The notes under the pieces were generated by a model, which did no database searches, was not told where the DNA came from, and worked only from the letters and a program-made list of their open reading frames with translations. From Fulvivirga imtechensis AK7 (GTDB taxonomy: Bacteria > Bacteroidota > Bacteroidia > Cytophagales > Cyclobacteriaceae), in assembly GCF_000331535.1 (NCBI RefSeq), contig NZ_AMZN01000087.1:1-64000 (forward strand): a DNA stretch of 64,000 bases, in the 5' to 3' direction. Both the position numbers and the translations under genes were made by a program. Numbering within the stretch: the first letter of the stretch is position 1; every line of letters begins with the position of its first letter. Below, in pieces: positions 1-64,000 of the stretch.

Positions 1-83
1 AATAACAATTAACAATTAACAATTAACAATTAACAATTAACAATTAACGATTAACGATTAACGATTAACGATTAACGATTAAC
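1..83. repeat. Heptanucleotide tandem array (TAACAAT/TAACGAT)
   Basis: Perfect period-7 array: six units of TAACAAT (3-44), then five units of TAACGAT (45-79) and a partial unit. The switch from CAA to CGA happens once, so the variants are blocked rather than mixed, as expected from unit-by-unit expansion. It begins at the window edge, so its full length is unknown. It lies downstream of the minus-strand gene that ends at 176. Confidence 0.95.
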
Positions 84-131
84 ACATATCAATCAGCAGC
101 AGGCAAACAGGCCCTCAAGCCTCAGGCTTCA

Positions 132-178
132 AACTGTGAACTAAGAACTGTGAACTAAGAACTGCGAACTGAAAACTA
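132..178. repeat. Degenerate heptamer array (AACTGTG/AACTAAG)
   Basis: Seven period-7 units, read on the plus strand as AACTGTG, AACTAAG, AACTGTG, AACTAAG, AACTGCG, AACTGAA and AACTATT. The last unit overlaps the stop codon (176-178) of the minus-strand gene. The consensus is the reverse complement of the AGTTCTC array at 24245, so the two belong to one family. Confidence 0.85.
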
Positions 179-928
179 TTCGTCCAACTTGTTAAAATCC
201 ATAAGACATTTATTTACAGCTACGGCAATTTCATATTCACTTGATTGCGCCAGAAAGTTTTCCTCCAGCTTGCAGAATTCCATAAAGTCTTCTACCTGGT
301 CTTCGGGCAACCCGGTAAGCTCAAGAACCACAGCTTCATTATATTTTGCTTTTATCAGGTTATGATAATGCTCTTGCTGTTGATATTCAGCCAGCTTCGA
401 CCTTTCCTTGACTTCGCGACTAAACTTACCATGTATTAAAGAAAATGGGCTGAGTATGTTTGGCTTTACTTCCTTTTTTGGTCCGTAATAAAAGCCGGGG
501 AGCTCAATTCGGGAATGATCTTCTTCTATAGGTACCTCCATCGCCAACATCGCCTTTTTTAACGTATGCTCATCTTTAAAAGCAAATATTTTTACAGGTT
601 GCAACTCCATTGTCGAGGTATTCAATTCAATAGTTACAATCAATTTATTGGATTTTACCTGCTCTTTTATTGTGAAGGCATATGACTCAAAACCAACTGA
701 TGAAAAAAGGACAGTATCTGTTTTGTCCATTACCATCCAAAACCTTCCTTCGGTATTACTAACCGTCCCTTTATGCGAATTTTTGTTGACCACATGGACA
801 TAGGGCACAGGTTCTTTGGTATTTGCATCAATTATGGCCCCCGTTATTTCAATTTGAGAATTTTCCTGAGCATTGCCATTCAGTACAACTGCGGATAGAA
901 AGAATAAAATTAAAAGGAGTTTATTCAT
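176..928 (-). CDS. Secreted carboxypeptidase-like regulatory domain protein
   Basis: 250 aa with a signal peptide (about residues 1-20, ending NAQ). Residues about 26-110 form a carboxypeptidase-D-regulatory-like beta-sandwich (ITGAIIDANTKEPVPYVHV, then GTVSNTEGRFW, then VLFSSVGFES). This is the module found at the N-terminus of SusC-type porins and in many free Bacteroidota envelope proteins. The C-terminal half has no domain I recognise. The ATG at 926-928 gives a good signal peptide. It stands alone, facing away from the next gene, and its stop codon lies inside a heptamer repeat. Role in the envelope is unknown; the domain call is firm. Confidence 0.85.
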   Translation of the reverse strand: MNKLLLILFFLSAVVLNGNAQENSQIEITGAIIDANTKEPVPYVHVVNKNSHKGTVSNTEGRFWMVMDKTDTVLFSSVGFESYAFTIKEQVKSNKLIVTIELNTSTMELQPVKIFAFKDEHTLKKAMLAMEVPIEEDHSRIELPGFYYGPKKEVKPNILSPFSLIHGKFSREVKERSKLAEYQQQEHYHNLIKAKYNEAVVLELTGLPEDQVEDFMEFCKLEENFLAQSSEYEIAVAVNKCLMDFNKLDE

Positions 929-1114
929 AAAAGAAAGTACGTAAACTAACCATAAAGGATTTGAATTGGTAAATTTATTTCTGCTTAAAAAGGCAAACGA
1001 ATATACATTAAACTTATTATTTTACCATTGCTATTACATAAATGCCGGGTTTGTCATTCCAAATAGCGATATGAATTTGTAAATTTTTATATTTACTGCG
1101 TAAAATGTGTCCAG

Positions 1115-2893
1115 ATGAAAAAAACGCAACTATTAATTTTATTTCTTGTCTATGGTTTGGTTGGTTTTAGTCAGGAATACAATGAACGGTACGAACTGGT
1201 AAACCTGGGTAGAAAGGTCAACACAGGTTACCATGAGGGGGCCCCTGTTATTTCTGCTGATGGCAAAACACTGTATTTTTTTGTGCATAATCATCCTGCA
1301 AACACCTATGGTAAGGAAGGTAGCCAGGATATTTGGTATTCCGAGTTAGGTGAAGATGGAGAATGGGGAGAGGCTAAGCACATGGGTAAACCCCTGAATC
1401 AGCATCATTCAAACCAGGTATTTACAGTAATGCCTGATGGTAATACCCTGTTTATTCGTGGCGGTTCGTCCCGAAACTCTAAAGGTTTTGCTTTTACCCG
1501 GAGAGACGGCAAAGGAGAATGGGGAAAGCCTGATGAAATAAAAGTAGAAGGCTTTCAGGATCTTAATAAGGGTAAGTTTTACGGAGCAACCATGTCTTCT
1601 GATGGGTTGTATATGATCTTGTACCTGAGTGAAAAGATCAATAGTACTTTCAGCGACCTATATATGAGTAAAGCCATCGGTGATGGCAAATGGTCCAGAC
1701 CGGTAAAGATCGGACCTAATATTAATACAGAGCGTGACGAGTTTGCTCCTTATCTGGCGCCTGACAACAAAACCATGTATTTTTCCAGTAATAGAAAAGA
1801 CATGGGGATAGGTGATGCGGATATCTATAAAACGGTAAGGCTTGACGATACGTGGCTAAAATGGTCTGATCCAGTAAATGTTGGAAGGCCCTTAAATACC
1901 AGGGCATTTGATTCCTATATGTCTATTGATCAAAATAATAATGTTTTTACTTCGCAAGCGGGCGATCCCAGGGATGGTGGTAACCTGGATATCTTCAGAT
2001 TGAGATTGAAAGATATTACTATTCGATTGAGAGGTATTGTTGTTGATCAAAAAAGTAATTCAGGGCTCACTGCTTCACTAGCTATCGGAAACGGTGAAGC
2101 CGATACACTTGTCAAAACCTCCGGAGAAGGCGCTTACCAGATCAAGCTGGTCGGAGAGGGTAACTACCATATAAGAGTGACCGCCGCAGATCACTACCCC
2201 GATGAAGCGCAATTAGTAATTAAGGATGTTTTTAGAGATACTACTGTAATACAAGACTTCTTTTTGAGGCCGGTAAAACGCAACGTGCTGCTTACGGGTA
2301 CTACTTATAACTCCAAGACGGAAGAACCAATTGAGACCAAATTAGAAATAAACCTGAAGAGAGATAGAAAAGGGCAGATTAAGAAGAACACTAAGAACGG
2401 CTATTACGAAACAGAGCTGGAAAAGAAGGGATGGTATTTTATTACAGCTTCGTCAGAGGGTTTTCTAAATGCTACTGATAGTGTAGAGCATGGCAGTGAT
2501 GAAGTGACACTGCTTACAAAAGATATCTATCTTACCCCAATAGAAGTAGGTACTACTGTGCGGCTAAATAACATCTTCTTTGACTTTGATAAAACTACTT
2601 TAAAGCCCGAATCATATGTGGAGCTGGATAAGGTAGTTGAGTTTTTGCAAAACAATTCCACTGTTGAAATAGAAATAGCCGGCCATACCGATAGCAAGGG
2701 TTCGGATGATTATAACCTAAACTTGTCGCAAGGCAGGGCGCAGGCGGTAGTGGACTATCTCATCAGTCAGGGTATTGATGACTACAGGTTGATAGCAAGA
2801 GGATATGGAGAAACAGTACCACTGGAAACCAACGAAACCGATGAAGGACGTGCCGTCAACCGAAGAGTTGAGTTTACCGTGCTTAAAAAATGA
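1115..2893 (+). CDS. OmpA-family protein with PD40 propeller and carboxypeptidase-regulatory domain
   Basis: 592 aa, signal peptide about residues 1-19. Residues about 30-295 carry WD40-like PD40 repeats (PVISADGKTLYF, APYLAPDNKTMYFSSN). Residues about 300-375 form a carboxypeptidase-regulatory-like domain. Residues about 479-592 form an OmpA C-terminal peptidoglycan-binding domain (FFDFDKTTL, IAGHTDSKGSDDYNLNLSQ, VNRRVEF). The order resembles T9SS protein PorE and related Bacteroidota OmpA proteins, but there is no N-terminal TPR, so PorE itself is not claimed. It probably anchors an outer-membrane machine to peptidoglycan. It is monocistronic, followed by a strong hairpin at 2900. Confidence 0.88.
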   Translation: MKKTQLLILFLVYGLVGFSQEYNERYELVNLGRKVNTGYHEGAPVISADGKTLYFFVHNHPANTYGKEGSQDIWYSELGEDGEWGEAKHMGKPLNQHHSNQVFTVMPDGNTLFIRGGSSRNSKGFAFTRRDGKGEWGKPDEIKVEGFQDLNKGKFYGATMSSDGLYMILYLSEKINSTFSDLYMSKAIGDGKWSRPVKIGPNINTERDEFAPYLAPDNKTMYFSSNRKDMGIGDADIYKTVRLDDTWLKWSDPVNVGRPLNTRAFDSYMSIDQNNNVFTSQAGDPRDGGNLDIFRLRLKDITIRLRGIVVDQKSNSGLTASLAIGNGEADTLVKTSGEGAYQIKLVGEGNYHIRVTAADHYPDEAQLVIKDVFRDTTVIQDFFLRPVKRNVLLTGTTYNSKTEEPIETKLEINLKRDRKGQIKKNTKNGYYETELEKKGWYFITASSEGFLNATDSVEHGSDEVTLLTKDIYLTPIEVGTTVRLNNIFFDFDKTTLKPESYVELDKVVEFLQNNSTVEIEIAGHTDSKGSDDYNLNLSQGRAQAVVDYLISQGIDDYRLIARGYGETVPLETNETDEGRAVNRRVEFTVLKK

Positions 2894-2899
2894 TCTTTG

Positions 2900-2940
2900 G
2901 GGCTTGTCAGGCCTTTTGTTCAGGGAACCCTGACAAGCCC
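2900..2940 (+). terminator. Hairpin after the OmpA gene
   Basis: Perfect 12-bp stem GGGCTTGTCAGG (2900-2911) with CCTGACAAGCCC (2929-2940), loop 17 nt, 7 nt past the stop codon. The T-tract after it is poor (TTCC), so it may be a weak intrinsic terminator or an mRNA 3' stabiliser. Confidence 0.6.
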
Positions 2941-3351
2941 TTCCATGTTGTAGATTCCAAACCTTAGGAAATACCGGGCAACGGGGTATGGAAACCCGGA
3001 CCATTTCATAGGATTAACTCCAATAGATCTGGCAGCTTGAATAGATATTCTTTGAATGTTTGAGTTCATAATAACTGACTTTCTGCTTGAAGTTTAGATA
3101 GGGTCGTTATTATTTGCTCATTCTTACTTCTCCATCTATGAAAACAGTTCACTTTCCTTTTAAAACTTGCACCTGTAAGCAATGGCGGTTATTCAGGGGT
3201 TAACAGACTGATAATTTGTGAGGTAGAAACCATATATTAAAAATTTTGAGCGTCACTCATGTAAATTCTCTTGGACTTTTTTTAAATTTTCGCCATAAAA
3301 ATTGAGTTTCTACAATAATTTGTTCTATTTTAACATCTTATTCTAATTGGC
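2941..3351. other. Gene-free interval, 411 bp
   Basis: AT-rich upstream region of the four-gene cluster. The only structure I see is a short CCGGG/CCCGG stem near 2977-3000. There is no convincing ORF or repeat. The promoter of the downstream cluster is presumably here, but I see no exact TAnnTTTG motif. Confidence 0.5.
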
Positions 3352-3804
3352 ATGCATCAACCTAAACGATACCTCAGTGTCTATATATTGGCATTAATGG
3401 CTTTATTTTCCTGCAAAGCTTCAAATCAGGCATCAAAAACTGACCAGGTAGATGACCCCGATGGTCAGGTGATCAGCAGTGCAGACGTAATCATGGTAGA
3501 TAAGCGTCTAAAAGATATGCTTGAATCATATTTTGATATGTTTTCGGAAATGGATCAGGAGGATACTGCTACAAGGGATGCGAAAATGGCTGAAGTTTTT
3601 GAATATTTTAACTCCCCTGACACTCCTGTGTTCCTTGTTCTTTATAACAGAGAGGGTAAAAGGTACTATGACAAACCAATGACCATTACCGATTATATCT
3701 ATTACCTGAACGACACCCGGCAAGCACCCCACACTATTCGAACTTTGAAGCTGGATGAAACACAAACGAAAATAATGAGAGTTGAATTGGCTGTAAAGCA
3801 ATAA
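3352..3804 (+). CDS. Small lipoprotein, first gene of the LRR cluster
   Basis: 150 aa. The N-terminus has a hydrophobic stretch and a lipobox-like LFSC (Cys21), so a lipidated envelope protein is likely. After a polar linker, residues about 48-150 look like a compact alpha+beta unit (repeated aromatic and acidic strands, ITDYIYYLND, IMRVELAV) that loosely parallels the N-terminal domains of the genes that follow. I do not recognise a named family. It starts a same-strand series with gaps of 10 bp, a 4-bp overlap and 5 bp, so co-transcription is very likely. Confidence 0.7.
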   Translation: MHQPKRYLSVYILALMALFSCKASNQASKTDQVDDPDGQVISSADVIMVDKRLKDMLESYFDMFSEMDQEDTATRDAKMAEVFEYFNSPDTPVFLVLYNREGKRYYDKPMTITDYIYYLNDTRQAPHTIRTLKLDETQTKIMRVELAVKQ

Positions 3805-3814
3805 AATGTAGACT

Positions 3815-4423
3815 ATGATGGCGTATAGAATACTTTTTTGTCTATTTATATGTGGTTTAATTATAGTTGACGGAATGCCTGGCATTGCACAGGGAGCGGG
3901 AGAATATTTTGAAGAGGAAACCATGGATCCTGATCAAAAAATCAAGGTCGACTCTATGGCTATGGAAAAGATCCGTGACCTGAGTAAATATATAGGCATT
4001 ATTGGCAATAAAAGTACCCCCTTTTCGGAAGCCAACCGTGTAGTTGCGCGTGCCCTGGAGCTATTTGCCGATGGTAGTGTAATAGGTGTTTCCACTTTAG
4101 ATAAGAAGGAAGTGAAACAGTATGAGATCAAAACCTATTTTGAACGATTGATGGCCCTGAGCTATGACAAGGTGAAAATTGAATGGTTTGATATCCAATA
4201 CATTAGTGACCTGGAGCAGACTCCCGATGGGAAATATGTTGGAGTAGTGACTATTTATCAAAAATTTGAGGGCTCACAAAATGATGCCCTTGTATATAAA
4301 GATGTGACCAAAAAGGATATAACTATTTACGTTGAACGAAAAATGATGCAGGTTGAGGGAATGGATATTGATTTTTGGGACGTATTATTAGGAGATATTG
4401 TCGTAAGCGAAACGATGTTATGA
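3815..4423 (+). CDS. Exported protein of unknown function, LRR cluster
   Basis: 202 aa with an N-terminal signal segment (residues about 1-27). The body (residues about 45-190) pairs a helix-rich start with a beta-rich half: VIGVSTLDKKEV, then IKTYFERLMAL, then WFDIQYISDL, then VGVVTIYQKFEG. The arrangement matches the N-terminal domain of the LRR protein at 5313 (VQVEDDLTKRQVSINKGIQ, YLKDVDILFKDI, YFKVTYNSTI) and is compatible with an NTF2-like fold. That is inference from pattern, not an alignment. Its stop overlaps the next start (ATGA). Confidence 0.65.
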   Translation: MMAYRILFCLFICGLIIVDGMPGIAQGAGEYFEEETMDPDQKIKVDSMAMEKIRDLSKYIGIIGNKSTPFSEANRVVARALELFADGSVIGVSTLDKKEVKQYEIKTYFERLMALSYDKVKIEWFDIQYISDLEQTPDGKYVGVVTIYQKFEGSQNDALVYKDVTKKDITIYVERKMMQVEGMDIDFWDVLLGDIVVSETML

Positions 4424-5307
4424 AAACCAATAGTAAATTTTTAGTAGTAGTTCTGGCTTTATTTTCAACTTCTGGAGTGGCGGCTCAGGGAGTGACTTAT
4501 GATGAAGGAAATGAATTTATTCTGGCTGAAACCAAGCAGGTAAATCAATTTTTTCGAAGATTTAATGGGGAGGAAGACTATGAAGGGAAAAGATTTTCCA
4601 CAAACGATCCCCGCTACCAGCAGGCAGACATGAGGAGGATGTACATATCTAATCTTTTTGATAATCTTGATGCGGGTATGGTAGATAGCCTAAAGGGGAG
4701 CTTCATCTATACAGTGACGAGAGAAAAGGACCCTAAATTCTTAAATCACAGAAGAAATGATTGGTATGCTCAACTGGATGTAATTATCAAATATGAAAAA
4801 AAAGAGCGCCCGTGTACGTTGTTCTTAAAAATGGAACGAGAAAATATGGGCACTAAATGGGTGCTTGCCAACGTTTACTTCAAGCCGTTTATTACACTAT
4901 TTAAAGGGGTTGATTTCTTTGGAGGAGCTGCTCAGGCAAGTGTTGACGAGTCCTCTCCATATCTACACCCAAAAAGTCATGAAATAAACTTTATCAATCT
5001 GAAAAAAGCATTTACAAGGCTTGACGAAATCGAAAAATATGCGGCCAATGAATACAATCCCGATTTTTTAACACTTTTTATTTATGAGCTAAAAAGGGGG
5101 AATGCTGAATTTCTGGAAGTGAAAAACCTGAAATTTCATTTCTTTCAGATAGATAACTGGTATTTCGAAGTTTCCAAAGTTAACAGAAAGAGTACAAACT
5201 CCGGCTGGTTGATTACCGAGCTTATGCGAGTAGCAGAAAAGGACAAAGAGATATTACGCAAATATATTTTCTTTCATGAAAATAACCATTTACCCTATTC
5301 ACCATAA
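4420..5307 (+). CDS. Exported protein of unknown function, LRR cluster
   Basis: 295 aa from the ATG at 4420, which overlaps the previous stop as ATGA. An upstream in-frame ATG at 4375 would bury the signal peptide, so 4420 is preferred. The signal peptide (KFLVVVLALFSTSGVAAQ) ends about residue 22. Residues about 30-165 hold a strand-rich domain (FIYTVTREKD, YAQLDVIIKYEKKERP, WVLANVYFKPF). The C-terminal half is helical and charged. No family recognised. Confidence 0.68.
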   Translation: MKTNSKFLVVVLALFSTSGVAAQGVTYDEGNEFILAETKQVNQFFRRFNGEEDYEGKRFSTNDPRYQQADMRRMYISNLFDNLDAGMVDSLKGSFIYTVTREKDPKFLNHRRNDWYAQLDVIIKYEKKERPCTLFLKMERENMGTKWVLANVYFKPFITLFKGVDFFGGAAQASVDESSPYLHPKSHEINFINLKKAFTRLDEIEKYAANEYNPDFLTLFIYELKRGNAEFLEVKNLKFHFFQIDNWYFEVSKVNRKSTNSGWLITELMRVAEKDKEILRKYIFFHENNHLPYSP

Positions 5308-5312
5308 AAGTA

Positions 5313-7346
5313 ATGATGAAGATGAGACCCGGAGCAGTTAGAATATCAATACTTGTTGTCAGCCTTTTTAGTTTTTTTGCGGCCGTTGCTCAGACGGATG
5401 AAGAAAAGCAGAAGGTTACCGAATTGATGAAGTTTATGGAGTTTACACTGAATACCCTCGGTAATCCTGAGGTTGCTGTGAACGATAAAAATACTATTAT
5501 CGACCAGAGTTACCTGAAGATATATACCAGCGCCAACGTGCAGGTGGAAGATGACCTGACTAAGCGGCAGGTAAGTATTAACAAAGGCATTCAGGCGTAT
5601 CTGAAGGATGTAGATATTCTTTTCAAGGATATAAAATTTAAATTTGATATCAATAATATCGAGAAGCTCACCAGTTCAGGTCAGCAGGAATATTTTAAAG
5701 TGACCTATAATAGTACAATTACCGGCATTACATCTGATGATAAAGCATATGACAATAGCACGGTACGATATGCAGAAGTGAACTATGATGCTGCACAGCA
5801 GATATATAAAGTGGCCAGTATTTATTCTTCAGGCATACGTGACTTAAAGGCCTTTCAAAGTTGGTGGGAGGCCCTGGATTTTGAATGGAAAGTAGTGTTT
5901 CAGAGGGCCATAGGTACTAATGTAAATCTGAACGAGCCACATAAGGTGCTGGGTATCAAAGAAATTGATATTTCATATAATAAGTATATCACTAACCTTC
6001 ACCCGTTAAGCCAGATCGCGGGGCTGGAGGTATTGAATATTTCCAGTACAAATGTGAGCGATATATCCACGCTTTCGGGCCTTGCAAATCTTAGAGAGCT
6101 TTATATGTCAAATACTAATGTGCTTACCCTGGAACCTCTAAAGGAACTGAAGAATCTGAAGATAGTGTTTTTTGAAAATACTTCTATTGAAAGCCTGGCA
6201 TCACTAGAGGCTATGAAGTCACTCAAAAAGGTAGTGGTTATCAATACACCTATTGATCTTGGAGAGATAAAGAAATTTGAGGAAACACACCCATCTTGTG
6301 AAGTGGTCTATGAAACGACTGACCTGGTCAACTGGTGGAAGAATTTGCCACTGGCATGGAAAGAAAGCTTTAAAGAACAGTTTAGCATCGCCAGCACCCC
6401 AACCGGGGAAGACCTGGCCAGGATCAAGTCCAGTGAAACGATCAACCTGGAGGGAAAAACAGGCATTCTTTCATTAGCGCCTATTGCTGACTTTAAAAAT
6501 GTCAAAGTACTGGTTTTGAAAAAATCTGGAGTTCGGTCTCTTGAGCCATTGAAAGGATTCACAAACCTGGAACGGCTCGATTTGTCTGATACCCATATTG
6601 ATTCTTTAGGACCTGTAAAAAAAATGGAGCTTAAATTACTGGTAGCAGATTATTCCAATGTTAGTCACCAGGAGCTTACAGCCTATAAAAATACACATCC
6701 CTCCGCTACAGTGATATTCAAAACTATGGACTACACTATCTGGTGGATTAAGCTGTCAGAAGAATGGAGGAATATTTTGGCCAAACAGGTGGGATATACC
6801 GGCCCCATAGATAAACTTCCGCTGAAATATCTGTACGATATTCTGGAATTGGAAGAGTTGGTGATTCCGGAGGGTAGCAGTATTGAAGATATAACACCTC
6901 TTACCAACCTTAAAGAGTTGCGGGAAATTAAAATGTCGAGGGTAATGAAAATTTCAAACCTGGCCCCACTATCCGGGTTGGCCAAACTGGAAAAGCTGGA
7001 TTGCTCATATAATCCAGTGGCTGATCTTACTCCGCTGAGTAACCTTAAAAACCTTCGTGAATTGAATATTGAATATACCCGTGTGTCAGACCTTGACCCG
7101 CTGGCAACTGTCACCAGCATAAGGGTGCTGAGTGTCTCAGGTACCAAAATATCTAATATCAATACTGTGAGGAGTCTTGATAAGTTGGTGGAGATATACC
7201 TTCAAAATACATCGGTTAGTAACTTATCACCATTATATACTTTAGTCAATCTTTCTAAAGTATCCTGTTTCAATGCTAAAGTGAGTCAGAAAGATGTCGA
7301 TAAATTTAAAAGTGCGAAACCAGCGTGTGAAGTAGTGTACTACTAG
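5313..7346 (+). CDS. Secreted modular leucine-rich-repeat protein
   Basis: 677 aa. Signal peptide to about residue 26 (FFAAVAQ), then an NTF2-like-looking domain to about residue 180, then three modules. Each module opens with a tryptophan pair and amphipathic helix (WWEALDFEWK, WWKNLPLAWK, WWIKLSEEWR). It continues with internalin-like 22-residue LRRs (LSGLANLRELYMSNTNV, LSNLKNLRELNIEYTRV) and closes with a cap of the type KFEETHPSCEVVYE. LRRs of this short kind usually bind protein or peptide ligands at the cell surface. Last gene of the cluster. The partner is unknown; the domain call is firm. Confidence 0.82.
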   Translation: MMKMRPGAVRISILVVSLFSFFAAVAQTDEEKQKVTELMKFMEFTLNTLGNPEVAVNDKNTIIDQSYLKIYTSANVQVEDDLTKRQVSINKGIQAYLKDVDILFKDIKFKFDINNIEKLTSSGQQEYFKVTYNSTITGITSDDKAYDNSTVRYAEVNYDAAQQIYKVASIYSSGIRDLKAFQSWWEALDFEWKVVFQRAIGTNVNLNEPHKVLGIKEIDISYNKYITNLHPLSQIAGLEVLNISSTNVSDISTLSGLANLRELYMSNTNVLTLEPLKELKNLKIVFFENTSIESLASLEAMKSLKKVVVINTPIDLGEIKKFEETHPSCEVVYETTDLVNWWKNLPLAWKESFKEQFSIASTPTGEDLARIKSSETINLEGKTGILSLAPIADFKNVKVLVLKKSGVRSLEPLKGFTNLERLDLSDTHIDSLGPVKKMELKLLVADYSNVSHQELTAYKNTHPSATVIFKTMDYTIWWIKLSEEWRNILAKQVGYTGPIDKLPLKYLYDILELEELVIPEGSSIEDITPLTNLKELREIKMSRVMKISNLAPLSGLAKLEKLDCSYNPVADLTPLSNLKNLRELNIEYTRVSDLDPLATVTSIRVLSVSGTKISNINTVRSLDKLVEIYLQNTSVSNLSPLYTLVNLSKVSCFNAKVSQKDVDKFKSAKPACEVVYY

Positions 7347-7356
7347 TATTGGCAAT

Positions 7357-8292
7357 CTAATAGCCGTATTGTTGTTGAATGTTGTGGTATATTTTTTTGT
7401 ATTCTTGTGCCGGTAGATTATAGCGCGAACTGCTTTTTACCACAAATTCAACGAGTGCTTCTATTTCAGTAGGCCTCCCGTGTTCGTAATCCAATTGCAT
7501 GGACGATTTAGTTTCGTAAGGAAACTTCTCCATCATTTTTAAAGCATCGTCTTTGGCGGATTCGCTCAGGCAAATACCTTTTGCACTAGCCAATTCATAT
7601 ATTTCCTGCATCATCCTTCTCAACTGGCCGGTGTATGGCTCTTTGGTCAATTCACCAAAAGTCTTTCCGTAGGCCGATGTTATGGCTGCAACTGGTGAAA
7701 CAAACAAGAACTTCTGCCACAATACCTCCTGAATATTTGCGGTAAATGAGGCATTAATTCCGGCTACTCTAAATGTTTTTTCCAGCCATTTATATGCATC
7801 TGCATTTATGCTGGTTCCGAAATAAATTTTTCCCGGCCCACCCAAATGTTTTACAACACCGGGAGCAGCAACATTGGAAGCCACATAAATACACCCGTCC
7901 AGAATATGACTGTGTGTGATGATTTGGCTTATTTCATTTTTGGCGTTCACCGAATTTTGAAGTGAGATGACTATAGAATGCTCTCCCAAACAAGTGATAT
8001 ATCTTTGAAGTACTTGCCGTAGAGAATACGTTTTTACTGCAATTATTAGTAAATCAAGAAGCCCAATATCTTCTGGTTTTTCCGCTGCTATGGCAGGATG
8101 CACGTTCAGAATTTGACCTTTTGTTTCGAGGTCTAACCCATTTTGAAGGATTTTTTCTAAAGTTGCCCCCCTGCAGATAAAGATAACTTCCACAGAACTT
8201 CCTCTATGATAGTGGTTGGCCAACAAGCCGCCTACAAATCCGCCAATACCACCTAAACCCACAACCCCGATACGTATTTTCTTTTTGTTCAT
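7357..8292 (-). CDS. panE: 2-dehydropantoate 2-reductase (ketopantoate reductase) family
   Basis: 311 aa. The N-terminal Rossmann fold carries GLGGIGG (residues 12-18) for NADPH. Lys87 in AVKTYS, LWQKFLF in mid-protein and SSMQLDYEHGRPTEIEAL near residues 260-280 match the ApbA/PanE active-site and substrate regions. The family reduces ketopantoate to pantoate in pantothenate synthesis, but many paralogues act on other 2-keto acids. No other pantothenate genes are nearby, so the exact substrate is inferred. Convergent with the LRR cluster and divergent from the araC-type gene. Confidence 0.82.
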   Translation of the reverse strand: MNKKKIRIGVVGLGGIGGFVGGLLANHYHRGSSVEVIFICRGATLEKILQNGLDLETKGQILNVHPAIAAEKPEDIGLLDLLIIAVKTYSLRQVLQRYITCLGEHSIVISLQNSVNAKNEISQIITHSHILDGCIYVASNVAAPGVVKHLGGPGKIYFGTSINADAYKWLEKTFRVAGINASFTANIQEVLWQKFLFVSPVAAITSAYGKTFGELTKEPYTGQLRRMMQEIYELASAKGICLSESAKDDALKMMEKFPYETKSSMQLDYEHGRPTEIEALVEFVVKSSSRYNLPAQEYKKIYHNIQQQYGY

Positions 8293-8352
8293 AATGTTTA
8301 TCTTTTAGTTTTTGGTATGCAAAGCAATGAGGTACTGCTGATTAAGTTGCTG

Positions 8353-8360
8353 TATATTTG
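8353..8360 (+). promoter_or_regulatory. Candidate -7 element TATATTTG
   Basis: Exact match to the Bacteroidota TAnnTTTG -7 box. It overlaps the TTG that opens the long AraC reading frame, implying the true start is downstream. No good -33 TTG/TTTG at the usual spacing is visible. Confidence 0.4.
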
Positions 8361-9239
8361 AATGTTTATCTTGTACAAGTAAAGGTTATAATAGGCTTGC
8401 GGACATTTTTTATTTACGATTTGTTTGAAATTTACTCTGTAGCATCCGATTCATGGCAAAAAGGAAAGCACAGACACCAGTTTTTTGAGATCCTGTACAT
8501 CGAAGTGGGTACCGGGATTCATATTGTTAATGGTCAGCAACATATTTACCAGGCTGGTGATATTTTCATGCTGACTCCAGGTGATTCTCATTCATTTTCA
8601 ACCATGAGGTATACAAAGTTCCATTGTATTCGTTTTTTACCCGAATTATTTACGCAGGAAAATAATGATACCAGGAGCATCTTTTATCAATTGAAGGAAT
8701 CAATCTCATATCACAACCGACTATCAGGGATGCCTTTGGAAAGCTTGGATGAAAGGCCGCTTGTAATTGCCTTAATAGAGCAGGTTTTGAAAGAGAGTAG
8801 CTTGAGATCACAGCAGCATGAGCTGATTATAAAGAGTAGTATAGGCCTCATTCTTCAGTTTTTACTGAGGAGTGTTGGCAGGGGCAGGCATGATGGAGGA
8901 TATGGCCTATCCACTAACCTAACCATAGATAACATGCTCAATTATGTACGGTTCAATATCACCGACAACGCTAAATTGACGAAAAAAGTCATGGCATCCT
9001 TTTTTAATATTTCACCTCACTATATTGGTGAATATTTCAAGAAACACTGTGGTATGAGTTTGCGCGATTATATAGTAAAATGCAAGCTAAGTCACATAGA
9101 AAGAAAAATGCTCAACAACAATTTGTCTATCAGTCAGATAGCGGTTGAGTTAGGTTTTGTTGATGAAAGTCATCTATGCAAATTTGTTAAAAGATGTACA
9201 GGACAATCGCCAACAAATTATCGTAAGAAACTCGAATAG
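8358..9239 (+). CDS. AraC-family transcriptional regulator (start uncertain)
   Basis: 293 aa in the longest frame. The N-terminal half is a cupin-like sensor domain (HRHQFFEILYIEVGTG, YQAGDIFMLTPGDSHSF). The C-terminal about 100 residues hold two helix-turn-helix motifs (ISPHYIGEYFKKHCG, SISQIAVELGFVDESHLCKFVKR), the AraC signature. No ATG lies upstream of the cupin domain in this frame. The frame opens with TTG at 8358, further TTGs lie at 8397 and 8421, and the ATG at 8362 is out of frame and stops after six codons. Start is therefore probably a downstream TTG. Divergent from the panE-like gene, which may be its target. Confidence 0.8.
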   Translation: MNVYLVQVKVIIGLRTFFIYDLFEIYSVASDSWQKGKHRHQFFEILYIEVGTGIHIVNGQQHIYQAGDIFMLTPGDSHSFSTMRYTKFHCIRFLPELFTQENNDTRSIFYQLKESISYHNRLSGMPLESLDERPLVIALIEQVLKESSLRSQQHELIIKSSIGLILQFLLRSVGRGRHDGGYGLSTNLTIDNMLNYVRFNITDNAKLTKKVMASFFNISPHYIGEYFKKHCGMSLRDYIVKCKLSHIERKMLNNNLSISQIAVELGFVDESHLCKFVKRCTGQSPTNYRKKLE

Positions 9240-9246
9240 AATATCA

Positions 9247-9606
9247 TTACACATACTCCTGCCTTTTCACCAATGCGTAAAAATTATTGTCAATGGGCAG
9301 ATAGCCGTATTCGTAGCAGAAGTAATAAACGGTGCCGGCTTTAGTGGTATAGGTATTCGTAAAATAATTAAAATCAAAACCCTTTTCTCCAAGCTTATCA
9401 CGATGTGTTTTTGATTTGCCGTTTGGGTTCAACTCCATCAGTATCCTTCTGTTCTTCCTGAGTATGTTGTTGACGTTGCGAACATAGTTGTTGCTGTCAC
9501 TATTTAACTTGTTGTTATAGGAGTTTCTGCACTGGTCCGAACAGAACTTTTTATCCATTCTGCCGAAAATTTTAGTCCCGCATTCCAAACATGATTTTTC
9601 TTCCAT
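9247..9606 (-). CDS. DUF2116-type zinc-ribbon protein
   Basis: 119 aa. The N-terminus has a four-cysteine zinc knuckle (C6-x2-C9 and C22-x3-C26, in FCSDQCRNSYNN), as in DUF2116 proteins common in Bacteroidota. The rest is basic and aromatic (THRDKLGEKGFDFNYFTNTY), compatible with nucleic-acid binding. Function is unknown. The 7-bp gap to the AraC stop makes them convergent neighbours. Palindromic sites lie in its upstream region shared with ssb. Confidence 0.8.
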   Translation of the reverse strand: MEEKSCLECGTKIFGRMDKKFCSDQCRNSYNNKLNSDSNNYVRNVNNILRKNRRILMELNPNGKSKTHRDKLGEKGFDFNYFTNTYTTKAGTVYYFCYEYGYLPIDNNFYALVKRQEYV

Positions 9607-9638
9607 TTTATCAATATTCTGTTTATCAATATTTTACC

Positions 9639-9663
9639 CGTTTGCAAACGTTTACAAATGTAA
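9639..9663. promoter_or_regulatory. Adjacent palindromes between the DUF2116 gene and ssb
   Basis: CGTTTGCAAACG (9639-9650) is a perfect 12-bp palindrome. It is directly followed by TTACAAATGTAA (9652-9663), a near-palindrome. Both sit in the 187-bp divergent region between the DUF2116 gene and ssb, 33-57 bp upstream of the DUF2116 start. They look like operators; the binding protein is unknown. Confidence 0.45.
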
Positions 9664-9793
9664 TTTAAACGAATACAAACATTTATCATACGATTATCGC
9701 TTTTTTCTTGTCTTTACTTTGTGTAAATGAATTAGATGAACAATATTTCATCATTTAATTAAAAATAAAGTTTAACTATTAATTATTATTATC

Positions 9794-10132
9794 ATGAAAA
9801 ATTTAAGAAACAGTGTTCAGCTTATAGGAAGATTAGGTAAAGATCCCGAAGTAAAGAATTTGACCAGTGGAAAGATGATGGCTACCTTTTCACTAGCCAC
9901 CTCGGATAGCTACAGGAATGCGGATGGAGAGAAAGTAGAAGACACACAATGGCACAATATTGTTGTTTGGGGAAAGAAGGCGGAAATAGCTTCGGAATAC
10001 CTGAAGAAAGGTGCCGAGATAGCTGTTGAAGGTAAGTTGATACATCGCTCTTATGAAAATTCCAATGGAGAAAAGAAATATATCACTGAAATCAATGTAA
10101 ATGAGATATTGATGTTAGGAGGGAAGAAGTAG
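9794..10132 (+). CDS. ssb: Short single-stranded DNA-binding protein, no acidic tail
   Basis: 112 aa comprising one OB fold: NSVQLIGRLGKDPEVKNL, ATSDSYRNADGEKVEDTQWH, VWGKKAEIASEYLKKGAEIAVEGKL. It binds ssDNA in replication and repair. Chromosomal SSBs normally continue into a flexible tail ending in an acidic DDDLPF-like peptide that recruits partners. Here the protein ends at LMLGGKK, so it is either a secondary SSB or a mobile-element-style one. It is immediately followed (4 bp) by the first TIR element of the DUF559 locus. Confidence 0.9.
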   Translation: MKNLRNSVQLIGRLGKDPEVKNLTSGKMMATFSLATSDSYRNADGEKVEDTQWHNIVVWGKKAEIASEYLKKGAEIAVEGKLIHRSYENSNGEKKYITEINVNEILMLGGKK

Positions 10133-10136
10133 GGGA

Positions 10137-10463
10137 ACCCACCCCTGCCCCTCCCAAGAGCTCCCAAGAGAGGGTTTTCGGCCGGTGCTAATGGGGAAGG
10201 TTGAGGTGTTGTTATGAGCCGGTTGCGTAGGACTTTTGTGAAGTATTCTACTGTAGCCGGTAATAGGTTGAATTCAGAGCTATGTACACCCGTCCTTTGT
10301 CAACCTATGTACCTGCAGCAAAAAAACAAAATGCTGAAGTTCCAGAAAGTTTATGGTCGACACAACTTCCAGCATAGCTCATCACCAGATTCTAGCTAAT
10401 CAAATCTCCTATGAAATGCAGTCCAAAATCCCCTCCTCGGAGGGGCAGGGGTGGGTAAAACAC
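10137..10463 (+). repeat. TIR element copy 1 of the DUF559 locus
   Basis: Bounded by the perfect 18-bp terminal inverted repeat ACCCACCCCTGCCCCTCC (10137-10154) and its reverse complement (10439-10456). Seven further bases (AAAACAC) are shared with copy 2. Internal hairpins include CCGGTTGCGTAG with CTACTGTAGCCGG (10218-10262 region) and TGCTGAAGTT with AACTTCCAGCA (10332-10375 region). Five differences from copy 2 in 327 bp: 10174, 10419, 10420, 10421 and 10425. Non-coding in appearance, MITE-like or a structured RNA. Confidence 0.92.
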
Positions 10464-10468
10464 TAATA

Positions 10469-10891
10469 ATGAAAAGAAAAATACTTTATTATAACCCAAA
10501 GCTTAAACCGCTGGCTCTGAAACTACGAAAAAATATGACGTTGTCGGAAGTACTACTATGGCAGGAATTGAATGGCAGACAAATGATGGGCTACGATTTT
10601 GATCGGCAGCGGCCGATTGATAATTATATTGTGGATTTTTATTGTAAAGATCTAATGTTGGCGATCGAGGTAGATGGAGAAAGTCATTACCACGACAACG
10701 CCTCGGAAAGAGATCAGGCAAGACAAAAGAAGTTGGAGAATTTAGGTGTGCGGTTTTTAAGATTCGATGATCTGGATGTGAAGCAAAGAATGGGTTATGT
10801 TCTGAATACAATTTCCGAATGGATTTTGGAGAACGGACCCACCCCTGCCCCTCCCAAGAGCTCCCAAGAGAGGATTTTCGGCCGGTGCTAA
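10469..10891 (+). CDS. DUF559 / Vsr-like endonuclease-domain protein
   Basis: 140 aa from the ATG at 10469. A GTG at 10451 lies inside the preceding repeat and is less likely. The fold is DUF559, a relative of the very-short-patch-repair and PD-(D/E)xK nucleases: LSEVLLWQEL, then PIDNYIVDFYC, then AIEVDGESHY, then the R-x-K-x-LENLGVRFLRF segment. These acidic residues are the presumed metal-binding site. The last 17 or so codons (PTPAPPKSSQERIFGRC) are encoded by the left TIR of repeat copy 2, so the natural C-terminus is replaced by repeat sequence. It lies exactly between two direct copies of a TIR element; a mobile or repeat-associated role is inferred. Confidence 0.85.
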   Translation: MKRKILYYNPKLKPLALKLRKNMTLSEVLLWQELNGRQMMGYDFDRQRPIDNYIVDFYCKDLMLAIEVDGESHYHDNASERDQARQKKLENLGVRFLRFDDLDVKQRMGYVLNTISEWILENGPTPAPPKSSQERIFGRC

Positions 10892-11163
10892 TGGGGAAGG
10901 TTGAGGTGTTGTTATGAGCCGGTTGCGTAGGACTTTTGTGAAGTATTCTACTGTAGCCGGTAATAGGTTGAATTCAGAGCTATGTACACCCGTCCTTTGT
11001 CAACCTATGTACCTGCAGCAAAAAAACAAAATGCTGAAGTTCCAGAAAGTTTATGGTCGACACAACTTCCAGCATAGCTCATCACCAGATTCTAGCTAAT
11101 CAAATCTCCTATGAAATGTTATCCCAAATCCCCTCCTCGGAGGGGCAGGGGTGGGTAAAACAC
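10837..11163 (+). repeat. TIR element copy 2 of the DUF559 locus
   Basis: Direct repeat of copy 1, offset exactly 700 bp and about 98.5 percent identical. TIRs at 10837-10854 and 11139-11156. The left end supplies the C-terminal codons and stop of the DUF559 gene. The right end lies 30 bp from the stop of the convergent exbD-like gene. Confidence 0.92.
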
Positions 11164-11193
11164 CCGAAACCCAAGTCATAAACTAATGATCTA

Positions 11194-11742
11194 TCAATTC
11201 GAAGGCTCTGCAATTGAAATATTCATAGGAATACCCTTTCGCCCTTTTTCGAAAAGCCTTTTCTTTTCAGGAATACTTAAGTAGAGGTTTCTATATTCGG
11301 CAGGGGTCAGACCGGTTCGGTCTGCATAGATCTGATAGTAAGCTGCTTTAACTTCATCAAGTACTTTGATAAACATTTCCTGGGATGTGCCTCTATTTGT
11401 CTTTATAGATACTATTGCCTTCTCAGGGCTTTCACTTAGCGCTTTATTACGACCGTAGTTTAATATGAATTCACTTATTTCATGCCTTATGCCGTGTAGA
11501 TTTTCACGGGTTTCACCTTCCACCATAATTTTGTCATCAGAGTTGACCTGGATCTTGAAAAGATTTTTTTCATGAATTTCTACAGGTACAATGTTTGATT
11601 GCTCTGGTGGCAGCAACAAACTGAGACCCTTGTCGTTTACAATGGTTGTAGTGATCATGAAAAAGATTAGTAGCAGGAAGGCGATGTCCGCCATAGAAGC
11701 GGTATTGATCTGCATTTGATTGTTTCTTTGTGCATTTTTCAT
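11194..11742 (-). CDS. ExbD/TolR-family biopolymer transport protein
   Basis: 182 aa. One transmembrane helix (residues about 18-37, MADIAFLLLIFFMITTTI) contains the conserved Asp19 that carries protons in ExbD/TolR stators. A periplasmic domain of about 140 residues follows. With ExbB/TolQ it would energise TonB-dependent import or envelope movement, but no exbB or tonB is adjacent. The gene is divergent from the BatA-type gene, with 90 bp between starts. Confidence 0.88.
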   Translation of the reverse strand: MKNAQRNNQMQINTASMADIAFLLLIFFMITTTIVNDKGLSLLLPPEQSNIVPVEIHEKNLFKIQVNSDDKIMVEGETRENLHGIRHEISEFILNYGRNKALSESPEKAIVSIKTNRGTSQEMFIKVLDEVKAAYYQIYADRTGLTPAEYRNLYLSIPEKKRLFEKGRKGIPMNISIAEPSN

Positions 11743-11818
11743 AAGCTTTTATTTAAATAATCTGTGTCATGCTACAAAGTCACCATAATTTATCTGCATA
11801 TGATTAATTGATTTTTTC

Positions 11819-11826
11819 TACTTTTG
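11819..11826 (+). promoter_or_regulatory. Candidate -7 element TACTTTTG
   Basis: Exact TAnnTTTG match ending 6 bp before the ATG at 11833. A start site 5-7 bp beyond it would make the mRNA leaderless or nearly so. No obvious -33 box. Confidence 0.4.
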
Positions 11827-11832
11827 CAGCCA

Positions 11833-13836
11833 ATGAGTTTTTTATACCCACAATTCCTTTACGGTCTTTTCGCGCTTTCCATACCCATTATTATTCATTT
11901 GTTTAATTTCAGGAAGACAAAGCGGGTATATTTTTCAAATACACGCTTTCTTAAAAAGGTGAAGGAAGCCAGTAGTTCTAAACGGAAGCTGAAGCACTAT
12001 TTGATCCTTACCTCCAGGCTACTCATGATCTTTTTCCTTGTAATGGCCTTCGCCCAACCATTTCTACCTACAAAGGAAAATACAACTGCGAGTAGCAAAA
12101 CTTTGATCTATCTCGACAACTCTCTTAGCATGAGCAATGAAACAGACGAGGATATAACTGCCTTCGATGCCGCTCTGGGATATATCAATGCCCTTACCAC
12201 CCTTTACCCGTCATCATCTGAATATAAAATACTCACCAATGACTTTAACTCTTTCTCTAATGTCTTTAAAAACAGGAATGATCTTGTTGATCTGACTACC
12301 GAGATGCGCTTGACAGGAATTACCAGAACTTATGACGAGATTATTAACAGGCTTGAATTTAACAGGGAAGAGGGAGAGCAGTATGATCTGTACTGGATAA
12401 GTGATTTTCAAGCTTCCACATCAGGAGTCAGAGAAGGTGAAGTGGCGCTGGATAGCGCATGGAACGTAAATTTAATTCCTATTAACTTCACCTCCGTTAA
12501 CAATGTATTTGTCGATTCCCTGTATCTGGATAATCCATTCCTGATAGGTGATAAAAAGCTGAAATTAAATGTGGTGATAAGAAATGTGGGAAACCAACCT
12601 GTAGATGATCTGATCATTAAAGTTTTTGTGGATGAGGTGCAATCTGCTACCGCCAGCATGGATCTTAGGGCTAACCAAGCGGCAACAGCCACCTTTGACC
12701 TGGCGTTTAACCTGGAGGGGAATAATAAATGCAGGATTAGCTTTGAAGAATTCCCTGTTACCTTTGACAATGATTTTCACTTCACCATCAATGGGAGTCA
12801 ACGCATCAGCATTTTGGAGATCAAAGGTAAATCTGTTAACACACCAGTTCAGAATGTTTTTGGCAACGAAGGGCTTTTTGACTTACAAAGCGTAGTTTTT
12901 TCGAACCTTGACTACAATCTTATTCCAGCTTCAGACTTAGTAGTGATCAATGGGTTGGAAACCCTTGATCCATCGCTTGCCGTTGTGCTTAATAAATACC
13001 TGCAGAATTACGGTGATATTATTTTTATACCTGCAACGAAACCGGATATTGCCAGCTACAGACAGTTGTCCGGTTTGGGTGGCCTAATGGTCTCAGACTC
13101 ATCCCTGAAATCTGACCTGGCTACACCTGATTTTGATGATCCTTTTTTTGAAAATGTTTTTGAGGAAACCGGACAAAACTTTTCTATGCCGGAAGCGGCT
13201 GGTGTTATCGAATGGGGGAGGGATCGTACTGCATTGCTGAAATATAAAAGCGGAATGCCCTTTTTATCGAAAATAACCTCCAATGGAAATATATTTTTGA
13301 TGGGTGCCCCTCTGAACAGCGCCTATACAAATTTTTATTCTCATGCTATCTTTGTTCCGGTGATGTATCGTATTGCAGTGGAAAGCGCTTCGCGTGATTC
13401 AAAGTTGTATTATTATACGGATGATGCCACAATTACCTTTCGGGCAGACACAATCATAGCCGATAATGTCTTTAAACTTCGCAATGATGAACAGGAAATA
13501 ATACCCACACAAAGAATTATAGGGAATGATGTAGTTATGGAGGTGCCAAAGTTTGTGATCGGAGCAGGGTTTTATGACCTGATGTTTAAAGAAGGAAAGA
13601 TCACAACACTGGCCTTTAACTACACGCCGGAAGAATCAGACTTAAGACAGTATTCACCGGAAGAGATCAGGCGCATCTTTAAAGGGAAGGTCGATATTTT
13701 TGAGGTGGGAGATAAGGATCAATTTGAGAGGGCTGTGGAAAAAAAATACATCGGTCAGCCATTGTGGAAGTATGCCATTATTCTCGCGCTTATATTTCTA
13801 CTGGTAGAGGTTTTGTTAATAAGATTTTTGCCATAA
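11833..13836 (+). CDS. BatA-domain membrane protein
   Basis: 667 aa from the ATG at 11833; the frame also extends three codons to a TTG. It opens with the BatA N-terminal module (FLYPQFLYGLFALSIPIIIHLFN, about residues 2-25) and a second helix about residues 60-80. A VWA-like region (LIYLDNSLSMS, DLYWISDFQAS) follows, then a long periplasmic part and a final transmembrane helix (YAIILALIFLLVEVLLI). The family is a conserved Bacteroidota envelope protein related to the aerotolerance Bat proteins. The MIDAS motif reads DNSLSMS, close to DxSxS. Function is not firmly known. Followed after 47 bp by the dihydroorotase homologue. Confidence 0.85.
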   Translation: MSFLYPQFLYGLFALSIPIIIHLFNFRKTKRVYFSNTRFLKKVKEASSSKRKLKHYLILTSRLLMIFFLVMAFAQPFLPTKENTTASSKTLIYLDNSLSMSNETDEDITAFDAALGYINALTTLYPSSSEYKILTNDFNSFSNVFKNRNDLVDLTTEMRLTGITRTYDEIINRLEFNREEGEQYDLYWISDFQASTSGVREGEVALDSAWNVNLIPINFTSVNNVFVDSLYLDNPFLIGDKKLKLNVVIRNVGNQPVDDLIIKVFVDEVQSATASMDLRANQAATATFDLAFNLEGNNKCRISFEEFPVTFDNDFHFTINGSQRISILEIKGKSVNTPVQNVFGNEGLFDLQSVVFSNLDYNLIPASDLVVINGLETLDPSLAVVLNKYLQNYGDIIFIPATKPDIASYRQLSGLGGLMVSDSSLKSDLATPDFDDPFFENVFEETGQNFSMPEAAGVIEWGRDRTALLKYKSGMPFLSKITSNGNIFLMGAPLNSAYTNFYSHAIFVPVMYRIAVESASRDSKLYYYTDDATITFRADTIIADNVFKLRNDEQEIIPTQRIIGNDVVMEVPKFVIGAGFYDLMFKEGKITTLAFNYTPEESDLRQYSPEEIRRIFKGKVDIFEVGDKDQFERAVEKKYIGQPLWKYAIILALIFLLVEVLLIRFLP

Positions 13837-13883
13837 TTTGAACTTTAAATTCAATATCTATAAAAACCGGTAAAGCTTCTGAA

Positions 13884-15158
13884 ATGGAAAGTATACTTAT
13901 AAAATCTGCTGCAATAATCGATGAAGGAAATGCCATGCATGGAAATCAGGCGGATGTGCTGATTGAAAATGGGCGAATTGCCAAACTGGGGAAGGTGCAG
14001 GCAAAGGCAGATAAAGTAATCGAAGCAAAAGGGATGTTTCTTTCCATAGGATGGTTTGACATGCGCGCTTCTTTCGGAGATCCTGGCTATGAACACAGGG
14101 AAGATCTGGAATCGGGTATCGCTACTGCCGCGGCAGGAGGCTTTACAGGTGTAGCATTGGTGCCCAACAACAAACCGGTAACACAAACCAAAAATGAGGT
14201 CAGTTACCTTAAATCAAGAAACCAGCATTCTATAACGGAAATTTTTCCAATAGCCGCTGTTTCTATTGATGCCAGGGGGGAAGAACTTACAGAGATGATA
14301 GATCTGCATCATGCCGGTGCTGTGGCCTTTTCCGATGGCATTGAGCCTATTTGGCATACTGATATACTTTTGAAATCATTACAGTATCTTCAGAAATTCG
14401 ATGGTTTGCTCATCAATAAGCCCGAAGATATACGACTGAACCTGTATGGTACTATGAATGAGGGTATAAATAGCACTATGCTCGGAATGAAAGGAATGCC
14501 AAAGCTGGCAGAAGAATTGATCATTCAGCGAGACCTGGAACTGCTGGCCTATGCGGGAGGAAGGTTGCATTTTACAAATATTTCTTCCGAAAGATCATTG
14601 GCTATGATCAGGGCTGCGAGAAAAAGAGGACTCAATGTGAGTTGTGATGTGGCTTCCTGCCAGATGCTATTTGATGATGCTGCGTTGGCAGGCTTTGACA
14701 CTAATTTTAAAGTGAATCCACCTTTCAGAGAAAAGAAAGATAATAAGGCGTTGATAAAAGGTATACAGGATGGCACTATAGAAGTTATCGTTTCAAGTCA
14801 TATCCCTCAGGATGAGGAAAATAAGAAACTGGAATTCGATCTGGCAGCCTTTGGTGTTATAGGTCTTCAGACGGTTGCTGCTAATTTGACAACACTTTCA
14901 GAGTCTGTTGAGATGACTACTCTTATAAAAGCAATAACGGTGAACCCCAGGAAGTTGCTTCATTTAAACATTCCCAAAATAGAAGAAGGCGCGGAGGCGA
15001 ACCTGACCCTTTTTGATCCGAATCATCATTGGGTGTTGGATAACAAAAGCAATCGATCCAAATCAAAAAACTCTCCTTATTGGGGGCAGAAATTAAAAGG
15101 CAGGACCTTAGCCACTTTCAACAACGGAAAGCATCTAATAGAACAGTCTTTATCATAA
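13884..15158 (+). CDS. Dihydroorotase homologue, probably catalytically inactive
   Basis: 424 aa, amidohydrolase/PyrC fold throughout: IENGRIAKLG, GWFDMRASFGDPG, FTGVALVPNN, HFTNISSERSL, TLFDPNHHWVLD. Active dihydroorotases have D-x-H-x-H at the start of the barrel. Here it is D59-M-R61-A-S63. The HxED metal ligand is K-P-E-D (about 179-182), and the catalytic TDHAPH is SSHIPQ. The zinc site is therefore largely missing. By analogy with the inactive PyrC' of pseudomonads it may be structural, for example supporting aspartate transcarbamoylase, or it may have a new role. The stop is immediately followed by a palindromic repeat. Confidence 0.85.
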   Translation: MESILIKSAAIIDEGNAMHGNQADVLIENGRIAKLGKVQAKADKVIEAKGMFLSIGWFDMRASFGDPGYEHREDLESGIATAAAGGFTGVALVPNNKPVTQTKNEVSYLKSRNQHSITEIFPIAAVSIDARGEELTEMIDLHHAGAVAFSDGIEPIWHTDILLKSLQYLQKFDGLLINKPEDIRLNLYGTMNEGINSTMLGMKGMPKLAEELIIQRDLELLAYAGGRLHFTNISSERSLAMIRAARKRGLNVSCDVASCQMLFDDAALAGFDTNFKVNPPFREKKDNKALIKGIQDGTIEVIVSSHIPQDEENKKLEFDLAAFGVIGLQTVAANLTTLSESVEMTTLIKAITVNPRKLLHLNIPKIEEGAEANLTLFDPNHHWVLDNKSNRSKSKNSPYWGQKLKGRTLATFNNGKHLIEQSLS

Positions 15159-15311
15159 TTAGTGTCTCTGATAAAAAATGATAATATCTTCGTTACGCTC
15201 GTCCCAAAAATGCTCTTGTACCTCTGTAAACTCCACTTTTGGGGACTTCATCCCGCTTTTTGGCGGGAACGTTTCGTTAAAACCACTTAGAGTTTTTTTT
15301 ACAAATACTAA
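15159..15311 (+). repeat. TTAGTGTCT palindromic element, copy A
   Basis: About 153 bp starting directly after the dihydroorotase stop codon. The ends are TTAGTGTCTCTGAT and ACAAATACTAA. The core shares GTTACGCTCGTCCCAAAAATG, a CTTTTTGG arm and the right-arm block AAACCACTTAGAG with the copies at 17582, 36032 and 43858. Inner arms TCCCAAAAA and TTTTGGGGA can pair. Confidence 0.85.
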
Positions 15312-15345
15312 ATAAGTAGAGGTAATACCTCTAATAAAACATTCT

Positions 15346-15900
15346 ATGACTCAATTCAATAAAATACGTCCACTTTTCAAAATTCCTCTTAAATACGGTT
15401 TTTTCGGAGCCTTATTAGGTATGTTGGTTCTCGTGCTGCTCTATTATACGGGTAAGCATCCCCTATTGATCCCCCCAATGTTTGATTTTAGAATAGTACT
15501 TTTTGGGTTATTTATCTTTTTTGGACTGAAAGAGTTTAGGGATTATTATAACGACAGTGTCCTCAATTTTTGGCAGGGAATGATCATTAGTTTTATTATC
15601 TACATCACCATAGCGATCCTGGTGGCTATTTTTATTATTGTTTTTGCCAATTTTGTGCCGGATTTTCTCCAGGAGTATATCGCAGGCACCATCAAAGGAC
15701 TGGAGTTGGAGAAGGACAGGCTCGTTACAGAAGGTAAAATAAATATCACCGGGGAAGAATTTGATCGCCAGGTAACATTGCTACGACAATCGACTCCCTC
15801 GCTACTGGCCCTCGACTACATTATCAAGAGTTGTTTCATTGGTTTTTTCGTGGCTATCATTCTTTCTGTGATCTTGAGAAGGACCGAAAAGCGGTTTTGA
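15346..15900 (+). CDS. DUF4199-family membrane protein
   Basis: 184 aa with four hydrophobic helices (about residues 18-36, 50-66, 76-102, 155-178). Between the third and fourth lies a charged loop (GLELEKDRLVTEGKINITGEEF). The arrangement and the KYGFFGALLGML start match DUF4199, a Bacteroidota inner-membrane family of unknown function. It precedes a second DUF4199 gene and two glycosyltransferases. Confidence 0.8.
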   Translation: MTQFNKIRPLFKIPLKYGFFGALLGMLVLVLLYYTGKHPLLIPPMFDFRIVLFGLFIFFGLKEFRDYYNDSVLNFWQGMIISFIIYITIAILVAIFIIVFANFVPDFLQEYIAGTIKGLELEKDRLVTEGKINITGEEFDRQVTLLRQSTPSLLALDYIIKSCFIGFFVAIILSVILRRTEKRF

Positions 15901-16043
15901 TACTTTAAAGCCTTCTATTTCCGATCGTCAGGGTTTCAGACCATGCAGTAGATTAGTTTTTGATATGTATGATGCTAAAATTACTTTTAACCCATTGTTA
16001 TTTGAATTAACTTACACAAAACAACCAAAAAACCTTAAAACTA

Positions 16044-16595
16044 ATGGAAGATAACTACACAACATTAGATGAGCGTGGAGCAGATAAAGTATCTGTAAAG
16101 CAAGTGGCCACTAAATGGGGATTGATACTGGGTATTATATCTATCGTTTTATTTCTTATCACTGTTTTTGCGGATCTGGTGGGAAACAAGGGCATGCAAT
16201 GGGTAGGATATATACCAATTATCATCATTATCGTATTAGCTCATAAAGAATACAAGAATTCAGGTGACGGTTTCATGTCTTATGGTCAGGGATTAGGAAT
16301 AGGCACTCTGGTAGCGCTCATTGGTTCACTTATTTCAACAGCATTTTTCTACATCTATGTGAAATTTGTCGATAGCGGATTTGTTGATATTATAAAAGAT
16401 CAACAGATAGCAGAGATGGAAAAGAATGGGATGAGTGATGAACAGATAGAACAGGCTATGTCAATTACGGAAACGTTTATGAGTCCTGAATTGATGTCAG
16501 TATTTGCAATATTAGGTACCGTGTTTTTTGGATTTATCTTATCTTTGATCATCAGTGCGTTTACCAAGAATAGTAATCCGGAGCTTGATATGTAA
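16044..16595 (+). CDS. DUF4199-family membrane protein
   Basis: 183 aa, four predicted helices (about 28-46, 52-68, 88-112, 152-176). The KWGLILGI start and the GDGFMSYGQGLGIGTLV block are typical of DUF4199. The loop before the last helix is polar and methionine-rich (EMEKNGMSDEQIEQAMS). Stop and next start are 2 bp apart, so it is coupled to the GT2 gene. Function is unknown. Confidence 0.85.
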   Translation: MEDNYTTLDERGADKVSVKQVATKWGLILGIISIVLFLITVFADLVGNKGMQWVGYIPIIIIIVLAHKEYKNSGDGFMSYGQGLGIGTLVALIGSLISTAFFYIYVKFVDSGFVDIIKDQQIAEMEKNGMSDEQIEQAMSITETFMSPELMSVFAILGTVFFGFILSLIISAFTKNSNPELDM

Positions 16596-16597
16596 TT

Positions 16598-17584
16598 ATG
16601 CCTAATGAATTTGATATTTCTGTAGTCATTCCTTTATACAACGAAGAAGAATCACTACCGGAATTGTGTAATTGGATAAGCCGTGTGATGATAAAGCACG
16701 GCTTTACTTATGAAGTTATATTAATCGATGATGGCAGTACAGATTCATCATGGGAAGTTATTCGCCAGATATCCGAAGATAATCCTGCTATAAAGGGGCT
16801 GAAATTTAACAGGAACTATGGAAAATCGGCAGCGCTGAATACCGGTTTCAAAGAGTCCCGGGGAGAAGTGGTGGTCTCCATGGATGCTGATCTGCAGGAT
16901 AGTCCTGATGAAATTCCCGAATTGTACAGGATGATCAGGGAAGAGAATTATGATCTGGTTTCCGGATGGAAAAGAAAACGCCATGATCCGATTACAAAGA
17001 CCATCCCCTCAAGATTTTTTAACTTTATCACCAGGAAAATATCAGGTATCAAGCTGCATGATTTTAACTGCGGCCTAAAGGCTTACAGGAGCCAGGTAGT
17101 AAAACATGTTGACGTATATGGTGAGATGCATCGGTACATACCAGTGATAGCAAAATGGAATGGCTATTCAAAAATAGGAGAGAAAGTAGTAGAGCACAGA
17201 GCCCGAAAATATGGCACCACTAAGTTCGGATTTGAGAGGTTCATCAACGGTTTCTTGGACCTTTTGTCCATTACCTTCGTCTCTAAGTTCAAGCGTAAGC
17301 CTATGCACTTTTTTGGTACTTTTGGCACTCTTTCATTTTTCACCGGGTTGATCATTACCATATATGTAATAGGTAACAAGCTATATAGTATTCACTACAG
17401 CTTGCCGGTAAGAGATGTAGTGGAGCAACCACTTTTCTTCCTGGCGTTGGTAGCCCTGATCATAGGTGTACAATTATTTCTGACTGGTTTTATTGCCGAA
17501 ATGATGGCTATGAAATCACAATCTTCGAATGAGTATCTTATAGTGGAAAAAACAGGGGTAAAGGAAAAGGTCATTGCCAAATAG
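16598..17584 (+). CDS. Glycosyltransferase family 2, GtrB/DPM1-like
   Basis: 328 aa. The GT-A domain (residues about 6-235) has VVIPLYNEEESLPEL, DDGSTDSSW and the metal-binding DADLQDSPDE. Two C-terminal transmembrane helices follow (about 240-262 and 275-300). This matches polyprenyl-phosphate sugar transferases (GtrB, ArnC, DPM1 type), which load a sugar onto undecaprenyl phosphate at the inner membrane. The sugar is unknown. The stop codon TAG is part of the next palindromic repeat. Confidence 0.88.
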   Translation: MPNEFDISVVIPLYNEEESLPELCNWISRVMIKHGFTYEVILIDDGSTDSSWEVIRQISEDNPAIKGLKFNRNYGKSAALNTGFKESRGEVVVSMDADLQDSPDEIPELYRMIREENYDLVSGWKRKRHDPITKTIPSRFFNFITRKISGIKLHDFNCGLKAYRSQVVKHVDVYGEMHRYIPVIAKWNGYSKIGEKVVEHRARKYGTTKFGFERFINGFLDLLSITFVSKFKRKPMHFFGTFGTLSFFTGLIITIYVIGNKLYSIHYSLPVRDVVEQPLFFLALVALIIGVQLFLTGFIAEMMAMKSQSSNEYLIVEKTGVKEKVIAK

Positions 17585-17728
17585 TGTCTCTAAGAAAATG
17601 CCAATGTCTGCGTTATGCTCGTCCCAAAAATGCTCACGTACCCCAGTACGCTCCGCTTTTTGGCACTTCACAAGCCTTGACCTTAACGTTTTCTTAAAGC
17701 CACCTGGAGGTTTTCTTACAAACACTAA
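17582..17728 (+). repeat. TTAGTGTCT palindromic element, copy B
   Basis: About 147 bp. TAGTGTCTCTAAGAAAA at the left pairs with TTTTCTTACAAACACTAA at the right. Its first three bases are the stop codon of the upstream glycosyltransferase, and its right end is 3 bp from the ATG of the next. It fills the whole gap between two co-directional genes. Confidence 0.9.
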
Positions 17729-17731
17729 ATA

Positions 17732-18724
17732 ATGCATTTGTATTCTGTAATTATTCCGGTTTACAATCGTCCCGATGAGGTCCGTGATCTTCTCCGGAGC
17801 CTGGTTTGTCAAAATAACAGGAAATTTGAGGTGATCATAGTTGAAGATGGGTCTGCAAAAGACTGTAGAACTATTGTAGAAGATTTTAGCGTTGAATTGC
17901 CAATAAAATATCTGTGGCAGCCAAACTCCGGTCCCGGACCGGCTAGAAATGCCGGAGCCCATGAAGCCGGGGGAGAATGGTTGATCTTTTTTGACTCGGA
18001 TTGTATCATACCCCCGAATTATTTTGTTGAACTTGATGAGGCCCTCAAAAAGATTCAATTTGACGCCTACGGAGGACCGGACAAGGCGCACAAAGACTTC
18101 AGTAAAATCCAAAAAGCCATTGATTACTCAATGACATCATTTCTAACTACCGGAGGAATAAGAGGTGGACAGCAAAGTTTCGAAAAGTTTAAGCCCCGAA
18201 GCTTCAATATGGGAATGAAAAGGAGTTTGTTTGATCAGGTTGGTGGCTTTTCTCCCTTACGCTTTGGCGAAGACATAGATATGAGCCTGAAATTGGAGAA
18301 GGCAGGTGCAAAATCAGTTTTGGTTGCGGGAGCATTTGTATATCACAAAAGGAGAGTGAGTTTTAAAACTTTTTTCAAACAGGTATTTAATTCAGGCGTT
18401 GCCCGGATTATATTGAATAAATTACACCCGAAATCTCTCAGGATAGTACACTTGCTGCCATCTGCATTTGTTTTATTTCATGTCATTTTATGCTTCATGG
18501 TTATTATTAAGCCTGTGTTAGCATATATATTGCTGCTGTTTCCGGTCATAATTTTCCTGGATTCATCTTTTAAGACGAAAAATCCGATTACCGGTGTTCT
18601 TGCTATCATCAGTTCATACGTACAACTAACGGGCTATGGAGTAGGCTTTTTGAAGGCCTGGTGTCAGCATTATGTTCTGAAAAAAGAAATAAACTACGCT
18701 TTTAGAGATAACTTTTATAAGTGA
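17732..18724 (+). CDS. Glycosyltransferase family 2, membrane-associated
   Basis: 330 aa. The GT-A domain begins at once (YSVIIPVYNRPDEVRDLL) with EDGSAKD, the DxD motif FFDSDC (about residues 88-93) and FGEDIDMSLKLEKAG, typical of GT2 enzymes that act on cell-surface glycans. C-terminal hydrophobic helices lie about residues 245-300. No close functional match can be named. It follows the GtrB-like gene across a palindromic repeat and may be in the same transcript. Confidence 0.87.
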   Translation: MHLYSVIIPVYNRPDEVRDLLRSLVCQNNRKFEVIIVEDGSAKDCRTIVEDFSVELPIKYLWQPNSGPGPARNAGAHEAGGEWLIFFDSDCIIPPNYFVELDEALKKIQFDAYGGPDKAHKDFSKIQKAIDYSMTSFLTTGGIRGGQQSFEKFKPRSFNMGMKRSLFDQVGGFSPLRFGEDIDMSLKLEKAGAKSVLVAGAFVYHKRRVSFKTFFKQVFNSGVARIILNKLHPKSLRIVHLLPSAFVLFHVILCFMVIIKPVLAYILLLFPVIIFLDSSFKTKNPITGVLAIISSYVQLTGYGVGFLKAWCQHYVLKKEINYAFRDNFYK

Positions 18725-18759
18725 AATAAACGTTGCTTGGAGTCAAGTTTCGAGGATGA

Positions 18760-19545
18760 CTACGAAGTCGTTTTTGCTACTTTTCTACAAAAAAAGATCA
18801 TCTCGTTCTCTGGAAGTGCATATCTTTTAACCGCACCTTCTCCAAGGTGGTGGATAAAGTCATCTTCTGTTACCTCAAAACCGGCTTTTCTGAGCCTGTC
18901 AGGGTAATCTTTACCATAAAGCCTTACGTGATCGTCTTGCCCATACCACTTTTCTCTCTCCCGTGGATTGGTAATGGCAGGATCCTCAAAAGTTACATCC
19001 GGTACCGGACTGAAAAAAGGTACTTGTATGATGGCCCAGCCACCTGGTCTCAGCACCCGAAAGATCTCACTCATAGCCTGAAGGTCGTTATCAACATGCT
19101 CCATCACATGGTTGCACATGGCGGCATCAAAAGTATTATCCCCGAACGGGATCTGATGAACATCCATTTTGACCTTTGCCAGTGGCGACTCCAGATCGCC
19201 GGTAATATATCCTTCGCCATGCTGCTCCTCAAATTTTTTTATAAAACATTGCTCCGGAGCAATATGTAGGAAATGCAACCTTTGTTGGAAGAAGTTGGTC
19301 TTTTGCTGTAAATAGAGCCAGATGAGTCGATGCCTTTCTAACGAAAGCGAGTCAGGGCAAAGTGCATTTACCCGTGGATTGATACGCCCATACGGAAGGA
19401 ATTTCCTGTAGCTTTTGTTAATGATAGGGCAGGTAACGTTATTTCCACGTAAAAATAGCCCGACAATTTTTAGGGCAGGAGCGCTGATCCGTTGCAGGTA
19501 TTTGCGTGGAACATATCGGATGATATAGCTGATCAATTTTTTCAT
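18760..19545 (-). CDS. SAM-dependent methyltransferase (class I)
   Basis: 261 aa from the ATG at 19545; a longer frame to 19596 adds 17 poor residues. After a basic N-terminus the core has LHIAPE, the MDVHQIPFGDNTFDAAMCNHVMEH segment and IFRVLRPGGW, the usual motifs of the UbiE/type-11 fold. The substrate is unknown. It is convergent with the glycosyltransferase gene, so a role in surface glycan modification is possible but unproven. Confidence 0.82.
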   Translation of the reverse strand: MKKLISYIIRYVPRKYLQRISAPALKIVGLFLRGNNVTCPIINKSYRKFLPYGRINPRVNALCPDSLSLERHRLIWLYLQQKTNFFQQRLHFLHIAPEQCFIKKFEEQHGEGYITGDLESPLAKVKMDVHQIPFGDNTFDAAMCNHVMEHVDNDLQAMSEIFRVLRPGGWAIIQVPFFSPVPDVTFEDPAITNPREREKWYGQDDHVRLYGKDYPDRLRKAGFEVTEDDFIHHLGEGAVKRYALPENEMIFFCRKVAKTTS

Positions 19546-19671
19546 ATTGATCGGCAAATATAGGCAAACACAAAGTTTCCAAGGCTTTAATAGCAAGAGT
19601 TATTGAACCGAAATTTTATGTCGATGGCTGCTTCTTTGTGTCTATGGTGAAATATATTATAAATATTACAA

Positions 19672-19679
19672 TATATTTG
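19672..19679 (+). promoter_or_regulatory. Candidate -7 element TATATTTG
   Basis: Exact TAnnTTTG match 57 bp before the start of the adaptor gene, in a very AT-rich stretch. No -33 element at the canonical spacing is evident. Confidence 0.4.
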
Positions 19680-19736
19680 TAGTTACAAGGTTATCCTACT
19701 GTTTAACCTTCAAGGTCAACAAAACTTAAAATTAAC

Positions 19737-21011
19737 ATGAAAAAGAAGATCCTAATTGCGGGAGGGGTTGGCATCTGCATTCTTGTCATATTTTTTCTGA
19801 TGAGAGACAGCGCGACTGGTTCCAGTACCGAAGTGTTTGTGAAAGCCAAACAGGGCGACTTCAAAGTTGATATAACAACAACTGGTGAACTGGAAGCAAA
19901 AAATTCAGTTAAGATCATGGGGCCCAGCGGCTTGCGTACGGCACAGATCTGGCAGGTCAAGATAGACCACATTGTAGATGAGGGTACTGTGGTTAAAAAA
20001 GGTGATTATATAGCCAGGCTGGACAAGTCTGAGCTAATGGATAAGATACAAAATGCCAACAACGACCTACAACAGAGTCTGTCAAAATATACCCAAACAA
20101 AACTGGACACTGCACTTGAGCTTAGAAAGGCCAGAGATGAGTTGATCAACCTGAATTTTGGGGTTGAGGAAAAGGAGATTATCCTTTCTCAATCACAATT
20201 TGAACCTCCTGCGAGCATCAAACAGGCCGAGATCAACCTGGAGAAGGCAAAAAGAGCCTATGAACAGGCCAGGGAAAACTATAAGCTTCAGTCGAGAAAG
20301 GCTGTTGCTCAGATGCAGGAAGCTGCTGCAAAACTGGCCGAAGACCAGGGGCGGTTTGATCTGCTCAATAAGATCCTGGCTGATTTCAATATTATGGCTC
20401 CTGAGCCGGGAATGGTTATCTACAAGCGAAGTTGGAATGGCACTAAGCAGGGAATTGGGTCCACTATTCAGCCGTGGGACCCTGTAGTAGCTACGCTGCC
20501 CGACTTGAGTTCGATGATCTCAAAAACCTATGTGAATGAGGTGGATATACGAGTGATCAAAGAAGGGCAGAAGGTAAATATTGGGCTTGATGCCTTTCCT
20601 GAAAAACGGCTTACCGGAAAAGTAATACAGGTGGCCAATATAGGCGAACAAAAGCCGAATTCCGATGCCAAGGTGTTTCAGGTAAATATTCTCATCAATG
20701 AATCTGATACCACTTTACGACCAGCTATGACTACCAGTAACAATATCATTGCTGAGGTCATACCTAACGTGGTATATGTGCCGCTGGAGTGCCTGCACAA
20801 CCAGGGAGATTCACTCACCTATGTGATCAAGAAAGCCGGTATGGGAGGATATAAAAAACAACAGGTAAAGATAGGCAAGACAAATATGAATGAAGCGGTG
20901 ATAGAAATGGGTGTTGCTAAAGGTGAGGAGCTGTTTTTGTCGATACCGGCAGGCCTTGAAGAATCGGAGGTAACACTTTTGGAAGGGAAAGAAGGCATAG
21001 CCGCCAATTAA
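19737..21011 (+). CDS. HlyD/MacA-type efflux adaptor subunit
   Basis: 424 aa. N-terminal membrane anchor (residues about 4-22), then beta-barrel and lipoyl halves (GDFKVDITTTGELEA, then MAPEPGMVIYKRSWNG) flanking a long coiled-coil hairpin (residues about 95-215). A C-terminal membrane-proximal domain completes the membrane-fusion-protein layout. It would bridge the inner-membrane permease at 21015 and the TolC-type channel at 22342. Gap to the permease is 3 bp. The exported substrate is unknown. Confidence 0.9.
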   Translation: MKKKILIAGGVGICILVIFFLMRDSATGSSTEVFVKAKQGDFKVDITTTGELEAKNSVKIMGPSGLRTAQIWQVKIDHIVDEGTVVKKGDYIARLDKSELMDKIQNANNDLQQSLSKYTQTKLDTALELRKARDELINLNFGVEEKEIILSQSQFEPPASIKQAEINLEKAKRAYEQARENYKLQSRKAVAQMQEAAAKLAEDQGRFDLLNKILADFNIMAPEPGMVIYKRSWNGTKQGIGSTIQPWDPVVATLPDLSSMISKTYVNEVDIRVIKEGQKVNIGLDAFPEKRLTGKVIQVANIGEQKPNSDAKVFQVNILINESDTTLRPAMTTSNNIIAEVIPNVVYVPLECLHNQGDSLTYVIKKAGMGGYKKQQVKIGKTNMNEAVIEMGVAKGEELFLSIPAGLEESEVTLLEGKEGIAAN

Positions 21012-21014
21012 ATC

Positions 21015-22349
21015 ATGTACAAAAATCTATTACCTAATTTTTACATAGCCCTCGATGCTGTTATAGCCAACCGTGTAAGATCTGTTTTAACTGCCCTGGG
21101 TATTATCTTTGGAGTAGCAGCAGTTATCGCTATGCTGGCTATTGGGAATGGTGCGCAGCAGGAAATACTTGAGCAAATGAAGCTGGTCGGGGTCAACAAT
21201 ATAGTTATTACCCCAATAATAGAGCAGGTTGAAAAGGAGGTAGAAGACGGTCCGGGGAATAAGGATGAAAAAAATTTTTCAAGTGGTTTAACATTGCTTG
21301 ATGTTGAAAGTATTCAGGATGTAGTGCCCGCCATAAGTAAAATAAGTCCCGAGATACTTCTGGAGACCTATATTATCAAGAACGGCATTAGAAAATCCGC
21401 CAAGCTGGTAGGTGTGGACAACAGCTATTTCGAGATATCGAACTTCCGGTTGGATGACGGAAATCTTTTTAATGAAGTACAGCAATCAACCGGGCAGTCG
21501 GTATGTATTATAGGCCAGGGTATCAAATCAAAGTTCTTCAGCCAGGAAGATCCCATTGGAAAGATGATAAAAGTGGGATCACATTGGCTGAAGGTCGTGG
21601 GCATATTAGAAGAGAGGTACATCAGCAAAAAGAGTATCTCCAGTCTGGGTATCAGGGATTATAATATGGACGTTTATACACCTCTTCAAACTGCCCTGAT
21701 CAGGTATAAGAACAGGTCTTTGATCACAGAAGCTCTTTTGGAGCGCTTTAATTCAGAAAGCCAGAATAACGAGGAAAAAACTACTACCGTTGCAAATTAT
21801 CACCAGCTCGACCGTTTGGTGATTCAGGTAACCGAAACGGATAAGCTTTCCAGTGTGTCGGAGATCATATCAAGGCTTTTGAAAAGAAGGCACTATGGTA
21901 CAGTGGATTATGAGATCACGATACCTGAACTGCTGCTGAAGCAACAGCAACGTACCAATGATATATTTAACTATGTATTGGGGGCGATAGCAGGCATTTC
22001 GCTTCTGGTAGGTGGTATCGGTATTATGAACATTATGCTGGCTTCCGTACTGGAAAGAATAAAGGAGATTGGATTACGGCTTTCTTTGGGCGCAAAGAAA
22101 AGTGATATCGTCAACCAGTTTCTTTTTGAGGCTGTAATGATCAGCATAACCGGAGGAATAATAGGTATTGTGCTTGGGGTTACGCTTGCCTATGTAGTTT
22201 CAGAAGTAGCGGAAATACCGACAATTGTTTCGTTTACTTCCATAGTTTTGTCATTTGGCGTTGCAGCCACCGTTGGGCTTATCTTTGGGATAGCTCCCGC
22301 TCGTAAAGCTGCACAACAAGATCCTATTTCTTCATTAAGATATGAGTAA
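21015..22349 (+). CDS. MacB/FtsX-type ABC transporter permease
   Basis: 444 aa. One N-terminal helix (LGIIFGVAAVIAMLAIGNG), a periplasmic MacB-PCD domain (about residues 50-310), then three C-terminal helices with the FtsX motif (GGIGIMNIMLASVLERIKEIGLR) and a closing ARKAAQQDPISSLRYE. This is the permease half of a MacB-like mechanotransmission transporter, but without the fused ATPase of MacB itself. No ATPase gene is adjacent, so it must be encoded elsewhere. The stop overlaps the next start by 8 bp. Confidence 0.9.
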   Translation: MYKNLLPNFYIALDAVIANRVRSVLTALGIIFGVAAVIAMLAIGNGAQQEILEQMKLVGVNNIVITPIIEQVEKEVEDGPGNKDEKNFSSGLTLLDVESIQDVVPAISKISPEILLETYIIKNGIRKSAKLVGVDNSYFEISNFRLDDGNLFNEVQQSTGQSVCIIGQGIKSKFFSQEDPIGKMIKVGSHWLKVVGILEERYISKKSISSLGIRDYNMDVYTPLQTALIRYKNRSLITEALLERFNSESQNNEEKTTTVANYHQLDRLVIQVTETDKLSSVSEIISRLLKRRHYGTVDYEITIPELLLKQQQRTNDIFNYVLGAIAGISLLVGGIGIMNIMLASVLERIKEIGLRLSLGAKKSDIVNQFLFEAVMISITGGIIGIVLGVTLAYVVSEVAEIPTIVSFTSIVLSFGVAATVGLIFGIAPARKAAQQDPISSLRYE

Positions 22350-23793
22350 GCACATGAGATTTATTTACACAATTGTTTTGATACTGATCATTGGCACAGC
22401 GTACGGTCAGCAAGTGCAACAACTTACACTCGAGGATATTATAGAGAGAGCGAGAGCACAGTCACCGTCAGCCAAGCAAGCTGAAACCAGGAAGGAGAAC
22501 CGCTATTGGCAGTATCGCTTTTATAAATCAAATTATAACCCGCAATTGAGGCTAAATGGAAATTTGCCTGGGTATAACCGCGATTTTGCCAGAAACACAA
22601 TTGGTGAATTTCAACCCCGGGAGCAGTATACTTCCTTTATTAATCTGGGGCTTAATCAGCCAATAGCTATTACAGGGGGTAATCTTTCTGTAAACTCGAG
22701 CCTTGACTACTTCAACAACGCATCAACAGACTTTACACAATATAACTCAACGGTAGTTAATATCAGACTTGATCAGCCGTTGTTTGCATTTAACCCATTG
22801 AAATGGGATAAAAAGACGGAGCCATTGCGGTATGAAGAATCCAAGCGTGATTTTGTGGAGGAAATGGAAGCGATATCAAGAGAGGCTGTTGATCGCTTCT
22901 TTTCTTATCTTGATGCGCAGATCAATCTGCAAATTGCCCAGTTTAACCTGGCCAATAATGATACCATTTATAAAATAGAGCAAGGTAGGTATAATATAGG
23001 AACTACGTCAAAGGACAAACTGCTACAAGTGGAGCTTCAATTGCTGAGGTCCAGACAGGATGTGGCTCAGGCTAATTTGGACATGGAAACTTCTAAACTG
23101 GCATTAAGATCTTTCATCGGAATTAGTATTGATGAAAGTATCGAACTGGCATTGCCTGAAGCGATACCGGCCTTTGATGTTGACTTTGATGAGGCTTTGA
23201 AGTATGCACGGGATAACAGAGCTGATTTTATTGCCTTTGAGAGGCGAAAACTGGAAGCAGAAAGGGCAGTGGCACAAGCAAGAGGGGAGCGATTTGAGTC
23301 GAATTTATCTGCCTCGCTGGGGTATAACAATCTGACAAGTCAGTTGCAAGAGGCATATAACGACCCTAATGCTCAGGAAAGGGTAAATATCACTTTTAGC
23401 ATTCCCATTCTCGACTGGGGGCGCAATAAGGCCAGAATGCAGACCGCTTTGGCGAATCAGCGGCTAACAGATTATGTCATAGCTCAGGACGAGCAGAATT
23501 TTGAGCAGGAGATCATCACACAGGTGAGGCGATTTGAAATGCTGCGAACGCAATTGGAAATTACCAAAAAATCTGATGAAGTGGCTCAGGAGAGGTATAC
23601 AGTGGCTCAAAACCGCTACCTCATCGGCAAGATCGATATTACTAACCTAAATATTGCATTAACCGAAAAGGATAATGCCAAACGGAGCTATGTTAATGCT
23701 CTTCGCGCTTTCTGGACAGCTTATTTTGACCTAAGAAGGCTTACCTTGTATGATTTTGTTAACAATACGCTGCTGTATAAGCCTGAGGAATAG
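22342..23793 (+). CDS. TolC-family outer-membrane efflux protein
   Basis: 483 aa. A signal peptide follows the second Met (MRFIYTIVLILIIGTAYGQ), so the start may be 22354 rather than 22342. The two OEP halves are visible as long helices (residues about 165-270 and 370-460) with barrel strands between them (LSASLGYNNL, ITFSIPILDWG). It forms the trimeric outer-membrane channel of the adaptor-permease system in the same operon. Confidence 0.9.
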   Translation: MSKHMRFIYTIVLILIIGTAYGQQVQQLTLEDIIERARAQSPSAKQAETRKENRYWQYRFYKSNYNPQLRLNGNLPGYNRDFARNTIGEFQPREQYTSFINLGLNQPIAITGGNLSVNSSLDYFNNASTDFTQYNSTVVNIRLDQPLFAFNPLKWDKKTEPLRYEESKRDFVEEMEAISREAVDRFFSYLDAQINLQIAQFNLANNDTIYKIEQGRYNIGTTSKDKLLQVELQLLRSRQDVAQANLDMETSKLALRSFIGISIDESIELALPEAIPAFDVDFDEALKYARDNRADFIAFERRKLEAERAVAQARGERFESNLSASLGYNNLTSQLQEAYNDPNAQERVNITFSIPILDWGRNKARMQTALANQRLTDYVIAQDEQNFEQEIITQVRRFEMLRTQLEITKKSDEVAQERYTVAQNRYLIGKIDITNLNIALTEKDNAKRSYVNALRAFWTAYFDLRRLTLYDFVNNTLLYKPEE

Positions 23794-23826
23794 AAGAAAG
23801 ATAGGGATTATGTTTAAATTTATGGA

Positions 23827-24231
23827 ATGAAAGCCTGTTTATGCTGCTTTTGTTTGATTATTTCGCTTCATGTGTCTTATGCGCAGGATGATCTGAAATT
23901 TGGCGATACAGGTACAACCAATAAAAAAGCCCCTACTTACAAATCCAGGAAGAAAGATTTCAAAAAAGCACGTTTGATCCAGTGGGTAAAAAATGATACC
24001 AAAGGTTTGCTTTTAGGGAACAAATGTATGGAGGAAGTGACAAGAAGTATGCATTTTGAGTATGTTGTACAGCCTAAGGGGCAACCGGGAAACAGAAGCG
24101 AATTCGGCAGGTTGATCCATAATTTCTTTGCAAAAATAGGGATTACTTTTAGTAACGGACCTTTCTGGAAGTTTAAACTCAAAAAGAAACGTAAGGAGTG
24201 CAGAACCAGAACAGGTGATTATGTGGGCTAA
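23827..24231 (+). CDS. Small secreted basic protein, unknown
   Basis: 134 aa. Signal peptide (CLCCFCLIISLHVSYAQ) to about residue 19, then a Lys/Arg-rich body (KSRKKDFKKARLIQW, FKLKKKRKECRTRTG). Strongly basic with three cysteines in the signal region. I recognise no family. It follows the TolC gene by 33 bp and may be part of that transcript. A heptamer array begins 14 bp past its stop. Confidence 0.6.
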   Translation: MKACLCCFCLIISLHVSYAQDDLKFGDTGTTNKKAPTYKSRKKDFKKARLIQWVKNDTKGLLLGNKCMEEVTRSMHFEYVVQPKGQPGNRSEFGRLIHNFFAKIGITFSNGPFWKFKLKKKRKECRTRTGDYVG

Positions 24232-24244
24232 CAAACAGTTTAAT

Positions 24245-24384
24245 AGTTTTCAGTTCTCAGTTCTCAGTTCTCAGTTTTCAGTTCTCAGTTTTCAGTTCTC
24301 AGTTCCCAGTTTTTAGTTCTCAGTTTTCAGTTCCCAGTTCTCAGTTCCCAGTTCTCAGTTCTCAGTTCTCAGTTTTCAGTTTGT
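24245..24384. repeat. Heptanucleotide array (AGTTCTC variants), about 19 units
   Basis: Nineteen in-phase period-7 units from 24245 to 24377, mixing AGTTCTC, AGTTTTC, AGTTCCC and one AGTTTTT, plus a degenerate last unit. AGTT is invariant while positions 5-7 are pyrimidines. On the minus strand the unit is GAGAACT, matching the AACTGTG-type arrays at 132 and 24470. Confidence 0.95.
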
Positions 24385-24469
24385 CGGTTTACAGTGTGTG
24401 TCGGTTCTTACCCTAAAACGGTCCGGTATTTCACTAACTGAATAGCCGGTATGTGTGATGGCTTGAAAA

Positions 24470-24504
24470 AACTGTGAACAGTGAACGGTGAACTGTAAAT
24501 TGCT
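24470..24504. repeat. Degenerate heptamer array at the purB 3' end
   Basis: Period-7 units AACTGTG, AACAGTG, AACGGTG, AACTGTA and AATTGCT. The last overlaps the purB stop codon (24503-24505). Same family as 132-178, and placed in the same way at the 3' end of a minus-strand gene. Confidence 0.8.
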
Positions 24505-25846
24505 AAATACCCGTGTAATTGAATGGAGAAATGATTCTCAGTTCTTCTTTAATAGTTTCGCTGACATTCAGCGTTTCTATAAAACTTTTGATACTTTGTT
24601 CAGTCACCTTCTCATGCTTTCGTGTCAGCTCTTTTAGTGCTTCATAGGGCTTAGGGTAGCCCTCTCTCCTTAATATGGTCTGTATAGCTTCAGCCACCAC
24701 GGCCCAGTTCTCCGATAGGTCTGCATCTATGGCCTCTTTATTAAGCTCCAGCTTGCCAAGCCCTTTTTCAAGAGATTTTAAAGCTATAATAGTATGAGCC
24801 AGGGGTACACTGACATTACGGAGTACCGTGGAATCAGTGAGATCGCGTTGAAGTCTTGAAATAGGAAGTTTGGCGGATAAATGTTCAAAAACAGCATTGG
24901 CCAGTCCCAGATTTCCTTCTGCATTTTCAAAGTCTATAGGATTTACCTTGTGCGGCATCGCTGATGAACCAATTTCCCCGGCTTTAATTTTCTGCTTGAA
25001 GTAGTTAGAGGCAATATACTGCCAGATATCGCGGCTAAGATCGATCAATATGGTGTTGATCCTCTTTAAGTTATCAAAAAGTGCCGCCAGGTTATCATAA
25101 TGCTCTATTTGAGTAGTCGGGTGGCTTCTTTCCAGCCCCAGGTACTGCTTTACGAAATTGTTTCCAAAGGCTATCCAGTCGGTATTGGGATAGGCGATGT
25201 GGTGTGCATTGAAATTGCCGGTGGCACCACCAAACTTGGCGCTGTATGGTACGGTTTTTAGCAGTTCAAGTTGTTTGGAGATGCGTTCATAAAAAACCAT
25301 AAACTCCTTACCCAGGCGAGTAGGAGAGGCTGGCTGTCCATGGGTCTTTGCCAGCATGGGGATATCCTTCCAGGTTTCCGCATCAGCTTTTATTTTGGTA
25401 TGTATGCTTTCCAATAATGGCAGCAGTTGCTCTTCAATAGCGTTTTTGAGAGAAAGAGGGATAGCGGTATTGTTGATGTCCTGCGATGTAAGGCCAAAGT
25501 GAATGAACTCCTTGAATACACTAATGCCCAGCCGGTCAAAATTCTCTTTGATGAAATATTCAACCGCTTTGACATCGTGATTGGTAGTTTTTTCAATGTT
25601 TTTTATGTTCAGTGCATCTTGTTCGGAAAAGTTTGTGTATATGCCCCGAAGCTGAGGAAACAACAACTCATCAAAGGATTTTAACTGCGGAACACCGGCT
25701 TCGCAAAGCGCAATGAAATATTCTATTTCCACCAATACCCTGTAACGGATCAGGCCAAATTCGGATAAGTAGGGAGCCAATGTAGTTGTGTGTCTTCTGT
25801 ATCGACCGTCAATAGGAGAGAGTGCAGTTAACTCGTTTAAATCCAT
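24503..25846 (-). CDS. purB: Adenylosuccinate lyase
   Basis: 447 aa from the ATG at 25846, giving the usual start MDLNELTALSPIDGRY; nine extra upstream codons exist. It belongs to the fumarase/aspartase superfamily, with the signature SSAMPHKVNPIDFENAEG about two thirds in and AKTHGQPASPT upstream. It catalyses two steps of purine synthesis: SAICAR to AICAR plus fumarate, and adenylosuccinate to AMP plus fumarate. Length and motifs fit the E. coli-type PurB. Stands alone, divergent from the DUF5916 gene. Confidence 0.96.
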   Translation of the reverse strand: MDLNELTALSPIDGRYRRHTTTLAPYLSEFGLIRYRVLVEIEYFIALCEAGVPQLKSFDELLFPQLRGIYTNFSEQDALNIKNIEKTTNHDVKAVEYFIKENFDRLGISVFKEFIHFGLTSQDINNTAIPLSLKNAIEEQLLPLLESIHTKIKADAETWKDIPMLAKTHGQPASPTRLGKEFMVFYERISKQLELLKTVPYSAKFGGATGNFNAHHIAYPNTDWIAFGNNFVKQYLGLERSHPTTQIEHYDNLAALFDNLKRINTILIDLSRDIWQYIASNYFKQKIKAGEIGSSAMPHKVNPIDFENAEGNLGLANAVFEHLSAKLPISRLQRDLTDSTVLRNVSVPLAHTIIALKSLEKGLGKLELNKEAIDADLSENWAVVAEAIQTILRREGYPKPYEALKELTRKHEKVTEQSIKSFIETLNVSETIKEELRIISPFNYTGI

Positions 25847-25944
25847 GAAAAGCGTGTTTATTTTGAAGGGCACAAAATTAAGAAAATAAGTGATTTAAGC
25901 GGTTAATAATTATCTTTTTATAACTGGCATTAAACCAATTTCGT

Positions 25945-25952
25945 TAGTTTTG
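25945..25952 (+). promoter_or_regulatory. Candidate -7 element TAGTTTTG
   Basis: Exact TAnnTTTG match, 9 bp before the ATG at 25962, implying a very short or absent leader. It overlaps the in-frame TTG at 25950, which argues against that codon as the start. Confidence 0.4.
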
Positions 25953-25961
25953 CTGCCCAAC

Positions 25962-28199
25962 ATGAAAATGGTGCACAACTTATTTTGTATCACAATCCTG
26001 GTATTGCTGGCGCTTCATTCGAAAGCTCAGATAAACAAAAACTACCAACTAGGCGCCAGTAAAATTACCACAGCGGTTAAGCTCGATGGGAGTGTGAATG
26101 ATGAGGTTTGGACAAAGACTTCAATAGCCGGAAACTTCATTCAAAACTTTCCGGTGGATTCAGTGCCGGCTACAAGTCAGACGGAGGTCATGTTTCTGTT
26201 TGACGATGAACATCTTTATATCGGTGGAGTTTGCCGCATACCCACCGTGAAAAAGCCGGTAATTCAGTCGCTGAGAAGGGATTTTAATGCGTCACTTAAT
26301 GAAAGTGTCAGGATACTCTTTGACCCTTATGATGATCATACCAATGGATTTGCCTTTGGTCTTTCTTCTTTAGGGGTACAGTACGAAGGATTAGTAACCA
26401 ATGGGCAGAGTGTGTCCACTGACTGGGATAACAAATGGTATTCGGAGGTAGTGATGTATGATGACCGGTGGGAGTTTGAAATAGCCATTCCTTTTAAAAC
26501 CCTCAGGTATAATGCAGATAGTGAAACCTGGAACATCATACTCCTGCGCAATGACCTTACCAATAACGAAAGGTCCACCTGGGCTCCTGTGCCGCAGGGG
26601 TATGAAACTACCTCTTTCGCGTTCTCAGGTAAACTGGTGTTTGATCACCCTTTGCCGAAGCCCGGGTTAAACATTTCGCTGATCCCCTACCTTTCAGCAG
26701 CAGCGAATAAAAATCATTATGAAAACGGTGAAACATTATCTGACTTTGATGCAGGTTTTGATGCTAAAGTAGGGGTCAGTGCTTCTCTTAACCTGGATTT
26801 GACCGTGAACCCGGACTTTTCTCAGGTAGAGGTGGATCGTCAGGTGACTAACCTTAGCAGGTTTGAGATATATTTCCCGGAAAGGCGACAGTTCTTTTTG
26901 GAAAACCAAGATATGTTTGGCGAGGGAGGTTTCAGAGAATCGAGGCCATTCTTTAGCAGAAGGGTAGGAATAGCCAGAGATACTGCCGGCAACAATGTGC
27001 AGATCCCTATTCAATTTGGAGCAAGGTTAAGTGGAAAGATAGGCAAAAACTGGCGGATAGGGATGCTCAGCATGAATACTAAAGCGGAGGATGGCGTGCA
27101 GCTAACAGGCGCTGCAAATCGCGAGGGCACCTACTGGTTACCAGCGCAGAACTATTCAGTTGCCGTGGTACAGCGAAAAGTCTTTTCCCGTTCTAACATT
27201 GGTGCTTTTATGGTGAACAGACAAGCCCTGGATTATGAAAGTAATGAAGATATCAGCACCACCACACAGTATAATCGCGTAGTAGGTGTAGATTATAATT
27301 TGTTTTCTGCCGATGGTAAATGGGAGGGAGACTTCTTCTATCATCGGTCCATAGACGAAGGTAATAACAATAAAGCCTTTTCTAACGGAGCTTTTCTTAT
27401 GTACAATAACACCAATTTGACTGTGGCCTTTATAGGAAGCTCAATAGGTGAAGATTTTAATGCAGAGCTTGGTTTCGTGCCACGAAAAGACATCATTGAG
27501 TTAAGAACATTCGACAGCTATAGATTTTATACCCCTGCGGGTGCAAGTGTCAATAATCACGGACCGGGTATTGACTTTGGTTATATTACAGACCAGGGCT
27601 TCAATAAAACTGATCTCAGCTATAACATTTCTTATGGTATCAGGTTTGAAAATACGGCTGCTCTTTCCTTTGGAAGTGAATACCGTTATGAAAAATTGCG
27701 GGCGACATTTGACCCTACACGCACCGGAGGTGAGGAGCTGCCGGAAGGGTCTGGTTTTTCATGGCGAACCTATGGAGCCACATTTAACACCGACACCCGA
27801 AGGCTATTTTCTGTGGAAGGTGAAGCTTCCTTTGGCGGGTTCTACAATGGCGACAGGATAAATGTATTTGCCCAGTTTAACTATAGGTATCAACCCTTTG
27901 GCAGTATAGCCTTGCTGATAGACTACAATGATATCGACCTCCCTGCTCCCTTTAATGATGCACAGTTTTGGCTTATCGGCCCGAGAATTGATTTAACTTT
28001 CACAGATAAGTTATTCCTTACTACCTTTGTGCAGTATAACGAGCAGCAGGATAACGTAAATCTTAATGCCCGTTTCCAATGGCGGTATAAACCGGTATCA
28101 GATATATTTGTGGTTTATACGGATAACTATTTCCCCGGCCACTTTGAAGTGAAGAGCCGGGCGCTGGTTTTTAAAATTACATATTGGCTAAATATTTAA
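25962..28199 (+). CDS. DUF5916 outer-membrane protein with CBM9-like N-terminus
   Basis: 745 aa from the ATG at 25962, with a signal peptide (LFCITILVLLALHSKAQ). Residues about 35-225 form a CBM9-like beta-sandwich (AVKLDGSVNDEVW, VMFLFDDEHLYIGG). The rest is rich in alternating strands ending in aromatic residues (LDLTVNPDFSQVEVD, FEIYFPERRQFFLEN), typical of the DUF5916 beta-barrel. Likely an outer-membrane protein that binds a carbohydrate or other ligand. Substrate is unknown. Four bp upstream of the reductase gene. Confidence 0.85.
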   Translation: MKMVHNLFCITILVLLALHSKAQINKNYQLGASKITTAVKLDGSVNDEVWTKTSIAGNFIQNFPVDSVPATSQTEVMFLFDDEHLYIGGVCRIPTVKKPVIQSLRRDFNASLNESVRILFDPYDDHTNGFAFGLSSLGVQYEGLVTNGQSVSTDWDNKWYSEVVMYDDRWEFEIAIPFKTLRYNADSETWNIILLRNDLTNNERSTWAPVPQGYETTSFAFSGKLVFDHPLPKPGLNISLIPYLSAAANKNHYENGETLSDFDAGFDAKVGVSASLNLDLTVNPDFSQVEVDRQVTNLSRFEIYFPERRQFFLENQDMFGEGGFRESRPFFSRRVGIARDTAGNNVQIPIQFGARLSGKIGKNWRIGMLSMNTKAEDGVQLTGAANREGTYWLPAQNYSVAVVQRKVFSRSNIGAFMVNRQALDYESNEDISTTTQYNRVVGVDYNLFSADGKWEGDFFYHRSIDEGNNNKAFSNGAFLMYNNTNLTVAFIGSSIGEDFNAELGFVPRKDIIELRTFDSYRFYTPAGASVNNHGPGIDFGYITDQGFNKTDLSYNISYGIRFENTAALSFGSEYRYEKLRATFDPTRTGGEELPEGSGFSWRTYGATFNTDTRRLFSVEGEASFGGFYNGDRINVFAQFNYRYQPFGSIALLIDYNDIDLPAPFNDAQFWLIGPRIDLTFTDKLFLTTFVQYNEQQDNVNLNARFQWRYKPVSDIFVVYTDNYFPGHFEVKSRALVFKITYWLNI

Positions 28200-28203
28200 A
28201 TCA

Positions 28204-29337
28204 ATGGCATTCAGCTTTTTTAAGAAAAACAAGGAAGAAAAAGAACAGAAAGATCAGGGCAATGAGGTGCATAACAGGTATTTTAACCTAAAGGTAAAAG
28301 AGATCATACAGGAGACCAAAGATGCAATTACCATAGTCTTCGACAAGCCTGAACAGAAACTTACTTATAAATCAGGACAGTTCCTCACTCTTATTGTTCC
28401 GGTTGATGACAAAGAAATAAGAAGAGCCTATTCCTTATGTTCTTCTCCTTTTGTAGATAATGACCCTGCGGTAACTGTGAAAAGAGTTGAAGGAGGACTC
28501 ATGTCGAACTGGCTGCCTGACCACCTGAAAGTAGGGGATACAGTGAAGGTAATGGAGCCGATGGGTGTGTTTACCACGGAATACAAAGCTGACAACAAGC
28601 GCCATATCGTGATGTTTGCAGGAGGTAGTGGTATTACACCGATGATGTCCATAACAAAATCTACCCTCACTCAGGAGCCTGAGAGTATCATTTCCCTCAT
28701 CTATTGCAACAGAGATATAGACAGCATTATTTTCAAAGAGCAGCTTGAAGCGCTTCAAACTGACTATGAAGGCCGTTTTCATGTGATCCATATCCTGGAT
28801 GATGCTCCCATGAACTGGCAGGGTCACTCAGGGCTGCTCAACCATGATATGTTGGTGAAAATATTCGAACGTATCCCCAACTGGGGACCGGATAACACCA
28901 CCTATTTGATGTGTGGCCCTGAAGGAATGATGAAGAATGTCGAGAACTTGCTGGAAGAACAAAAGATCAACAAAGATCACATATTCAAAGAAAGTTTTGT
29001 GGCAGGTACCATAGATAAAGAACTTAAGAAGGAAGGGGCAGAACCATCCGATAGCGAGATTGTTACTCGTGAAGTAACGGTGATCTACGATGGGGAGGAA
29101 CACAAGTTTACTGTGGAGCCAGATGCTACAATCCTTGAAACGGCACTGGATCTGGGTATTGATCTGCCTTATTCCTGTCAGAGTGGATTGTGTACGGCCT
29201 GTAGAGGAAAATGTATATCGGGGAAAGTAAAACTCGATGAGGAGGAAGGTCTTAGCGATGCTGAGCTGGAAGAAGGATATGTATTAACCTGTGTAGGACA
29301 CCCGTTGACGGATGATGTGATTATTGAGATAGGTTGA
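28204..29337 (+). CDS. PaaE-like ferredoxin reductase (FAD/NAD plus 2Fe-2S)
   Basis: 377 aa. FAD-binding barrel (RRAYSLCSSP, about residues 79-88), NAD-binding half (FAGGSGITPMMSI, about residues 139-151, and YLMCGPEGMM), and a C-terminal plant-type 2Fe-2S ferredoxin with C325, C330, C333 and C363 (YSCQSGLCTACRG). It passes electrons from NAD(P)H to an oxygenase or similar partner. PaaE of phenylacetyl-CoA epoxidase is the nearest family, but no paaABCD genes are present, so the partner is unknown. Confidence 0.9.
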   Translation: MAFSFFKKNKEEKEQKDQGNEVHNRYFNLKVKEIIQETKDAITIVFDKPEQKLTYKSGQFLTLIVPVDDKEIRRAYSLCSSPFVDNDPAVTVKRVEGGLMSNWLPDHLKVGDTVKVMEPMGVFTTEYKADNKRHIVMFAGGSGITPMMSITKSTLTQEPESIISLIYCNRDIDSIIFKEQLEALQTDYEGRFHVIHILDDAPMNWQGHSGLLNHDMLVKIFERIPNWGPDNTTYLMCGPEGMMKNVENLLEEQKINKDHIFKESFVAGTIDKELKKEGAEPSDSEIVTREVTVIYDGEEHKFTVEPDATILETALDLGIDLPYSCQSGLCTACRGKCISGKVKLDEEEGLSDAELEEGYVLTCVGHPLTDDVIIEIG

Positions 29338-29374
29338 TTTTTTGGTTAAGCAACAACTGTAAAGAGCTTAAAAC

Positions 29375-31099
29375 ATGAAAAAGGAAATATTATTACCCGA
29401 ACGTAAACCGAGAAAATTCCTTCCCGAAGATTTTAAAGTAGAAAACTGGGAAGGTCTTGAGCCTTACTACAAAGATCTACTGGAGCGGGATATCAACACC
29501 AGGGATGATTTACGCGGGTGGCTCCGCGACAGGAGTGAATTAGAGGCTGTGATATCCGAAGATGCCGGATGGCGATATATTTATATGACCCGCTTTACTG
29601 ATAATGAGGAGTATACACAAGCCTATCACCACTTTGTACAGCAGATACAGCCTAAAATTGCCCCCATTTCTGATAAACTCAATAAGAAGGCATTGAACTC
29701 AGAGTTCATCCAGGAACTGGAAAAGGAAGAAGGTTTTAACATCATGATCCGCGAGCTCAGAAAAGATATAGAAATATTCAGGGAGGAAAACATCCCCATT
29801 TTCACCGAAATGCAGACCGAGACGCAGAAGTTTGGTCAGATCAACGGAGCCATGACGGTGGAAGTAGATGGTAAGGAACTAACGCTTCAGCAGGCTGCTG
29901 TTATCTTGCAATCCACTGATAGATCAAAGCGTGAAGAAGTGTATCACAAAATTGCTCAACGCAGGCTTCAGGAAAAAGATAAGCTGAGCGAATTATATAC
30001 AAAATTAATCTCCCTGCGAGATCAGGTGGCTAAAAATGCCGGTTTCGACAACTATAGAGATTATATGTTCAAAGCCATGGGACGCTTTGACTATACGCCT
30101 CAGGATTGCTTTGATTTTCATGCTTCTGTCAGGCAGGAAGTGGTGCCGATGCTTACCGAACTTGCCAAAGAAAGAAAGGGAAAGCTAAATATAGATCCAT
30201 TACGCCCATGGGATAAAGCGGTAGACCCGGAAGGAAGAGAAGCGCTGAAGCCTTTTACCGGTAGCAAAGATCTTACCGCCAAAACAATAGAGTGTTTTAA
30301 GCGACTGGATCCATTCCTGGGGCAATGCCTCGAAATAATGGAAGAAATGGGGCATCTTGATCTGGAGTCCAGAAAAGGAAAAGCACCCGGAGGATATAAC
30401 TATCCCCTTGCCGAGGTGGGAGTACCATTTATTTTCATGAATGCGACTTCTACATTAAGAGATATGATCACCATTTTGCATGAGGGTGGTCATGCTGTAC
30501 ACTCCTTTCTTACCAGAGACCTGGAGCTCACAGATTTCAAGCATACACCTTCAGAAGTAGCAGAGCTGGCCTCTATGAGCATGGAATTGATCTCTATGGA
30601 CCATTGGGAATTGTTTTTTGATAATGAAGAAGAGCTGAACCGAGCCAAAAAAGAGCATCTGGAGCAGATTATTGAGACCTTGCCATGGGTGGCCACTATT
30701 GATAAATTTCAACATTGGGTGTATGAAAACCCCAACCACACGGAAGAAGAAAGAATAAGCGCCTGGAACGAAATCTACGGTGATTTTTCTGACGATGTAA
30801 CAGACTGGTCGTCCCTTGAAGAGAACAGGAATTACCTATGGCAAAAACAACTTCACCTGTACGAAGTGCCGTTTTATTATATCGAATATGGTATGGCTCA
30901 GTTGGGAGCGGTGGCAGTGTGGAAAAACTATAAAGAGGATGCACGCAAAGGTCTGGAGGGTTATATGAATGCCTTGCGACTGGGGTACACTCGTTCTATT
31001 CCTGAGGTATATGAGGCCGCAAATATTAAATTTGACTTCAGTAAAGCCTACATCAGAGAGTTGATGGACTTTGTCAAGGGTGAGCTGGGGAGACTATGA
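29375..31099 (+). CDS. M3-family oligoendopeptidase (PepF-like)
   Basis: 574 aa without signal peptide, so cytoplasmic. The thermolysin-like zinc site is H369-E370-G-G-H373 (ILHEGGHAVHSFL), followed about 25 residues later by SEVAELASMSMELI, supplying the third ligand Glu. An N-terminal helical lid (residues about 30-200) covers the cleft, as usual for M3B peptidases that cut short peptides. The start at 29375 is 37 bp after the reductase stop, so co-transcription is possible. Confidence 0.92.
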   Translation: MKKEILLPERKPRKFLPEDFKVENWEGLEPYYKDLLERDINTRDDLRGWLRDRSELEAVISEDAGWRYIYMTRFTDNEEYTQAYHHFVQQIQPKIAPISDKLNKKALNSEFIQELEKEEGFNIMIRELRKDIEIFREENIPIFTEMQTETQKFGQINGAMTVEVDGKELTLQQAAVILQSTDRSKREEVYHKIAQRRLQEKDKLSELYTKLISLRDQVAKNAGFDNYRDYMFKAMGRFDYTPQDCFDFHASVRQEVVPMLTELAKERKGKLNIDPLRPWDKAVDPEGREALKPFTGSKDLTAKTIECFKRLDPFLGQCLEIMEEMGHLDLESRKGKAPGGYNYPLAEVGVPFIFMNATSTLRDMITILHEGGHAVHSFLTRDLELTDFKHTPSEVAELASMSMELISMDHWELFFDNEEELNRAKKEHLEQIIETLPWVATIDKFQHWVYENPNHTEEERISAWNEIYGDFSDDVTDWSSLEENRNYLWQKQLHLYEVPFYYIEYGMAQLGAVAVWKNYKEDARKGLEGYMNALRLGYTRSIPEVYEAANIKFDFSKAYIRELMDFVKGELGRL

Positions 31100-31105
31100 T
31101 CCGGT

Positions 31106-31132
31106 AGGCAGTAGGCAAGAGCAATAGGCAAT
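31106..31132. repeat. Short heptamer array (TAGGCAG/TAGGCAA)
   Basis: Units TAGGCAG, TAGGCAA, a shortened GAGCAA and TAGGCAA, starting 7 bp past the M3 peptidase stop codon. It is a third sequence variant of period-7 repeats placed at a gene 3' end. Confidence 0.6.
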
Positions 31133-31183
31133 ATGAGGGATAAGCCATAAATTCCAAAACCAGGCGTAGTCCTATTATTGTAT

Positions 31184-31227
31184 TTCATCGGATGAGTGTC
31201 TTCGTGTAGCAGATCTCATCCGATGAA
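31184..31227. other. Perfect 13-bp inverted repeat in the gap before the kinase genes
   Basis: TTCATCGGATGAG (31184-31196) pairs with CTCATCCGATGAA (31215-31227), 18-nt loop. Each arm also contains the palindrome CATC-G-GATG. No T-tract follows, so this is more likely a binding site or RNA structure than a terminator. The rest of 31100-31446 shows only AT-rich sequence. Confidence 0.65.
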
Positions 31228-31446
31228 TACTGGCATATAAAGTTACACCGAAGCTATACCCGCCTCGATGTTTCCTAAGCCTTCAAGAACTGGGAAAGCT
31301 TGCTTTTTTTAATACTCTCGGTCATTCGCAAAGCCCTTCACGTCTTTTCTTTACCCTTCCGGTTTAACAACAATCACAAAACCGTTTTATTTCACCTTTT
31401 TTTTTATAAAATTGACGTCTAATTGTTAAACCTAAAACACTTACTT

Positions 31447-31791
31447 ATGGCAACAGAAACTATTAAGATCAGTAAGCAATCCACTGGTACAGGGCTTTAC
31501 CTGGAGGATAACGAAGGACATGCAGGTGATAATACAATAACCACCACTGTTGATCCCGGAGATACTGTGGTGTGGAAACTGAAGGATGGTGGTGGGATTG
31601 ATGAGATCACCAATATTTACGCGAAGTCAACCAGCCAGGATATTTTTAGCAGCGATCCTGTGAAGCAAAGTGATGGATCATGGAAAGGTACTGTAAGCTC
31701 TTCAGCTACAGGTAGCGAGAGCTATAGTATTGATTATAAGATTGGGGGTACGGAGTATACTGATGATCCTGAGTTGAAAGTGAACAATTAA
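31447..31791 (+). CDS. Small beta-rich protein of unknown function, paired with a histidine kinase
   Basis: 114 aa from the ATG at 31447; an in-frame TTG at 31423 adds eight unlikely residues. No signal peptide or membrane segment. The DPGDTVVWKLKDGGGIDE segment and regular polar strands suggest a small beta-sandwich, and the GDTVVW pattern recalls cupredoxin-like folds, but the usual copper ligands are not evident. I do not recognise the family. Only 2 bp separate its stop from the kinase start, so the two are almost surely translated together. Confidence 0.65.
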   Translation: MATETIKISKQSTGTGLYLEDNEGHAGDNTITTTVDPGDTVVWKLKDGGGIDEITNIYAKSTSQDIFSSDPVKQSDGSWKGTVSSSATGSESYSIDYKIGGTEYTDDPELKVNN

Positions 31792-31793
31792 AA

Positions 31794-33737
31794 ATGATTA
31801 AAGATAATGATAGTGTAAATGTCTCTGTAAAAGCCTATTTCCTGATAGGCTTTTACTTTATCAGCCCGTGTTTATTTTCACAAAATCAAAAAGTTGCAGA
31901 TAGCCTCATAGCAGTGTTTCAAACGCAACAGCTAGAACTGAATCAAAAATTTGAGGTGTTACGCGGAATAGCCGCAAACCATATTAATCCCGATATTGGA
32001 CTTCAGTATGCCAACAAGCTAATTTCTCTATCTGAAAAGGAGGAGGAGTTCGTTTGGTTATATCGGGGTTACTTGCAACAGGGTAATGCCTATAAACTAA
32101 AAGGAAACCTATCTTTGGCCGTTGAATCATTTTTCAAAAGCCTTAAAGCTGCGCAAAGAGCTGATTATACTCCGGGGATTGGAGGCGCCTATCTCTCTGT
32201 TGGAGATACTTATGCCAATAATAACGACCACGAAAATGGTATCAAATATAGAAATCGTGCTATAGAAATACTCCGGACAACAGAAGACAGCGTAACACTT
32301 GCAACGGCTCTTTTGAATACCGGATATGAATACTATTTAATTGATGGATATGATTCGGCTTTGGCATTTTATAAGGAATCAGGTAGAATATTTGAAAACA
32401 AAGATTTTGTGATCGGGAAAGCTTATAATCTTGGGAATAGTGGCCTTGTGTATGCCAAGCAAGGAGATAACAAGCTTGCAGAATCACAAATTAGGGAAGC
32501 TATTTCTATTCTTGAAAGTTTTGAAGATTCATACGCCATAACAGAATTTGAAATTGAAATGGCAAGTATATATCAGCAGAAAAGTGAACTTAGAGAAGCG
32601 CTGAAATATGCTGAGAGCGCTATGGAGTTGGCTCTGAAAGATGGACTCAAAAAAAGGATTCGTGATGCCAGTCTTAAACTTTCAGAACTCCATGCTGACT
32701 TAGGGGATTTCGAAAAAGCCTTCAGCTACCAAAGCCAGTACATTGCCTACCGAGATAGCATCAACAACGAAGAAACCATCCGCAAAATGGCTGACCTGCG
32801 TACGGAATACGAAGTGTCGCAGAAGCAAGCAGAGGTAGATTTGTTGAACGAGCAGAAACGCAACCAGCAGCTCATTGGGGCAGGGCTCACGGCTGTACTT
32901 TTGCTGGCTGGAGCGCTGGCGTTTACATTTTATAGAAATAATAAGGAAAAACAGCGGGTGAATTTGATCTTGAGTGAGCAAAAAGAAGAAATAGAAGCAC
33001 AGCGGGATCAGTTGGATGAGCTCAATAAGTCAAAAGACAAATTCTTTTCCATCATTTCTCATGACCTGCGCGGTCCTGTTCATGCTTTTAAGGGCATGTC
33101 ACGGTTGATAAAAATGTATATCGATCAAAACAGCATTCATGAGCTGGCCGAGATCAATGAACATTTTGATAACTCAGTAGATCAGCTCTCTACTCTTCTG
33201 GATGATCTCCTGGAATGGGCGGTGGCTCAGCAGGGAAATGTACCGTATAATCCTGAAAAGGTAAAACTCAATGCGGTGGCTGATGAGCTTATTGGCTTGT
33301 TTAATAACATGGCCCGGGCTAAAAAGATAGAATTGATCGCTGAAGTGCCTGATGACCTAATGCTATGGGCCGACCTGAATAGTATACGAACCATTCTAAG
33401 AAATCTTCTTAATAATGCGCTAAAATTTACTCCTGAAGGTGGATGGATCAAGTTATCGGCAGCAAGAGCAGGTGAGAGGGGCGAGGTGAAAGTAGAAGAC
33501 ACAGGAATAGGTATTGCCAGGGACAAACTGGAGACCCTGTTTAAACTGGCCGGGCACAAAAGATCGTGGGGTACAGAGGGAGAAAAGGGGCTTGGGCTTG
33601 GGCTTCAGCTTGTTTATGAATTTTCTAAAATGAATGGCGGAGAGGTAAGAGTAGAAAGTGAAGAAGGTAAGGGCACGTCATTCACACTTGTGGTACCTGT
33701 ATATCGTGGCGAACCCGTACCTTCTGCCCAGACATGA
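31794..33737 (+). CDS. TPR-containing sensor histidine kinase
   Basis: 647 aa. Signal segment to about residue 29, periplasmic TPR array (residues about 60-340: GGAYLSVGDTYANNNDHENG, GNSGLVYAKQGDNKLAES), one transmembrane helix (about 362-382), a coiled coil, then HisKA with the phospho-acceptor about His423 (FSIISHDLRG). The HATPase domain has N-box NNALKFTPEGG, DTGIGIA and GLGLGLQL. It would sense an extracytoplasmic ligand. No response regulator is adjacent. Confidence 0.92.
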   Translation: MIKDNDSVNVSVKAYFLIGFYFISPCLFSQNQKVADSLIAVFQTQQLELNQKFEVLRGIAANHINPDIGLQYANKLISLSEKEEEFVWLYRGYLQQGNAYKLKGNLSLAVESFFKSLKAAQRADYTPGIGGAYLSVGDTYANNNDHENGIKYRNRAIEILRTTEDSVTLATALLNTGYEYYLIDGYDSALAFYKESGRIFENKDFVIGKAYNLGNSGLVYAKQGDNKLAESQIREAISILESFEDSYAITEFEIEMASIYQQKSELREALKYAESAMELALKDGLKKRIRDASLKLSELHADLGDFEKAFSYQSQYIAYRDSINNEETIRKMADLRTEYEVSQKQAEVDLLNEQKRNQQLIGAGLTAVLLLAGALAFTFYRNNKEKQRVNLILSEQKEEIEAQRDQLDELNKSKDKFFSIISHDLRGPVHAFKGMSRLIKMYIDQNSIHELAEINEHFDNSVDQLSTLLDDLLEWAVAQQGNVPYNPEKVKLNAVADELIGLFNNMARAKKIELIAEVPDDLMLWADLNSIRTILRNLLNNALKFTPEGGWIKLSAARAGERGEVKVEDTGIGIARDKLETLFKLAGHKRSWGTEGEKGLGLGLQLVYEFSKMNGGEVRVESEEGKGTSFTLVVPVYRGEPVPSAQT

Positions 33738-33738
33738 T

Positions 33739-34701
33739 CTACTCCTCAATCATTGATCGCTTCAAATCATTTTTGATGGGATCAATAGTTTGGATGTAGG
33801 CAAAAATGGCCTCTGCCTCATAGTCAGTAAGCTGTGTGTACGGTATCATTGGCACCCTCAGTGCAGGCTCATTCTCCATTAATCCAAATCTCACAGCCTT
33901 CACAAATTGTTCTTTGCTCCAGTTGCCAATGCCTGTTTCCTTGTCAGGGGTGATGTTAGATGTAACCATCGGGTTGCCATCGTTATCCAGCGGCTTATTA
34001 CCACCTCCCATGAAGCCCTTCGAGTTTTCCGGTGTCATCATGTCGAGTTTTGTAAAATCTGCAGAGTGGCAGGTATAGCACTCCAGGTTATACACGAGGT
34101 ACCGTCCAAGCTCTACCTGATCAGTAGTATCGGGCATTGATATCTTTCCTTTGGGCATATCAAAAGGTTTGAATTCCACATTGCACAGGAACTTTGTTAA
34201 AAAACTCGGCTCTGTGGGATAATCCTCAACAGCAGCAGGGGTTACCATCGGATGATCTGATCGCAAAAAGGCAATGATGGATTCGATATCTTCATCTGCC
34301 ATATGGGGTAGCTTGGCCATATAGGGAGGGGCATAAGAGCCATCTTTCTTTATGCCTGTTCTGAGTAAATACAGGATCTCGCCATCTGTCCAGTTGCCAA
34401 TACCGTAAGTTTCATCCTGGGTGATGTTTGGAACATATATTTTTCCAAATTCCTTTGGCGCATCAGTCATCCATCTTCCCGACAGGGAGCGGGTTTCTCT
34501 GTTCATATGGCAGCTTGCGCAAAGCATTGAGGCCAGCTTTTCGCCTCTTTGTAGCTTTTCGGGAGTAACTTCTATTTCTATGTCGGGAGCTGCTACATCG
34601 TACTTGGGGATGCCTTTCGATTCAATGTAAATAAAGCCGGCTATACCTGGTAAAGCCACTAAACCTAATCCAATTAGGAGGAACTTGACAACTTTTTTCA
34701 T
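33739..34701 (-). CDS. Dihaem c-type cytochrome, membrane-anchored
   Basis: 320 aa. N-terminal membrane helix (residues about 5-27), then two cytochrome c domains with haem sites C61-x2-C64-H65 (CASCH) and C208-x2-C211-H212 (CYTCH). Distal Met candidates lie in PPYMAKLPHM and RVPMIPY. Likely carries electrons in the periplasm. It follows the MarR and YceI genes on the same strand, with a 62-bp gap to marR. Confidence 0.88.
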   Translation of the reverse strand: MKKVVKFLLIGLGLVALPGIAGFIYIESKGIPKYDVAAPDIEIEVTPEKLQRGEKLASMLCASCHMNRETRSLSGRWMTDAPKEFGKIYVPNITQDETYGIGNWTDGEILYLLRTGIKKDGSYAPPYMAKLPHMADEDIESIIAFLRSDHPMVTPAAVEDYPTEPSFLTKFLCNVEFKPFDMPKGKISMPDTTDQVELGRYLVYNLECYTCHSADFTKLDMMTPENSKGFMGGGNKPLDNDGNPMVTSNITPDKETGIGNWSKEQFVKAVRFGLMENEPALRVPMIPYTQLTDYEAEAIFAYIQTIDPIKNDLKRSMIEE

Positions 34702-34763
34702 GACAACATATGTGGGGTAATGTTGTCAATTTAATAAAAATTTTAACCCGGAATATTATGAGT

Positions 34764-35231
34764 TTATTTTTTTTCTTTGTTTTCTGACCTGATCTTGTCC
34801 AATAGTTCATTGAGCTGAACAGCATCTTTTTCAGATAATCCACCCAGGTTGTCGTCAAGCTGGTCTACCGCTTTATCCATTCTCTTCAGAAGGTTTAATC
34901 CATCTTCACTAATAACCACATCGACCAGGCGTCTGTCATTGGGGCAGGTGGTTTTTTTTACCCATCCTTTGAGGGTAAGGCGATCCACAATCCTGGAAAC
35001 GTCTGAGTTTCTGTCAAGCATTCGCTCTTTAATAACACAGGTAGATATCGATTTTGGATGTTGCCCTCGCAGGATTCTCAATACGTTGTATTGTTGGGTA
35101 GTGATGCCAAAAGGTTTGAAAAATTCTTTGTGCTGATTCACTAACCATCCGGAAGTAAATAGCAGGTTGAGCGTAGCTTTCTGTTTTTCGCTCTTAAAAG
35201 ATTTTTGTTGTAATTCGTCTTCTATCCTCAT
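34764..35231 (-). CDS. MarR-family transcriptional regulator
   Basis: 155 aa from the ATG at 35231; a longer frame to 35306 overlaps yceI and adds 25 non-family residues. The winged helix is clear: FGITTQQYNVLRILRG, the recognition region MLDRNSDVSRIVDRLTLKGWV, and wing TCPNDRRLVDVVISEDG. Between yceI and the cytochrome gene in one operon, so the twin palindromes at 35897-35922 are its likely operator (inference). Confidence 0.9.
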   Translation of the reverse strand: MRIEDELQQKSFKSEKQKATLNLLFTSGWLVNQHKEFFKPFGITTQQYNVLRILRGQHPKSISTCVIKERMLDRNSDVSRIVDRLTLKGWVKKTTCPNDRRLVDVVISEDGLNLLKRMDKAVDQLDDNLGGLSEKDAVQLNELLDKIRSENKEKK

Positions 35232-35271
35232 ATGTTGAAATTTGGAGGGTGTGTTCCCACCCTCCAAGGTA

Positions 35272-35859
35272 TTAAGCTTTTTTCTGTAACTCAACGTTAC
35301 AAACAATGTCTACTTCATCACCAACTACTGCTCCACCGGCTTCGGTCAAGGCTCCCCACTTCAGGCCATAATCCTGGCGATTTACAGTGCCGTTGATCTT
35401 GAAGCCTGATTTGATGTTTCCCCAGGGATCTTTAATGGTTCCATTGTATTTAACATCGAAAGTTACTTTTTTAGTCACATCTCTCATAGTAAAATCACCA
35501 ACAAGCTGATATTTTGTGCCTGTTTTTTTGATTTTTCCCTTAAATTTGATCTGAGGATACTTCGCTGCATTAAAAAAATCATCACCTTTCAGGTGCTCAT
35601 CACGTTTTGCATTGTCGGTGTCAATGGAAGCTACCTGGGCGGTAAATTCTACATCCGCTCCATCGAAATCCTCGGCCTTACTTGATACCAGAGCGTCAAA
35701 ATCTTTGAAGTTGCCTTCTGTTTCAGAGATAACCATGTGGCTGACGGAAAAACCAATATTGGAGTGGGCTTTGTCCACTATCCAGGTTGTCTGCGAGTGG
35801 GAAATACCGGCTACAAATAAAAGTGCCGAAAGTAAACTTAACTTTTTCATAATTCTCAT
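35272..35859 (-). CDS. YceI-family periplasmic lipid-binding-like protein
   Basis: 195 aa, or 192 from the ATG at 35850. Signal peptide ends about residue 22 (FVAGISHSQ). The YceI lipocalin-like barrel follows: TWIVDKAHSNIGFSVSHM, IDTDNAKRDEHLKGDDFF, YQLVGDFTMRDVTKKV, MetxxNRxDFG-like NRQDYGLKW. The family binds isoprenoid or polyisoprenoid lipids in the periplasm; the ligand here is unknown. First gene of the yceI-marR-cytochrome c operon, 40 bp ahead of marR. Confidence 0.92.
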   Translation of the reverse strand: MRIMKKLSLLSALLFVAGISHSQTTWIVDKAHSNIGFSVSHMVISETEGNFKDFDALVSSKAEDFDGADVEFTAQVASIDTDNAKRDEHLKGDDFFNAAKYPQIKFKGKIKKTGTKYQLVGDFTMRDVTKKVTFDVKYNGTIKDPWGNIKSGFKINGTVNRQDYGLKWGALTEAGGAVVGDEVDIVCNVELQKKA

Positions 35860-35886
35860 GTTTTTTCGCTTTTAAAGTTATGTTCA

Positions 35887-35894
35887 CAAATATA
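35887..35894 (-). promoter_or_regulatory. Candidate -7 element TATATTTG of the yceI operon
   Basis: Reads TATATTTG on the minus strand, an exact TAnnTTTG match, 27 bp upstream of the yceI start. The two MarR-type palindromes sit immediately upstream, where they would cover the promoter. Confidence 0.6.
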
Positions 35895-35896
35895 CG

Positions 35897-35922
35897 TTGT
35901 TTAAACAATAATGTTTAAACAT
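35897..35922. promoter_or_regulatory. Twin perfect palindromes, likely MarR operator
   Basis: TTGTTTAAACAA (35897-35908) and ATGTTTAAACAT (35911-35922): two perfect 12-bp palindromes sharing TGTTTAAACA, with centres 14 bp apart. They lie just upstream of the TATATTTG box. Palindromic AT-rich sites overlapping the promoter are typical of MarR autoregulation. Confidence 0.7.
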
Positions 35923-36031
35923 TGAATATTTTTTTCTATTTATCAACCCCAGGGGGAGAAAGAAGGTGTGTCCAAAAAAAAAAAAGGCACATTTAATTTT
36001 TTATTGAACCTTTTAGGACAACACTCTCTAA

Positions 36032-36156
36032 TTAGTGTCTGTAAGAAAACGTTCTCGCCAAAGTGCGGGACGAAGTCCCAAAAAGCGCGTCCCTTGAGGA
36101 AGAGCATTTTTGGAACAAGCGTAACGCAAACATTGACGTTTGCTTACAGACACTAA
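36032..36156 (-). repeat. TTAGTGTCT palindromic element, copy C (inverted)
   Basis: 125 bp. Left end TTAGTGTCTGTAAGAAAAC, right end reading TTAGTGTCTGTAAGCAAAC on the other strand: 19 bp of terminal inverted repeat with one mismatch. The core matches copies A, B and D in reverse orientation. Ends 17 bp before the stop of the minus-strand T9SS cargo gene. Confidence 0.92.
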
Positions 36157-36173
36157 TTACTGTTCGTTACCTG

Positions 36174-38696
36174 CTATTGTTTTTTTACGGCAAATCGCAT
36201 TGCCTTATCCATTGTTCTTCCTTTCATCTTAATGAGATAAGTGCCGTTCGGTAGATTGCCTACATCCAGGCGGTGTGTATTGTAACCTTCCTGTGTATTG
36301 ATCTCATTTAGCAGTACTATTTTACCTGACTTTTCATCTATTACCCTTATAGCAATGTTGTCTCGATCTGCTCCTGTTATATTTAGGTTCAGGATATCTG
36401 CCGTAGGATTTGGAAATGCCTCAATGTTAACTTCGGTAGTAATGGCTGATATTGTGTTGTTTGTAGAGCTGTTGGAAGAGGATTCTGCCAGTCCTGACTC
36501 CCATACACCTCTGCCATATGTTCCCGCTCTTATTTTTTCTGAGGCATATTGGATTTCCAATTCAGTCACAGGTACATTGGGTAAGGAAGTCATAAAGCCT
36601 TCCCATACAGTGGTTCCTTCTGCCAGATAGTATATACCCACATCCATACCTACATAGAGCCCGGCATTCTTTTGAAATATGGAAGCATTGGCCGGTAGAT
36701 TGGGGAGATTGTAACTGATATTTTGCCAGGAATTACCTGCATTTGTGGAGAGGTATACTTTTTCACCTTCTGTGTATCCTGAACAGGTGACAGCAACTAT
36801 TTCTGGGTTCACAGGATCAACCGCAATGTTAGTGATGTACTTGCCTGGAAGTCCGCCGGTGATCTCCATCCAACTGCCTCCCTCGTTGGTAGTCACCCAT
36901 ATCCTTTCCCTTACAGAAGCATAAAGATATTGGGGTGCAGATTCAGCAATAGCAAGATCGGTAATAGCCGAGGGGTTGAAATTACCAATGGTTGTCCAAC
37001 TGTTCATTCCATCCGTTGTTTTTCGTACCCCAGTTGAATTTCCGACATACAGAATATTGGGGTTGGTGGGGTGCATTACGAACGGAGTGTTCCATGCTCC
37101 ACTTCCTGGTTGGCTAATAGAAACTCTATTGGTGCCTCCTGAAGTGGTTTTATAAAATGTACCATACTGACTTGTGCCATAGGCAATTAAATTGTCCGGG
37201 GCCAATATGAACTCAAAGCCATCTGCTCCCAGCCAACCATGCCATCCGCGATTAGGTGTATACACATACGTGCCATTATCTTGTGATCCACCCCCGAATT
37301 TACCAGGATTTGTTTGGCTGATACCGATATTGTAGAATTGCCGGATGCCAAGGCCACTGGTTAGATCGGTAAAGTTGACCCCATCATTGGATTTAGTAAT
37401 CAGACCATCACTACCGGAAAAAAGTGTATTGCCAATGTATACCAGTTCGTGACAATCGGAATGTACATATTGAGAAGCAGAAGCATTGGGATAATACCAA
37501 TTGGAAATCTGTTGCCATCTTCTACCACCATTTGTAGTCATATACGTTTCGATTTCGCCTACATGAATAATATTGGCATCTACAGGGGAGACAGCTATAG
37601 CAAGATCATACCAATCTTGCCGGCCTTCTGTCGGAGCAGAACCTTTTCTTTTAAATGAGGCGCCATTATCGGTTGATACGTATAATCCTCTTTTGGAATA
37701 GAAGTAAACATTATTGGGGGCTGCAGCGGTTACTGCAATTTGAGATCTGCTAGTTGAGCTTTGAGAGGTGGATTGGAAAGTAGTCCCACTATCGGATGAA
37801 CGATAAAAAGCCTTGCCCACCAGTGCATATACAAAGTTGGGGTTGCCGGGTTTGAGTTCAAGGTCGTCAATATCTCCATTGAGTACTTTTGTCCAGGTGT
37901 CACCAAAATCAAATGATCGGTAAAGCCCGTCAGTTGTACCGGCAAAAACGATATTCGGATTTTGAGGATTTACTACCATACGCGCACTCGTATGTCCTGC
38001 ACTAACTTCCCAGGTAAGGGACGTCTGGTTCCAGGTAGCTCCGCCATCTGTGCTTTTCAATACACCTACTCCGTAAGTATCGTTAGCGTCACGATCACCC
38101 GTGCCTATTAATATGTGGTTGGTGCCTGGGTGAATAGCTATAGCCGATACTCCCATAGAGGGTATGTTATCTGTCAGAGGTATCCAGGTAGAACCGGCAT
38201 CCGGGGTTTTCCACAACCCTCCTGCAGGTGCACCTAAATAAATAATATTGGGATCATTGGGATCGGCAACAATTACATTGATGCGACCTATACCGGGATT
38301 CCAGTGTCCGGATACATCAGTCCAGGTGGTGGGGCCTAGTTCAGTCCAATTGCTCGTCAGGCTACTCGTATATGCCTCATTAAATTCCTTGCTTTCCGTC
38401 CATTCAATGCCTTGTATGGGAAAGTCTCCCGAAGGATATGTTCTTGGTTCCCACCAGTATTCCCAGCGCTTAAATTGTTTCCAACCGTAGGGCTGACCAT
38501 TTTTTTTATTGAGCTTTCCTTCAGCTTTTTCTTTTTTAGCATATTCATCAAAAGCGTTTTTGACCTCTTTGATGTTGGCTTTGCTTTTCATTAATTTTAC
38601 AAACTTGGGAGTCTCATCAGGATCCTGTTGTTGAGCATAGACGTTGCCAGTATAAAGGCATGCCATTATCAGGCTGTAGTAAAACAGTTTCTTCAT
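36174..38696 (-). CDS. Secreted BNR/sortilin-like propeller protein with T9SS sorting domain
   Basis: 840 aa. Signal peptide to about residue 21. Residues about 115-730 are repeated beta-propeller blades carrying Asp-box motifs (STDGGATW, SSDSGTTF, STNAGNSW, TTDGMNSW). The last 85 or so residues (FPNPTADILNLNI, GTYLIKMKGRTM) are a type A T9SS C-terminal sorting domain. It is probably exported by the type IX system, which the window also represents by PorU2/PorV2, and either anchored or released. Asp-box propellers bind or cut glycans or proteins; no catalytic residues can be assigned. Confidence 0.88.
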   Translation of the reverse strand: MKKLFYYSLIMACLYTGNVYAQQQDPDETPKFVKLMKSKANIKEVKNAFDEYAKKEKAEGKLNKKNGQPYGWKQFKRWEYWWEPRTYPSGDFPIQGIEWTESKEFNEAYTSSLTSNWTELGPTTWTDVSGHWNPGIGRINVIVADPNDPNIIYLGAPAGGLWKTPDAGSTWIPLTDNIPSMGVSAIAIHPGTNHILIGTGDRDANDTYGVGVLKSTDGGATWNQTSLTWEVSAGHTSARMVVNPQNPNIVFAGTTDGLYRSFDFGDTWTKVLNGDIDDLELKPGNPNFVYALVGKAFYRSSDSGTTFQSTSQSSTSRSQIAVTAAAPNNVYFYSKRGLYVSTDNGASFKRKGSAPTEGRQDWYDLAIAVSPVDANIIHVGEIETYMTTNGGRRWQQISNWYYPNASASQYVHSDCHELVYIGNTLFSGSDGLITKSNDGVNFTDLTSGLGIRQFYNIGISQTNPGKFGGGSQDNGTYVYTPNRGWHGWLGADGFEFILAPDNLIAYGTSQYGTFYKTTSGGTNRVSISQPGSGAWNTPFVMHPTNPNILYVGNSTGVRKTTDGMNSWTTIGNFNPSAITDLAIAESAPQYLYASVRERIWVTTNEGGSWMEITGGLPGKYITNIAVDPVNPEIVAVTCSGYTEGEKVYLSTNAGNSWQNISYNLPNLPANASIFQKNAGLYVGMDVGIYYLAEGTTVWEGFMTSLPNVPVTELEIQYASEKIRAGTYGRGVWESGLAESSSNSSTNNTISAITTEVNIEAFPNPTADILNLNITGADRDNIAIRVIDEKSGKIVLLNEINTQEGYNTHRLDVGNLPNGTYLIKMKGRTMDKAMRFAVKKQ

Positions 38697-39182
38697 GTTG
38701 GTTTATAGGTTTATGGTTAATACTGGATTAAAATTAGGAGGATATGCTCGAATAGTTTTGACAGGTTTTGTCCTATGCTGGTACTTAATTATCAAACGAG
38801 TTGGTGCAGCAGCATAAACTCATGGGTTCTTTTTGATAGAACTCGACAAGTAAGGCGGTAGTAGAACTGGATCAGTCGGAACAGTTGGGCCTCTGAAAAT
38901 TCAAAAGTTTGGCCTGCTTTACACCTCACCTCTTGACAGGCTGAAATGCTAGCGCAGCAGCATCGCCCTCTCCTCCCTTGCTCCGATGAAAGCTTCGCGA
39001 AGGCGAGAAGAGATACAAAGCCAGTAGTGAAACCACAGGATTTTGATGGGGGAGGTGTTGCAAGCATATAAAAATACTGAGAATCTACTATACCTGATGA
39101 TCGCTTCTTAGCATCATATTTTAAAGGAAGTATGTTTACATCACCTGCCCAGCAGTATTACTTGATTCAAAAAGAGCGTGGC
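38697..39182. other. Gene-free interval with GC-richer block
   Basis: About 490 bp. Most of it (38792-39067) has a composition richer in G and C than its neighbours and an open minus-strand frame of 91 codons whose product looks non-native (Cys-rich RRGRCCCASISACQ). It reads like a decayed remnant of an accessory element. No TIRs or known domain recognised. Confidence 0.4.
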
Positions 39183-39210
39183 AAAAAAAAAGCGGGCTTT
39201 TAGCCCGCTT
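39183..39210 (-). terminator. Intrinsic terminator of the RRM gene
   Basis: On the minus strand AGCGGGCT-AAAA-GCCCGCT forms a strong 7-8 bp GC stem followed by nine T residues, 26 bp past the stop of the RRM gene. Classic Rho-independent form. Confidence 0.9.
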
Positions 39211-39235
39211 GGAGTACTGATCTATTATTAAGTTT

Positions 39236-39490
39236 TTAATAAGTTTCAGTTTTGGGTCTTGCTTCTTTAACCACTATCGTTCTTCCATCGAATTCGGTTT
39301 CGTTAAGCGCCTTAATAGCCTCTCTTGCGGCATCATCGTCAGGCATTTCAACGAATCCAAAACCTTTTGAACGTTGTGTTTCTCTGTCGAAAATAACTTT
39401 GGCAGAACTAACTTCACCAAAAGCCTCAAATTGTCTTTGAAGTTCTTCGCTGGTCGTGCGGTAATTTAACTTTGCTACGAAAATGTTCAT
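39236..39490 (-). CDS. RRM-type RNA-binding protein
   Basis: 84 aa, a single RNA recognition motif. RNP2 is IFVAKL (residues 3-8) and RNP1 is SKGFGFVEM (about 41-49). Such short RRM proteins are common and abundant in Bacteroidota and are thought to act in RNA metabolism. Monocistronic with its own terminator. Confidence 0.93.
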   Translation of the reverse strand: MNIFVAKLNYRTTSEELQRQFEAFGEVSSAKVIFDRETQRSKGFGFVEMPDDDAAREAIKALNETEFDGRTIVVKEARPKTETY

Positions 39491-39633
39491 TGTAAATAAA
39501 ATAAAATAATTAAAAACACGATGTTTGAAATTCGCGGAGTAGCAAAGGAATTACCCCAGGCTATTATCTTTGAGTCCAAATATCGATATAAAGATAGTAG
39601 AATTCATCGGTTTTTCAATTTTAACGCATTTTT

Positions 39634-39918
39634 TTATTGGCGGAGGACATCTGAAAACTCTTGTTTTTTTGCAAATACTGCAGCGGCATAGGAGCACTCC
39701 GGTGTTATCTTATAGCCTTTTTCCCTGACATAATTCACCGTACTGCTAATGAGCCTGGAGGCAATGCCCTGCCCACTGTAGTCGGGATTCACCTCAGTAT
39801 GGTTGATAGTAAGTTGATTTTGTGCAGAAAGGGTATAGGCTATTAATGCTATCTCCACATCGTTGTGTTCAATGTAGAATTTGCCTTTATTTTTAATTTC
39901 TTTGTGTTGTATAGTCAT
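39634..39918 (-). CDS. GNAT-like N-acetyltransferase, YjdJ type
   Basis: 94 aa, the minimal GNAT form. HTEVNPDYSGQGIASRLISS holds the acetyl-CoA pyrophosphate loop (Q/R-x-x-G-x-G/A), and ITPECSYAAAVFAKKQEF is the C-terminal motif of this short family. Substrate is unknown. Its start is 7 bp after the trmN6 stop, so the two are co-transcribed. Confidence 0.85.
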   Translation of the reverse strand: MTIQHKEIKNKGKFYIEHNDVEIALIAYTLSAQNQLTINHTEVNPDYSGQGIASRLISSTVNYVREKGYKITPECSYAAAVFAKKQEFSDVLRQ

Positions 39919-39925
39919 TTTCCGG

Positions 39926-40645
39926 CTAAAGTTTCAAATAAAAGTCTTGTGTTAAAGATATATAATCTTTACTCCACTGGCCATTGTCATGATATTGTAT
40001 TAATTCATCTTTTACAACAGAAACCGGTGTTCTTTTGAGTTCAAGTAGCCACCTTTCAACAGGCTTGGCTTTTTTTGGAAAAAAGGCCGTTTCACGACTT
40101 GCAAATAGCTGTTCCTCACGGGCCAGGGCCAGTAGTTCATCCCTTTTTTGTGCGGGAATGACAACTGAAAGCGCACCCTCTGGGGCTAGTAGCTGATTCG
40201 TTACCTTCAAAAGTTCGTCTAATGTTAGTTCCGCATCATGACGCGCCTGGTGTCTTCTGGCATGAGGCGAGAGGGTGCCCGCAGAAAAGTAAGGTGGATT
40301 CGAAACAATTACGTCATATTTTTTGGCGCTCGCACGTGCATAATCCTGCGCCTTTCCATGCATAATCTTTATTCGATCGTTCCATGGACTTTGGCTTGCA
40401 TTACATTTAGCTTCTTCTGCTGCTATTGGATCTATTTCGATAGCATCAATTTGAGCTTTTGCCGCTCTCTGGGCGGTCATAAGAGCAACCAGACCCGTGC
40501 CGGTACCGATATCCAGGATGGTTCGGGCTGCTGTAAGATCTACCCACGCCCCCAAGACAACCCCATCGGTACCCACTTTCATTGCCGTATGTTTTTGAGT
40601 AATACTAAATTGTTTAAAATCAAACCGGTCTTTTCTTCTGGACAT
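39926..40645 (-). CDS. trmN6: tRNA1(Val) (adenine(37)-N6)-methyltransferase
   Basis: 239 aa. The N-terminus (FKQFSITQKHTAMKVGTDGVVLGAW) is typical of TrmN6/YfiC. SAM-binding motif ILDIGTGTGLVALM follows, then the N6-adenine catalytic motif NPPY (in VIVSNPPYF). It methylates A37 of tRNA-Val. Upstream of a GNAT gene in a two-gene operon; divergent from fhs. Confidence 0.92.
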   Translation of the reverse strand: MSRRKDRFDFKQFSITQKHTAMKVGTDGVVLGAWVDLTAARTILDIGTGTGLVALMTAQRAAKAQIDAIEIDPIAAEEAKCNASQSPWNDRIKIMHGKAQDYARASAKKYDVIVSNPPYFSAGTLSPHARRHQARHDAELTLDELLKVTNQLLAPEGALSVVIPAQKRDELLALAREEQLFASRETAFFPKKAKPVERWLLELKRTPVSVVKDELIQYHDNGQWSKDYISLTQDFYLKL

Positions 40646-40721
40646 GTATTACAGTGGCTGTTAGATTTTTGGTTATGGAGCAATAAATGGAAAAAATGCT
40701 ATCTTTTTTTAATTCCACCTG

Positions 40722-40729
40722 TAAATTTG
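40722..40729 (+). promoter_or_regulatory. Candidate -7 element TAAATTTG of fhs
   Basis: Exact TAnnTTTG match 47 bp upstream of the fhs start. No clear -33 partner. Confidence 0.4.
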
Positions 40730-40776
40730 GGAGATTGCAATCGATTTAACGATAGAACCGGATTAAAAATAAGTGT

Positions 40777-42474
40777 ATGAGCACTGCTACATTCAATAAA
40801 AAGCACAAAACGGACCTGGAAATAGCTCAATCGGCGAAGCTTCGTCATATTCGTGAGGTGGCCGGGTCAGTGGGCATTTCGGAGGACCAACTGGAGATGT
40901 ATGGGAACTACAAGGCCAAACTGCCCTTGCACCTAATTGACGAGGCGAAAGTGGCAAAAAGCCACCTGGTTTTGGTAACTGCGATGACGCCCACTCCTGC
41001 CGGAGAAGGAAAAACCACTACCTCCATTGGACTTACGGAGGGTTTAAACAAAATAGGAAAGCAAACAACAGTAGTACTTAGGGAACCATCACTAGGGCCT
41101 GTGTTTGGAATGAAAGGAGGTGCAGCAGGAGGCGGGTACTCTCAGGTGGTGCCGATGGAAGATATTAACCTGCACTTCACCGGTGACTTTGCAGCTATAG
41201 AAAAGGCTAATAATTTACTGGCAGCGCTTATAGATAACAATATTCAAAATCCAAAAAATAACCTGGGTATTGACCCCCGTACTGTAGAGTGGAAGCGGGT
41301 GATGGATATGAACGACCGGGCGCTTCGCAATATTGTAACCGGACTGGGAGGCAAGCCCGGTGGTATGATGCGTGAAACGGGCTTTAATATCACTGCTGCT
41401 TCCGAAATAATGGCCATTCTATGCTTAGCAAAAGACATTGAAGACCTTAAGGAGAAAATTGGCAACATCTATGTAGGTGATACCTATGATGGTAAAGCAG
41501 TGTTTGCCCGTGATCTGAATGCTCAGGGCGCCATGGCCGTATTGCTGAAAGATGCTATTAAACCAAACCTTGTGCAGACCCTCGAGGGTAATCCTGCAAT
41601 TATTCATGGTGGTCCGTTTGCTAATATTGCTCAGGGTACCAACTCTGTGATCGCCACTAAAATGGGGATGTCATTAACCGAATATGTGGTGACAGAGGCC
41701 GGTTTTGGAGCAGATTTGGGCGCTGAAAAGTTTTTAAACATTAAGTGTGGCTATTCCGGATTGTCGCCTAAGGCTGTAGTGCTTGTGGCGACCATACGTG
41801 CGCTGAAATATCATGGGGGACAGCCGCTGCAGGAGCTAACCATACCAGACACGGTCAGCTTGGCCAAGGGGCTTGCTAACCTTGAAAAACATATTGAAAA
41901 CATCAGGATATACGGTCTTCCGGCAGTGGTTTCCATAAACAAATTTGTTTCCGATACAAACGAGGAGGTAGCAATTATTGAAAAGCGCTGTAAGGAACTG
42001 GGTGTAAGCGTAGCAATCTGCGAAGGCTGGGAATTTGGTGGAGAAGGTACCACGAAGTTAGCATCGCAGGTCGTTGAGGCGGTGGAAGGTTTTGATGGAA
42101 AGTATAAGCCTGTTTATGATTGGAATTGGAGTGTAAAAGAGAAGATAGAGGCTGTGGCCAGAAAGATCTATGGTGCCCGCGATGTAGAGTTTTTGCCTAA
42201 GGCAAAGCAAAATCTTCGAAAAATTGAAAGAATAGGATTGAATGACAAGCCTATTTGTATAGCGAAAACACAAAATTCATTTAGCGATGATCCCAAGTGG
42301 TTGGGTAAGCCTGAGAATTTTACACTGACAGTTAGAGAGATCGAAATTGCCTCCGGAGCCGGCTTTTCGATCCCGGTAACCGGAAACATGCTCAGGATGC
42401 CCGGCTTACCTGCACTACCGGCAGCCGAAGGAATGGATATAGACAACGCAGGGCGCATCACAGGGTTGAGTTGA
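40777..42474 (+). CDS. fhs: Formate-tetrahydrofolate ligase
   Basis: 565 aa. P-loop TPTPAGEGKTTTSIGL (GEGKTT at residues 76-81), then REPSLGPVFGMKGGAAGGGY and HFTGDF, the family signatures. It condenses formate, ATP and tetrahydrofolate to 10-formyl-THF. Length is typical. Followed by fdhD and a DUF7009 gene, so the group points to formate and one-carbon metabolism. Confidence 0.96.
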   Translation: MSTATFNKKHKTDLEIAQSAKLRHIREVAGSVGISEDQLEMYGNYKAKLPLHLIDEAKVAKSHLVLVTAMTPTPAGEGKTTTSIGLTEGLNKIGKQTTVVLREPSLGPVFGMKGGAAGGGYSQVVPMEDINLHFTGDFAAIEKANNLLAALIDNNIQNPKNNLGIDPRTVEWKRVMDMNDRALRNIVTGLGGKPGGMMRETGFNITAASEIMAILCLAKDIEDLKEKIGNIYVGDTYDGKAVFARDLNAQGAMAVLLKDAIKPNLVQTLEGNPAIIHGGPFANIAQGTNSVIATKMGMSLTEYVVTEAGFGADLGAEKFLNIKCGYSGLSPKAVVLVATIRALKYHGGQPLQELTIPDTVSLAKGLANLEKHIENIRIYGLPAVVSINKFVSDTNEEVAIIEKRCKELGVSVAICEGWEFGGEGTTKLASQVVEAVEGFDGKYKPVYDWNWSVKEKIEAVARKIYGARDVEFLPKAKQNLRKIERIGLNDKPICIAKTQNSFSDDPKWLGKPENFTLTVREIEIASGAGFSIPVTGNMLRMPGLPALPAAEGMDIDNAGRITGLS

Positions 42475-42548
42475 TATTACAGCTTATTAATTCTTCACGA
42501 TAATAAATGTATTTAAAATTATCTCATAGTTTGAGTAATTTTAAGCAC

Positions 42549-43391
42549 ATGAGTTTACCACGAGTACATAAGGCTGAAGTTGTTAAAATGACGGGGATCG
42601 ATATATCAGAGTCGCCGGACCTCGTTGCAGTGGAAGAACCTTTGGAGATCCGTATCGGATATGGCGCCACGCACCAACGGGAACAAAAAGCTATATCGGT
42701 AACCATGCGCACCCCTGGTAATGATTTCGAACTGGCGTTGGGGTTTTTGTTTACAGAGAATATCATTGCCGGCTATGATCAGGTAGTGAGTATTCAATAT
42801 TGTGCTAATGTGGGTAAGCAGGAGGAAAGGGAAAATGTGGTGAGGGTTGAGTTACGTCCCGATGTTAAGATTGATTTCGATAAGATCGAAAGGCATTTTT
42901 ATACGTCTTCCAGTTGTGGAGTGTGTAGTAAAACCTCCATTGAGGCCATTAAAACAGGCTGCAGCATCCCTGTCTCAGATCTGATAATTACGGGAGATAT
43001 TGTTCGCCAGTCTCCTGGTCAACTTCGTGAACAGCAACAGGTATTTGAATATACTGGGGGACTCCATGCTGCAGGTTTATTTGATAGAAATGGTAATCTG
43101 GTGTTGATGAGGGAAGATGTGGGTCGGCACAATGCTCTTGATAAGGTGCTGGGCGCTTGTCTGGCCGAAAATAAAATACCGTTAGCCGATTACTTTGTGA
43201 TGGTAAGCGGCCGGGCTAGTTTTGAGTTAGTGCAAAAGGCACTGATGGCAGGAGTACCTATATTAACGGCCATAGGCGCCCCATCAAGCCTGGCGTTGAA
43301 GTTGGCAGCGGATTTTGGCATGACCCTGTGCGGCTTTGTCAGAAAGGATAGTTTTAATATTTATTGTGGCCGGGAAAGAATAACAAACTAA
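42549..43391 (+). CDS. fdhD: Formate dehydrogenase accessory sulfurtransferase FdhD
   Basis: 280 aa from the ATG at 42549; the frame can extend 14 residues to 42507. It carries SSCGVCSK (the conserved Cys-Gly-x-Cys used to move sulfur to the molybdenum/tungsten cofactor) and TGGLHAAGLF, REDVGRHNALDKV and VSGRASFELVQKA. FdhD transfers sulfur from IscS to the formate dehydrogenase cofactor. No formate dehydrogenase gene is in the window. Confidence 0.94.
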   Translation: MSLPRVHKAEVVKMTGIDISESPDLVAVEEPLEIRIGYGATHQREQKAISVTMRTPGNDFELALGFLFTENIIAGYDQVVSIQYCANVGKQEERENVVRVELRPDVKIDFDKIERHFYTSSSCGVCSKTSIEAIKTGCSIPVSDLIITGDIVRQSPGQLREQQQVFEYTGGLHAAGLFDRNGNLVLMREDVGRHNALDKVLGACLAENKIPLADYFVMVSGRASFELVQKALMAGVPILTAIGAPSSLALKLAADFGMTLCGFVRKDSFNIYCGRERITN

Positions 43392-43400
43392 ATATTTAAC

Positions 43401-43766
43401 ATGAAGATCAGGATCAGCGGAAATACTTTAAGGTTAAGATTATCTCAGTCGGAAGTCAACGAAGTAGGAACGGAAGGAAGAGTGAGTGATAGCATCGACT
43501 TCGGTCCTCGCAAGTTGATCTATATGCTACAGGTAGTTGACCAGGCTGAAATCACGGCCAGCTATGAAGGCGACTTCGTTAGTGTAAATGTACCCCCGGC
43601 TATTGCTAATCCATGGGTAAGCACGGATCAGGTAGGCTTTGAGGCTGATTTGGCCCTGCAGGGTGGGAAAGAATTGTATGTACTCGTGGAAAAGGACTTT
43701 AAATGTTTGAAGCCCAGAGAACGGGAAGACGAGAGCGATTTGTTTGAGAATCCGCAAGGTTGTTAA
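43401..43766 (+). CDS. DUF7009-type protein, FdhD neighbour
   Basis: 121 aa, no signal peptide. Starts KIRISGNTLRLRLSQSEV, a pattern I associate with DUF7009, a Bacteroidota family often beside fdhD. The C-terminus keeps CLKPREREDESDLFENPQGC, with two Cys residues that could bind metal or sulfur. A gap of 9 bp after fdhD supports co-transcription and a role in the formate dehydrogenase pathway (inference). Confidence 0.75.
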   Translation: MKIRISGNTLRLRLSQSEVNEVGTEGRVSDSIDFGPRKLIYMLQVVDQAEITASYEGDFVSVNVPPAIANPWVSTDQVGFEADLALQGGKELYVLVEKDFKCLKPREREDESDLFENPQGC

Positions 43767-43857
43767 AGTAAGTTTAACCACAGAGGAAGTTGGAAAGTGA
43801 ATTGAGATCAGCGGGAATACTTTTCTCCGGGGTAAGCCTTACTTCCCTAGTTTTTAA

Positions 43858-44021
43858 TTAGTGTCTCTAAAAAAAACGCCAATGTCCGCGTTACGCTCGT
43901 CCCAAAAAGGTTCATCCCGACAACTGTAACAATTGTACGGGACTCCGCTTTTTGGGATTTCGCCCCGCCCTTTGACGGGAACGTTTTCTTAAAGCCACTT
44001 AGAGTTTTCTTTCAAACCCTA
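43858..44021 (+). repeat. TTAGTGTCT palindromic element, copy D
   Basis: About 164 bp, the longest copy. Left end TTAGTGTCTCTAAAAAAAAC. The core has GTTACGCTCGTCCCAAAAAG and, unlike the others, an extra hairpin-like insert ACTGTAACAATTGTACGG. Right end is degenerate (GTTTTCTTTCAAACCCTAC). Lies 6 bp past the stop of the minus-strand AhpD-like gene. Confidence 0.85.
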
Positions 44022-44027
44022 CCTCTA

Positions 44028-44489
44028 TCAGGATTGTAGTTGCTTCACGCGATATTTACCGGGAGTAGGTCTAAAACAACTAACTATCCTGTTCCAGGAG
44101 TTGATCTGCACAACAGCAAGTGTAAGATTGGCAATTTCCTCATTGGAAAAATGCTTCTGCATATTGCTGTATAGGTTATCATCAACCCCTCTTTCAGGCA
44201 GATAAGTTAGCGCTTCAGCGAACTCTAAGATAGCTTTTTCTCTTTCAGAATAATAAGGAGCCTCTCTCCAGGCGGATACCGAATATAGCCTTAACGGAGT
44301 TTCGCCAGCATGAATGGCTTCCTTCGAGTGCATGTCCAGGCAGTAAGCACAATTATTGATCTGAGACACCCTGAAACGCATTAAGTCAAGCTCCTTAACA
44401 TTTAAGCCACAGTTTCGCAGGTATTCTTCGTTTTTCATCATACCACCAAGCACTTCTTCAGAGATACTCTCATATGAAATTCTTTCCAT
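44028..44489 (-). CDS. Carboxymuconolactone decarboxylase/AhpD-like protein (ECF41 partner)
   Basis: 153 aa. Contains the redox motif CAYCLDMH (C-x2-C-x3-H) and the AhpD core FRVSQINNC and YYSEREKAILEFAEALT. Proteins of this group are peroxidase-like or decarboxylase-like; the substrate is unknown. It lies downstream of an ECF41 sigma factor gene and has a matching promoter at 44530-44556, so it is the probable target. Confidence 0.88.
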   Translation of the reverse strand: MERISYESISEEVLGGMMKNEEYLRNCGLNVKELDLMRFRVSQINNCAYCLDMHSKEAIHAGETPLRLYSVSAWREAPYYSEREKAILEFAEALTYLPERGVDDNLYSNMQKHFSNEEIANLTLAVVQINSWNRIVSCFRPTPGKYRVKQLQS

Positions 44490-44529
44490 TTTGTTGTGAA
44501 TTTTAGTTTTAGAATAATTTCATATATAT

Positions 44530-44556
44530 GACAGGAAACCTGAAAGAGGCGTGACA
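44530..44556 (-). promoter_or_regulatory. ECF41-type promoter of the AhpD-like gene
   Basis: On the minus strand: TGTCACG, 16 bp, TGTC. This fits the ECF41 consensus TGTCACA-N16-CGTC with one difference in each box. It lies 41 bp upstream of the target start. Confidence 0.75.
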
Positions 44557-44657
44557 GATTTTAGGAAATTTTTTATGAGATTTTTTAAACCTGGTACATT
44601 ACCAGATGGCGTAGGGGGCGATGATTTCCTGTTCCAGTCGAGTACAATCCCCAGGTC

Positions 44658-44791
44658 TCGTCATCCCGGACGTAACAGAGTGGAGATCCGGGATCTCCCC
44701 GCAACTGGCGGTGTTTGAACTTCAGCTTCTGTCCCGAATTGGGGATCCTGAATATTTTTTCCGCTGCTCTCCAAAAATTTCAGGATGACGA
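44658..44791. repeat. TIR-bounded element (TCGTCATCC ... GGATGACGA)
   Basis: 134 bp with perfect 9-bp terminal inverted repeats. Inside is the perfect palindrome GGAGATCC-G-GGATCTCC (44682-44698). No ORF. Single copy in the window, so its mobility cannot be tested here; it resembles dispersed GTCATCCCGG-type palindromes of other bacteria. The rest of 44557-44901 shows nothing. Confidence 0.65.
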
Positions 44792-44901
44792 TCAATAGCC
44801 TTTACTTCTTCATATCTTTTCGAGGTTAAACATACTGCTAACTAATATTCTAATGGGCCTGAGCTCTCCTCATATGATCCAGAAAACCACCGCCTGCCAT
44901 A

Positions 44902-45747
44902 TCAGGGAAAATTTAGTTCTAAGCCTTTTAGTTTTTCAGGATTTACTACCATGTGCATTTCTCCTACCCGCCCCCTGTCATCGAAGGATAGGATATGGCA
45001 GGCATAGGGCTTTTCACCACGCCTGTATATGATCGCAGGTTGATGATTAACAATAGCGGTAGTAACATTTAGATCGTGCAGAAACTTTTCAAAAATACCC
45101 ATGATAAGCTTTCTTACAGTTTCAGCGCCAATAAGTACTTTTCTCGCTGCCGGTGCTTTTCCACCATCAGAGGTCACACGTACATCGTGGGCCAGCATTT
45201 CTTCCAGAGCCTGTGTGTTACCACTCATGATCAGCTCTACGAATCGTTGCAACTTCTCCTGATGCTTACCCTTACTCACGGCCATATTTGGCTTGAGTTT
45301 TTCCTTTGATCTTTTGAGGATTTGCCGTGACGATTCAATGGTTATTTCCAATAACTCCGCAATTTCTGCGTGTGAAAAGTCAAAAGATTCCTTTAGGATG
45401 AATATGGCTCTTTCCTTAGCATTCAGTTGTTCTAAAAGCACGAGTAATGAATAGGAGAGTATATGTTTTCGATCAAGTTCAGCTTCTACCACCATGGGCT
45501 CGGGGAGCCAGTCTCCCGTATAATCATGCAGTTTTTCTTTTTGTCCTTCTTTGTAATTAATGGCGCTATTAATTACGGCCCTGATCAGGTAGGCTTTTTG
45601 ATTTTCTACCTTTTTATGGTCTACATTCTGCCATCTGATCATAGTCTCCTGTATCACATCACGGGCATCTTCTGCACTTCCCAATATATTGTAAGCATAT
45701 GGAAAAAGCACCTGCTGATATTTTTCAAGATCAAACGGCATAGCCAT
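44902..45747 (-). CDS. ECF41-group sigma factor with fused SnoaL-like domain
   Basis: 281 aa. Sigma-2 (YAYNILGSAEDARDVIQET) and sigma-4 (LNAKERAIFILKE, HAEIAELLEI) regions are followed by a C-terminal SnoaL/NTF2-like domain. The three hallmarks of ECF41 are visible: WLPEP (residues 80-84, in the linker), DGG (194-196) and NPEKL (269-273). In this group there is no anti-sigma factor; the fused domain controls activity. The partner AhpD-like gene lies just downstream on the same strand with a matching promoter. Confidence 0.93.
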   Translation of the reverse strand: MAMPFDLEKYQQVLFPYAYNILGSAEDARDVIQETMIRWQNVDHKKVENQKAYLIRAVINSAINYKEGQKEKLHDYTGDWLPEPMVVEAELDRKHILSYSLLVLLEQLNAKERAIFILKESFDFSHAEIAELLEITIESSRQILKRSKEKLKPNMAVSKGKHQEKLQRFVELIMSGNTQALEEMLAHDVRVTSDGGKAPAARKVLIGAETVRKLIMGIFEKFLHDLNVTTAIVNHQPAIIYRRGEKPYACHILSFDDRGRVGEMHMVVNPEKLKGLELNFP

Positions 45748-45873
45748 AGTTAGTGTCTTTAAGCCACTAGTTAATCTCTACGAATATAGATGGCTGAGGT
45801 TATACAACATACCCGGATTTTAAAGTTGGAAGGGATAAAAATCACACGTGGCGCAGATGGCCACGCGTGAACA

Positions 45874-47274
45874 TTAATTGCTTTTCAAACCCTCGATAAT
45901 AAGTCTGTTGGTTCTCCTCTTTTTATCAATAGAAGTCATGATCGGTGTGAATTCTTTACTTTCAATTCGAGGCTTTCTTCCTCCAACGCTTGTACCTTCG
46001 ATCAATTCTATGGCACGGGCCAGCAGGGGCTCCTGGATATCGCCCAACTGCAGCATAGGCTGCCTGAAATCATTTACCAGGTTTTCGCCCAAAGGGGTAA
46101 AGCCATTGTCATAGCCGGAATAGTCCTGGCTATTGAATATCTTAAATACGATCGGCAACAGGCCATAGTGGATATTAGGGTCTTTAGTGTTTTCAATGGG
46201 AAATGAGCCGACATTTTTACCAACTGTGGTATCACCTATGATCGTTACATGCATGTATGGGTCCAGTCCATTAATGATCAATTCGCTTGCTGATGCCGTT
46301 CTTGAGCCGGTAAGAATATATAGCTCACCACCGATCTCATTGCCAATATTCTCAGCCTTGTCAAGAAAGTGAGCCCTCAGCGCTTCATCACCATCCGGCT
46401 GATTGTTGAAATAATTTTGGTAGAGATCGTTGTATTGATTTTTGTAGAATATTTTACTACTATTTACACCGCTACCCACCAGGCTGGCCAGATTTTGAGC
46501 AGAGGTTACAGCGCCCCCGCTATTGTACCTGAGGTCCAGAATGAGTGCATCTATGCCCTGGCTCTTGAAATTTGCAATTACCTGATCCATCTCATTATCA
46601 TAAACGGTCGTTTTGTTGGTGCCCGGAGAAAAGAAATTGTACACATAGTAGCCGATTTTCTTGCTGCCAACTGCATAAACCGTATCCATAAAATTAGGAT
46701 TTTCAGATACCACAACGGCATTAAGCGTCAAGGTGCCTTTATCGATATATTCATCGGACTCTTCACTGTATCTCTTGTATTTAATACTGTGGTTATTATA
46801 TGTTTCGGATATCAATTGCCGGTAGTTATCAATGGTAATAGTGGTGCCATTGATCTGAGAAATTACATCTCCTCTTTTGAGACCGGCATCATCAGCAGGC
46901 GAGTCTTTTTTTACATATAGAATGATTGCTACCACATCATTGCTGTTTTCTACACGGGCCAGTGCGAACTCATAACCGGCCTCTTTGGATACACCGCTAA
47001 GGGCATTCTTTAACTCCTGGTAGTCGGGAACGATCGCTGAGAACCTATCATCATCGGAAAGGAGTTGATGAAAGAAGTTACTGGGGTCCTGACCGCGATT
47101 CACATTTGCAGGTATTTCGTCAGTCCAGTAGTATACCTCCTTCATCACATCATAGATCCAGTTATTCGCATCTATATTAGGATTGTGGGCATCATCATCG
47201 TTGCAACTGGTCAAGCCAGCCAGTGCTATAATGATTAGCAGACCGGTAATATAAAATCTTTTTATAATTGGCAT
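45874..47274 (-). CDS. S41-family C-terminal-processing-type peptidase lipoprotein
   Basis: 466 aa. Lipobox LTSC (Cys24) followed at once by NDDD, a charge pattern of surface lipoproteins in this phylum. N-terminal helical region, PDZ domain (SPADDAGLKRGDVISQING, about residues 125-150), then the S41 core: DLRYNSGG, nucleophile Ser in GSRTASASELI, and Lys in TVGKNVGS. It would be a surface-exposed or periplasmic serine peptidase; substrate is unknown. Confidence 0.92.
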   Translation of the reverse strand: MPIIKRFYITGLLIIIALAGLTSCNDDDAHNPNIDANNWIYDVMKEVYYWTDEIPANVNRGQDPSNFFHQLLSDDDRFSAIVPDYQELKNALSGVSKEAGYEFALARVENSNDVVAIILYVKKDSPADDAGLKRGDVISQINGTTITIDNYRQLISETYNNHSIKYKRYSEESDEYIDKGTLTLNAVVVSENPNFMDTVYAVGSKKIGYYVYNFFSPGTNKTTVYDNEMDQVIANFKSQGIDALILDLRYNSGGAVTSAQNLASLVGSGVNSSKIFYKNQYNDLYQNYFNNQPDGDEALRAHFLDKAENIGNEIGGELYILTGSRTASASELIINGLDPYMHVTIIGDTTVGKNVGSFPIENTKDPNIHYGLLPIVFKIFNSQDYSGYDNGFTPLGENLVNDFRQPMLQLGDIQEPLLARAIELIEGTSVGGRKPRIESKEFTPIMTSIDKKRRTNRLIIEGLKSN

Positions 47275-47340
47275 GTTGAGTTTAGGGTTTTATTCCATAC
47301 AAAACCTAAAATTAGCAACAGTAACGTTGCAAAAAAAATT

Positions 47341-47778
47341 CTATTGTCCCGGAACTTGTAAAAGGTAGATAATCAGACTGGTAATGCCGAGGTAAAGACA
47401 CAACGGTGAATAATATTTTGAGTCCATCACCGCGAACTCGCTGTCTTTTACTTTTTTAGTAAACCCCACATATCTGAATTCACCAATAGAGCGAAGTGTA
47501 AATACAATGGCAGTGGACAACACCCCATATGAGAGAAATTGATGGGGAAGGGGTAAGACAAAAATACCGGTATAAGCTACGAAAAGGGCAGACAACAACA
47601 GTAACCCTGTGGCTACAATAAATGTCGCGAAGGTGCCTGGAGTAAATACTTTTTCACCTGTTGATTTTTTGGGAATAGCAACTTCGGCCGCCCATTTACC
47701 TCCAAATATCCAATAAAAATGCAACAGGCTGATGGAGAGCAGCAACAAGGCATTTATACTTCCTAGAACAGTCTCCAT
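47341..47778 (-). CDS. DUF3995 membrane protein
   Basis: 145 aa with four hydrophobic helices (about 6-25, 50-70, 78-97, 122-142). The LLHFYWIFGGKW start and IGEFRYVGFTKKV near residue 98 match DUF3995. Function is unknown. Its start is 9 bp after the preceding small lipoprotein gene, so they form a pair. Confidence 0.85.
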   Translation of the reverse strand: METVLGSINALLLLSISLLHFYWIFGGKWAAEVAIPKKSTGEKVFTPGTFATFIVATGLLLLSALFVAYTGIFVLPLPHQFLSYGVLSTAIVFTLRSIGEFRYVGFTKKVKDSEFAVMDSKYYSPLCLYLGITSLIIYLLQVPGQ

Positions 47779-47786
47779 GGTGCGGG

Positions 47787-48230
47787 TTAGTAATATGCTT
47801 TATAGTTGATATTTATCTTTACCTCTGTTACCTTCCCTTCCTTTACAGTAACCGGATTTATATTACCCTCTCCATCAAATGTGTTGGCAAAAAGCCCATC
47901 TTCTTCCTTGGTAAACAAAGAATAACGCCCTGGCGGAAGACTAACTGAGAAATTACCACTCCTGTCAGTCATTATGGTGGTCACCAGCTTTGAAGGCACA
48001 TCTTTGTAGAGTTCACCTTCACGATGAGCAGCTTGCATCGTTACCAGCTCATAGATATGGATTTCTCTTTCTACGGCTTGCCCTTCATTGGTTTTGGTAT
48101 CGGGGCCCGGCATCATATTGCCTTCATACCACCGTACTGTTCCCGTTATACCCTGTTCTATTTTTTGAGCCTGCATGCTTTTGCAACTGATAACGAAGAA
48201 TACTAATATAGGTATAAAAAGGTGCTTCAT
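47787..48230 (-). CDS. Small lipoprotein with carboxypeptidase-regulatory-like fold
   Basis: 147 aa. Lipobox VISC (Cys16). Body resembles a single beta-sandwich: ITGTVRWYEGN, MTDRSGNFSVSLPPGRYSLF, VKEGKVTEVKININY, the pattern of carboxypeptidase-regulatory and transthyretin-like domains. Co-oriented with, and 8 bp ahead of, the DUF3995 gene. Specific function is unknown. Confidence 0.78.
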   Translation of the reverse strand: MKHLFIPILVFFVISCKSMQAQKIEQGITGTVRWYEGNMMPGPDTKTNEGQAVEREIHIYELVTMQAAHREGELYKDVPSKLVTTIMTDRSGNFSVSLPPGRYSLFTKEEDGLFANTFDGEGNINPVTVKEGKVTEVKININYKAYY

Positions 48231-48641
48231 CTTTACATGACCTGATCTAATGTAAATTTACCCTTTTGCCGATGTTATTCATTACGAAAATGCTATTTTT
48301 TTGAGATTCCAGGCCATAGAATCGCAGGTGAGGTCACCAGAGGCCGCTTAAAAACTATTGAGTTAAGGATGCCATGTCGAGGCAACCAACAACTTTTAGT
48401 TGATTTTGCGGATAATGACAGGCGAGTTTGTGATTTGTTATCGCAGGAATTGAAATTTAGCCATTTGTCAAAGGTGCATGGACCTCTCCCTTCTGGTCCT
48501 CCGAAGGCAAGTTAAGGCAAGTTCGGGACAGGCGAGATGACTGTACTTCTTAGAAAATCTCCTTTCTTAGCTTGATAACATTGAGGCCATCTCAAAGGAT
48601 GGGTGCTTCAAAACGGCCTCTGTATCATAGTATATACAGTA
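48231..48641. other. Gene-free interval, 411 bp
   Basis: No ORF of note. A direct repeat AAGGCAAGTT-AAGGCAAGTT is present at 48504-48523, and CAACAACTTTTAGTTG near 48388 can form a short stem. Otherwise nothing recognised. Confidence 0.5.
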
Positions 48642-51080
48642 TTAGTTGATAGTAATACCGTTACGTTCTGTGCGTACACGTGCGCCACCTCTGTGTTTTA
48701 CATTGCTGGCAAAAGTTTCTTCTATGTTAAGCTTTTCAGTGACATATACTTTGGCAGAAGAGGCTCCATGTGCCTCGACCTGTGCATTACGTACCTCGTA
48801 GTCGTAAGCATTTAAGTTTGAAGCACCTGTAATGTCTGCATTCATGGTCAGGCCTTTTCCTCTCAATTCAAGTTCTGAAGCTCCGGTAAGTTTTATTTCC
48901 AGATCGTCTACACTCAGATCTGTGAGCTTGGCAAACGAAGCTCCGGTAAGTGAAATACTCATCTGCCGCTGTCTGAAGTCTTTCATATATAACTTACAGG
49001 CTCCCGTAATATCCAGATCATTCAGTTCAGGAGCATAAATGTATATTTCTACATTGTTTCTGGCGAGGTCATCGAGGCTGAATTTTTTTGGAAAATCATA
49101 GGTGATATTTAATTTATCACCCTCCAGGTATACCTCCAGTTCTTCCAAATCAGACGACCGCCCATTGATCCCAACTTTATATGTATTTGATCTGATTACA
49201 TGTACAGTGAAAGCGCTTTCAATTTCAACCGCTTCAAAGCGATTGAAGGTGTAAGCCCTGTCAAACTCCCGGTCGGTAACATTGCCAGACCACGTGTCCA
49301 TATCTTCTTCGTTTTTGTTTCTAACGGGTTCGGGGCAGGTGATACATATAAGTCTGCCTTCTTCATTAAACATCCACCTGTTGCCTTCCATATCAGATAC
49401 TCTGTAGCCATTTTGGTAAATAGTATTTCGTAAAATATATCGCAGGTTTTCTTCCATTAAAAATGGTTTGTTATAAGGAATATACAGTGTCACATCCAGG
49501 CGTTGTGCTCTGAAAATGGCATCTTTTTTAAAGCGTATGTTGGAATCGAAGGTGAATACAGAGTCTTCAACTGCAACATTATAAGTTACCATCTGCGCAT
49601 TCTCGATGGCCTCTTTTCTTGATCGTCCCTGGGCTTCAAAGATCTGTACGAGTTCAAACTCACTCTTCTCATGTCCACGCAATTTCAGTCGTGTTACGTC
49701 ATAATCTTCCATGCCGACTTCCTTGAGTTTCAGCACAGCGGTTTTGTTGCCCAGATCATAAGTCTGAGTTACCTTGTGTTCACCATCTTCTTTGAAGTTG
49801 AGTATGATCTGAGGAACATTAACCGAAACTACGATGCCGCTGATAATGAATATGGCAAATAAAGACCAGCCTACAGTTGCATTGAATATTATGCGTTTGG
49901 CTATTATAGATGCCCCCAGAAGGATAATAAAAAGACTTGGGATTACCAGCAGAAGGAACCCGGCTGCCGATGTAAGTACAGGAAAACTGGTGGAAATTAG
50001 GTCAAGCGGCAGACCTATTTCTCCAAACATCAGGTAGGGAGTATCAGGTCCCCATAACCCTGAACTGAAAAGGCCTAAAAACATCCCAAGGGTTACCACC
50101 AGTGCAAGTATCATGGAGGCGCCAATTAATACGAATATTACTCCAGCGATAATTCGAATGAACTCTACAATAAAAAGCATAATAGGACCAAGCGCTTTTC
50201 CAAGGCCGTTGATGATGGCTGCAATTAACCTGAATGGGAATAACAGTATCTTTATGAGTATGTTTTCTTCCCCTTCTTTTACATTAAGACCCTTTTTTAT
50301 ATTGGATTCAATATTGCTAAGCGTAACAGGATCACCTTGCATTTGTACCTTGTCGGTAATGGTTTTGGCTTCCGGTAATATGATCCACAAAATGATGTAA
50401 GCAAGCAGCCCGGAGCCACCCACTGGTGTAAATAGTACAAATAGCAATCTTATAACTACTACATCTACCCCAAAATAAGTGGCTACACCCGAAGATACCC
50501 CGGCAATCACTTTTCCCTCAGGATTACGGTACATCTTTTTTAATTTCTTATCTTCCGACAGGTCGTAGCTTGAGGGCAATACGATCCATAAAACGGCATA
50601 TGCTATCAGAAGTACACCATAGCTACCCAGAAATAATATGATAGTGATAAGTCTGATCCAAAGCGGATCCAGATTGAAATAGTGTGCTATTCCGGCACAT
50701 ACACCACCAATGAGCTTCCTTTTTTCATCTCTATATAGCTTTCTGCCTGATTCTGACCAGGAAGACTCTGATTCCGAATAGCTATCAGATTTTTCATGAT
50801 TCGCTTCCTCTTCCTCAACCGCTTGAAAATCTTTAATACTACCCATTGTTGTTATCAGACTGTCCACATCTTCAGCGGTAATGACCTGTTTGCCTTCGTT
50901 GAGCTTGGCTAAAAATATCTCTGCAATGCGACTCTCAATGTCAGCGATGATTTCCTGGCTGCCATCGAAATTAGAGAAGTATCGATTAATGCCATCGAGA
51001 TAGTCTCTCAGCTTTTCAAATGCGTCCTCCTCAATGTGAAAGATGATACCGCTGATATTTATACTTATGTTCTTTTTCAT
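48642..51080 (-). CDS. PspC-domain protein with adhesin-like (DUF2807) C-terminus
   Basis: 812 aa. N-terminal cytoplasmic helical region (to about 110), two PspC domains in tandem (GGVCAGIAHYFNLDPLWIRL and AGVSSGVATYFGVDVVVIRL, each followed by a membrane helix), four more membrane helices (residues about 275-420), and a C-terminal beta-solenoid-like GIN/DUF2807 domain (LTGASFAKLTDLSV, LTGASELELRGKGL, ITGASNLNAYDYEV). It likely senses or buffers envelope stress. Downstream of a PadR gene 54 bp away. Confidence 0.92.
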   Translation of the reverse strand: MKKNISINISGIIFHIEEDAFEKLRDYLDGINRYFSNFDGSQEIIADIESRIAEIFLAKLNEGKQVITAEDVDSLITTMGSIKDFQAVEEEEANHEKSDSYSESESSWSESGRKLYRDEKRKLIGGVCAGIAHYFNLDPLWIRLITIILFLGSYGVLLIAYAVLWIVLPSSYDLSEDKKLKKMYRNPEGKVIAGVSSGVATYFGVDVVVIRLLFVLFTPVGGSGLLAYIILWIILPEAKTITDKVQMQGDPVTLSNIESNIKKGLNVKEGEENILIKILLFPFRLIAAIINGLGKALGPIMLFIVEFIRIIAGVIFVLIGASMILALVVTLGMFLGLFSSGLWGPDTPYLMFGEIGLPLDLISTSFPVLTSAAGFLLLVIPSLFIILLGASIIAKRIIFNATVGWSLFAIFIISGIVVSVNVPQIILNFKEDGEHKVTQTYDLGNKTAVLKLKEVGMEDYDVTRLKLRGHEKSEFELVQIFEAQGRSRKEAIENAQMVTYNVAVEDSVFTFDSNIRFKKDAIFRAQRLDVTLYIPYNKPFLMEENLRYILRNTIYQNGYRVSDMEGNRWMFNEEGRLICITCPEPVRNKNEEDMDTWSGNVTDREFDRAYTFNRFEAVEIESAFTVHVIRSNTYKVGINGRSSDLEELEVYLEGDKLNITYDFPKKFSLDDLARNNVEIYIYAPELNDLDITGACKLYMKDFRQRQMSISLTGASFAKLTDLSVDDLEIKLTGASELELRGKGLTMNADITGASNLNAYDYEVRNAQVEAHGASSAKVYVTEKLNIEETFASNVKHRGGARVRTERNGITIN

Positions 51081-51134
51081 TTTTTTGAGTTTTTTAAATC
51101 TTTTGGATGTTTAAAATTTCTGGTGCCGATCACA

Positions 51135-51476
51135 TTAATTGACTTTGGCTTTTTTAGAAGTGATCAACTTGGTTGACTTTACCAGATCTTTCCAGGTACT
51201 GTCCAGGCTGTTAAGAAAATCCATACCCAGCTCGGTGAGGGTATAATATTTTCTTGGTGGTCCTGAATTTGACTCTACCCATTTATACTCCACCAGTCCG
51301 GCTTTTCTCAGCCTGGTGAGAAGGGGGTAAAGTGTACCCTCTACAACCATGATTTTAGCGGTTGTCAGTTCTTCCAGCATATCAGAGGCGTATACCTCTC
51401 CGCGGGAGATGATATGCAGTATACAGTATTCGAGAATACCTTTCCGCATTTGCACTTGTGTGTTTTCTAAATTCAT
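51135..51476 (-). CDS. PadR-family transcriptional regulator
   Basis: 113 aa. Winged helix: LEYCILHIISRGEVYASDMLEEL, GTLYPLLTRLRKAGLVEYKW, PPRKYYTLTELG, the PadR hallmark. The pairing PadR then PspC is conserved in Bacteroidota and suggests local regulation of the PspC gene. A pair of hairpins lies in its 5' region. Confidence 0.94.
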   Translation of the reverse strand: MNLENTQVQMRKGILEYCILHIISRGEVYASDMLEELTTAKIMVVEGTLYPLLTRLRKAGLVEYKWVESNSGPPRKYYTLTELGMDFLNSLDSTWKDLVKSTKLITSKKAKVN

Positions 51477-51504
51477 ACATTTTCCTTTTAAGGAGCTTAT
51501 TAGG

Positions 51505-51562
51505 TTGGTGCAGCAAATTTTTTATTTTGCTACACCAACTCACCCGTGAGCCCAGGCTCACG
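51505..51562. other. Two consecutive hairpins upstream of padR
   Basis: Hairpin 1: TTGGTGCAGCAAA (51505-51517) with TTTGCTACACCAA (51526-51538), one mismatch. Hairpin 2: CGTGAGCC (51545-51552) with GGCTCACG (51555-51562), perfect with a 2-nt loop. They are in the padR leader or promoter region; the rest of 51563-51832 is AT-rich without visible genes. Confidence 0.6.
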
Positions 51563-51832
51563 CAGCTCCTGAGTTTTTGACCTTGTTCAAGTATACGGAA
51601 AAGGTACTATGTATGGCCAAGTACTGAGTAAAAAATATTAGCTTGTATTAAATATTCTTTATAAGTTCATATTTATTATTTATTTTGATCAGTAATAACC
51701 TCTTTTTTTACCTGTTCCTTGTTACGATTGCCTAAAAGAAAGTATTAAAAAATGAACTTAATGTATATGAAAATTCTTTCTTAGAGGATTCGTTTTAGAT
51801 ATATTTACCAAAACCACTTCTAGTTTTATTGA

Positions 51833-52909
51833 ATGATTAGAATATTACCCCTTTCAGTCATCATTGTATTTTTTTGTCTTCCTGTGGCAGGACAAACCAA
51901 TACTCCTAAATACAGTAATGAATTTCTTTCAATAGGTGTTGGAGCCCGTGGTTTAGCCATGTCAAACAGCCAGGTAGCACATGTAGCTGACGTTACTGCG
52001 GGATACTGGAATCCTGCCGGCTTACTGAATATCTCTGATAAATATCAACTGGCGTTGATGCACGCGGAGTATTTTGCAGGCATAGCTAAGTATGATTACG
52101 CTGCCTTTGCCACACCGGTTGATTCAATGAGTCATCTGGGGGTTTCGATCATTCGCTTTGCTATAGATGATATACCTGATACCAGGTTTTTGTATGATGC
52201 CAACGGGGCTATCAATTATGATAATATCCGCTTCTTTTCTGCTGCTGACTATGCCTTTTTACTTAGCTATGCCCGGAAAATGAAGTTTGTTAAGGGACTT
52301 CAGGTAGGCGCCAACTTCAAAGTTGTGCATCGTGTAGCTGGAAATTTTGCCAATGCGTGGGGTTTTGGTCTCGATGCCGGAGCTCAGCTCAGGCGCAATA
52401 GCTGGAATGTAGGTTTAATGCTCAGAGATGTAACGGGTACCTTTAATGCCTGGACACATAACACAGAACTGGTGATAGATGTATATACGCAAACAGGGAA
52501 TGTTATCCCCGAAAACTCTGTTGAAGTGACACTACCAAAGGCGATCTTGGGTGTTGGGAAGCATTTTGTTGTTAAGTCAAACTTTGGTGTGCTGGCATCT
52601 CTAGACCTGCTGACTTCATTTGATGGTAAGAGAAATACTGTTGTTAAATCTGATTTTGCTTCTATTGAACCTTCCTTCGGGATGGAAATTGACTATAAGA
52701 AACTGGTGTTTTTAAGAGCCGGGGTTGGTAATGTACAGGAGGTAAAGGATTTTGATGGATCTACCTACCGGATATTTCAGGCTAACTTTGGATTGGGTGT
52801 GCAGGTTAAAAATCTTACCGTGGATTATGCTCTAACGGATATAGGGGACCAGTCGGAGTCTTTGTATTCACATGTTTTTTCATTGAAAGCAGGTTTTAAC
52901 AAAAAATGA
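51833..52909 (+). CDS. porV2: Type IX secretion-associated outer-membrane protein PorV2
   Basis: 358 aa. Signal peptide to about residue 20 (PVAGQ). The FadL-like barrel starts EFLSIGVGARGLAMSNSQVA with VTAGYWNPAGLLNI, the PorV/PorQ family signature. It is a 14-strand-type barrel that in T9SS partners the sortase. The stop overlaps the porU2 start by 4 bp. PorV2 rather than PorV is chosen from the porU2 pairing. Its role here is inferred from that. Confidence 0.85.
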   Translation: MIRILPLSVIIVFFCLPVAGQTNTPKYSNEFLSIGVGARGLAMSNSQVAHVADVTAGYWNPAGLLNISDKYQLALMHAEYFAGIAKYDYAAFATPVDSMSHLGVSIIRFAIDDIPDTRFLYDANGAINYDNIRFFSAADYAFLLSYARKMKFVKGLQVGANFKVVHRVAGNFANAWGFGLDAGAQLRRNSWNVGLMLRDVTGTFNAWTHNTELVIDVYTQTGNVIPENSVEVTLPKAILGVGKHFVVKSNFGVLASLDLLTSFDGKRNTVVKSDFASIEPSFGMEIDYKKLVFLRAGVGNVQEVKDFDGSTYRIFQANFGLGVQVKNLTVDYALTDIGDQSESLYSHVFSLKAGFNKK

Positions 52910-55900
52910 TGAGAAGAATACGTTATTCTTTATTTTTTCTTTTAATAGCCATTGCCGGGCATGCACAAAACTATGGCAATGAATGGGTAGATAATAATAA
53001 GCAATACTATAAAATACCTGTAGCACAAGATGGCTTTTACAGGATATCCTATGCAGATCTGGTAAGCGCCGGTTTTCCTGTCAATTCTGTTGATCCCCGA
53101 AGACTGCAAATATTCCACCGGGGGCAGGAGCAGGCTATCCACGTTCAGGGTCAGGGTGATGCAGTATTCAATACATCAGATTTCATTGAATTTTATGGGC
53201 GGAAAAATGATGGTACTTCTGATAGTGATCTGTACCAACCGGCAGATGCGCAACCACACCAGTATTACAATATATACAGCGACACTACCGCTTACTTCTT
53301 AACTTACAACCTTGTGCCCACGGTAGGCAAAAGGATGACCGCCTTTTCAGAGAATAATATAAATGGATTGGCTGCGGAAGGCGCACATGATCAGTCTGTT
53401 TTGCAGATCAATACCGACCAGTACTCCGGGGGCAGAAGCTTCAATACGGGTGACGTTACCAAATACAGTTGGTTTGACTACGGAGAAGGTTGGACAGGCA
53501 AGCAGATACAGGAAGGGCAGTCTATAGATTACACCCTTTCGGGAGTTACTTCAGCGGTGCAGTCTGGTGGTGATCCACGTTTGCAATTGCTGCTGACCGG
53601 CCGCGATGATGTTGCTCATCAGGCAGAGGTATTTGTGGGTGCAAGTTCAGGATCTCTGCGTTCGTTGGGAACCGTTCAATTTGATCAGTACGAAAGTTAT
53701 TTATTTGAGGCTGATATTAACTGGACTGATATTAGTGGAACGGGAGATCTGCTGGTAAGGGTAAGTGCGCAAGGTATAAGTGGTAGTAATGACAGACTTA
53801 GTGTCTCGTATGTGCGTCTTGTTTATCCCAGAGCTTTTGATATGGTCGGTACCAATAGTGGTAAATTCGTATTGAAGACAAAAGCAGGTAATAAATCGTA
53901 TGTTGAAGTGCAGAATGCACCGGCAACACCGCAAATTTACGATGTTACCGATCCTGCCAATGTTATAAGGATAGGACATAATACCTCAGGTTCAACCATT
54001 AGTGCAATAGTAAATAATACAGCCACCAGTCGAACGCTCTGGGTAAATGGCACTGATTATATTACTCCCGTTTTGCACCGCGTAGATTTTCAGAACATTA
54101 ACCCCGCCAGCTATAGCTACATTATCATAAGCCACCCTCTGCTTATGAAGTCTGTAGGCTCAGTCGCTGATCCTGTACAGGCTTATGCCGACTATCGGGC
54201 CTCTGCAGCGGGAGGTGGTTACAGCGTGCTTGTTGCTGATATTGAAATGCTCTACAACCAGTTCAACTATGGTGAGGTGGGCCCCCTGGCTATTTACCGT
54301 TTTATGAAATTTATGGTTGACAATGGAGACCCGAAATACCTGTTTCTCATAGGAAAGGGACTGGACCCCAGTGTTAATATTCACCGGAGAGCACCGGATT
54401 ACATACCTGTCACCCGTTTTGGGGTTACCCATTATGTCAGGGAACTGGTGCCCTCGGCAGGGAATCCCGGCTCAGACATCATTTTTACAGCCGGACTCGA
54501 TGGCACCACTTACGAGCCTGCTGTGCCTGTGGGTAGGATCCCGGCCTTGACTGCAGCTCAGGTGCTGGCCTACCTCAACAAGGTGAAGGAGATGGAAGCG
54601 CAGCCATTTGAAGACCTATGGAGAAAAAGGATACTCCATCTTAGCGGAGGGATATCCACAGCAGAATTGAGCCTGTTTAGAAGCTATACTAATGGTTTTG
54701 GTGATATTGCTGAAGACAAATACCTCGGGGGAAAGGTAAAGACCATTACTAAAGAGACTAACAGCACGGTCGAGCTGATCAACGTGGAAGATGAAGTGAA
54801 CAGCGGTCTCAACCTTGTAACATTTTTCGGGCATTCCGCTCCTTCGGTAACGGATATTGACATAGGCTTTGTGAGCGATCCCTTATTAGGATATAATAAT
54901 CCCGGCAAATATCCGACCTTCCTGGTAAATGGATGTAACGCGGGTCAGTTCTTCAGTGGCAATATTCTTTTTGGCGAAGATTGGATACTGGCTGAGAACA
55001 AAGGCGCTATCGGGTTCGTGGCTCACAGTTCGTTTGGTTTTGCTTCCAACCTGAGGAAATATTCCAATATATTTTACGGAACCGGGTATGGTGATTCTGT
55101 TTACATGAGTAAGCCGATAGGTGATATTCAGAAGGAAGTGGCTATACGTTATATGGCGTCTTCAAGTACTACAGCAGCAAACATTTCCCAGGTTCAGCAA
55201 ATGGTATTGTTAGGAGATCCGGCAATAATGTTATTTGGTGCGGAGCAACCTGATTATGAAATACATGAAGATAATATATTCCTCGAGTCTTTTACAGAAG
55301 AGCCGGTTTCGGCACAGTTGGATTCCTTTGCCATTAAGGCTATTGTCAGGAATTTTGGCCGGACACATTCGGGAAATATGACCATGCGGGTGACAAGAAC
55401 AATGAGCGACAACAGTACCATGGTTTACGATTCCCTGTTCTCATCGGTATATTTCCAGGATACACTTACTATGATCATCAAAAATGAAAATGTTACAGGA
55501 TTTGGGAATAACCAGTTCCTCGTAGAGATTGATTATGGCAATGAAATTGACGAATTAAATGAAGGTAACAATACGGCTCTGTTAAATGCGTTTATACCGC
55601 TTTTTGGTACAAAGAACCTCTATCCGATAAATTATTCCATAGTATCTTCTCAGCCGGTCGAACTTTTGGTTCAGGCCACTGATATTCTCTCAGGTACCCG
55701 TAATTTTGTTATTGAGATCGATACGGTCAAAACATTTAACAGCCCTTTTAAGAAACAAAATACTATTAGCGCCAGGCTGCTGGCTAGCTGGCAGGTAGAT
55801 CTGTTGCCCGACATTGCTGCCAACGACAGTGTGGTATATTTCTGGCGCTCTAAATTCGCACAATCTTCAGAAGGAGAGAGCGATGAGTGGTCTTCCGGCT

Positions 55901-57936
55901 CGTTTATTTATATCAAAGACGGACCTGAGGGCTGGTCGCAAAGTAAGTTTGCTCAGTTTGATAACAATACCTTATTAGGGTTGGATCGTGATGAGGCAGG
56001 CAAAAAATTGAAATTCCTTGAGAGTGAAATTGATGTATACATAAAAACTTATGGCGCCAACCATGGAGCTACCAACCTTGATGTAGCCGTAGAATTGAAT
56101 GGTTCTGCATACATTATCAATAACGGGCGACCATGCAGGAATAACACCATTAACCTTATCGCATTTGATAAATCTACTACCGCACCATACGCACCTATTC
56201 AATTTGATATCTTAGACACAAGGACATGTGGCCGCCTTCCCCAGGTGATCAACAGTTTTCAATTTAATCAGTTGGAAGCAGGCGGTGATGATTTTCTTCA
56301 GGTGATAGATAATATCGGTACGGCCGATTCTGTAGTCCTGTTTAGCATAGGTGATCCCAATTTCGTTGGCTGGTCTGCTACTGTACGAGCCAAATTAGAA
56401 GAAATTGGAGCTTCTGCGGCTGATTTGGCGGCTTTGCAAAATGGTGAACCCTATATTTTGCTGGGAAGAAAAGGAGCGGCTCCCGGTACCGCTACTGAGA
56501 TAAAGGCGACAACAGTGCCGGCAGACGAACAACAAATAGAGCTAGATGAAACACTTACAGGTATCTTTTCATCCGGCAGTATGAGTTCCACCCTGATCGG
56601 GCCGGCATCACAATGGCAGCTTTTGATCAGTAATGTAGCTATATCAGAGACACCCCAGACAGATGTGTTTGGGATAGATATTTTTGGGATCAATAGCAGT
56701 GGAGATGAAGTGCAACTGCACACGAATGAAACAGCGAAACTTGTTGATATAAGCACGATTGATGCTACTCAGTATCCTTATTTACGATTGAAATATAATA
56801 TAGAGGATAATGTCAATCTTACTCCTGCTCAGTTGAAAAAATGGCAGGTGATCTATTCTGGCGTCCCGGAAGGTGTTTTGCTGGTAGATGAAGATACCAA
56901 ACAGCATAAAGAAACTTCTGAGGGAGGATCTGTAGAGACTTCTTTTGGGTTTAAAAATATATCAAAACATAATTTCCCGGATTCGGTTTCCGTACGTTAT
57001 ACCTTATTTAACCAAAGCAGCCGAACTTCAAATGCTAAGACAATAAAGATCAAATCACCATTTCCCGGAGATACTACTAATTTTAATATCAACCTGCAAA
57101 CGGTAGGTAAAGGTGGGGTTAACGATTACAATGTTTACGTAAATCCCGGAGAGGTGCCGGAGCAATATTTTGAGAATAATGTTTTTGACGAGAAAAGTTA
57201 TCTTACCGTGCATGAAGATAATATCAACCCTTTAATTGATGTGGCATTTGATGGGGTGTACATTATGGATGGCGATATAGTGTCTCCCAGTCCTCTTATT
57301 TCAATACGTTTAAAGGATGAAAATCAATATATTTTCAAGCAGGATACAACTAACATTAATATCTTTTTGAAGCACCCATGTGAAACTTGCGAGTTTACAC
57401 GCGTGTCTTTTTCTTCCCGGCACATGCAGTGGTTTCCGGCTAATAATGAAAAGGATTTTCGAATAGAGTATAAACCGGAAATGCTGGAAGATGGAAAATA
57501 TACGCTTCGGATTGATGCCAAAGATGCCAGTGGAAATGCTTCCGGGGCAAAACCATATGCAATAAATTTTGAAGTGGTGAATGAGTCAACCATTACAAAT
57601 TTTTACCCATACCCGAATCCATTCTCGTCCAGTACAAGATTTATTTTTACGCTGACCGGTAGTGAGATACCCGATGAGATCAAGATACAGATCATGACGG
57701 TTTCCGGGAAGATCGTGCGTGAGATCACACAATATGAGCTGGGCTCTATACGGATTGGTAATAATATATCAGAATTTGCCTGGAATGGTAAAGACGAATT
57801 TGGAGACCAACTGGCCAATGGAGTTTATCTCTACAGGGTGATCGTAAAGCAAAACGGAGAAACTCTGGACCACCGAAAGACTTCGGCTGATAAGGCTTTT
57901 AAGAACGGCTTTGGGAAGTTGTATTTGCTGAGGTAG
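52906..57936 (+). CDS. porU2: Type IX secretion system C25-type sortase PorU2
   Basis: 1676 aa. Signal peptide to about residue 21. The gingipain-type C25 peptidase region (about residues 395-790) has His643 in FFGHSAPS and Cys677 in NGCNAGQF, the catalytic dyad. The middle is CARDB/beta-sandwich-like. The C-terminus (YPYPNPFSSSTRFIF, NGVYLYRVIV) is a FlgD/T9SS-like Ig domain. PorU cleaves sorting domains and attaches cargo to the surface; PorU2 is the long divergent form. Overlaps porV2 by 4 bp. Confidence 0.88.
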   Translation: MMRRIRYSLFFLLIAIAGHAQNYGNEWVDNNKQYYKIPVAQDGFYRISYADLVSAGFPVNSVDPRRLQIFHRGQEQAIHVQGQGDAVFNTSDFIEFYGRKNDGTSDSDLYQPADAQPHQYYNIYSDTTAYFLTYNLVPTVGKRMTAFSENNINGLAAEGAHDQSVLQINTDQYSGGRSFNTGDVTKYSWFDYGEGWTGKQIQEGQSIDYTLSGVTSAVQSGGDPRLQLLLTGRDDVAHQAEVFVGASSGSLRSLGTVQFDQYESYLFEADINWTDISGTGDLLVRVSAQGISGSNDRLSVSYVRLVYPRAFDMVGTNSGKFVLKTKAGNKSYVEVQNAPATPQIYDVTDPANVIRIGHNTSGSTISAIVNNTATSRTLWVNGTDYITPVLHRVDFQNINPASYSYIIISHPLLMKSVGSVADPVQAYADYRASAAGGGYSVLVADIEMLYNQFNYGEVGPLAIYRFMKFMVDNGDPKYLFLIGKGLDPSVNIHRRAPDYIPVTRFGVTHYVRELVPSAGNPGSDIIFTAGLDGTTYEPAVPVGRIPALTAAQVLAYLNKVKEMEAQPFEDLWRKRILHLSGGISTAELSLFRSYTNGFGDIAEDKYLGGKVKTITKETNSTVELINVEDEVNSGLNLVTFFGHSAPSVTDIDIGFVSDPLLGYNNPGKYPTFLVNGCNAGQFFSGNILFGEDWILAENKGAIGFVAHSSFGFASNLRKYSNIFYGTGYGDSVYMSKPIGDIQKEVAIRYMASSSTTAANISQVQQMVLLGDPAIMLFGAEQPDYEIHEDNIFLESFTEEPVSAQLDSFAIKAIVRNFGRTHSGNMTMRVTRTMSDNSTMVYDSLFSSVYFQDTLTMIIKNENVTGFGNNQFLVEIDYGNEIDELNEGNNTALLNAFIPLFGTKNLYPINYSIVSSQPVELLVQATDILSGTRNFVIEIDTVKTFNSPFKKQNTISARLLASWQVDLLPDIAANDSVVYFWRSKFAQSSEGESDEWSSGSFIYIKDGPEGWSQSKFAQFDNNTLLGLDRDEAGKKLKFLESEIDVYIKTYGANHGATNLDVAVELNGSAYIINNGRPCRNNTINLIAFDKSTTAPYAPIQFDILDTRTCGRLPQVINSFQFNQLEAGGDDFLQVIDNIGTADSVVLFSIGDPNFVGWSATVRAKLEEIGASAADLAALQNGEPYILLGRKGAAPGTATEIKATTVPADEQQIELDETLTGIFSSGSMSSTLIGPASQWQLLISNVAISETPQTDVFGIDIFGINSSGDEVQLHTNETAKLVDISTIDATQYPYLRLKYNIEDNVNLTPAQLKKWQVIYSGVPEGVLLVDEDTKQHKETSEGGSVETSFGFKNISKHNFPDSVSVRYTLFNQSSRTSNAKTIKIKSPFPGDTTNFNINLQTVGKGGVNDYNVYVNPGEVPEQYFENNVFDEKSYLTVHEDNINPLIDVAFDGVYIMDGDIVSPSPLISIRLKDENQYIFKQDTTNINIFLKHPCETCEFTRVSFSSRHMQWFPANNEKDFRIEYKPEMLEDGKYTLRIDAKDASGNASGAKPYAINFEVVNESTITNFYPYPNPFSSSTRFIFTLTGSEIPDEIKIQIMTVSGKIVREITQYELGSIRIGNNISEFAWNGKDEFGDQLANGVYLYRVIVKQNGETLDHRKTSADKAFKNGFGKLYLLR

Positions 57937-57968
57937 TTTTGGAACACACGAGCGCACCTCATATAGCG

Positions 57969-57983
57969 CGGAAGTTACTTCCG
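57969..57983. other. Small palindrome downstream of porU2
   Basis: CGGAAGT-T-ACTTCCG, a perfect 7-bp arm palindrome with a 1-nt centre in the 268-bp gap. The gap is otherwise GC-mixed with no gene seen. Not a terminator (no T-tract). Confidence 0.45.
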
Positions 57984-58204
57984 TACACTAACGGTAATCT
58001 TTCGCATGGGGCACGCGTTACGCTTCGCTAAACGCGCGCCAGAGAAGGGCCAGCGAGAGAATTGAGATCAACCCAAAACTTGATGCTAAAACTTTAAGCA
58101 GCAGCCTGAATTTTTCACTCGAAAAAATTGTCTGGTTAACAGAAGACACTACACATATCATCCCCCAATTAGCGGGAAAATAGAATTGTTTTTATCTTGC
58201 ACAG

Positions 58205-61200
58205 GTGAGAAGGTGGATTTTAATATTTTTTCTTTGCTTACTGGTCTCGGGTAGCCCATTAGTATCTTTTTCCCAATGCTATAACTTTATCAACTACGGA
58301 ATATCGGAAGGGCTGGCCCATGAAAGGGTTGTAGATATCTGCCAGGATAAGTATGGCAACCTATGGTTCGCCACCCTGGGAGGAGGGCTTTCAAAATTCA
58401 ATGGTCTTACGTTCGAAAATATTACCATAAGAGATGGCTTGGCGAGCAATTATGTCAGAGATGTAACTGCAGATAAAAATGGGAATATCTGGGCAGCCAC
58501 AGCCACAGGGATTTCGAGGTACGATGGCAACAGTTTTCGGAATTACCGGGTAGAGGGAGACGATGAAGCTGAAGTTTCCATAAATGTAGTATATGAAGAT
58601 CATGCAGGTAACATATGGTTTTCAGCTCCGAAGGGAGATCTTGGAAAAATTGATGCTGTTTCTGGTGAGGTGCAAATTTATGATGTTTCCCATGCTCCTA
58701 ATGACAAAGTAGTAGCCATCGCAGAGGATCACGCTCACCAGATCTGGTTTATTTCTGTTGTCAAAGGGCTTTTTAGGTTTAATAATGGTACACCCGTCAA
58801 TGTTATCAACCATGTCGACTTTAAGGGGTACCTTTTGAGCTTGTTCATTGATAAAGAAAATATTTTTTGGCTTGGTTCTACAAAAGGTTTGTTACGCTTT
58901 GACCCTAATAAGCCTGACAAGATTTTTGATTTCTTCGAACCGTTGGAGGGTATATTCTTAAAGTCGGCATTGGTGAAAGATCCCGGCAATTTTTGGGGAA
59001 TTGCAGCCTTTGGGCTTGTTGAATATGACTACAACGAGGTGAAAAGATTTTCATCTTCTCAGGGGTTCACGGATGCTAATATAAACAGCATGTTTTGTGA
59101 CAGAGAGGGTAATATGTGGTTTGCAACGGACGGAGACGGAATTTACAAATTATCCAATGAAATATTTACGCATTACGGGCAGGAGCAAGGCCTTAGTTCC
59201 AATCCTATTTCATCAATTGTGCAAGATCTGCAGGGTAACTATTGGTTTGCTACTTATGGTGATGGGGTCGATGTCTATAATGGTGAGGAATTTATCAACC
59301 TGGGGCAGGCTCAGGGTATTAATAACGCCTATTTATGGGCCAGTACTGTAGATAAACAGGGCAATGTTTGGCTGGGAACACGAAGTAGCGGGCTTATAAG
59401 ATTTGATGGAAAACACTATAGCTGTTTCAACGTAGATGACGGGCTGGTATATAATGCCATTCGATGCCTGTTTACAGATAGCCAGAATAACTTGTGGATA
59501 GGTACTTCTAACGGATTAAGCAGGTTCGATGGCACACACTTTCATAATTACACAACAGAAAACGGTCTCTATGATAATATTATCTGGAATATATCAGAGC
59601 CTGTAGAAGGTAAGGTGATGGTGGTGACACGTAATGGATTTAGCTATTACATGGAGGATAAAATGCGCGCCGATTTCAATGATCCCGATGTTTTTGACAA
59701 GCGGGTGAATGTTGCCCTGCAGGATAGCTTCGGTAACTATTGGATTGGTTATTCTGGGCATGGGATACTACACGTCAATAACAAAACAAAAAGAAAGGAA
59801 TTCGTCACCTCACGAGAAGGTTTGAGTTCCGATCTCATTTACAACCTAATATTTGATGATGAAGGCAATCTCGTAGTTGGTACCGAAAGAGGGATGGATA
59901 TTATTTTTCTTTCCGATGAAGGAGCAATTGACAGGATTAAAAACTATGGTAAAATTGAAGGTTTCCATAATTTTCAAACCGCACATAACACAGCTTACAA
60001 AGATATGAAGGGCAATATCTGGTTTGGGGGCTCGGAAGGCGCTTTCAAATTCAATCCGGGAAAGGCTTCAGTAAACAAAACCGAGCCACTCGTATACATA
60101 TCCGGCCTCAAGTTGTTTTATGAAGAGGTGGATTGGGCGAAATATACAGATAGTACCACTAACTGGTTCAGTTTGCCCGTCAGGCCGAAGCTTCCTTACA
60201 ATGAAAATAATGTAGTTATAGAATATTTCGGAAATAGCCTGACCAACCCGGAGGAAGTGACTTACAGGTTCCGGCTGATCGGTTTACAGGAGGAATGGAG
60301 CCCTGTAACTAAAAAATCGGAAGCTGTGTATACCAATCTTTCTCCTGGTGACTACCAATTTGAAGTGATCGCTGCCAATAGCGATGGTGTATGGACTAAA
60401 GAGCCTGCTGTAATAACCTTTGAAATTGTCCCTCCATTTTGGCAGAAGGCCTGGTTTTTTATTATACTCATTCTGGGATTCCTGGTGACAATCAAACTGT
60501 TTAATGACTACCGAATACGCGCTAATCTTAACAGAGTACTGACGGTGGAGCGCATTCGTGCCGAGGAACTGGTAAAAGTGCGGAAGCGAATGGCCAGGGA
60601 TTTTCATGATAATATGGGAAATCAACTGGCGAGCATAACGGTCTTTGCCAATCTCATCAGCCTCAAGCTGAAGGATAAGTCTGAGGAGATAGATGAATTG
60701 CTAAAAAACATTGAGAAGCATACGAAATCATTATTCAACGGAACTAAAGACTTTATATGGTCCATTGACCCCGAAAGTGATCATCTGGGGGAGGTTTTTA
60801 CCTACATAAAAGATTTTGGAGAAGACCTTTTTAACAGAACGGACATTTCTTTCTTTTCAAGATCAGATGAGTTGAATGGGGAGTGTTTATCATTGCCTTC
60901 CGGATGGAGTCGCCAGATCGTGCTTATTTTTAAAGAAGCAATGACAAATGCATTGAAACATTCTCAGGCTACGGAGGTTCACTTTAACCTAAACTTTACT
61001 AAAAGTGATTTCGTTATTAAACTTATGGATAATGGGATAGGGTTTGGCGAAAAACAAAAAGGAAAAGGTAATGGTTTTAAAAATATTCATTCCCGTGCGG
61101 AACAGATCAATTGCCGGGTAGAAGTTGAAAGCACCCCGGAACGAGGTACGACAATTCTATTTTGCGGAAGTATTCAATCAGAACAAAGACAAAAAGGATT

Positions 61201-61213
61201 TAAAATTTATTAA
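58205..61213 (+). CDS. Two-component regulator propeller histidine kinase (Y_Y_Y type)
   Basis: 1002 aa from a GTG at 58205. Signal peptide to about residue 23. Residues about 28-620 are repeated regulator-propeller blades (KYGNLWFATLGGGLSKFNG, KNGNIWAATATGISRYDG, QNNLWIGTSNGLSRFDG). A Y_Y_Y domain follows (YRFRLIGLQEEWSPV, LSPGDYQFEVIAANSDG), then a transmembrane helix (about 750-770), HisKA_3 with His801 (ARDFHDNMGNQL) and HATPase (EAMTNALKHS, LMDNGIGFG). Senses an extracellular, often polysaccharide, signal. Paired with the regulator 13 bp downstream. Confidence 0.93.
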   Translation: MRRWILIFFLCLLVSGSPLVSFSQCYNFINYGISEGLAHERVVDICQDKYGNLWFATLGGGLSKFNGLTFENITIRDGLASNYVRDVTADKNGNIWAATATGISRYDGNSFRNYRVEGDDEAEVSINVVYEDHAGNIWFSAPKGDLGKIDAVSGEVQIYDVSHAPNDKVVAIAEDHAHQIWFISVVKGLFRFNNGTPVNVINHVDFKGYLLSLFIDKENIFWLGSTKGLLRFDPNKPDKIFDFFEPLEGIFLKSALVKDPGNFWGIAAFGLVEYDYNEVKRFSSSQGFTDANINSMFCDREGNMWFATDGDGIYKLSNEIFTHYGQEQGLSSNPISSIVQDLQGNYWFATYGDGVDVYNGEEFINLGQAQGINNAYLWASTVDKQGNVWLGTRSSGLIRFDGKHYSCFNVDDGLVYNAIRCLFTDSQNNLWIGTSNGLSRFDGTHFHNYTTENGLYDNIIWNISEPVEGKVMVVTRNGFSYYMEDKMRADFNDPDVFDKRVNVALQDSFGNYWIGYSGHGILHVNNKTKRKEFVTSREGLSSDLIYNLIFDDEGNLVVGTERGMDIIFLSDEGAIDRIKNYGKIEGFHNFQTAHNTAYKDMKGNIWFGGSEGAFKFNPGKASVNKTEPLVYISGLKLFYEEVDWAKYTDSTTNWFSLPVRPKLPYNENNVVIEYFGNSLTNPEEVTYRFRLIGLQEEWSPVTKKSEAVYTNLSPGDYQFEVIAANSDGVWTKEPAVITFEIVPPFWQKAWFFIILILGFLVTIKLFNDYRIRANLNRVLTVERIRAEELVKVRKRMARDFHDNMGNQLASITVFANLISLKLKDKSEEIDELLKNIEKHTKSLFNGTKDFIWSIDPESDHLGEVFTYIKDFGEDLFNRTDISFFSRSDELNGECLSLPSGWSRQIVLIFKEAMTNALKHSQATEVHFNLNFTKSDFVIKLMDNGIGFGEKQKGKGNGFKNIHSRAEQINCRVEVESTPERGTTILFCGSIQSEQRQKGFKIY

Positions 61214-61226
61214 ACTATAACAACAA

Positions 61227-61856
61227 ATGAATTACTTCAGGTCAAGAATTGTAATCGTTGAAGACAACGATGCGGTAAGAGAGGGTTTTTCCTTAATCAT
61301 CAATAGCGTAAGCAACTACTACGTGGTAAGTGGGTATGACAATGCCGAAGACTGCTTAAAAAACTTAAAAAAAGATAAGCCGGAGATCATTTTGATGGAC
61401 CTGGAGCTGCCAGGTATGAACGGAATAGAAGCTATTTCGGCCATAAAAAAGATCAACACCAGTGTAGAGATCATCGTCAACACTATTTATGAAAATAGTG
61501 AACTGGTTTTCCAGGCCTTGTGCGCTGGCGCATCAGGGTATATCACTAAAAACACGAGCCATACTGAGCTGTTGGATGCTATTGACGAGGTGATACAGGG
61601 TGGGGCTCCTATGAGCAGTAAAATAGCTAAACTGGTTGTTAATTCTTTCCAGAAAAACCCCAACTCACCCCTTTCGGCAAGAGAAACAGAGGTACTCGAG
61701 CTGCTTTCTAAAGGGAAGAGCTACAGCATGATAGCACAGGAACTATTTATTACAAAAGAAACAGCCAAATCGCACATCAAAAATATTTACTCAAAACTCC
61801 AGGTCAATAGTAAGTCAGAAGCGATAGCGAAAGCAACAAAGGAAAAGCTGATCTGA
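61227..61856 (+). CDS. LuxR/NarL-family response regulator
   Basis: 209 aa. Receiver domain with acidic pocket IVEDND, phospho-acceptor Asp58 (LMDLELPG) and Lys in ITKNTSHTE. C-terminal LuxR HTH (LSARETEVLELLSKGKSYSMIAQELFIT, ETAKSHIKNIYSKLQV). Partner of the HisKA_3 kinase just upstream. Likely controls nearby genes such as the susC gene 441 bp downstream (inference). Confidence 0.95.
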   Translation: MNYFRSRIVIVEDNDAVREGFSLIINSVSNYYVVSGYDNAEDCLKNLKKDKPEIILMDLELPGMNGIEAISAIKKINTSVEIIVNTIYENSELVFQALCAGASGYITKNTSHTELLDAIDEVIQGGAPMSSKIAKLVVNSFQKNPNSPLSARETEVLELLSKGKSYSMIAQELFITKETAKSHIKNIYSKLQVNSKSEAIAKATKEKLI

Positions 61857-62297
61857 TGATATATAAGCTTTCTCCTTTGGCCCGGTGATATTATAGAGTC
61901 TCCACACATATTGCTCAATGCTTAAAGGATCTACTCGTCAAAAGTAGGACGGGATGCCGCGCTTTTAATCCAAATGGCGCGGTTATTTCTCACCCATTTT
62001 AATTTTTTGCATCAGTTCAGGTGCTTCTTTTCAATCATCATATAAGAGCTGATATAACTCGACAATATTGACGTCAGGGGGAGGTTTATACCCTAAAAAC
62101 ATCCTTTGTGGTGATAAAAATACTCCAAAAATCAAGCATTTAGGGGGATTTTAATGACTACCCATTTTGAGACCTTTGATTAAGATCCGAATTAGGTTTT
62201 GCAGCATCATTGGTATTCCAAATATTATTTCATACCCAATCTTGAAAGCTTAATCATAAGGAGGTCGAATTTCATTTTATCACTTAAACAGTACAAT
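61857..62297. other. Regulatory interval upstream of susC, 441 bp
   Basis: Holds a hairpin CCGCGC (61957-61962) with GCGCGG (61977-61982), and the inverted repeat CCCTAAA (62091-62097) with TTTAGGG (62139-62145), spaced 41 bp. No ORF. The latter could be a regulator-binding site. An AAGGAGGT stretch at 62258-62265 is too far (32 bp) from the susC ATG to act as its ribosome-binding site. Confidence 0.45.
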
Positions 62298-64000
62298 ATG
62301 AAGAAGTTTTTACTCTTTAGTTTCATGCTGGTGCTGGCTTTCGGAAGCTCCGACTTGTTAGCCCAGGAAAGAACGGTGTCGGGAAAGGTGACTTCACTGG
62401 ATGAAGGACAGCCGCTACCCGGTGTAAACGTGGTGCTGAAAGGTACTACTACCGGTACAGTTACCGATATCGATGGTAACTACAGGTTAAATGTTCCGCA
62501 AGAAGGAGGAACATTGATATTTTCATTCATCGGCTTGGAGTCGCAGGAAACGGTGATTGGCACCAGGTCTGTAATTGATGTTCAAATGGCTTCTGATGTT
62601 ACCCAACTGAGCGAGGTCATCGTTACTGCCCAGGGTATAAGAAGAGAAGCTAAAGCACTTGGCTATGGTGTAGAGCGTGTAGGAGGTGATCAGGTACAAC
62701 AGGTATCAGAACCAGATCCTCTGAGAGCGTTGCAAGGTAAAATACCAGGAGTTAACATCATCAGTTCAAGTAGCGCTCCGGGTAGTGCTACCAGGTTGAC
62801 CATTAGAGGTAATTCGTCTCTGCTTGGCGATAATCAACCGTTATTTGTAGTTGATGGTGTACCTTTCAATAACAGCACCAACGCTACATTCAACCAACTT
62901 ACCGGTGGAGGTTCTTATGGTAGCCGTATTCAGGATTTGGATCCTAACAACATCGAGTCTATGACCGTACTCAAGGGAGCTGCTGCTGCCGCACTGTATG
63001 GCTCAAGAGCGGCTAACGGTGTTGTGCTGATCACTACCAAGTCAGGTAGCCCTACAGTATCTAAAAAGGGATTAGAAATCACCCTTAATTCTGCTTACAC
63101 AATGGAAGAGGTGGCTAACCTGCCGGACTATCAGAACACCTATGGTACTGGTACCAACTTCAACTATAGCCAGGTAAACGGTTCGTGGGGCGCCCCGTTT
63201 GTTGGGACAAAACCTTATGCTTCGGTTACAGAAATACCTCACTGGTATGATGGTGTTATCGGGCTGGAGGAATACTGGGGCACAACAGTTCCATACCGCG
63301 CATATCCTGATAACGTAAAGGATTTCTTCAAAACAGGCCATATACTTGAAAACTCTATCTCAGTAAGCGGTGGTAATGAGAATTCCGTACTTACCGTGGT
63401 GGCAAGCAGGACAAATCAGGAAGGTATTGTTCCTGAAACAGAGTTTAAAAGAACTAATTTCAGTATCGGAGGACAAACAATACTGGCCAACGGATTTACC
63501 ATTGGAGGTAACTTACAGTACACCAATTCATTCCAGCACAGTTTCCAGGGTGGCGCTAACAATGCTATAGGTAATGCTTCAGCATTTGGCCGTACCCTCT
63601 ACCTGGGAAGAAACTGGGACCTTCATGGGCAACCCTATCAGAATCCGCTAACCGGAGGGAGTGTATTCTTTATAGCTACTTCGCAATCTGATAACCCTCT
63701 TTGGTCTGTTAAAAATGCCGGAATGGAATCCGAAACAGACAGGTACACAGCTACTGTCAATGTAGGATACGATGTTCTGGACTGGTTGAATGTTGGTGCA
63801 AGACTCGGTGTGAATGGCTATACTCAACGTCAAACAGACTGGTTCCGTCCCGGATCGAGAGGAGCCAATGGTTCCGGTCAGATCACTGATTTTGATGTAG
63901 CATTCCAGGAAGTAGACTACAACCTGATCATTACAGCTACCAGAGATATTACAGAAGATATCGGCTTCAGAGGTTTGATCGGTCACAATATTAACCAAAG
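62298..64000 (+). CDS. SusC/RagA-family TonB-linked outer-membrane protein, 3' truncated by the window
   Basis: At least 567 codons from the ATG at 62298, open to the window end, so no stop is seen. Signal peptide MKKFLLFSFMLVLAFGSS to ...LAQ. Then a carboxypeptidase-regulatory-like domain (GKVTSLDEGQPLPGVNVV, DIDGNYRLNVPQEGG), the TonB-box-like segment and plug domain (SEVIVTAQGIRREAKALGYG, NQPLFVVDGVPFNN, LKGAAAAALYGSRAANGVV), then barrel strands. These import glycans or peptides with a SusD partner, which would be expected beyond the edge. The absence of this frame in simple stop-to-stop scans is due to the edge. Confidence 0.94.
   Translation, partial: MKKFLLFSFMLVLAFGSSDLLAQERTVSGKVTSLDEGQPLPGVNVVLKGTTTGTVTDIDGNYRLNVPQEGGTLIFSFIGLESQETVIGTRSVIDVQMASDVTQLSEVIVTAQGIRREAKALGYGVERVGGDQVQQVSEPDPLRALQGKIPGVNIISSSSAPGSATRLTIRGNSSLLGDNQPLFVVDGVPFNNSTNATFNQLTGGGSYGSRIQDLDPNNIESMTVLKGAAAAALYGSRAANGVVLITTKSGSPTVSKKGLEITLNSAYTMEEVANLPDYQNTYGTGTNFNYSQVNGSWGAPFVGTKPYASVTEIPHWYDGVIGLEEYWGTTVPYRAYPDNVKDFFKTGHILENSISVSGGNENSVLTVVASRTNQEGIVPETEFKRTNFSIGGQTILANGFTIGGNLQYTNSFQHSFQGGANNAIGNASAFGRTLYLGRNWDLHGQPYQNPLTGGSVFFIATSQSDNPLWSVKNAGMESETDRYTATVNVGYDVLDWLNVGARLGVNGYTQRQTDWFRPGSRGANGSGQITDFDVAFQEVDYNLIITATRDITEDIGFRGLIGHNINQ

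Follow-up and report, generated by a model that had tools for sequence, protein, structure and literature searches.

Genes for small nucleases of the DUF559 family are paired with palindromic repeats on their flanks, and our results show that this pairing is both real and general. It is probable, in our judgement, that gene and repeats form a selfish mobile element in which a small homing-type nuclease is accompanied by its cognate, REPIN-like palindromic element (hereafter E). The results support the earlier note on the Fulvivirga imtechensis AK7 locus described below, which had put forward a repeat-nuclease element as a hypothesis for that locus.

In the window (the whole 64,000-nucleotide stretch of F. 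imtechensis DNA analysed here), two 327-bp copies at 10137-10463 and 10837-11163 lie in direct orientation with an offset of 700 bp and differ at five positions (10174, 10419, 10420, 10421 and 10425), exactly as the earlier note had described. The 18-mer ACCCACCCCTGCCCCTCC forms the left ends of both copies on the forward strand (10137-10154 and 10837-10854) and, on the reverse strand, the right ends (10439-10456 and 11139-11156), so that each copy has perfect inverted ends; the 17-bp core of this 18-mer, allowing up to three mismatches, is found four times in the window against 0.08 expected, and none of 100 shuffles gave four. The perfect 18-bp inverted repeats claimed for the 327-bp units therefore hold but the unit length does not, because the final 7 bp of both copies (AAAACAC, ending at 10463 and 11163) lie beyond the inverted repeats, leaving 320 bp for the element proper (E1, 10137-10456; E2, 10837-11156, in the same orientation; 98.5% identity). 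E1 has a palindrome at either end, and its right-end hairpin (CCCCTCCTCGGAGGGG, 10430-10445) has the pyrimidine arm first, a motif type that recurs at DUF559 loci elsewhere; a 61-aa open frame lies inside each 327-bp copy. The nuclease gene (10451-10891, + strand) sits between the copies, opening at the edge of the first and taking its C-terminal codons and stop from the second, an arrangement proposed before and confirmed by the frame coordinates. That is, the GTG at 10451, which gives the longest frame, is within copy 1, the likely start, ATG 10469, is 6 bp beyond copy 1, and the last codons and the TAA are within copy 2. The neighbours are ssb upstream (9794-10132, + strand, PF00436), with a GTAG 5 bp ahead of E1 that belongs to the ssb stop region, and an ExbD-like gene downstream (11194-11742, - strand, PF02472).

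The window gene matches PF04480 with 97 bits (E 7.6e-28) against a curated Pfam cut-off of 20.6, which places it in the DUF559 family; its remaining Pfam matches are MTES_1575 and DUF2726 (the latter under its cut-off), and a known transposase, which an insertion sequence would have, is not among them. Profile searches against solved structures returned the DUF559 protein 3hrl (E 2.4e-32), the homing endonuclease I-Bth0305I (3r3p, E 5.2e-7) and PvuRts1I (E 8e-4). Foldseek, run with an AlphaFold2 model of mean pLDDT 89, ordered the matches as 3hrl (E 3.3e-8, the only one with E < 0.001), 3r3p (E 0.0016; ranks 2-3, TM 0.79 and 0.78 on target), mitoribosomal proteins, PvuRts1I and, at rank 7, Vsr (1vsr, E 0.045). 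Homology to the catalytic domain of a homing endonuclease is thus indicated by profile and by Foldseek, and the predicted structure has I-Bth0305I as its nearest solved fold outside DUF559. T30, D62, E73, D75, H79, D88 and six more residues are invariant in 25 DUF559 sequences, and dN/dS, which could be computed for 10 of 12 DUF559 pairs, lies between 0.06 and 0.43 (with dS near 1.5 in three of these), pointing to purifying selection on the nuclease fold. Judged by its sequence, then, the enzyme is homing-endonuclease/Vsr-like (EDxHD) and not a RAYT.

By inspection, many DUF559 loci among 18 relatives' loci are likewise bracketed by repeats, and an exact repeat of at least 14 bp common to both 400-bp flanks was found at 25 of 51 DUF559 loci vs. 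5 of 245 ordinary ORFs (one gene being counted twice, as L012 = L057). Since this exact-repeat score is blind to many loci, we defined a hairpin score (at least 6 bp, a C-rich pyrimidine 5' arm, within the 400-bp flanks) on one set of loci and tested it on two others. The defining set A consisted of 50 loci of relatives (L034, L039 and L057, a duplicate of L012, were left out); set B of 48 held-out loci of the phylum, a non-random choice of the best-listed among 150 listed matches (L116 was left out); and set C of 70 out of 80 named records (10 at contig ends were left out; L247 and L251 repeat set A loci). By title, set C also includes Cyanobacteria, Planctomycetota, Chloroflexi, Thermotogae, Neomarinimicrobiota, Pelosinus and others, many of these records being metagenome bins whose placement may be wrong.

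Hairpins were present on both sides of the gene at 20/50 set A loci vs. 0/221 control ORFs, at 39/48 of the best-listed, held-out set B loci vs. 0/218 control ORFs, and at 26/70 set C loci vs. 1/253 same-contig pseudo-genes; the corresponding values for either side were 32/50 vs. 5/221, 45/48 vs. 2/218 and 65/70 vs. 19/253. Eighteen of the 50 set A loci and three of the 48 best-listed set B loci had no hairpin on either side. The mirror hairpin (purine arm first) flanked both sides of one of 48 best-listed set B loci and of none of 50 in set A, and was mildly enriched on either side (4/50 vs. 3/221, 4/48 of the best-listed vs. 0/218, and 9/70 vs. 7/253 for sets A, B and C, respectively). Chance, or a general richness in palindromes, is ruled out as the source of the pattern by the ORF controls, the same-contig pseudo-genes and the reversed palindrome. 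The absence of a statistical link between repeats and DUF559 genes would, according to the earlier note, have spoken against a repeat-nuclease element; the loci instead stand far above the controls, and the counts per genome correlate as well, also within families (below).

The hairpins have a recurring companion: in 102/250 cases CACCCC lies no more than 25 nt away from the nearest hairpin, vs. 25/8,240 background windows. In these 102 cases the motif is on the gene side of the hairpin 79 times, on the far side 19 times and on both sides four times; thus, where it is seen, the gene mostly sits between two elements that face it, as in the window. No enrichment was found for GTAG, the tag of REPtrons, within 10 nt of the nearest hairpin (18/250 vs. 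1176/15080 in the background), nor for CGTC within the same distance (10/250 vs. 902/15080).

Nuclease similarity follows repeat similarity, a comparison that the earlier note had proposed. Among pairs of loci without detected homology in the outer flanks, nuclease identity correlates with flank similarity with a rho of 0.36 (170 of 182 loci, 14,073 pairs) while the highest of 500 permutations gave 0.08; rho is also 0.36 after removal of four near-identical duplicates (166 loci, 13,416 pairs; highest of 300 permutations, 0.06). A strong repeat is held in common by 0.7% of the pairs below 40% protein identity, rising to 87% of the 68 pairs at 70-95%. The trend extends to comparisons of Bacteroidota with other phyla (1,155 pairs) as far as 65% identity, and fails in the last bin, which has 21 pairs. 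In Pontibacter sp. BT731, two nucleases at unrelated sites carry the same hairpins. Related nucleases, as judged by these alignments, therefore carry related repeats at unrelated sites, and the repeat is specific to the DUF559 lineage. With each lineage having its own repeat, a search based solely on the 18-bp end of the window element would miss how general the pairing is.

Several observations speak of mobility. On a single contig of one genome, three different sites carry copies that are 93-94% identical over 553-710 bp. We noted by eye that the DUF559 copies L040, L056 and L063 of genome G013 lie inside a larger, MITE-looking repeat with inverted ends like CCTGACTTCCGCA. The same site in HsdM is filled in two congeners, G005 (L047) and G006 (L048), where the nuclease region is identical at 340 of 341 positions and the surrounding host gene at 1088/1180 upstream (92%) and 160/181 downstream. 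This one pair shows the pattern expected if the nuclease was recently copied from one species to the other. The palindromes beside these two near-identical nucleases vary in copy number, possibly a natural series of repeat gain.

The HsdM insertion is one of many in frame. DUF559 domains lie in open frames of at least 300 aa in 43 of the 150 listed matches, and the hosts, checked in part and identified by Pfam, include LeuS, MetH, methylmalonyl-CoA mutase, a UvrD-type helicase and HsdR, as well as HsdM, Eco57I-type, type ISP and N6/N4 methyltransferases and a TetR regulator. Hairpins occur on both sides, inside the frame, at 14 of 20 large-frame loci fetched from among the listed matches, and in one methylmalonyl-CoA mutase gene (L203) the nuclease is flanked on either side by a pair of hairpins, the layout also seen in the window, with all four in frame. 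An HsdR gene (L206:2875-6891) has, beside its in-frame DUF559 domain (443-547), an in-frame GIY-YIG domain (251-316). No Pfam intein domain was listed for the host proteins searched (eight at E 1e-3 and seven at E 1e-8). Some of the in-frame cases may have been inherited vertically.

LeuS shows alternative states of one site. Among 30 genomes, LeuS site 1 holds the nuclease in five (G190 included) and a solo repeat in one (G135), while the other 24 have a short loop there (34-50 residues); within a single genus (g34) the site is filled in 2 of 12 sampled members. A second LeuS site is filled by the nuclease in two other genomes (G116 and G174); in G158 (L244) this second site is occupied by another insert, about 94 aa long and, judged by eye, nuclease-like. 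The LeuS insert of G237 is bounded by 21-bp inverted repeats that differ by one mismatch, and terminal inverted repeats, which are a mark of insertion sequences and MITEs, are thus present there as well as in the window (18 bp, perfect).

Occupied and empty alleles of one site are likewise found at the window locus. Of 14 further congeners, eight have ssb adjoining exbD, and none of the eight has a DUF559 gene or a C-rich hairpin between the two; the spacer is just 55-77 bp in five of the eight, and one spacer has a lone CACCCC or its complement. DUF559 genes kept in place without repeats, which the earlier note had named as an observation against the idea, were accordingly not seen at these syntenic sites, where both gene and hairpin are missing. 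Three of the spacers (L127 in G014, L128 in G008 and L129 in G001) appear by eye to contain a different repeat type, GTCTCGTCCC with GACAGACCAC. No target-site duplication is visible at the window site or in LeuS, where the available empty alleles are not from close relatives, and the close pair G001/G014, in which exact junctions were sought, shows a half-element deletion and a complex indel instead.

Copies of E without the nuclease also exist in the F. imtechensis genome (6.7 Mb in 225 contigs). The genome-wide check suggested earlier found the E family of the window at three further places, on contigs C56, C61 and C70, all diverged and none at a DUF559 gene, in addition to a lone 17-mer match with two mismatches at C70:43584. 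Three more DUF559 loci of this genome (L013, L015 and L016) are bracketed by palindromic repeats whose sequence differs per locus, and a further one, L012, has them on its 3' side at least (all by inspection). On C56, an ssb paralogue 83% identical to the window ssb is followed by a single E and no DUF559; this E matches E1 at 81% of the gap-free columns (66-76% identity in BLAST). The duplicated block corresponds to window positions 9639-10461 and to L024 on C56, comprising ssb and one element, and its right edge is the element end. Because the ssb-E block is duplicated at this level of divergence (ssb 83%, E 81%) while E1 and E2 are 98.5% identical, the E behind ssb predates the duplication, and the nuclease and the second E came later. 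Further, the first five of the 7 bp that trail the window copies also trail the C56 copy, and hence the second E may have arisen by duplication of the resident E. Empty sites and single-copy alleles, both of which the earlier note had proposed to look for, therefore exist, the former between ssb and exbD and the latter on C56 and in LeuS of G135.

A cut-and-repair reading best accounts for the direct copies of E that flank the gene, for a solo E that is either left over or pre-existing, and for the homology to homing endonucleases. Under this reading, E would be a spacer enclosed by two inverted ends, both of them C-rich and able to form hairpins, and the common form of the element would be the gene between two E copies, in direct orientation in the window, with the dispersed, gene-less copies of E being non-autonomous or left over. 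We infer that the target which the nuclease recognises, and then cuts or nicks, is its own E or else a site that is E-like or empty, and that repair by recombination with a donor would then copy the gene in and leave E on both sides, while recombination between the two direct copies would produce a solo E. The ends of E would be readable in translation, which would allow units to settle in frame inside host genes. The REP/RAYT-style pairing suggested by the earlier note, in which a nuclease-like protein disperses the repeats, is accordingly borne out as far as the link between repeat and nuclease is concerned, at the level of loci, genomes and lineages; dispersal of the repeats by the nuclease is a likely consequence of the proposed mechanism, and the enzyme is not a RAYT.

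Alternatively, DUF559 might be a free-standing homing endonuclease that invades pre-existing C-rich palindromes, which spread in their own way. The older solo E behind ssb and the solo E in LeuS of G135 are what this alternative predicts, and palindromes outnumber DUF559 genes (e.g., 20 C-rich palindromes vs. five DUF559 genes in the F. imtechensis genome). To relate the two genome by genome, we counted the pattern CCCCTCN{2,14}GAGGGG in 296 genomes of the phylum (Bacteroidota), of which 169 have DUF559 above the Pfam cut-off, and scored as DUF559-positive those with a best PF04480 match of E < 1e-15, weaker matches (E > 1e-15) being scored negative. Eighteen genomes scored negative in this way have at least 10 palindromes, which again favors independent palindromes. 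However, palindrome numbers follow DUF559 presence, with a median of 8 per genome with DUF559 (n = 126) vs. 2 without (n = 170), compared to a median of 1 in both groups for the reversed pattern, and at least 20 palindromes are found in 32/126 genomes with DUF559 vs. 2/170 without. Permutation inside 24 taxonomic families (247 genomes) gave p ~ 2e-4 for this link. Moreover, a repeat peculiar to each nuclease lineage and found at unrelated sites is expected if the two travel jointly, and we therefore regard the invasion of independently spreading palindromes as unlikely.

Another possibility is that an HUH transposase of the RAYT type mobilises the palindromes, with DUF559 being a passenger or the repeats being its landing site. 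Y1_Tnp matches are present in 210/296 genomes, and among genomes with DUF559 the mean number of palindromes is 19.6 with Y1_Tnp and 6.3 without, so that Y1_Tnp has an effect of its own on the palindrome count, weaker than that of DUF559 (t = 3.0 vs. 8.8). Yet this effect is absent from DUF559-negative genomes (median 2 vs. 2 with or without Y1_Tnp, p = 0.72), whereas that of DUF559 persists in genomes without Y1_Tnp (median 6 in 20 genomes with DUF559 vs. 2 in 66 without, p = 0.01), and none of 20 Y1_Tnp (RAYT-type) genes has a C-rich hairpin on either side. We therefore rejected RAYT transposases as the main mobiliser, and a RAYT origin of the pairing seems quite improbable. It should also be noted that, in the 296 genomes, counts of the C-rich palindrome peak where DUF559 and Y1_Tnp co-occur, a peak that DUF559 alone does not explain. 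Finally, DUF559 as a Vsr-type repair enzyme for a cytosine methyltransferase or as a part of restriction-modification systems, with repeats that are incidental or terminators, is very improbable: the Caulobacter DUF559 protein VsrA is tied functionally to a cytosine methyltransferase (in the available part of PMC12907096), several in-frame hosts are restriction-modification genes and Vsr is a weak fold match, but no methyltransferase is among the five neighbouring proteins of the window tested with Pfam, LeuS, MetH and methylmalonyl-CoA mutase are among the hosts, and terminators need neither match the nuclease lineage nor sit in frame inside genes.

Our preferred reading, a homing-type nuclease travelling with its own E, may have a parallel in a second nuclease family. 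We used 20 of 24 GIY-YIG loci of relatives (L346-L368; four were too short), and 18 of these 20 standalone genes have a repeat of at least 14 bp common to both flanks, in direct orientation. Palindromes with GTCATYC were found in both flanks of 10/20 GIY-YIG genes vs. 0/221 control ORFs, 0/6 UvrC-type genes and 3/48 of the best-listed DUF559 loci, and in either flank of 13/20 vs. 20/221 control ORFs and 2/6 UvrC-type genes; a C-rich hairpin in both flanks was found at none of the 20. Standalone GIY-YIG genes and GTCATYC repeats may thus be a second pair, whose repeats are of another type than those beside DUF559, and GIY-YIG is a homing endonuclease family as well (PMC3943268, in part). We lean slightly towards the broader hypothesis that homing-type nucleases define a class of palindromic elements with two independent members, DUF559 and its C-rich hairpins, across many phyla, and standalone GIY-YIG with GTCATYC, which would spread by nuclease-stimulated recombination and no transposase chemistry, be tolerated in frame in essential genes without splicing, and be the source of a large share of orphan REP-like palindromes.

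Parts of this picture have precedents. A Thermosynechococcus DUF559 gene is filed under EDxHD homing endonucleases, in the intein section, in the portion of PMC9403480 consulted, so the earlier statement that no mobility system built on DUF559 has been described stands for the repeat pairing, in the literature searched, and not for the homing-endonuclease affiliation. The accessible portions of PMC12907096, PMC8861277, PMC9403480, PMC10969951, PMC1829167 and PMC6712171 contain nothing on repeats beside DUF559, and in the literature searched (which left out preprints and most subscription journals) we found no report of the pairing of DUF559 with cognate palindromes, of its spread or of in-frame inserts that look unspliced. 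A 2007 survey described, in the part available, fusions of SPOUT methyltransferases to GIY-YIG at the N-terminus or to DUF559 at the C-terminus, the latter domain being otherwise standalone, in a discussion from which repeats or mobility are absent (PMC1829167). REPs inside genes have been reported (PMC3116915 and PMC3733652, in part). The Rickettsia palindromic elements are similar to the elements described here in being palindromic repeats that lie in frame in many host genes; however, no nuclease partner is named for them in the available text of PMC10969869, while a nuclease is linked to the repeats in the DUF559 case.

Compared with known mobile systems, the DUF559 units resemble EDxHD homing endonucleases (I-Bth0305I) in their homologous catalytic domain and in the occupied and empty alleles of conserved genes, and differ from homing endonuclease genes in the pairing of DUF559 with its own palindromic repeats, in the many unrelated sites and in having no Pfam intein domain in the hosts tested. 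MITEs and insertion sequences likewise have terminal inverted repeats and small non-autonomous copies, but the window unit has no known transposase and no target-site duplication was resolved. With REPIN/REPtron (RAYT) systems, as far as the sources available describe them, the units share inverted palindrome doublets that form a small dispersed unit and repeats that flank the gene of a dedicated DNA-processing enzyme; unlike in REPtrons, this enzyme is a Vsr/EDxHD-like nuclease, the gene of the window unit being DUF559 and not an HUH tyrosine transposase, and the recurring neighbour of the hairpins is CACCCC, with no enrichment of GTAG or CGTC. These findings would give DUF559 a genetic setting and the C-rich palindromes a candidate source. 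They also name host genes (LeuS, MetH and methylmalonyl-CoA mutase) that have an in-frame nuclease in some species and solo-repeat or empty alleles in others, and the mechanism is therefore open to testing in laboratory strains. By analogy, DUF559 with E may be seen as a nuclease-based counterpart to REPIN-RAYT systems, resembling these without the HUH transposase and the GTAG tag, and as similar to a homing endonuclease gene, though one in which no splicing element is recognised; it is a variant of homing-type elements that comes near to being a separate kind.
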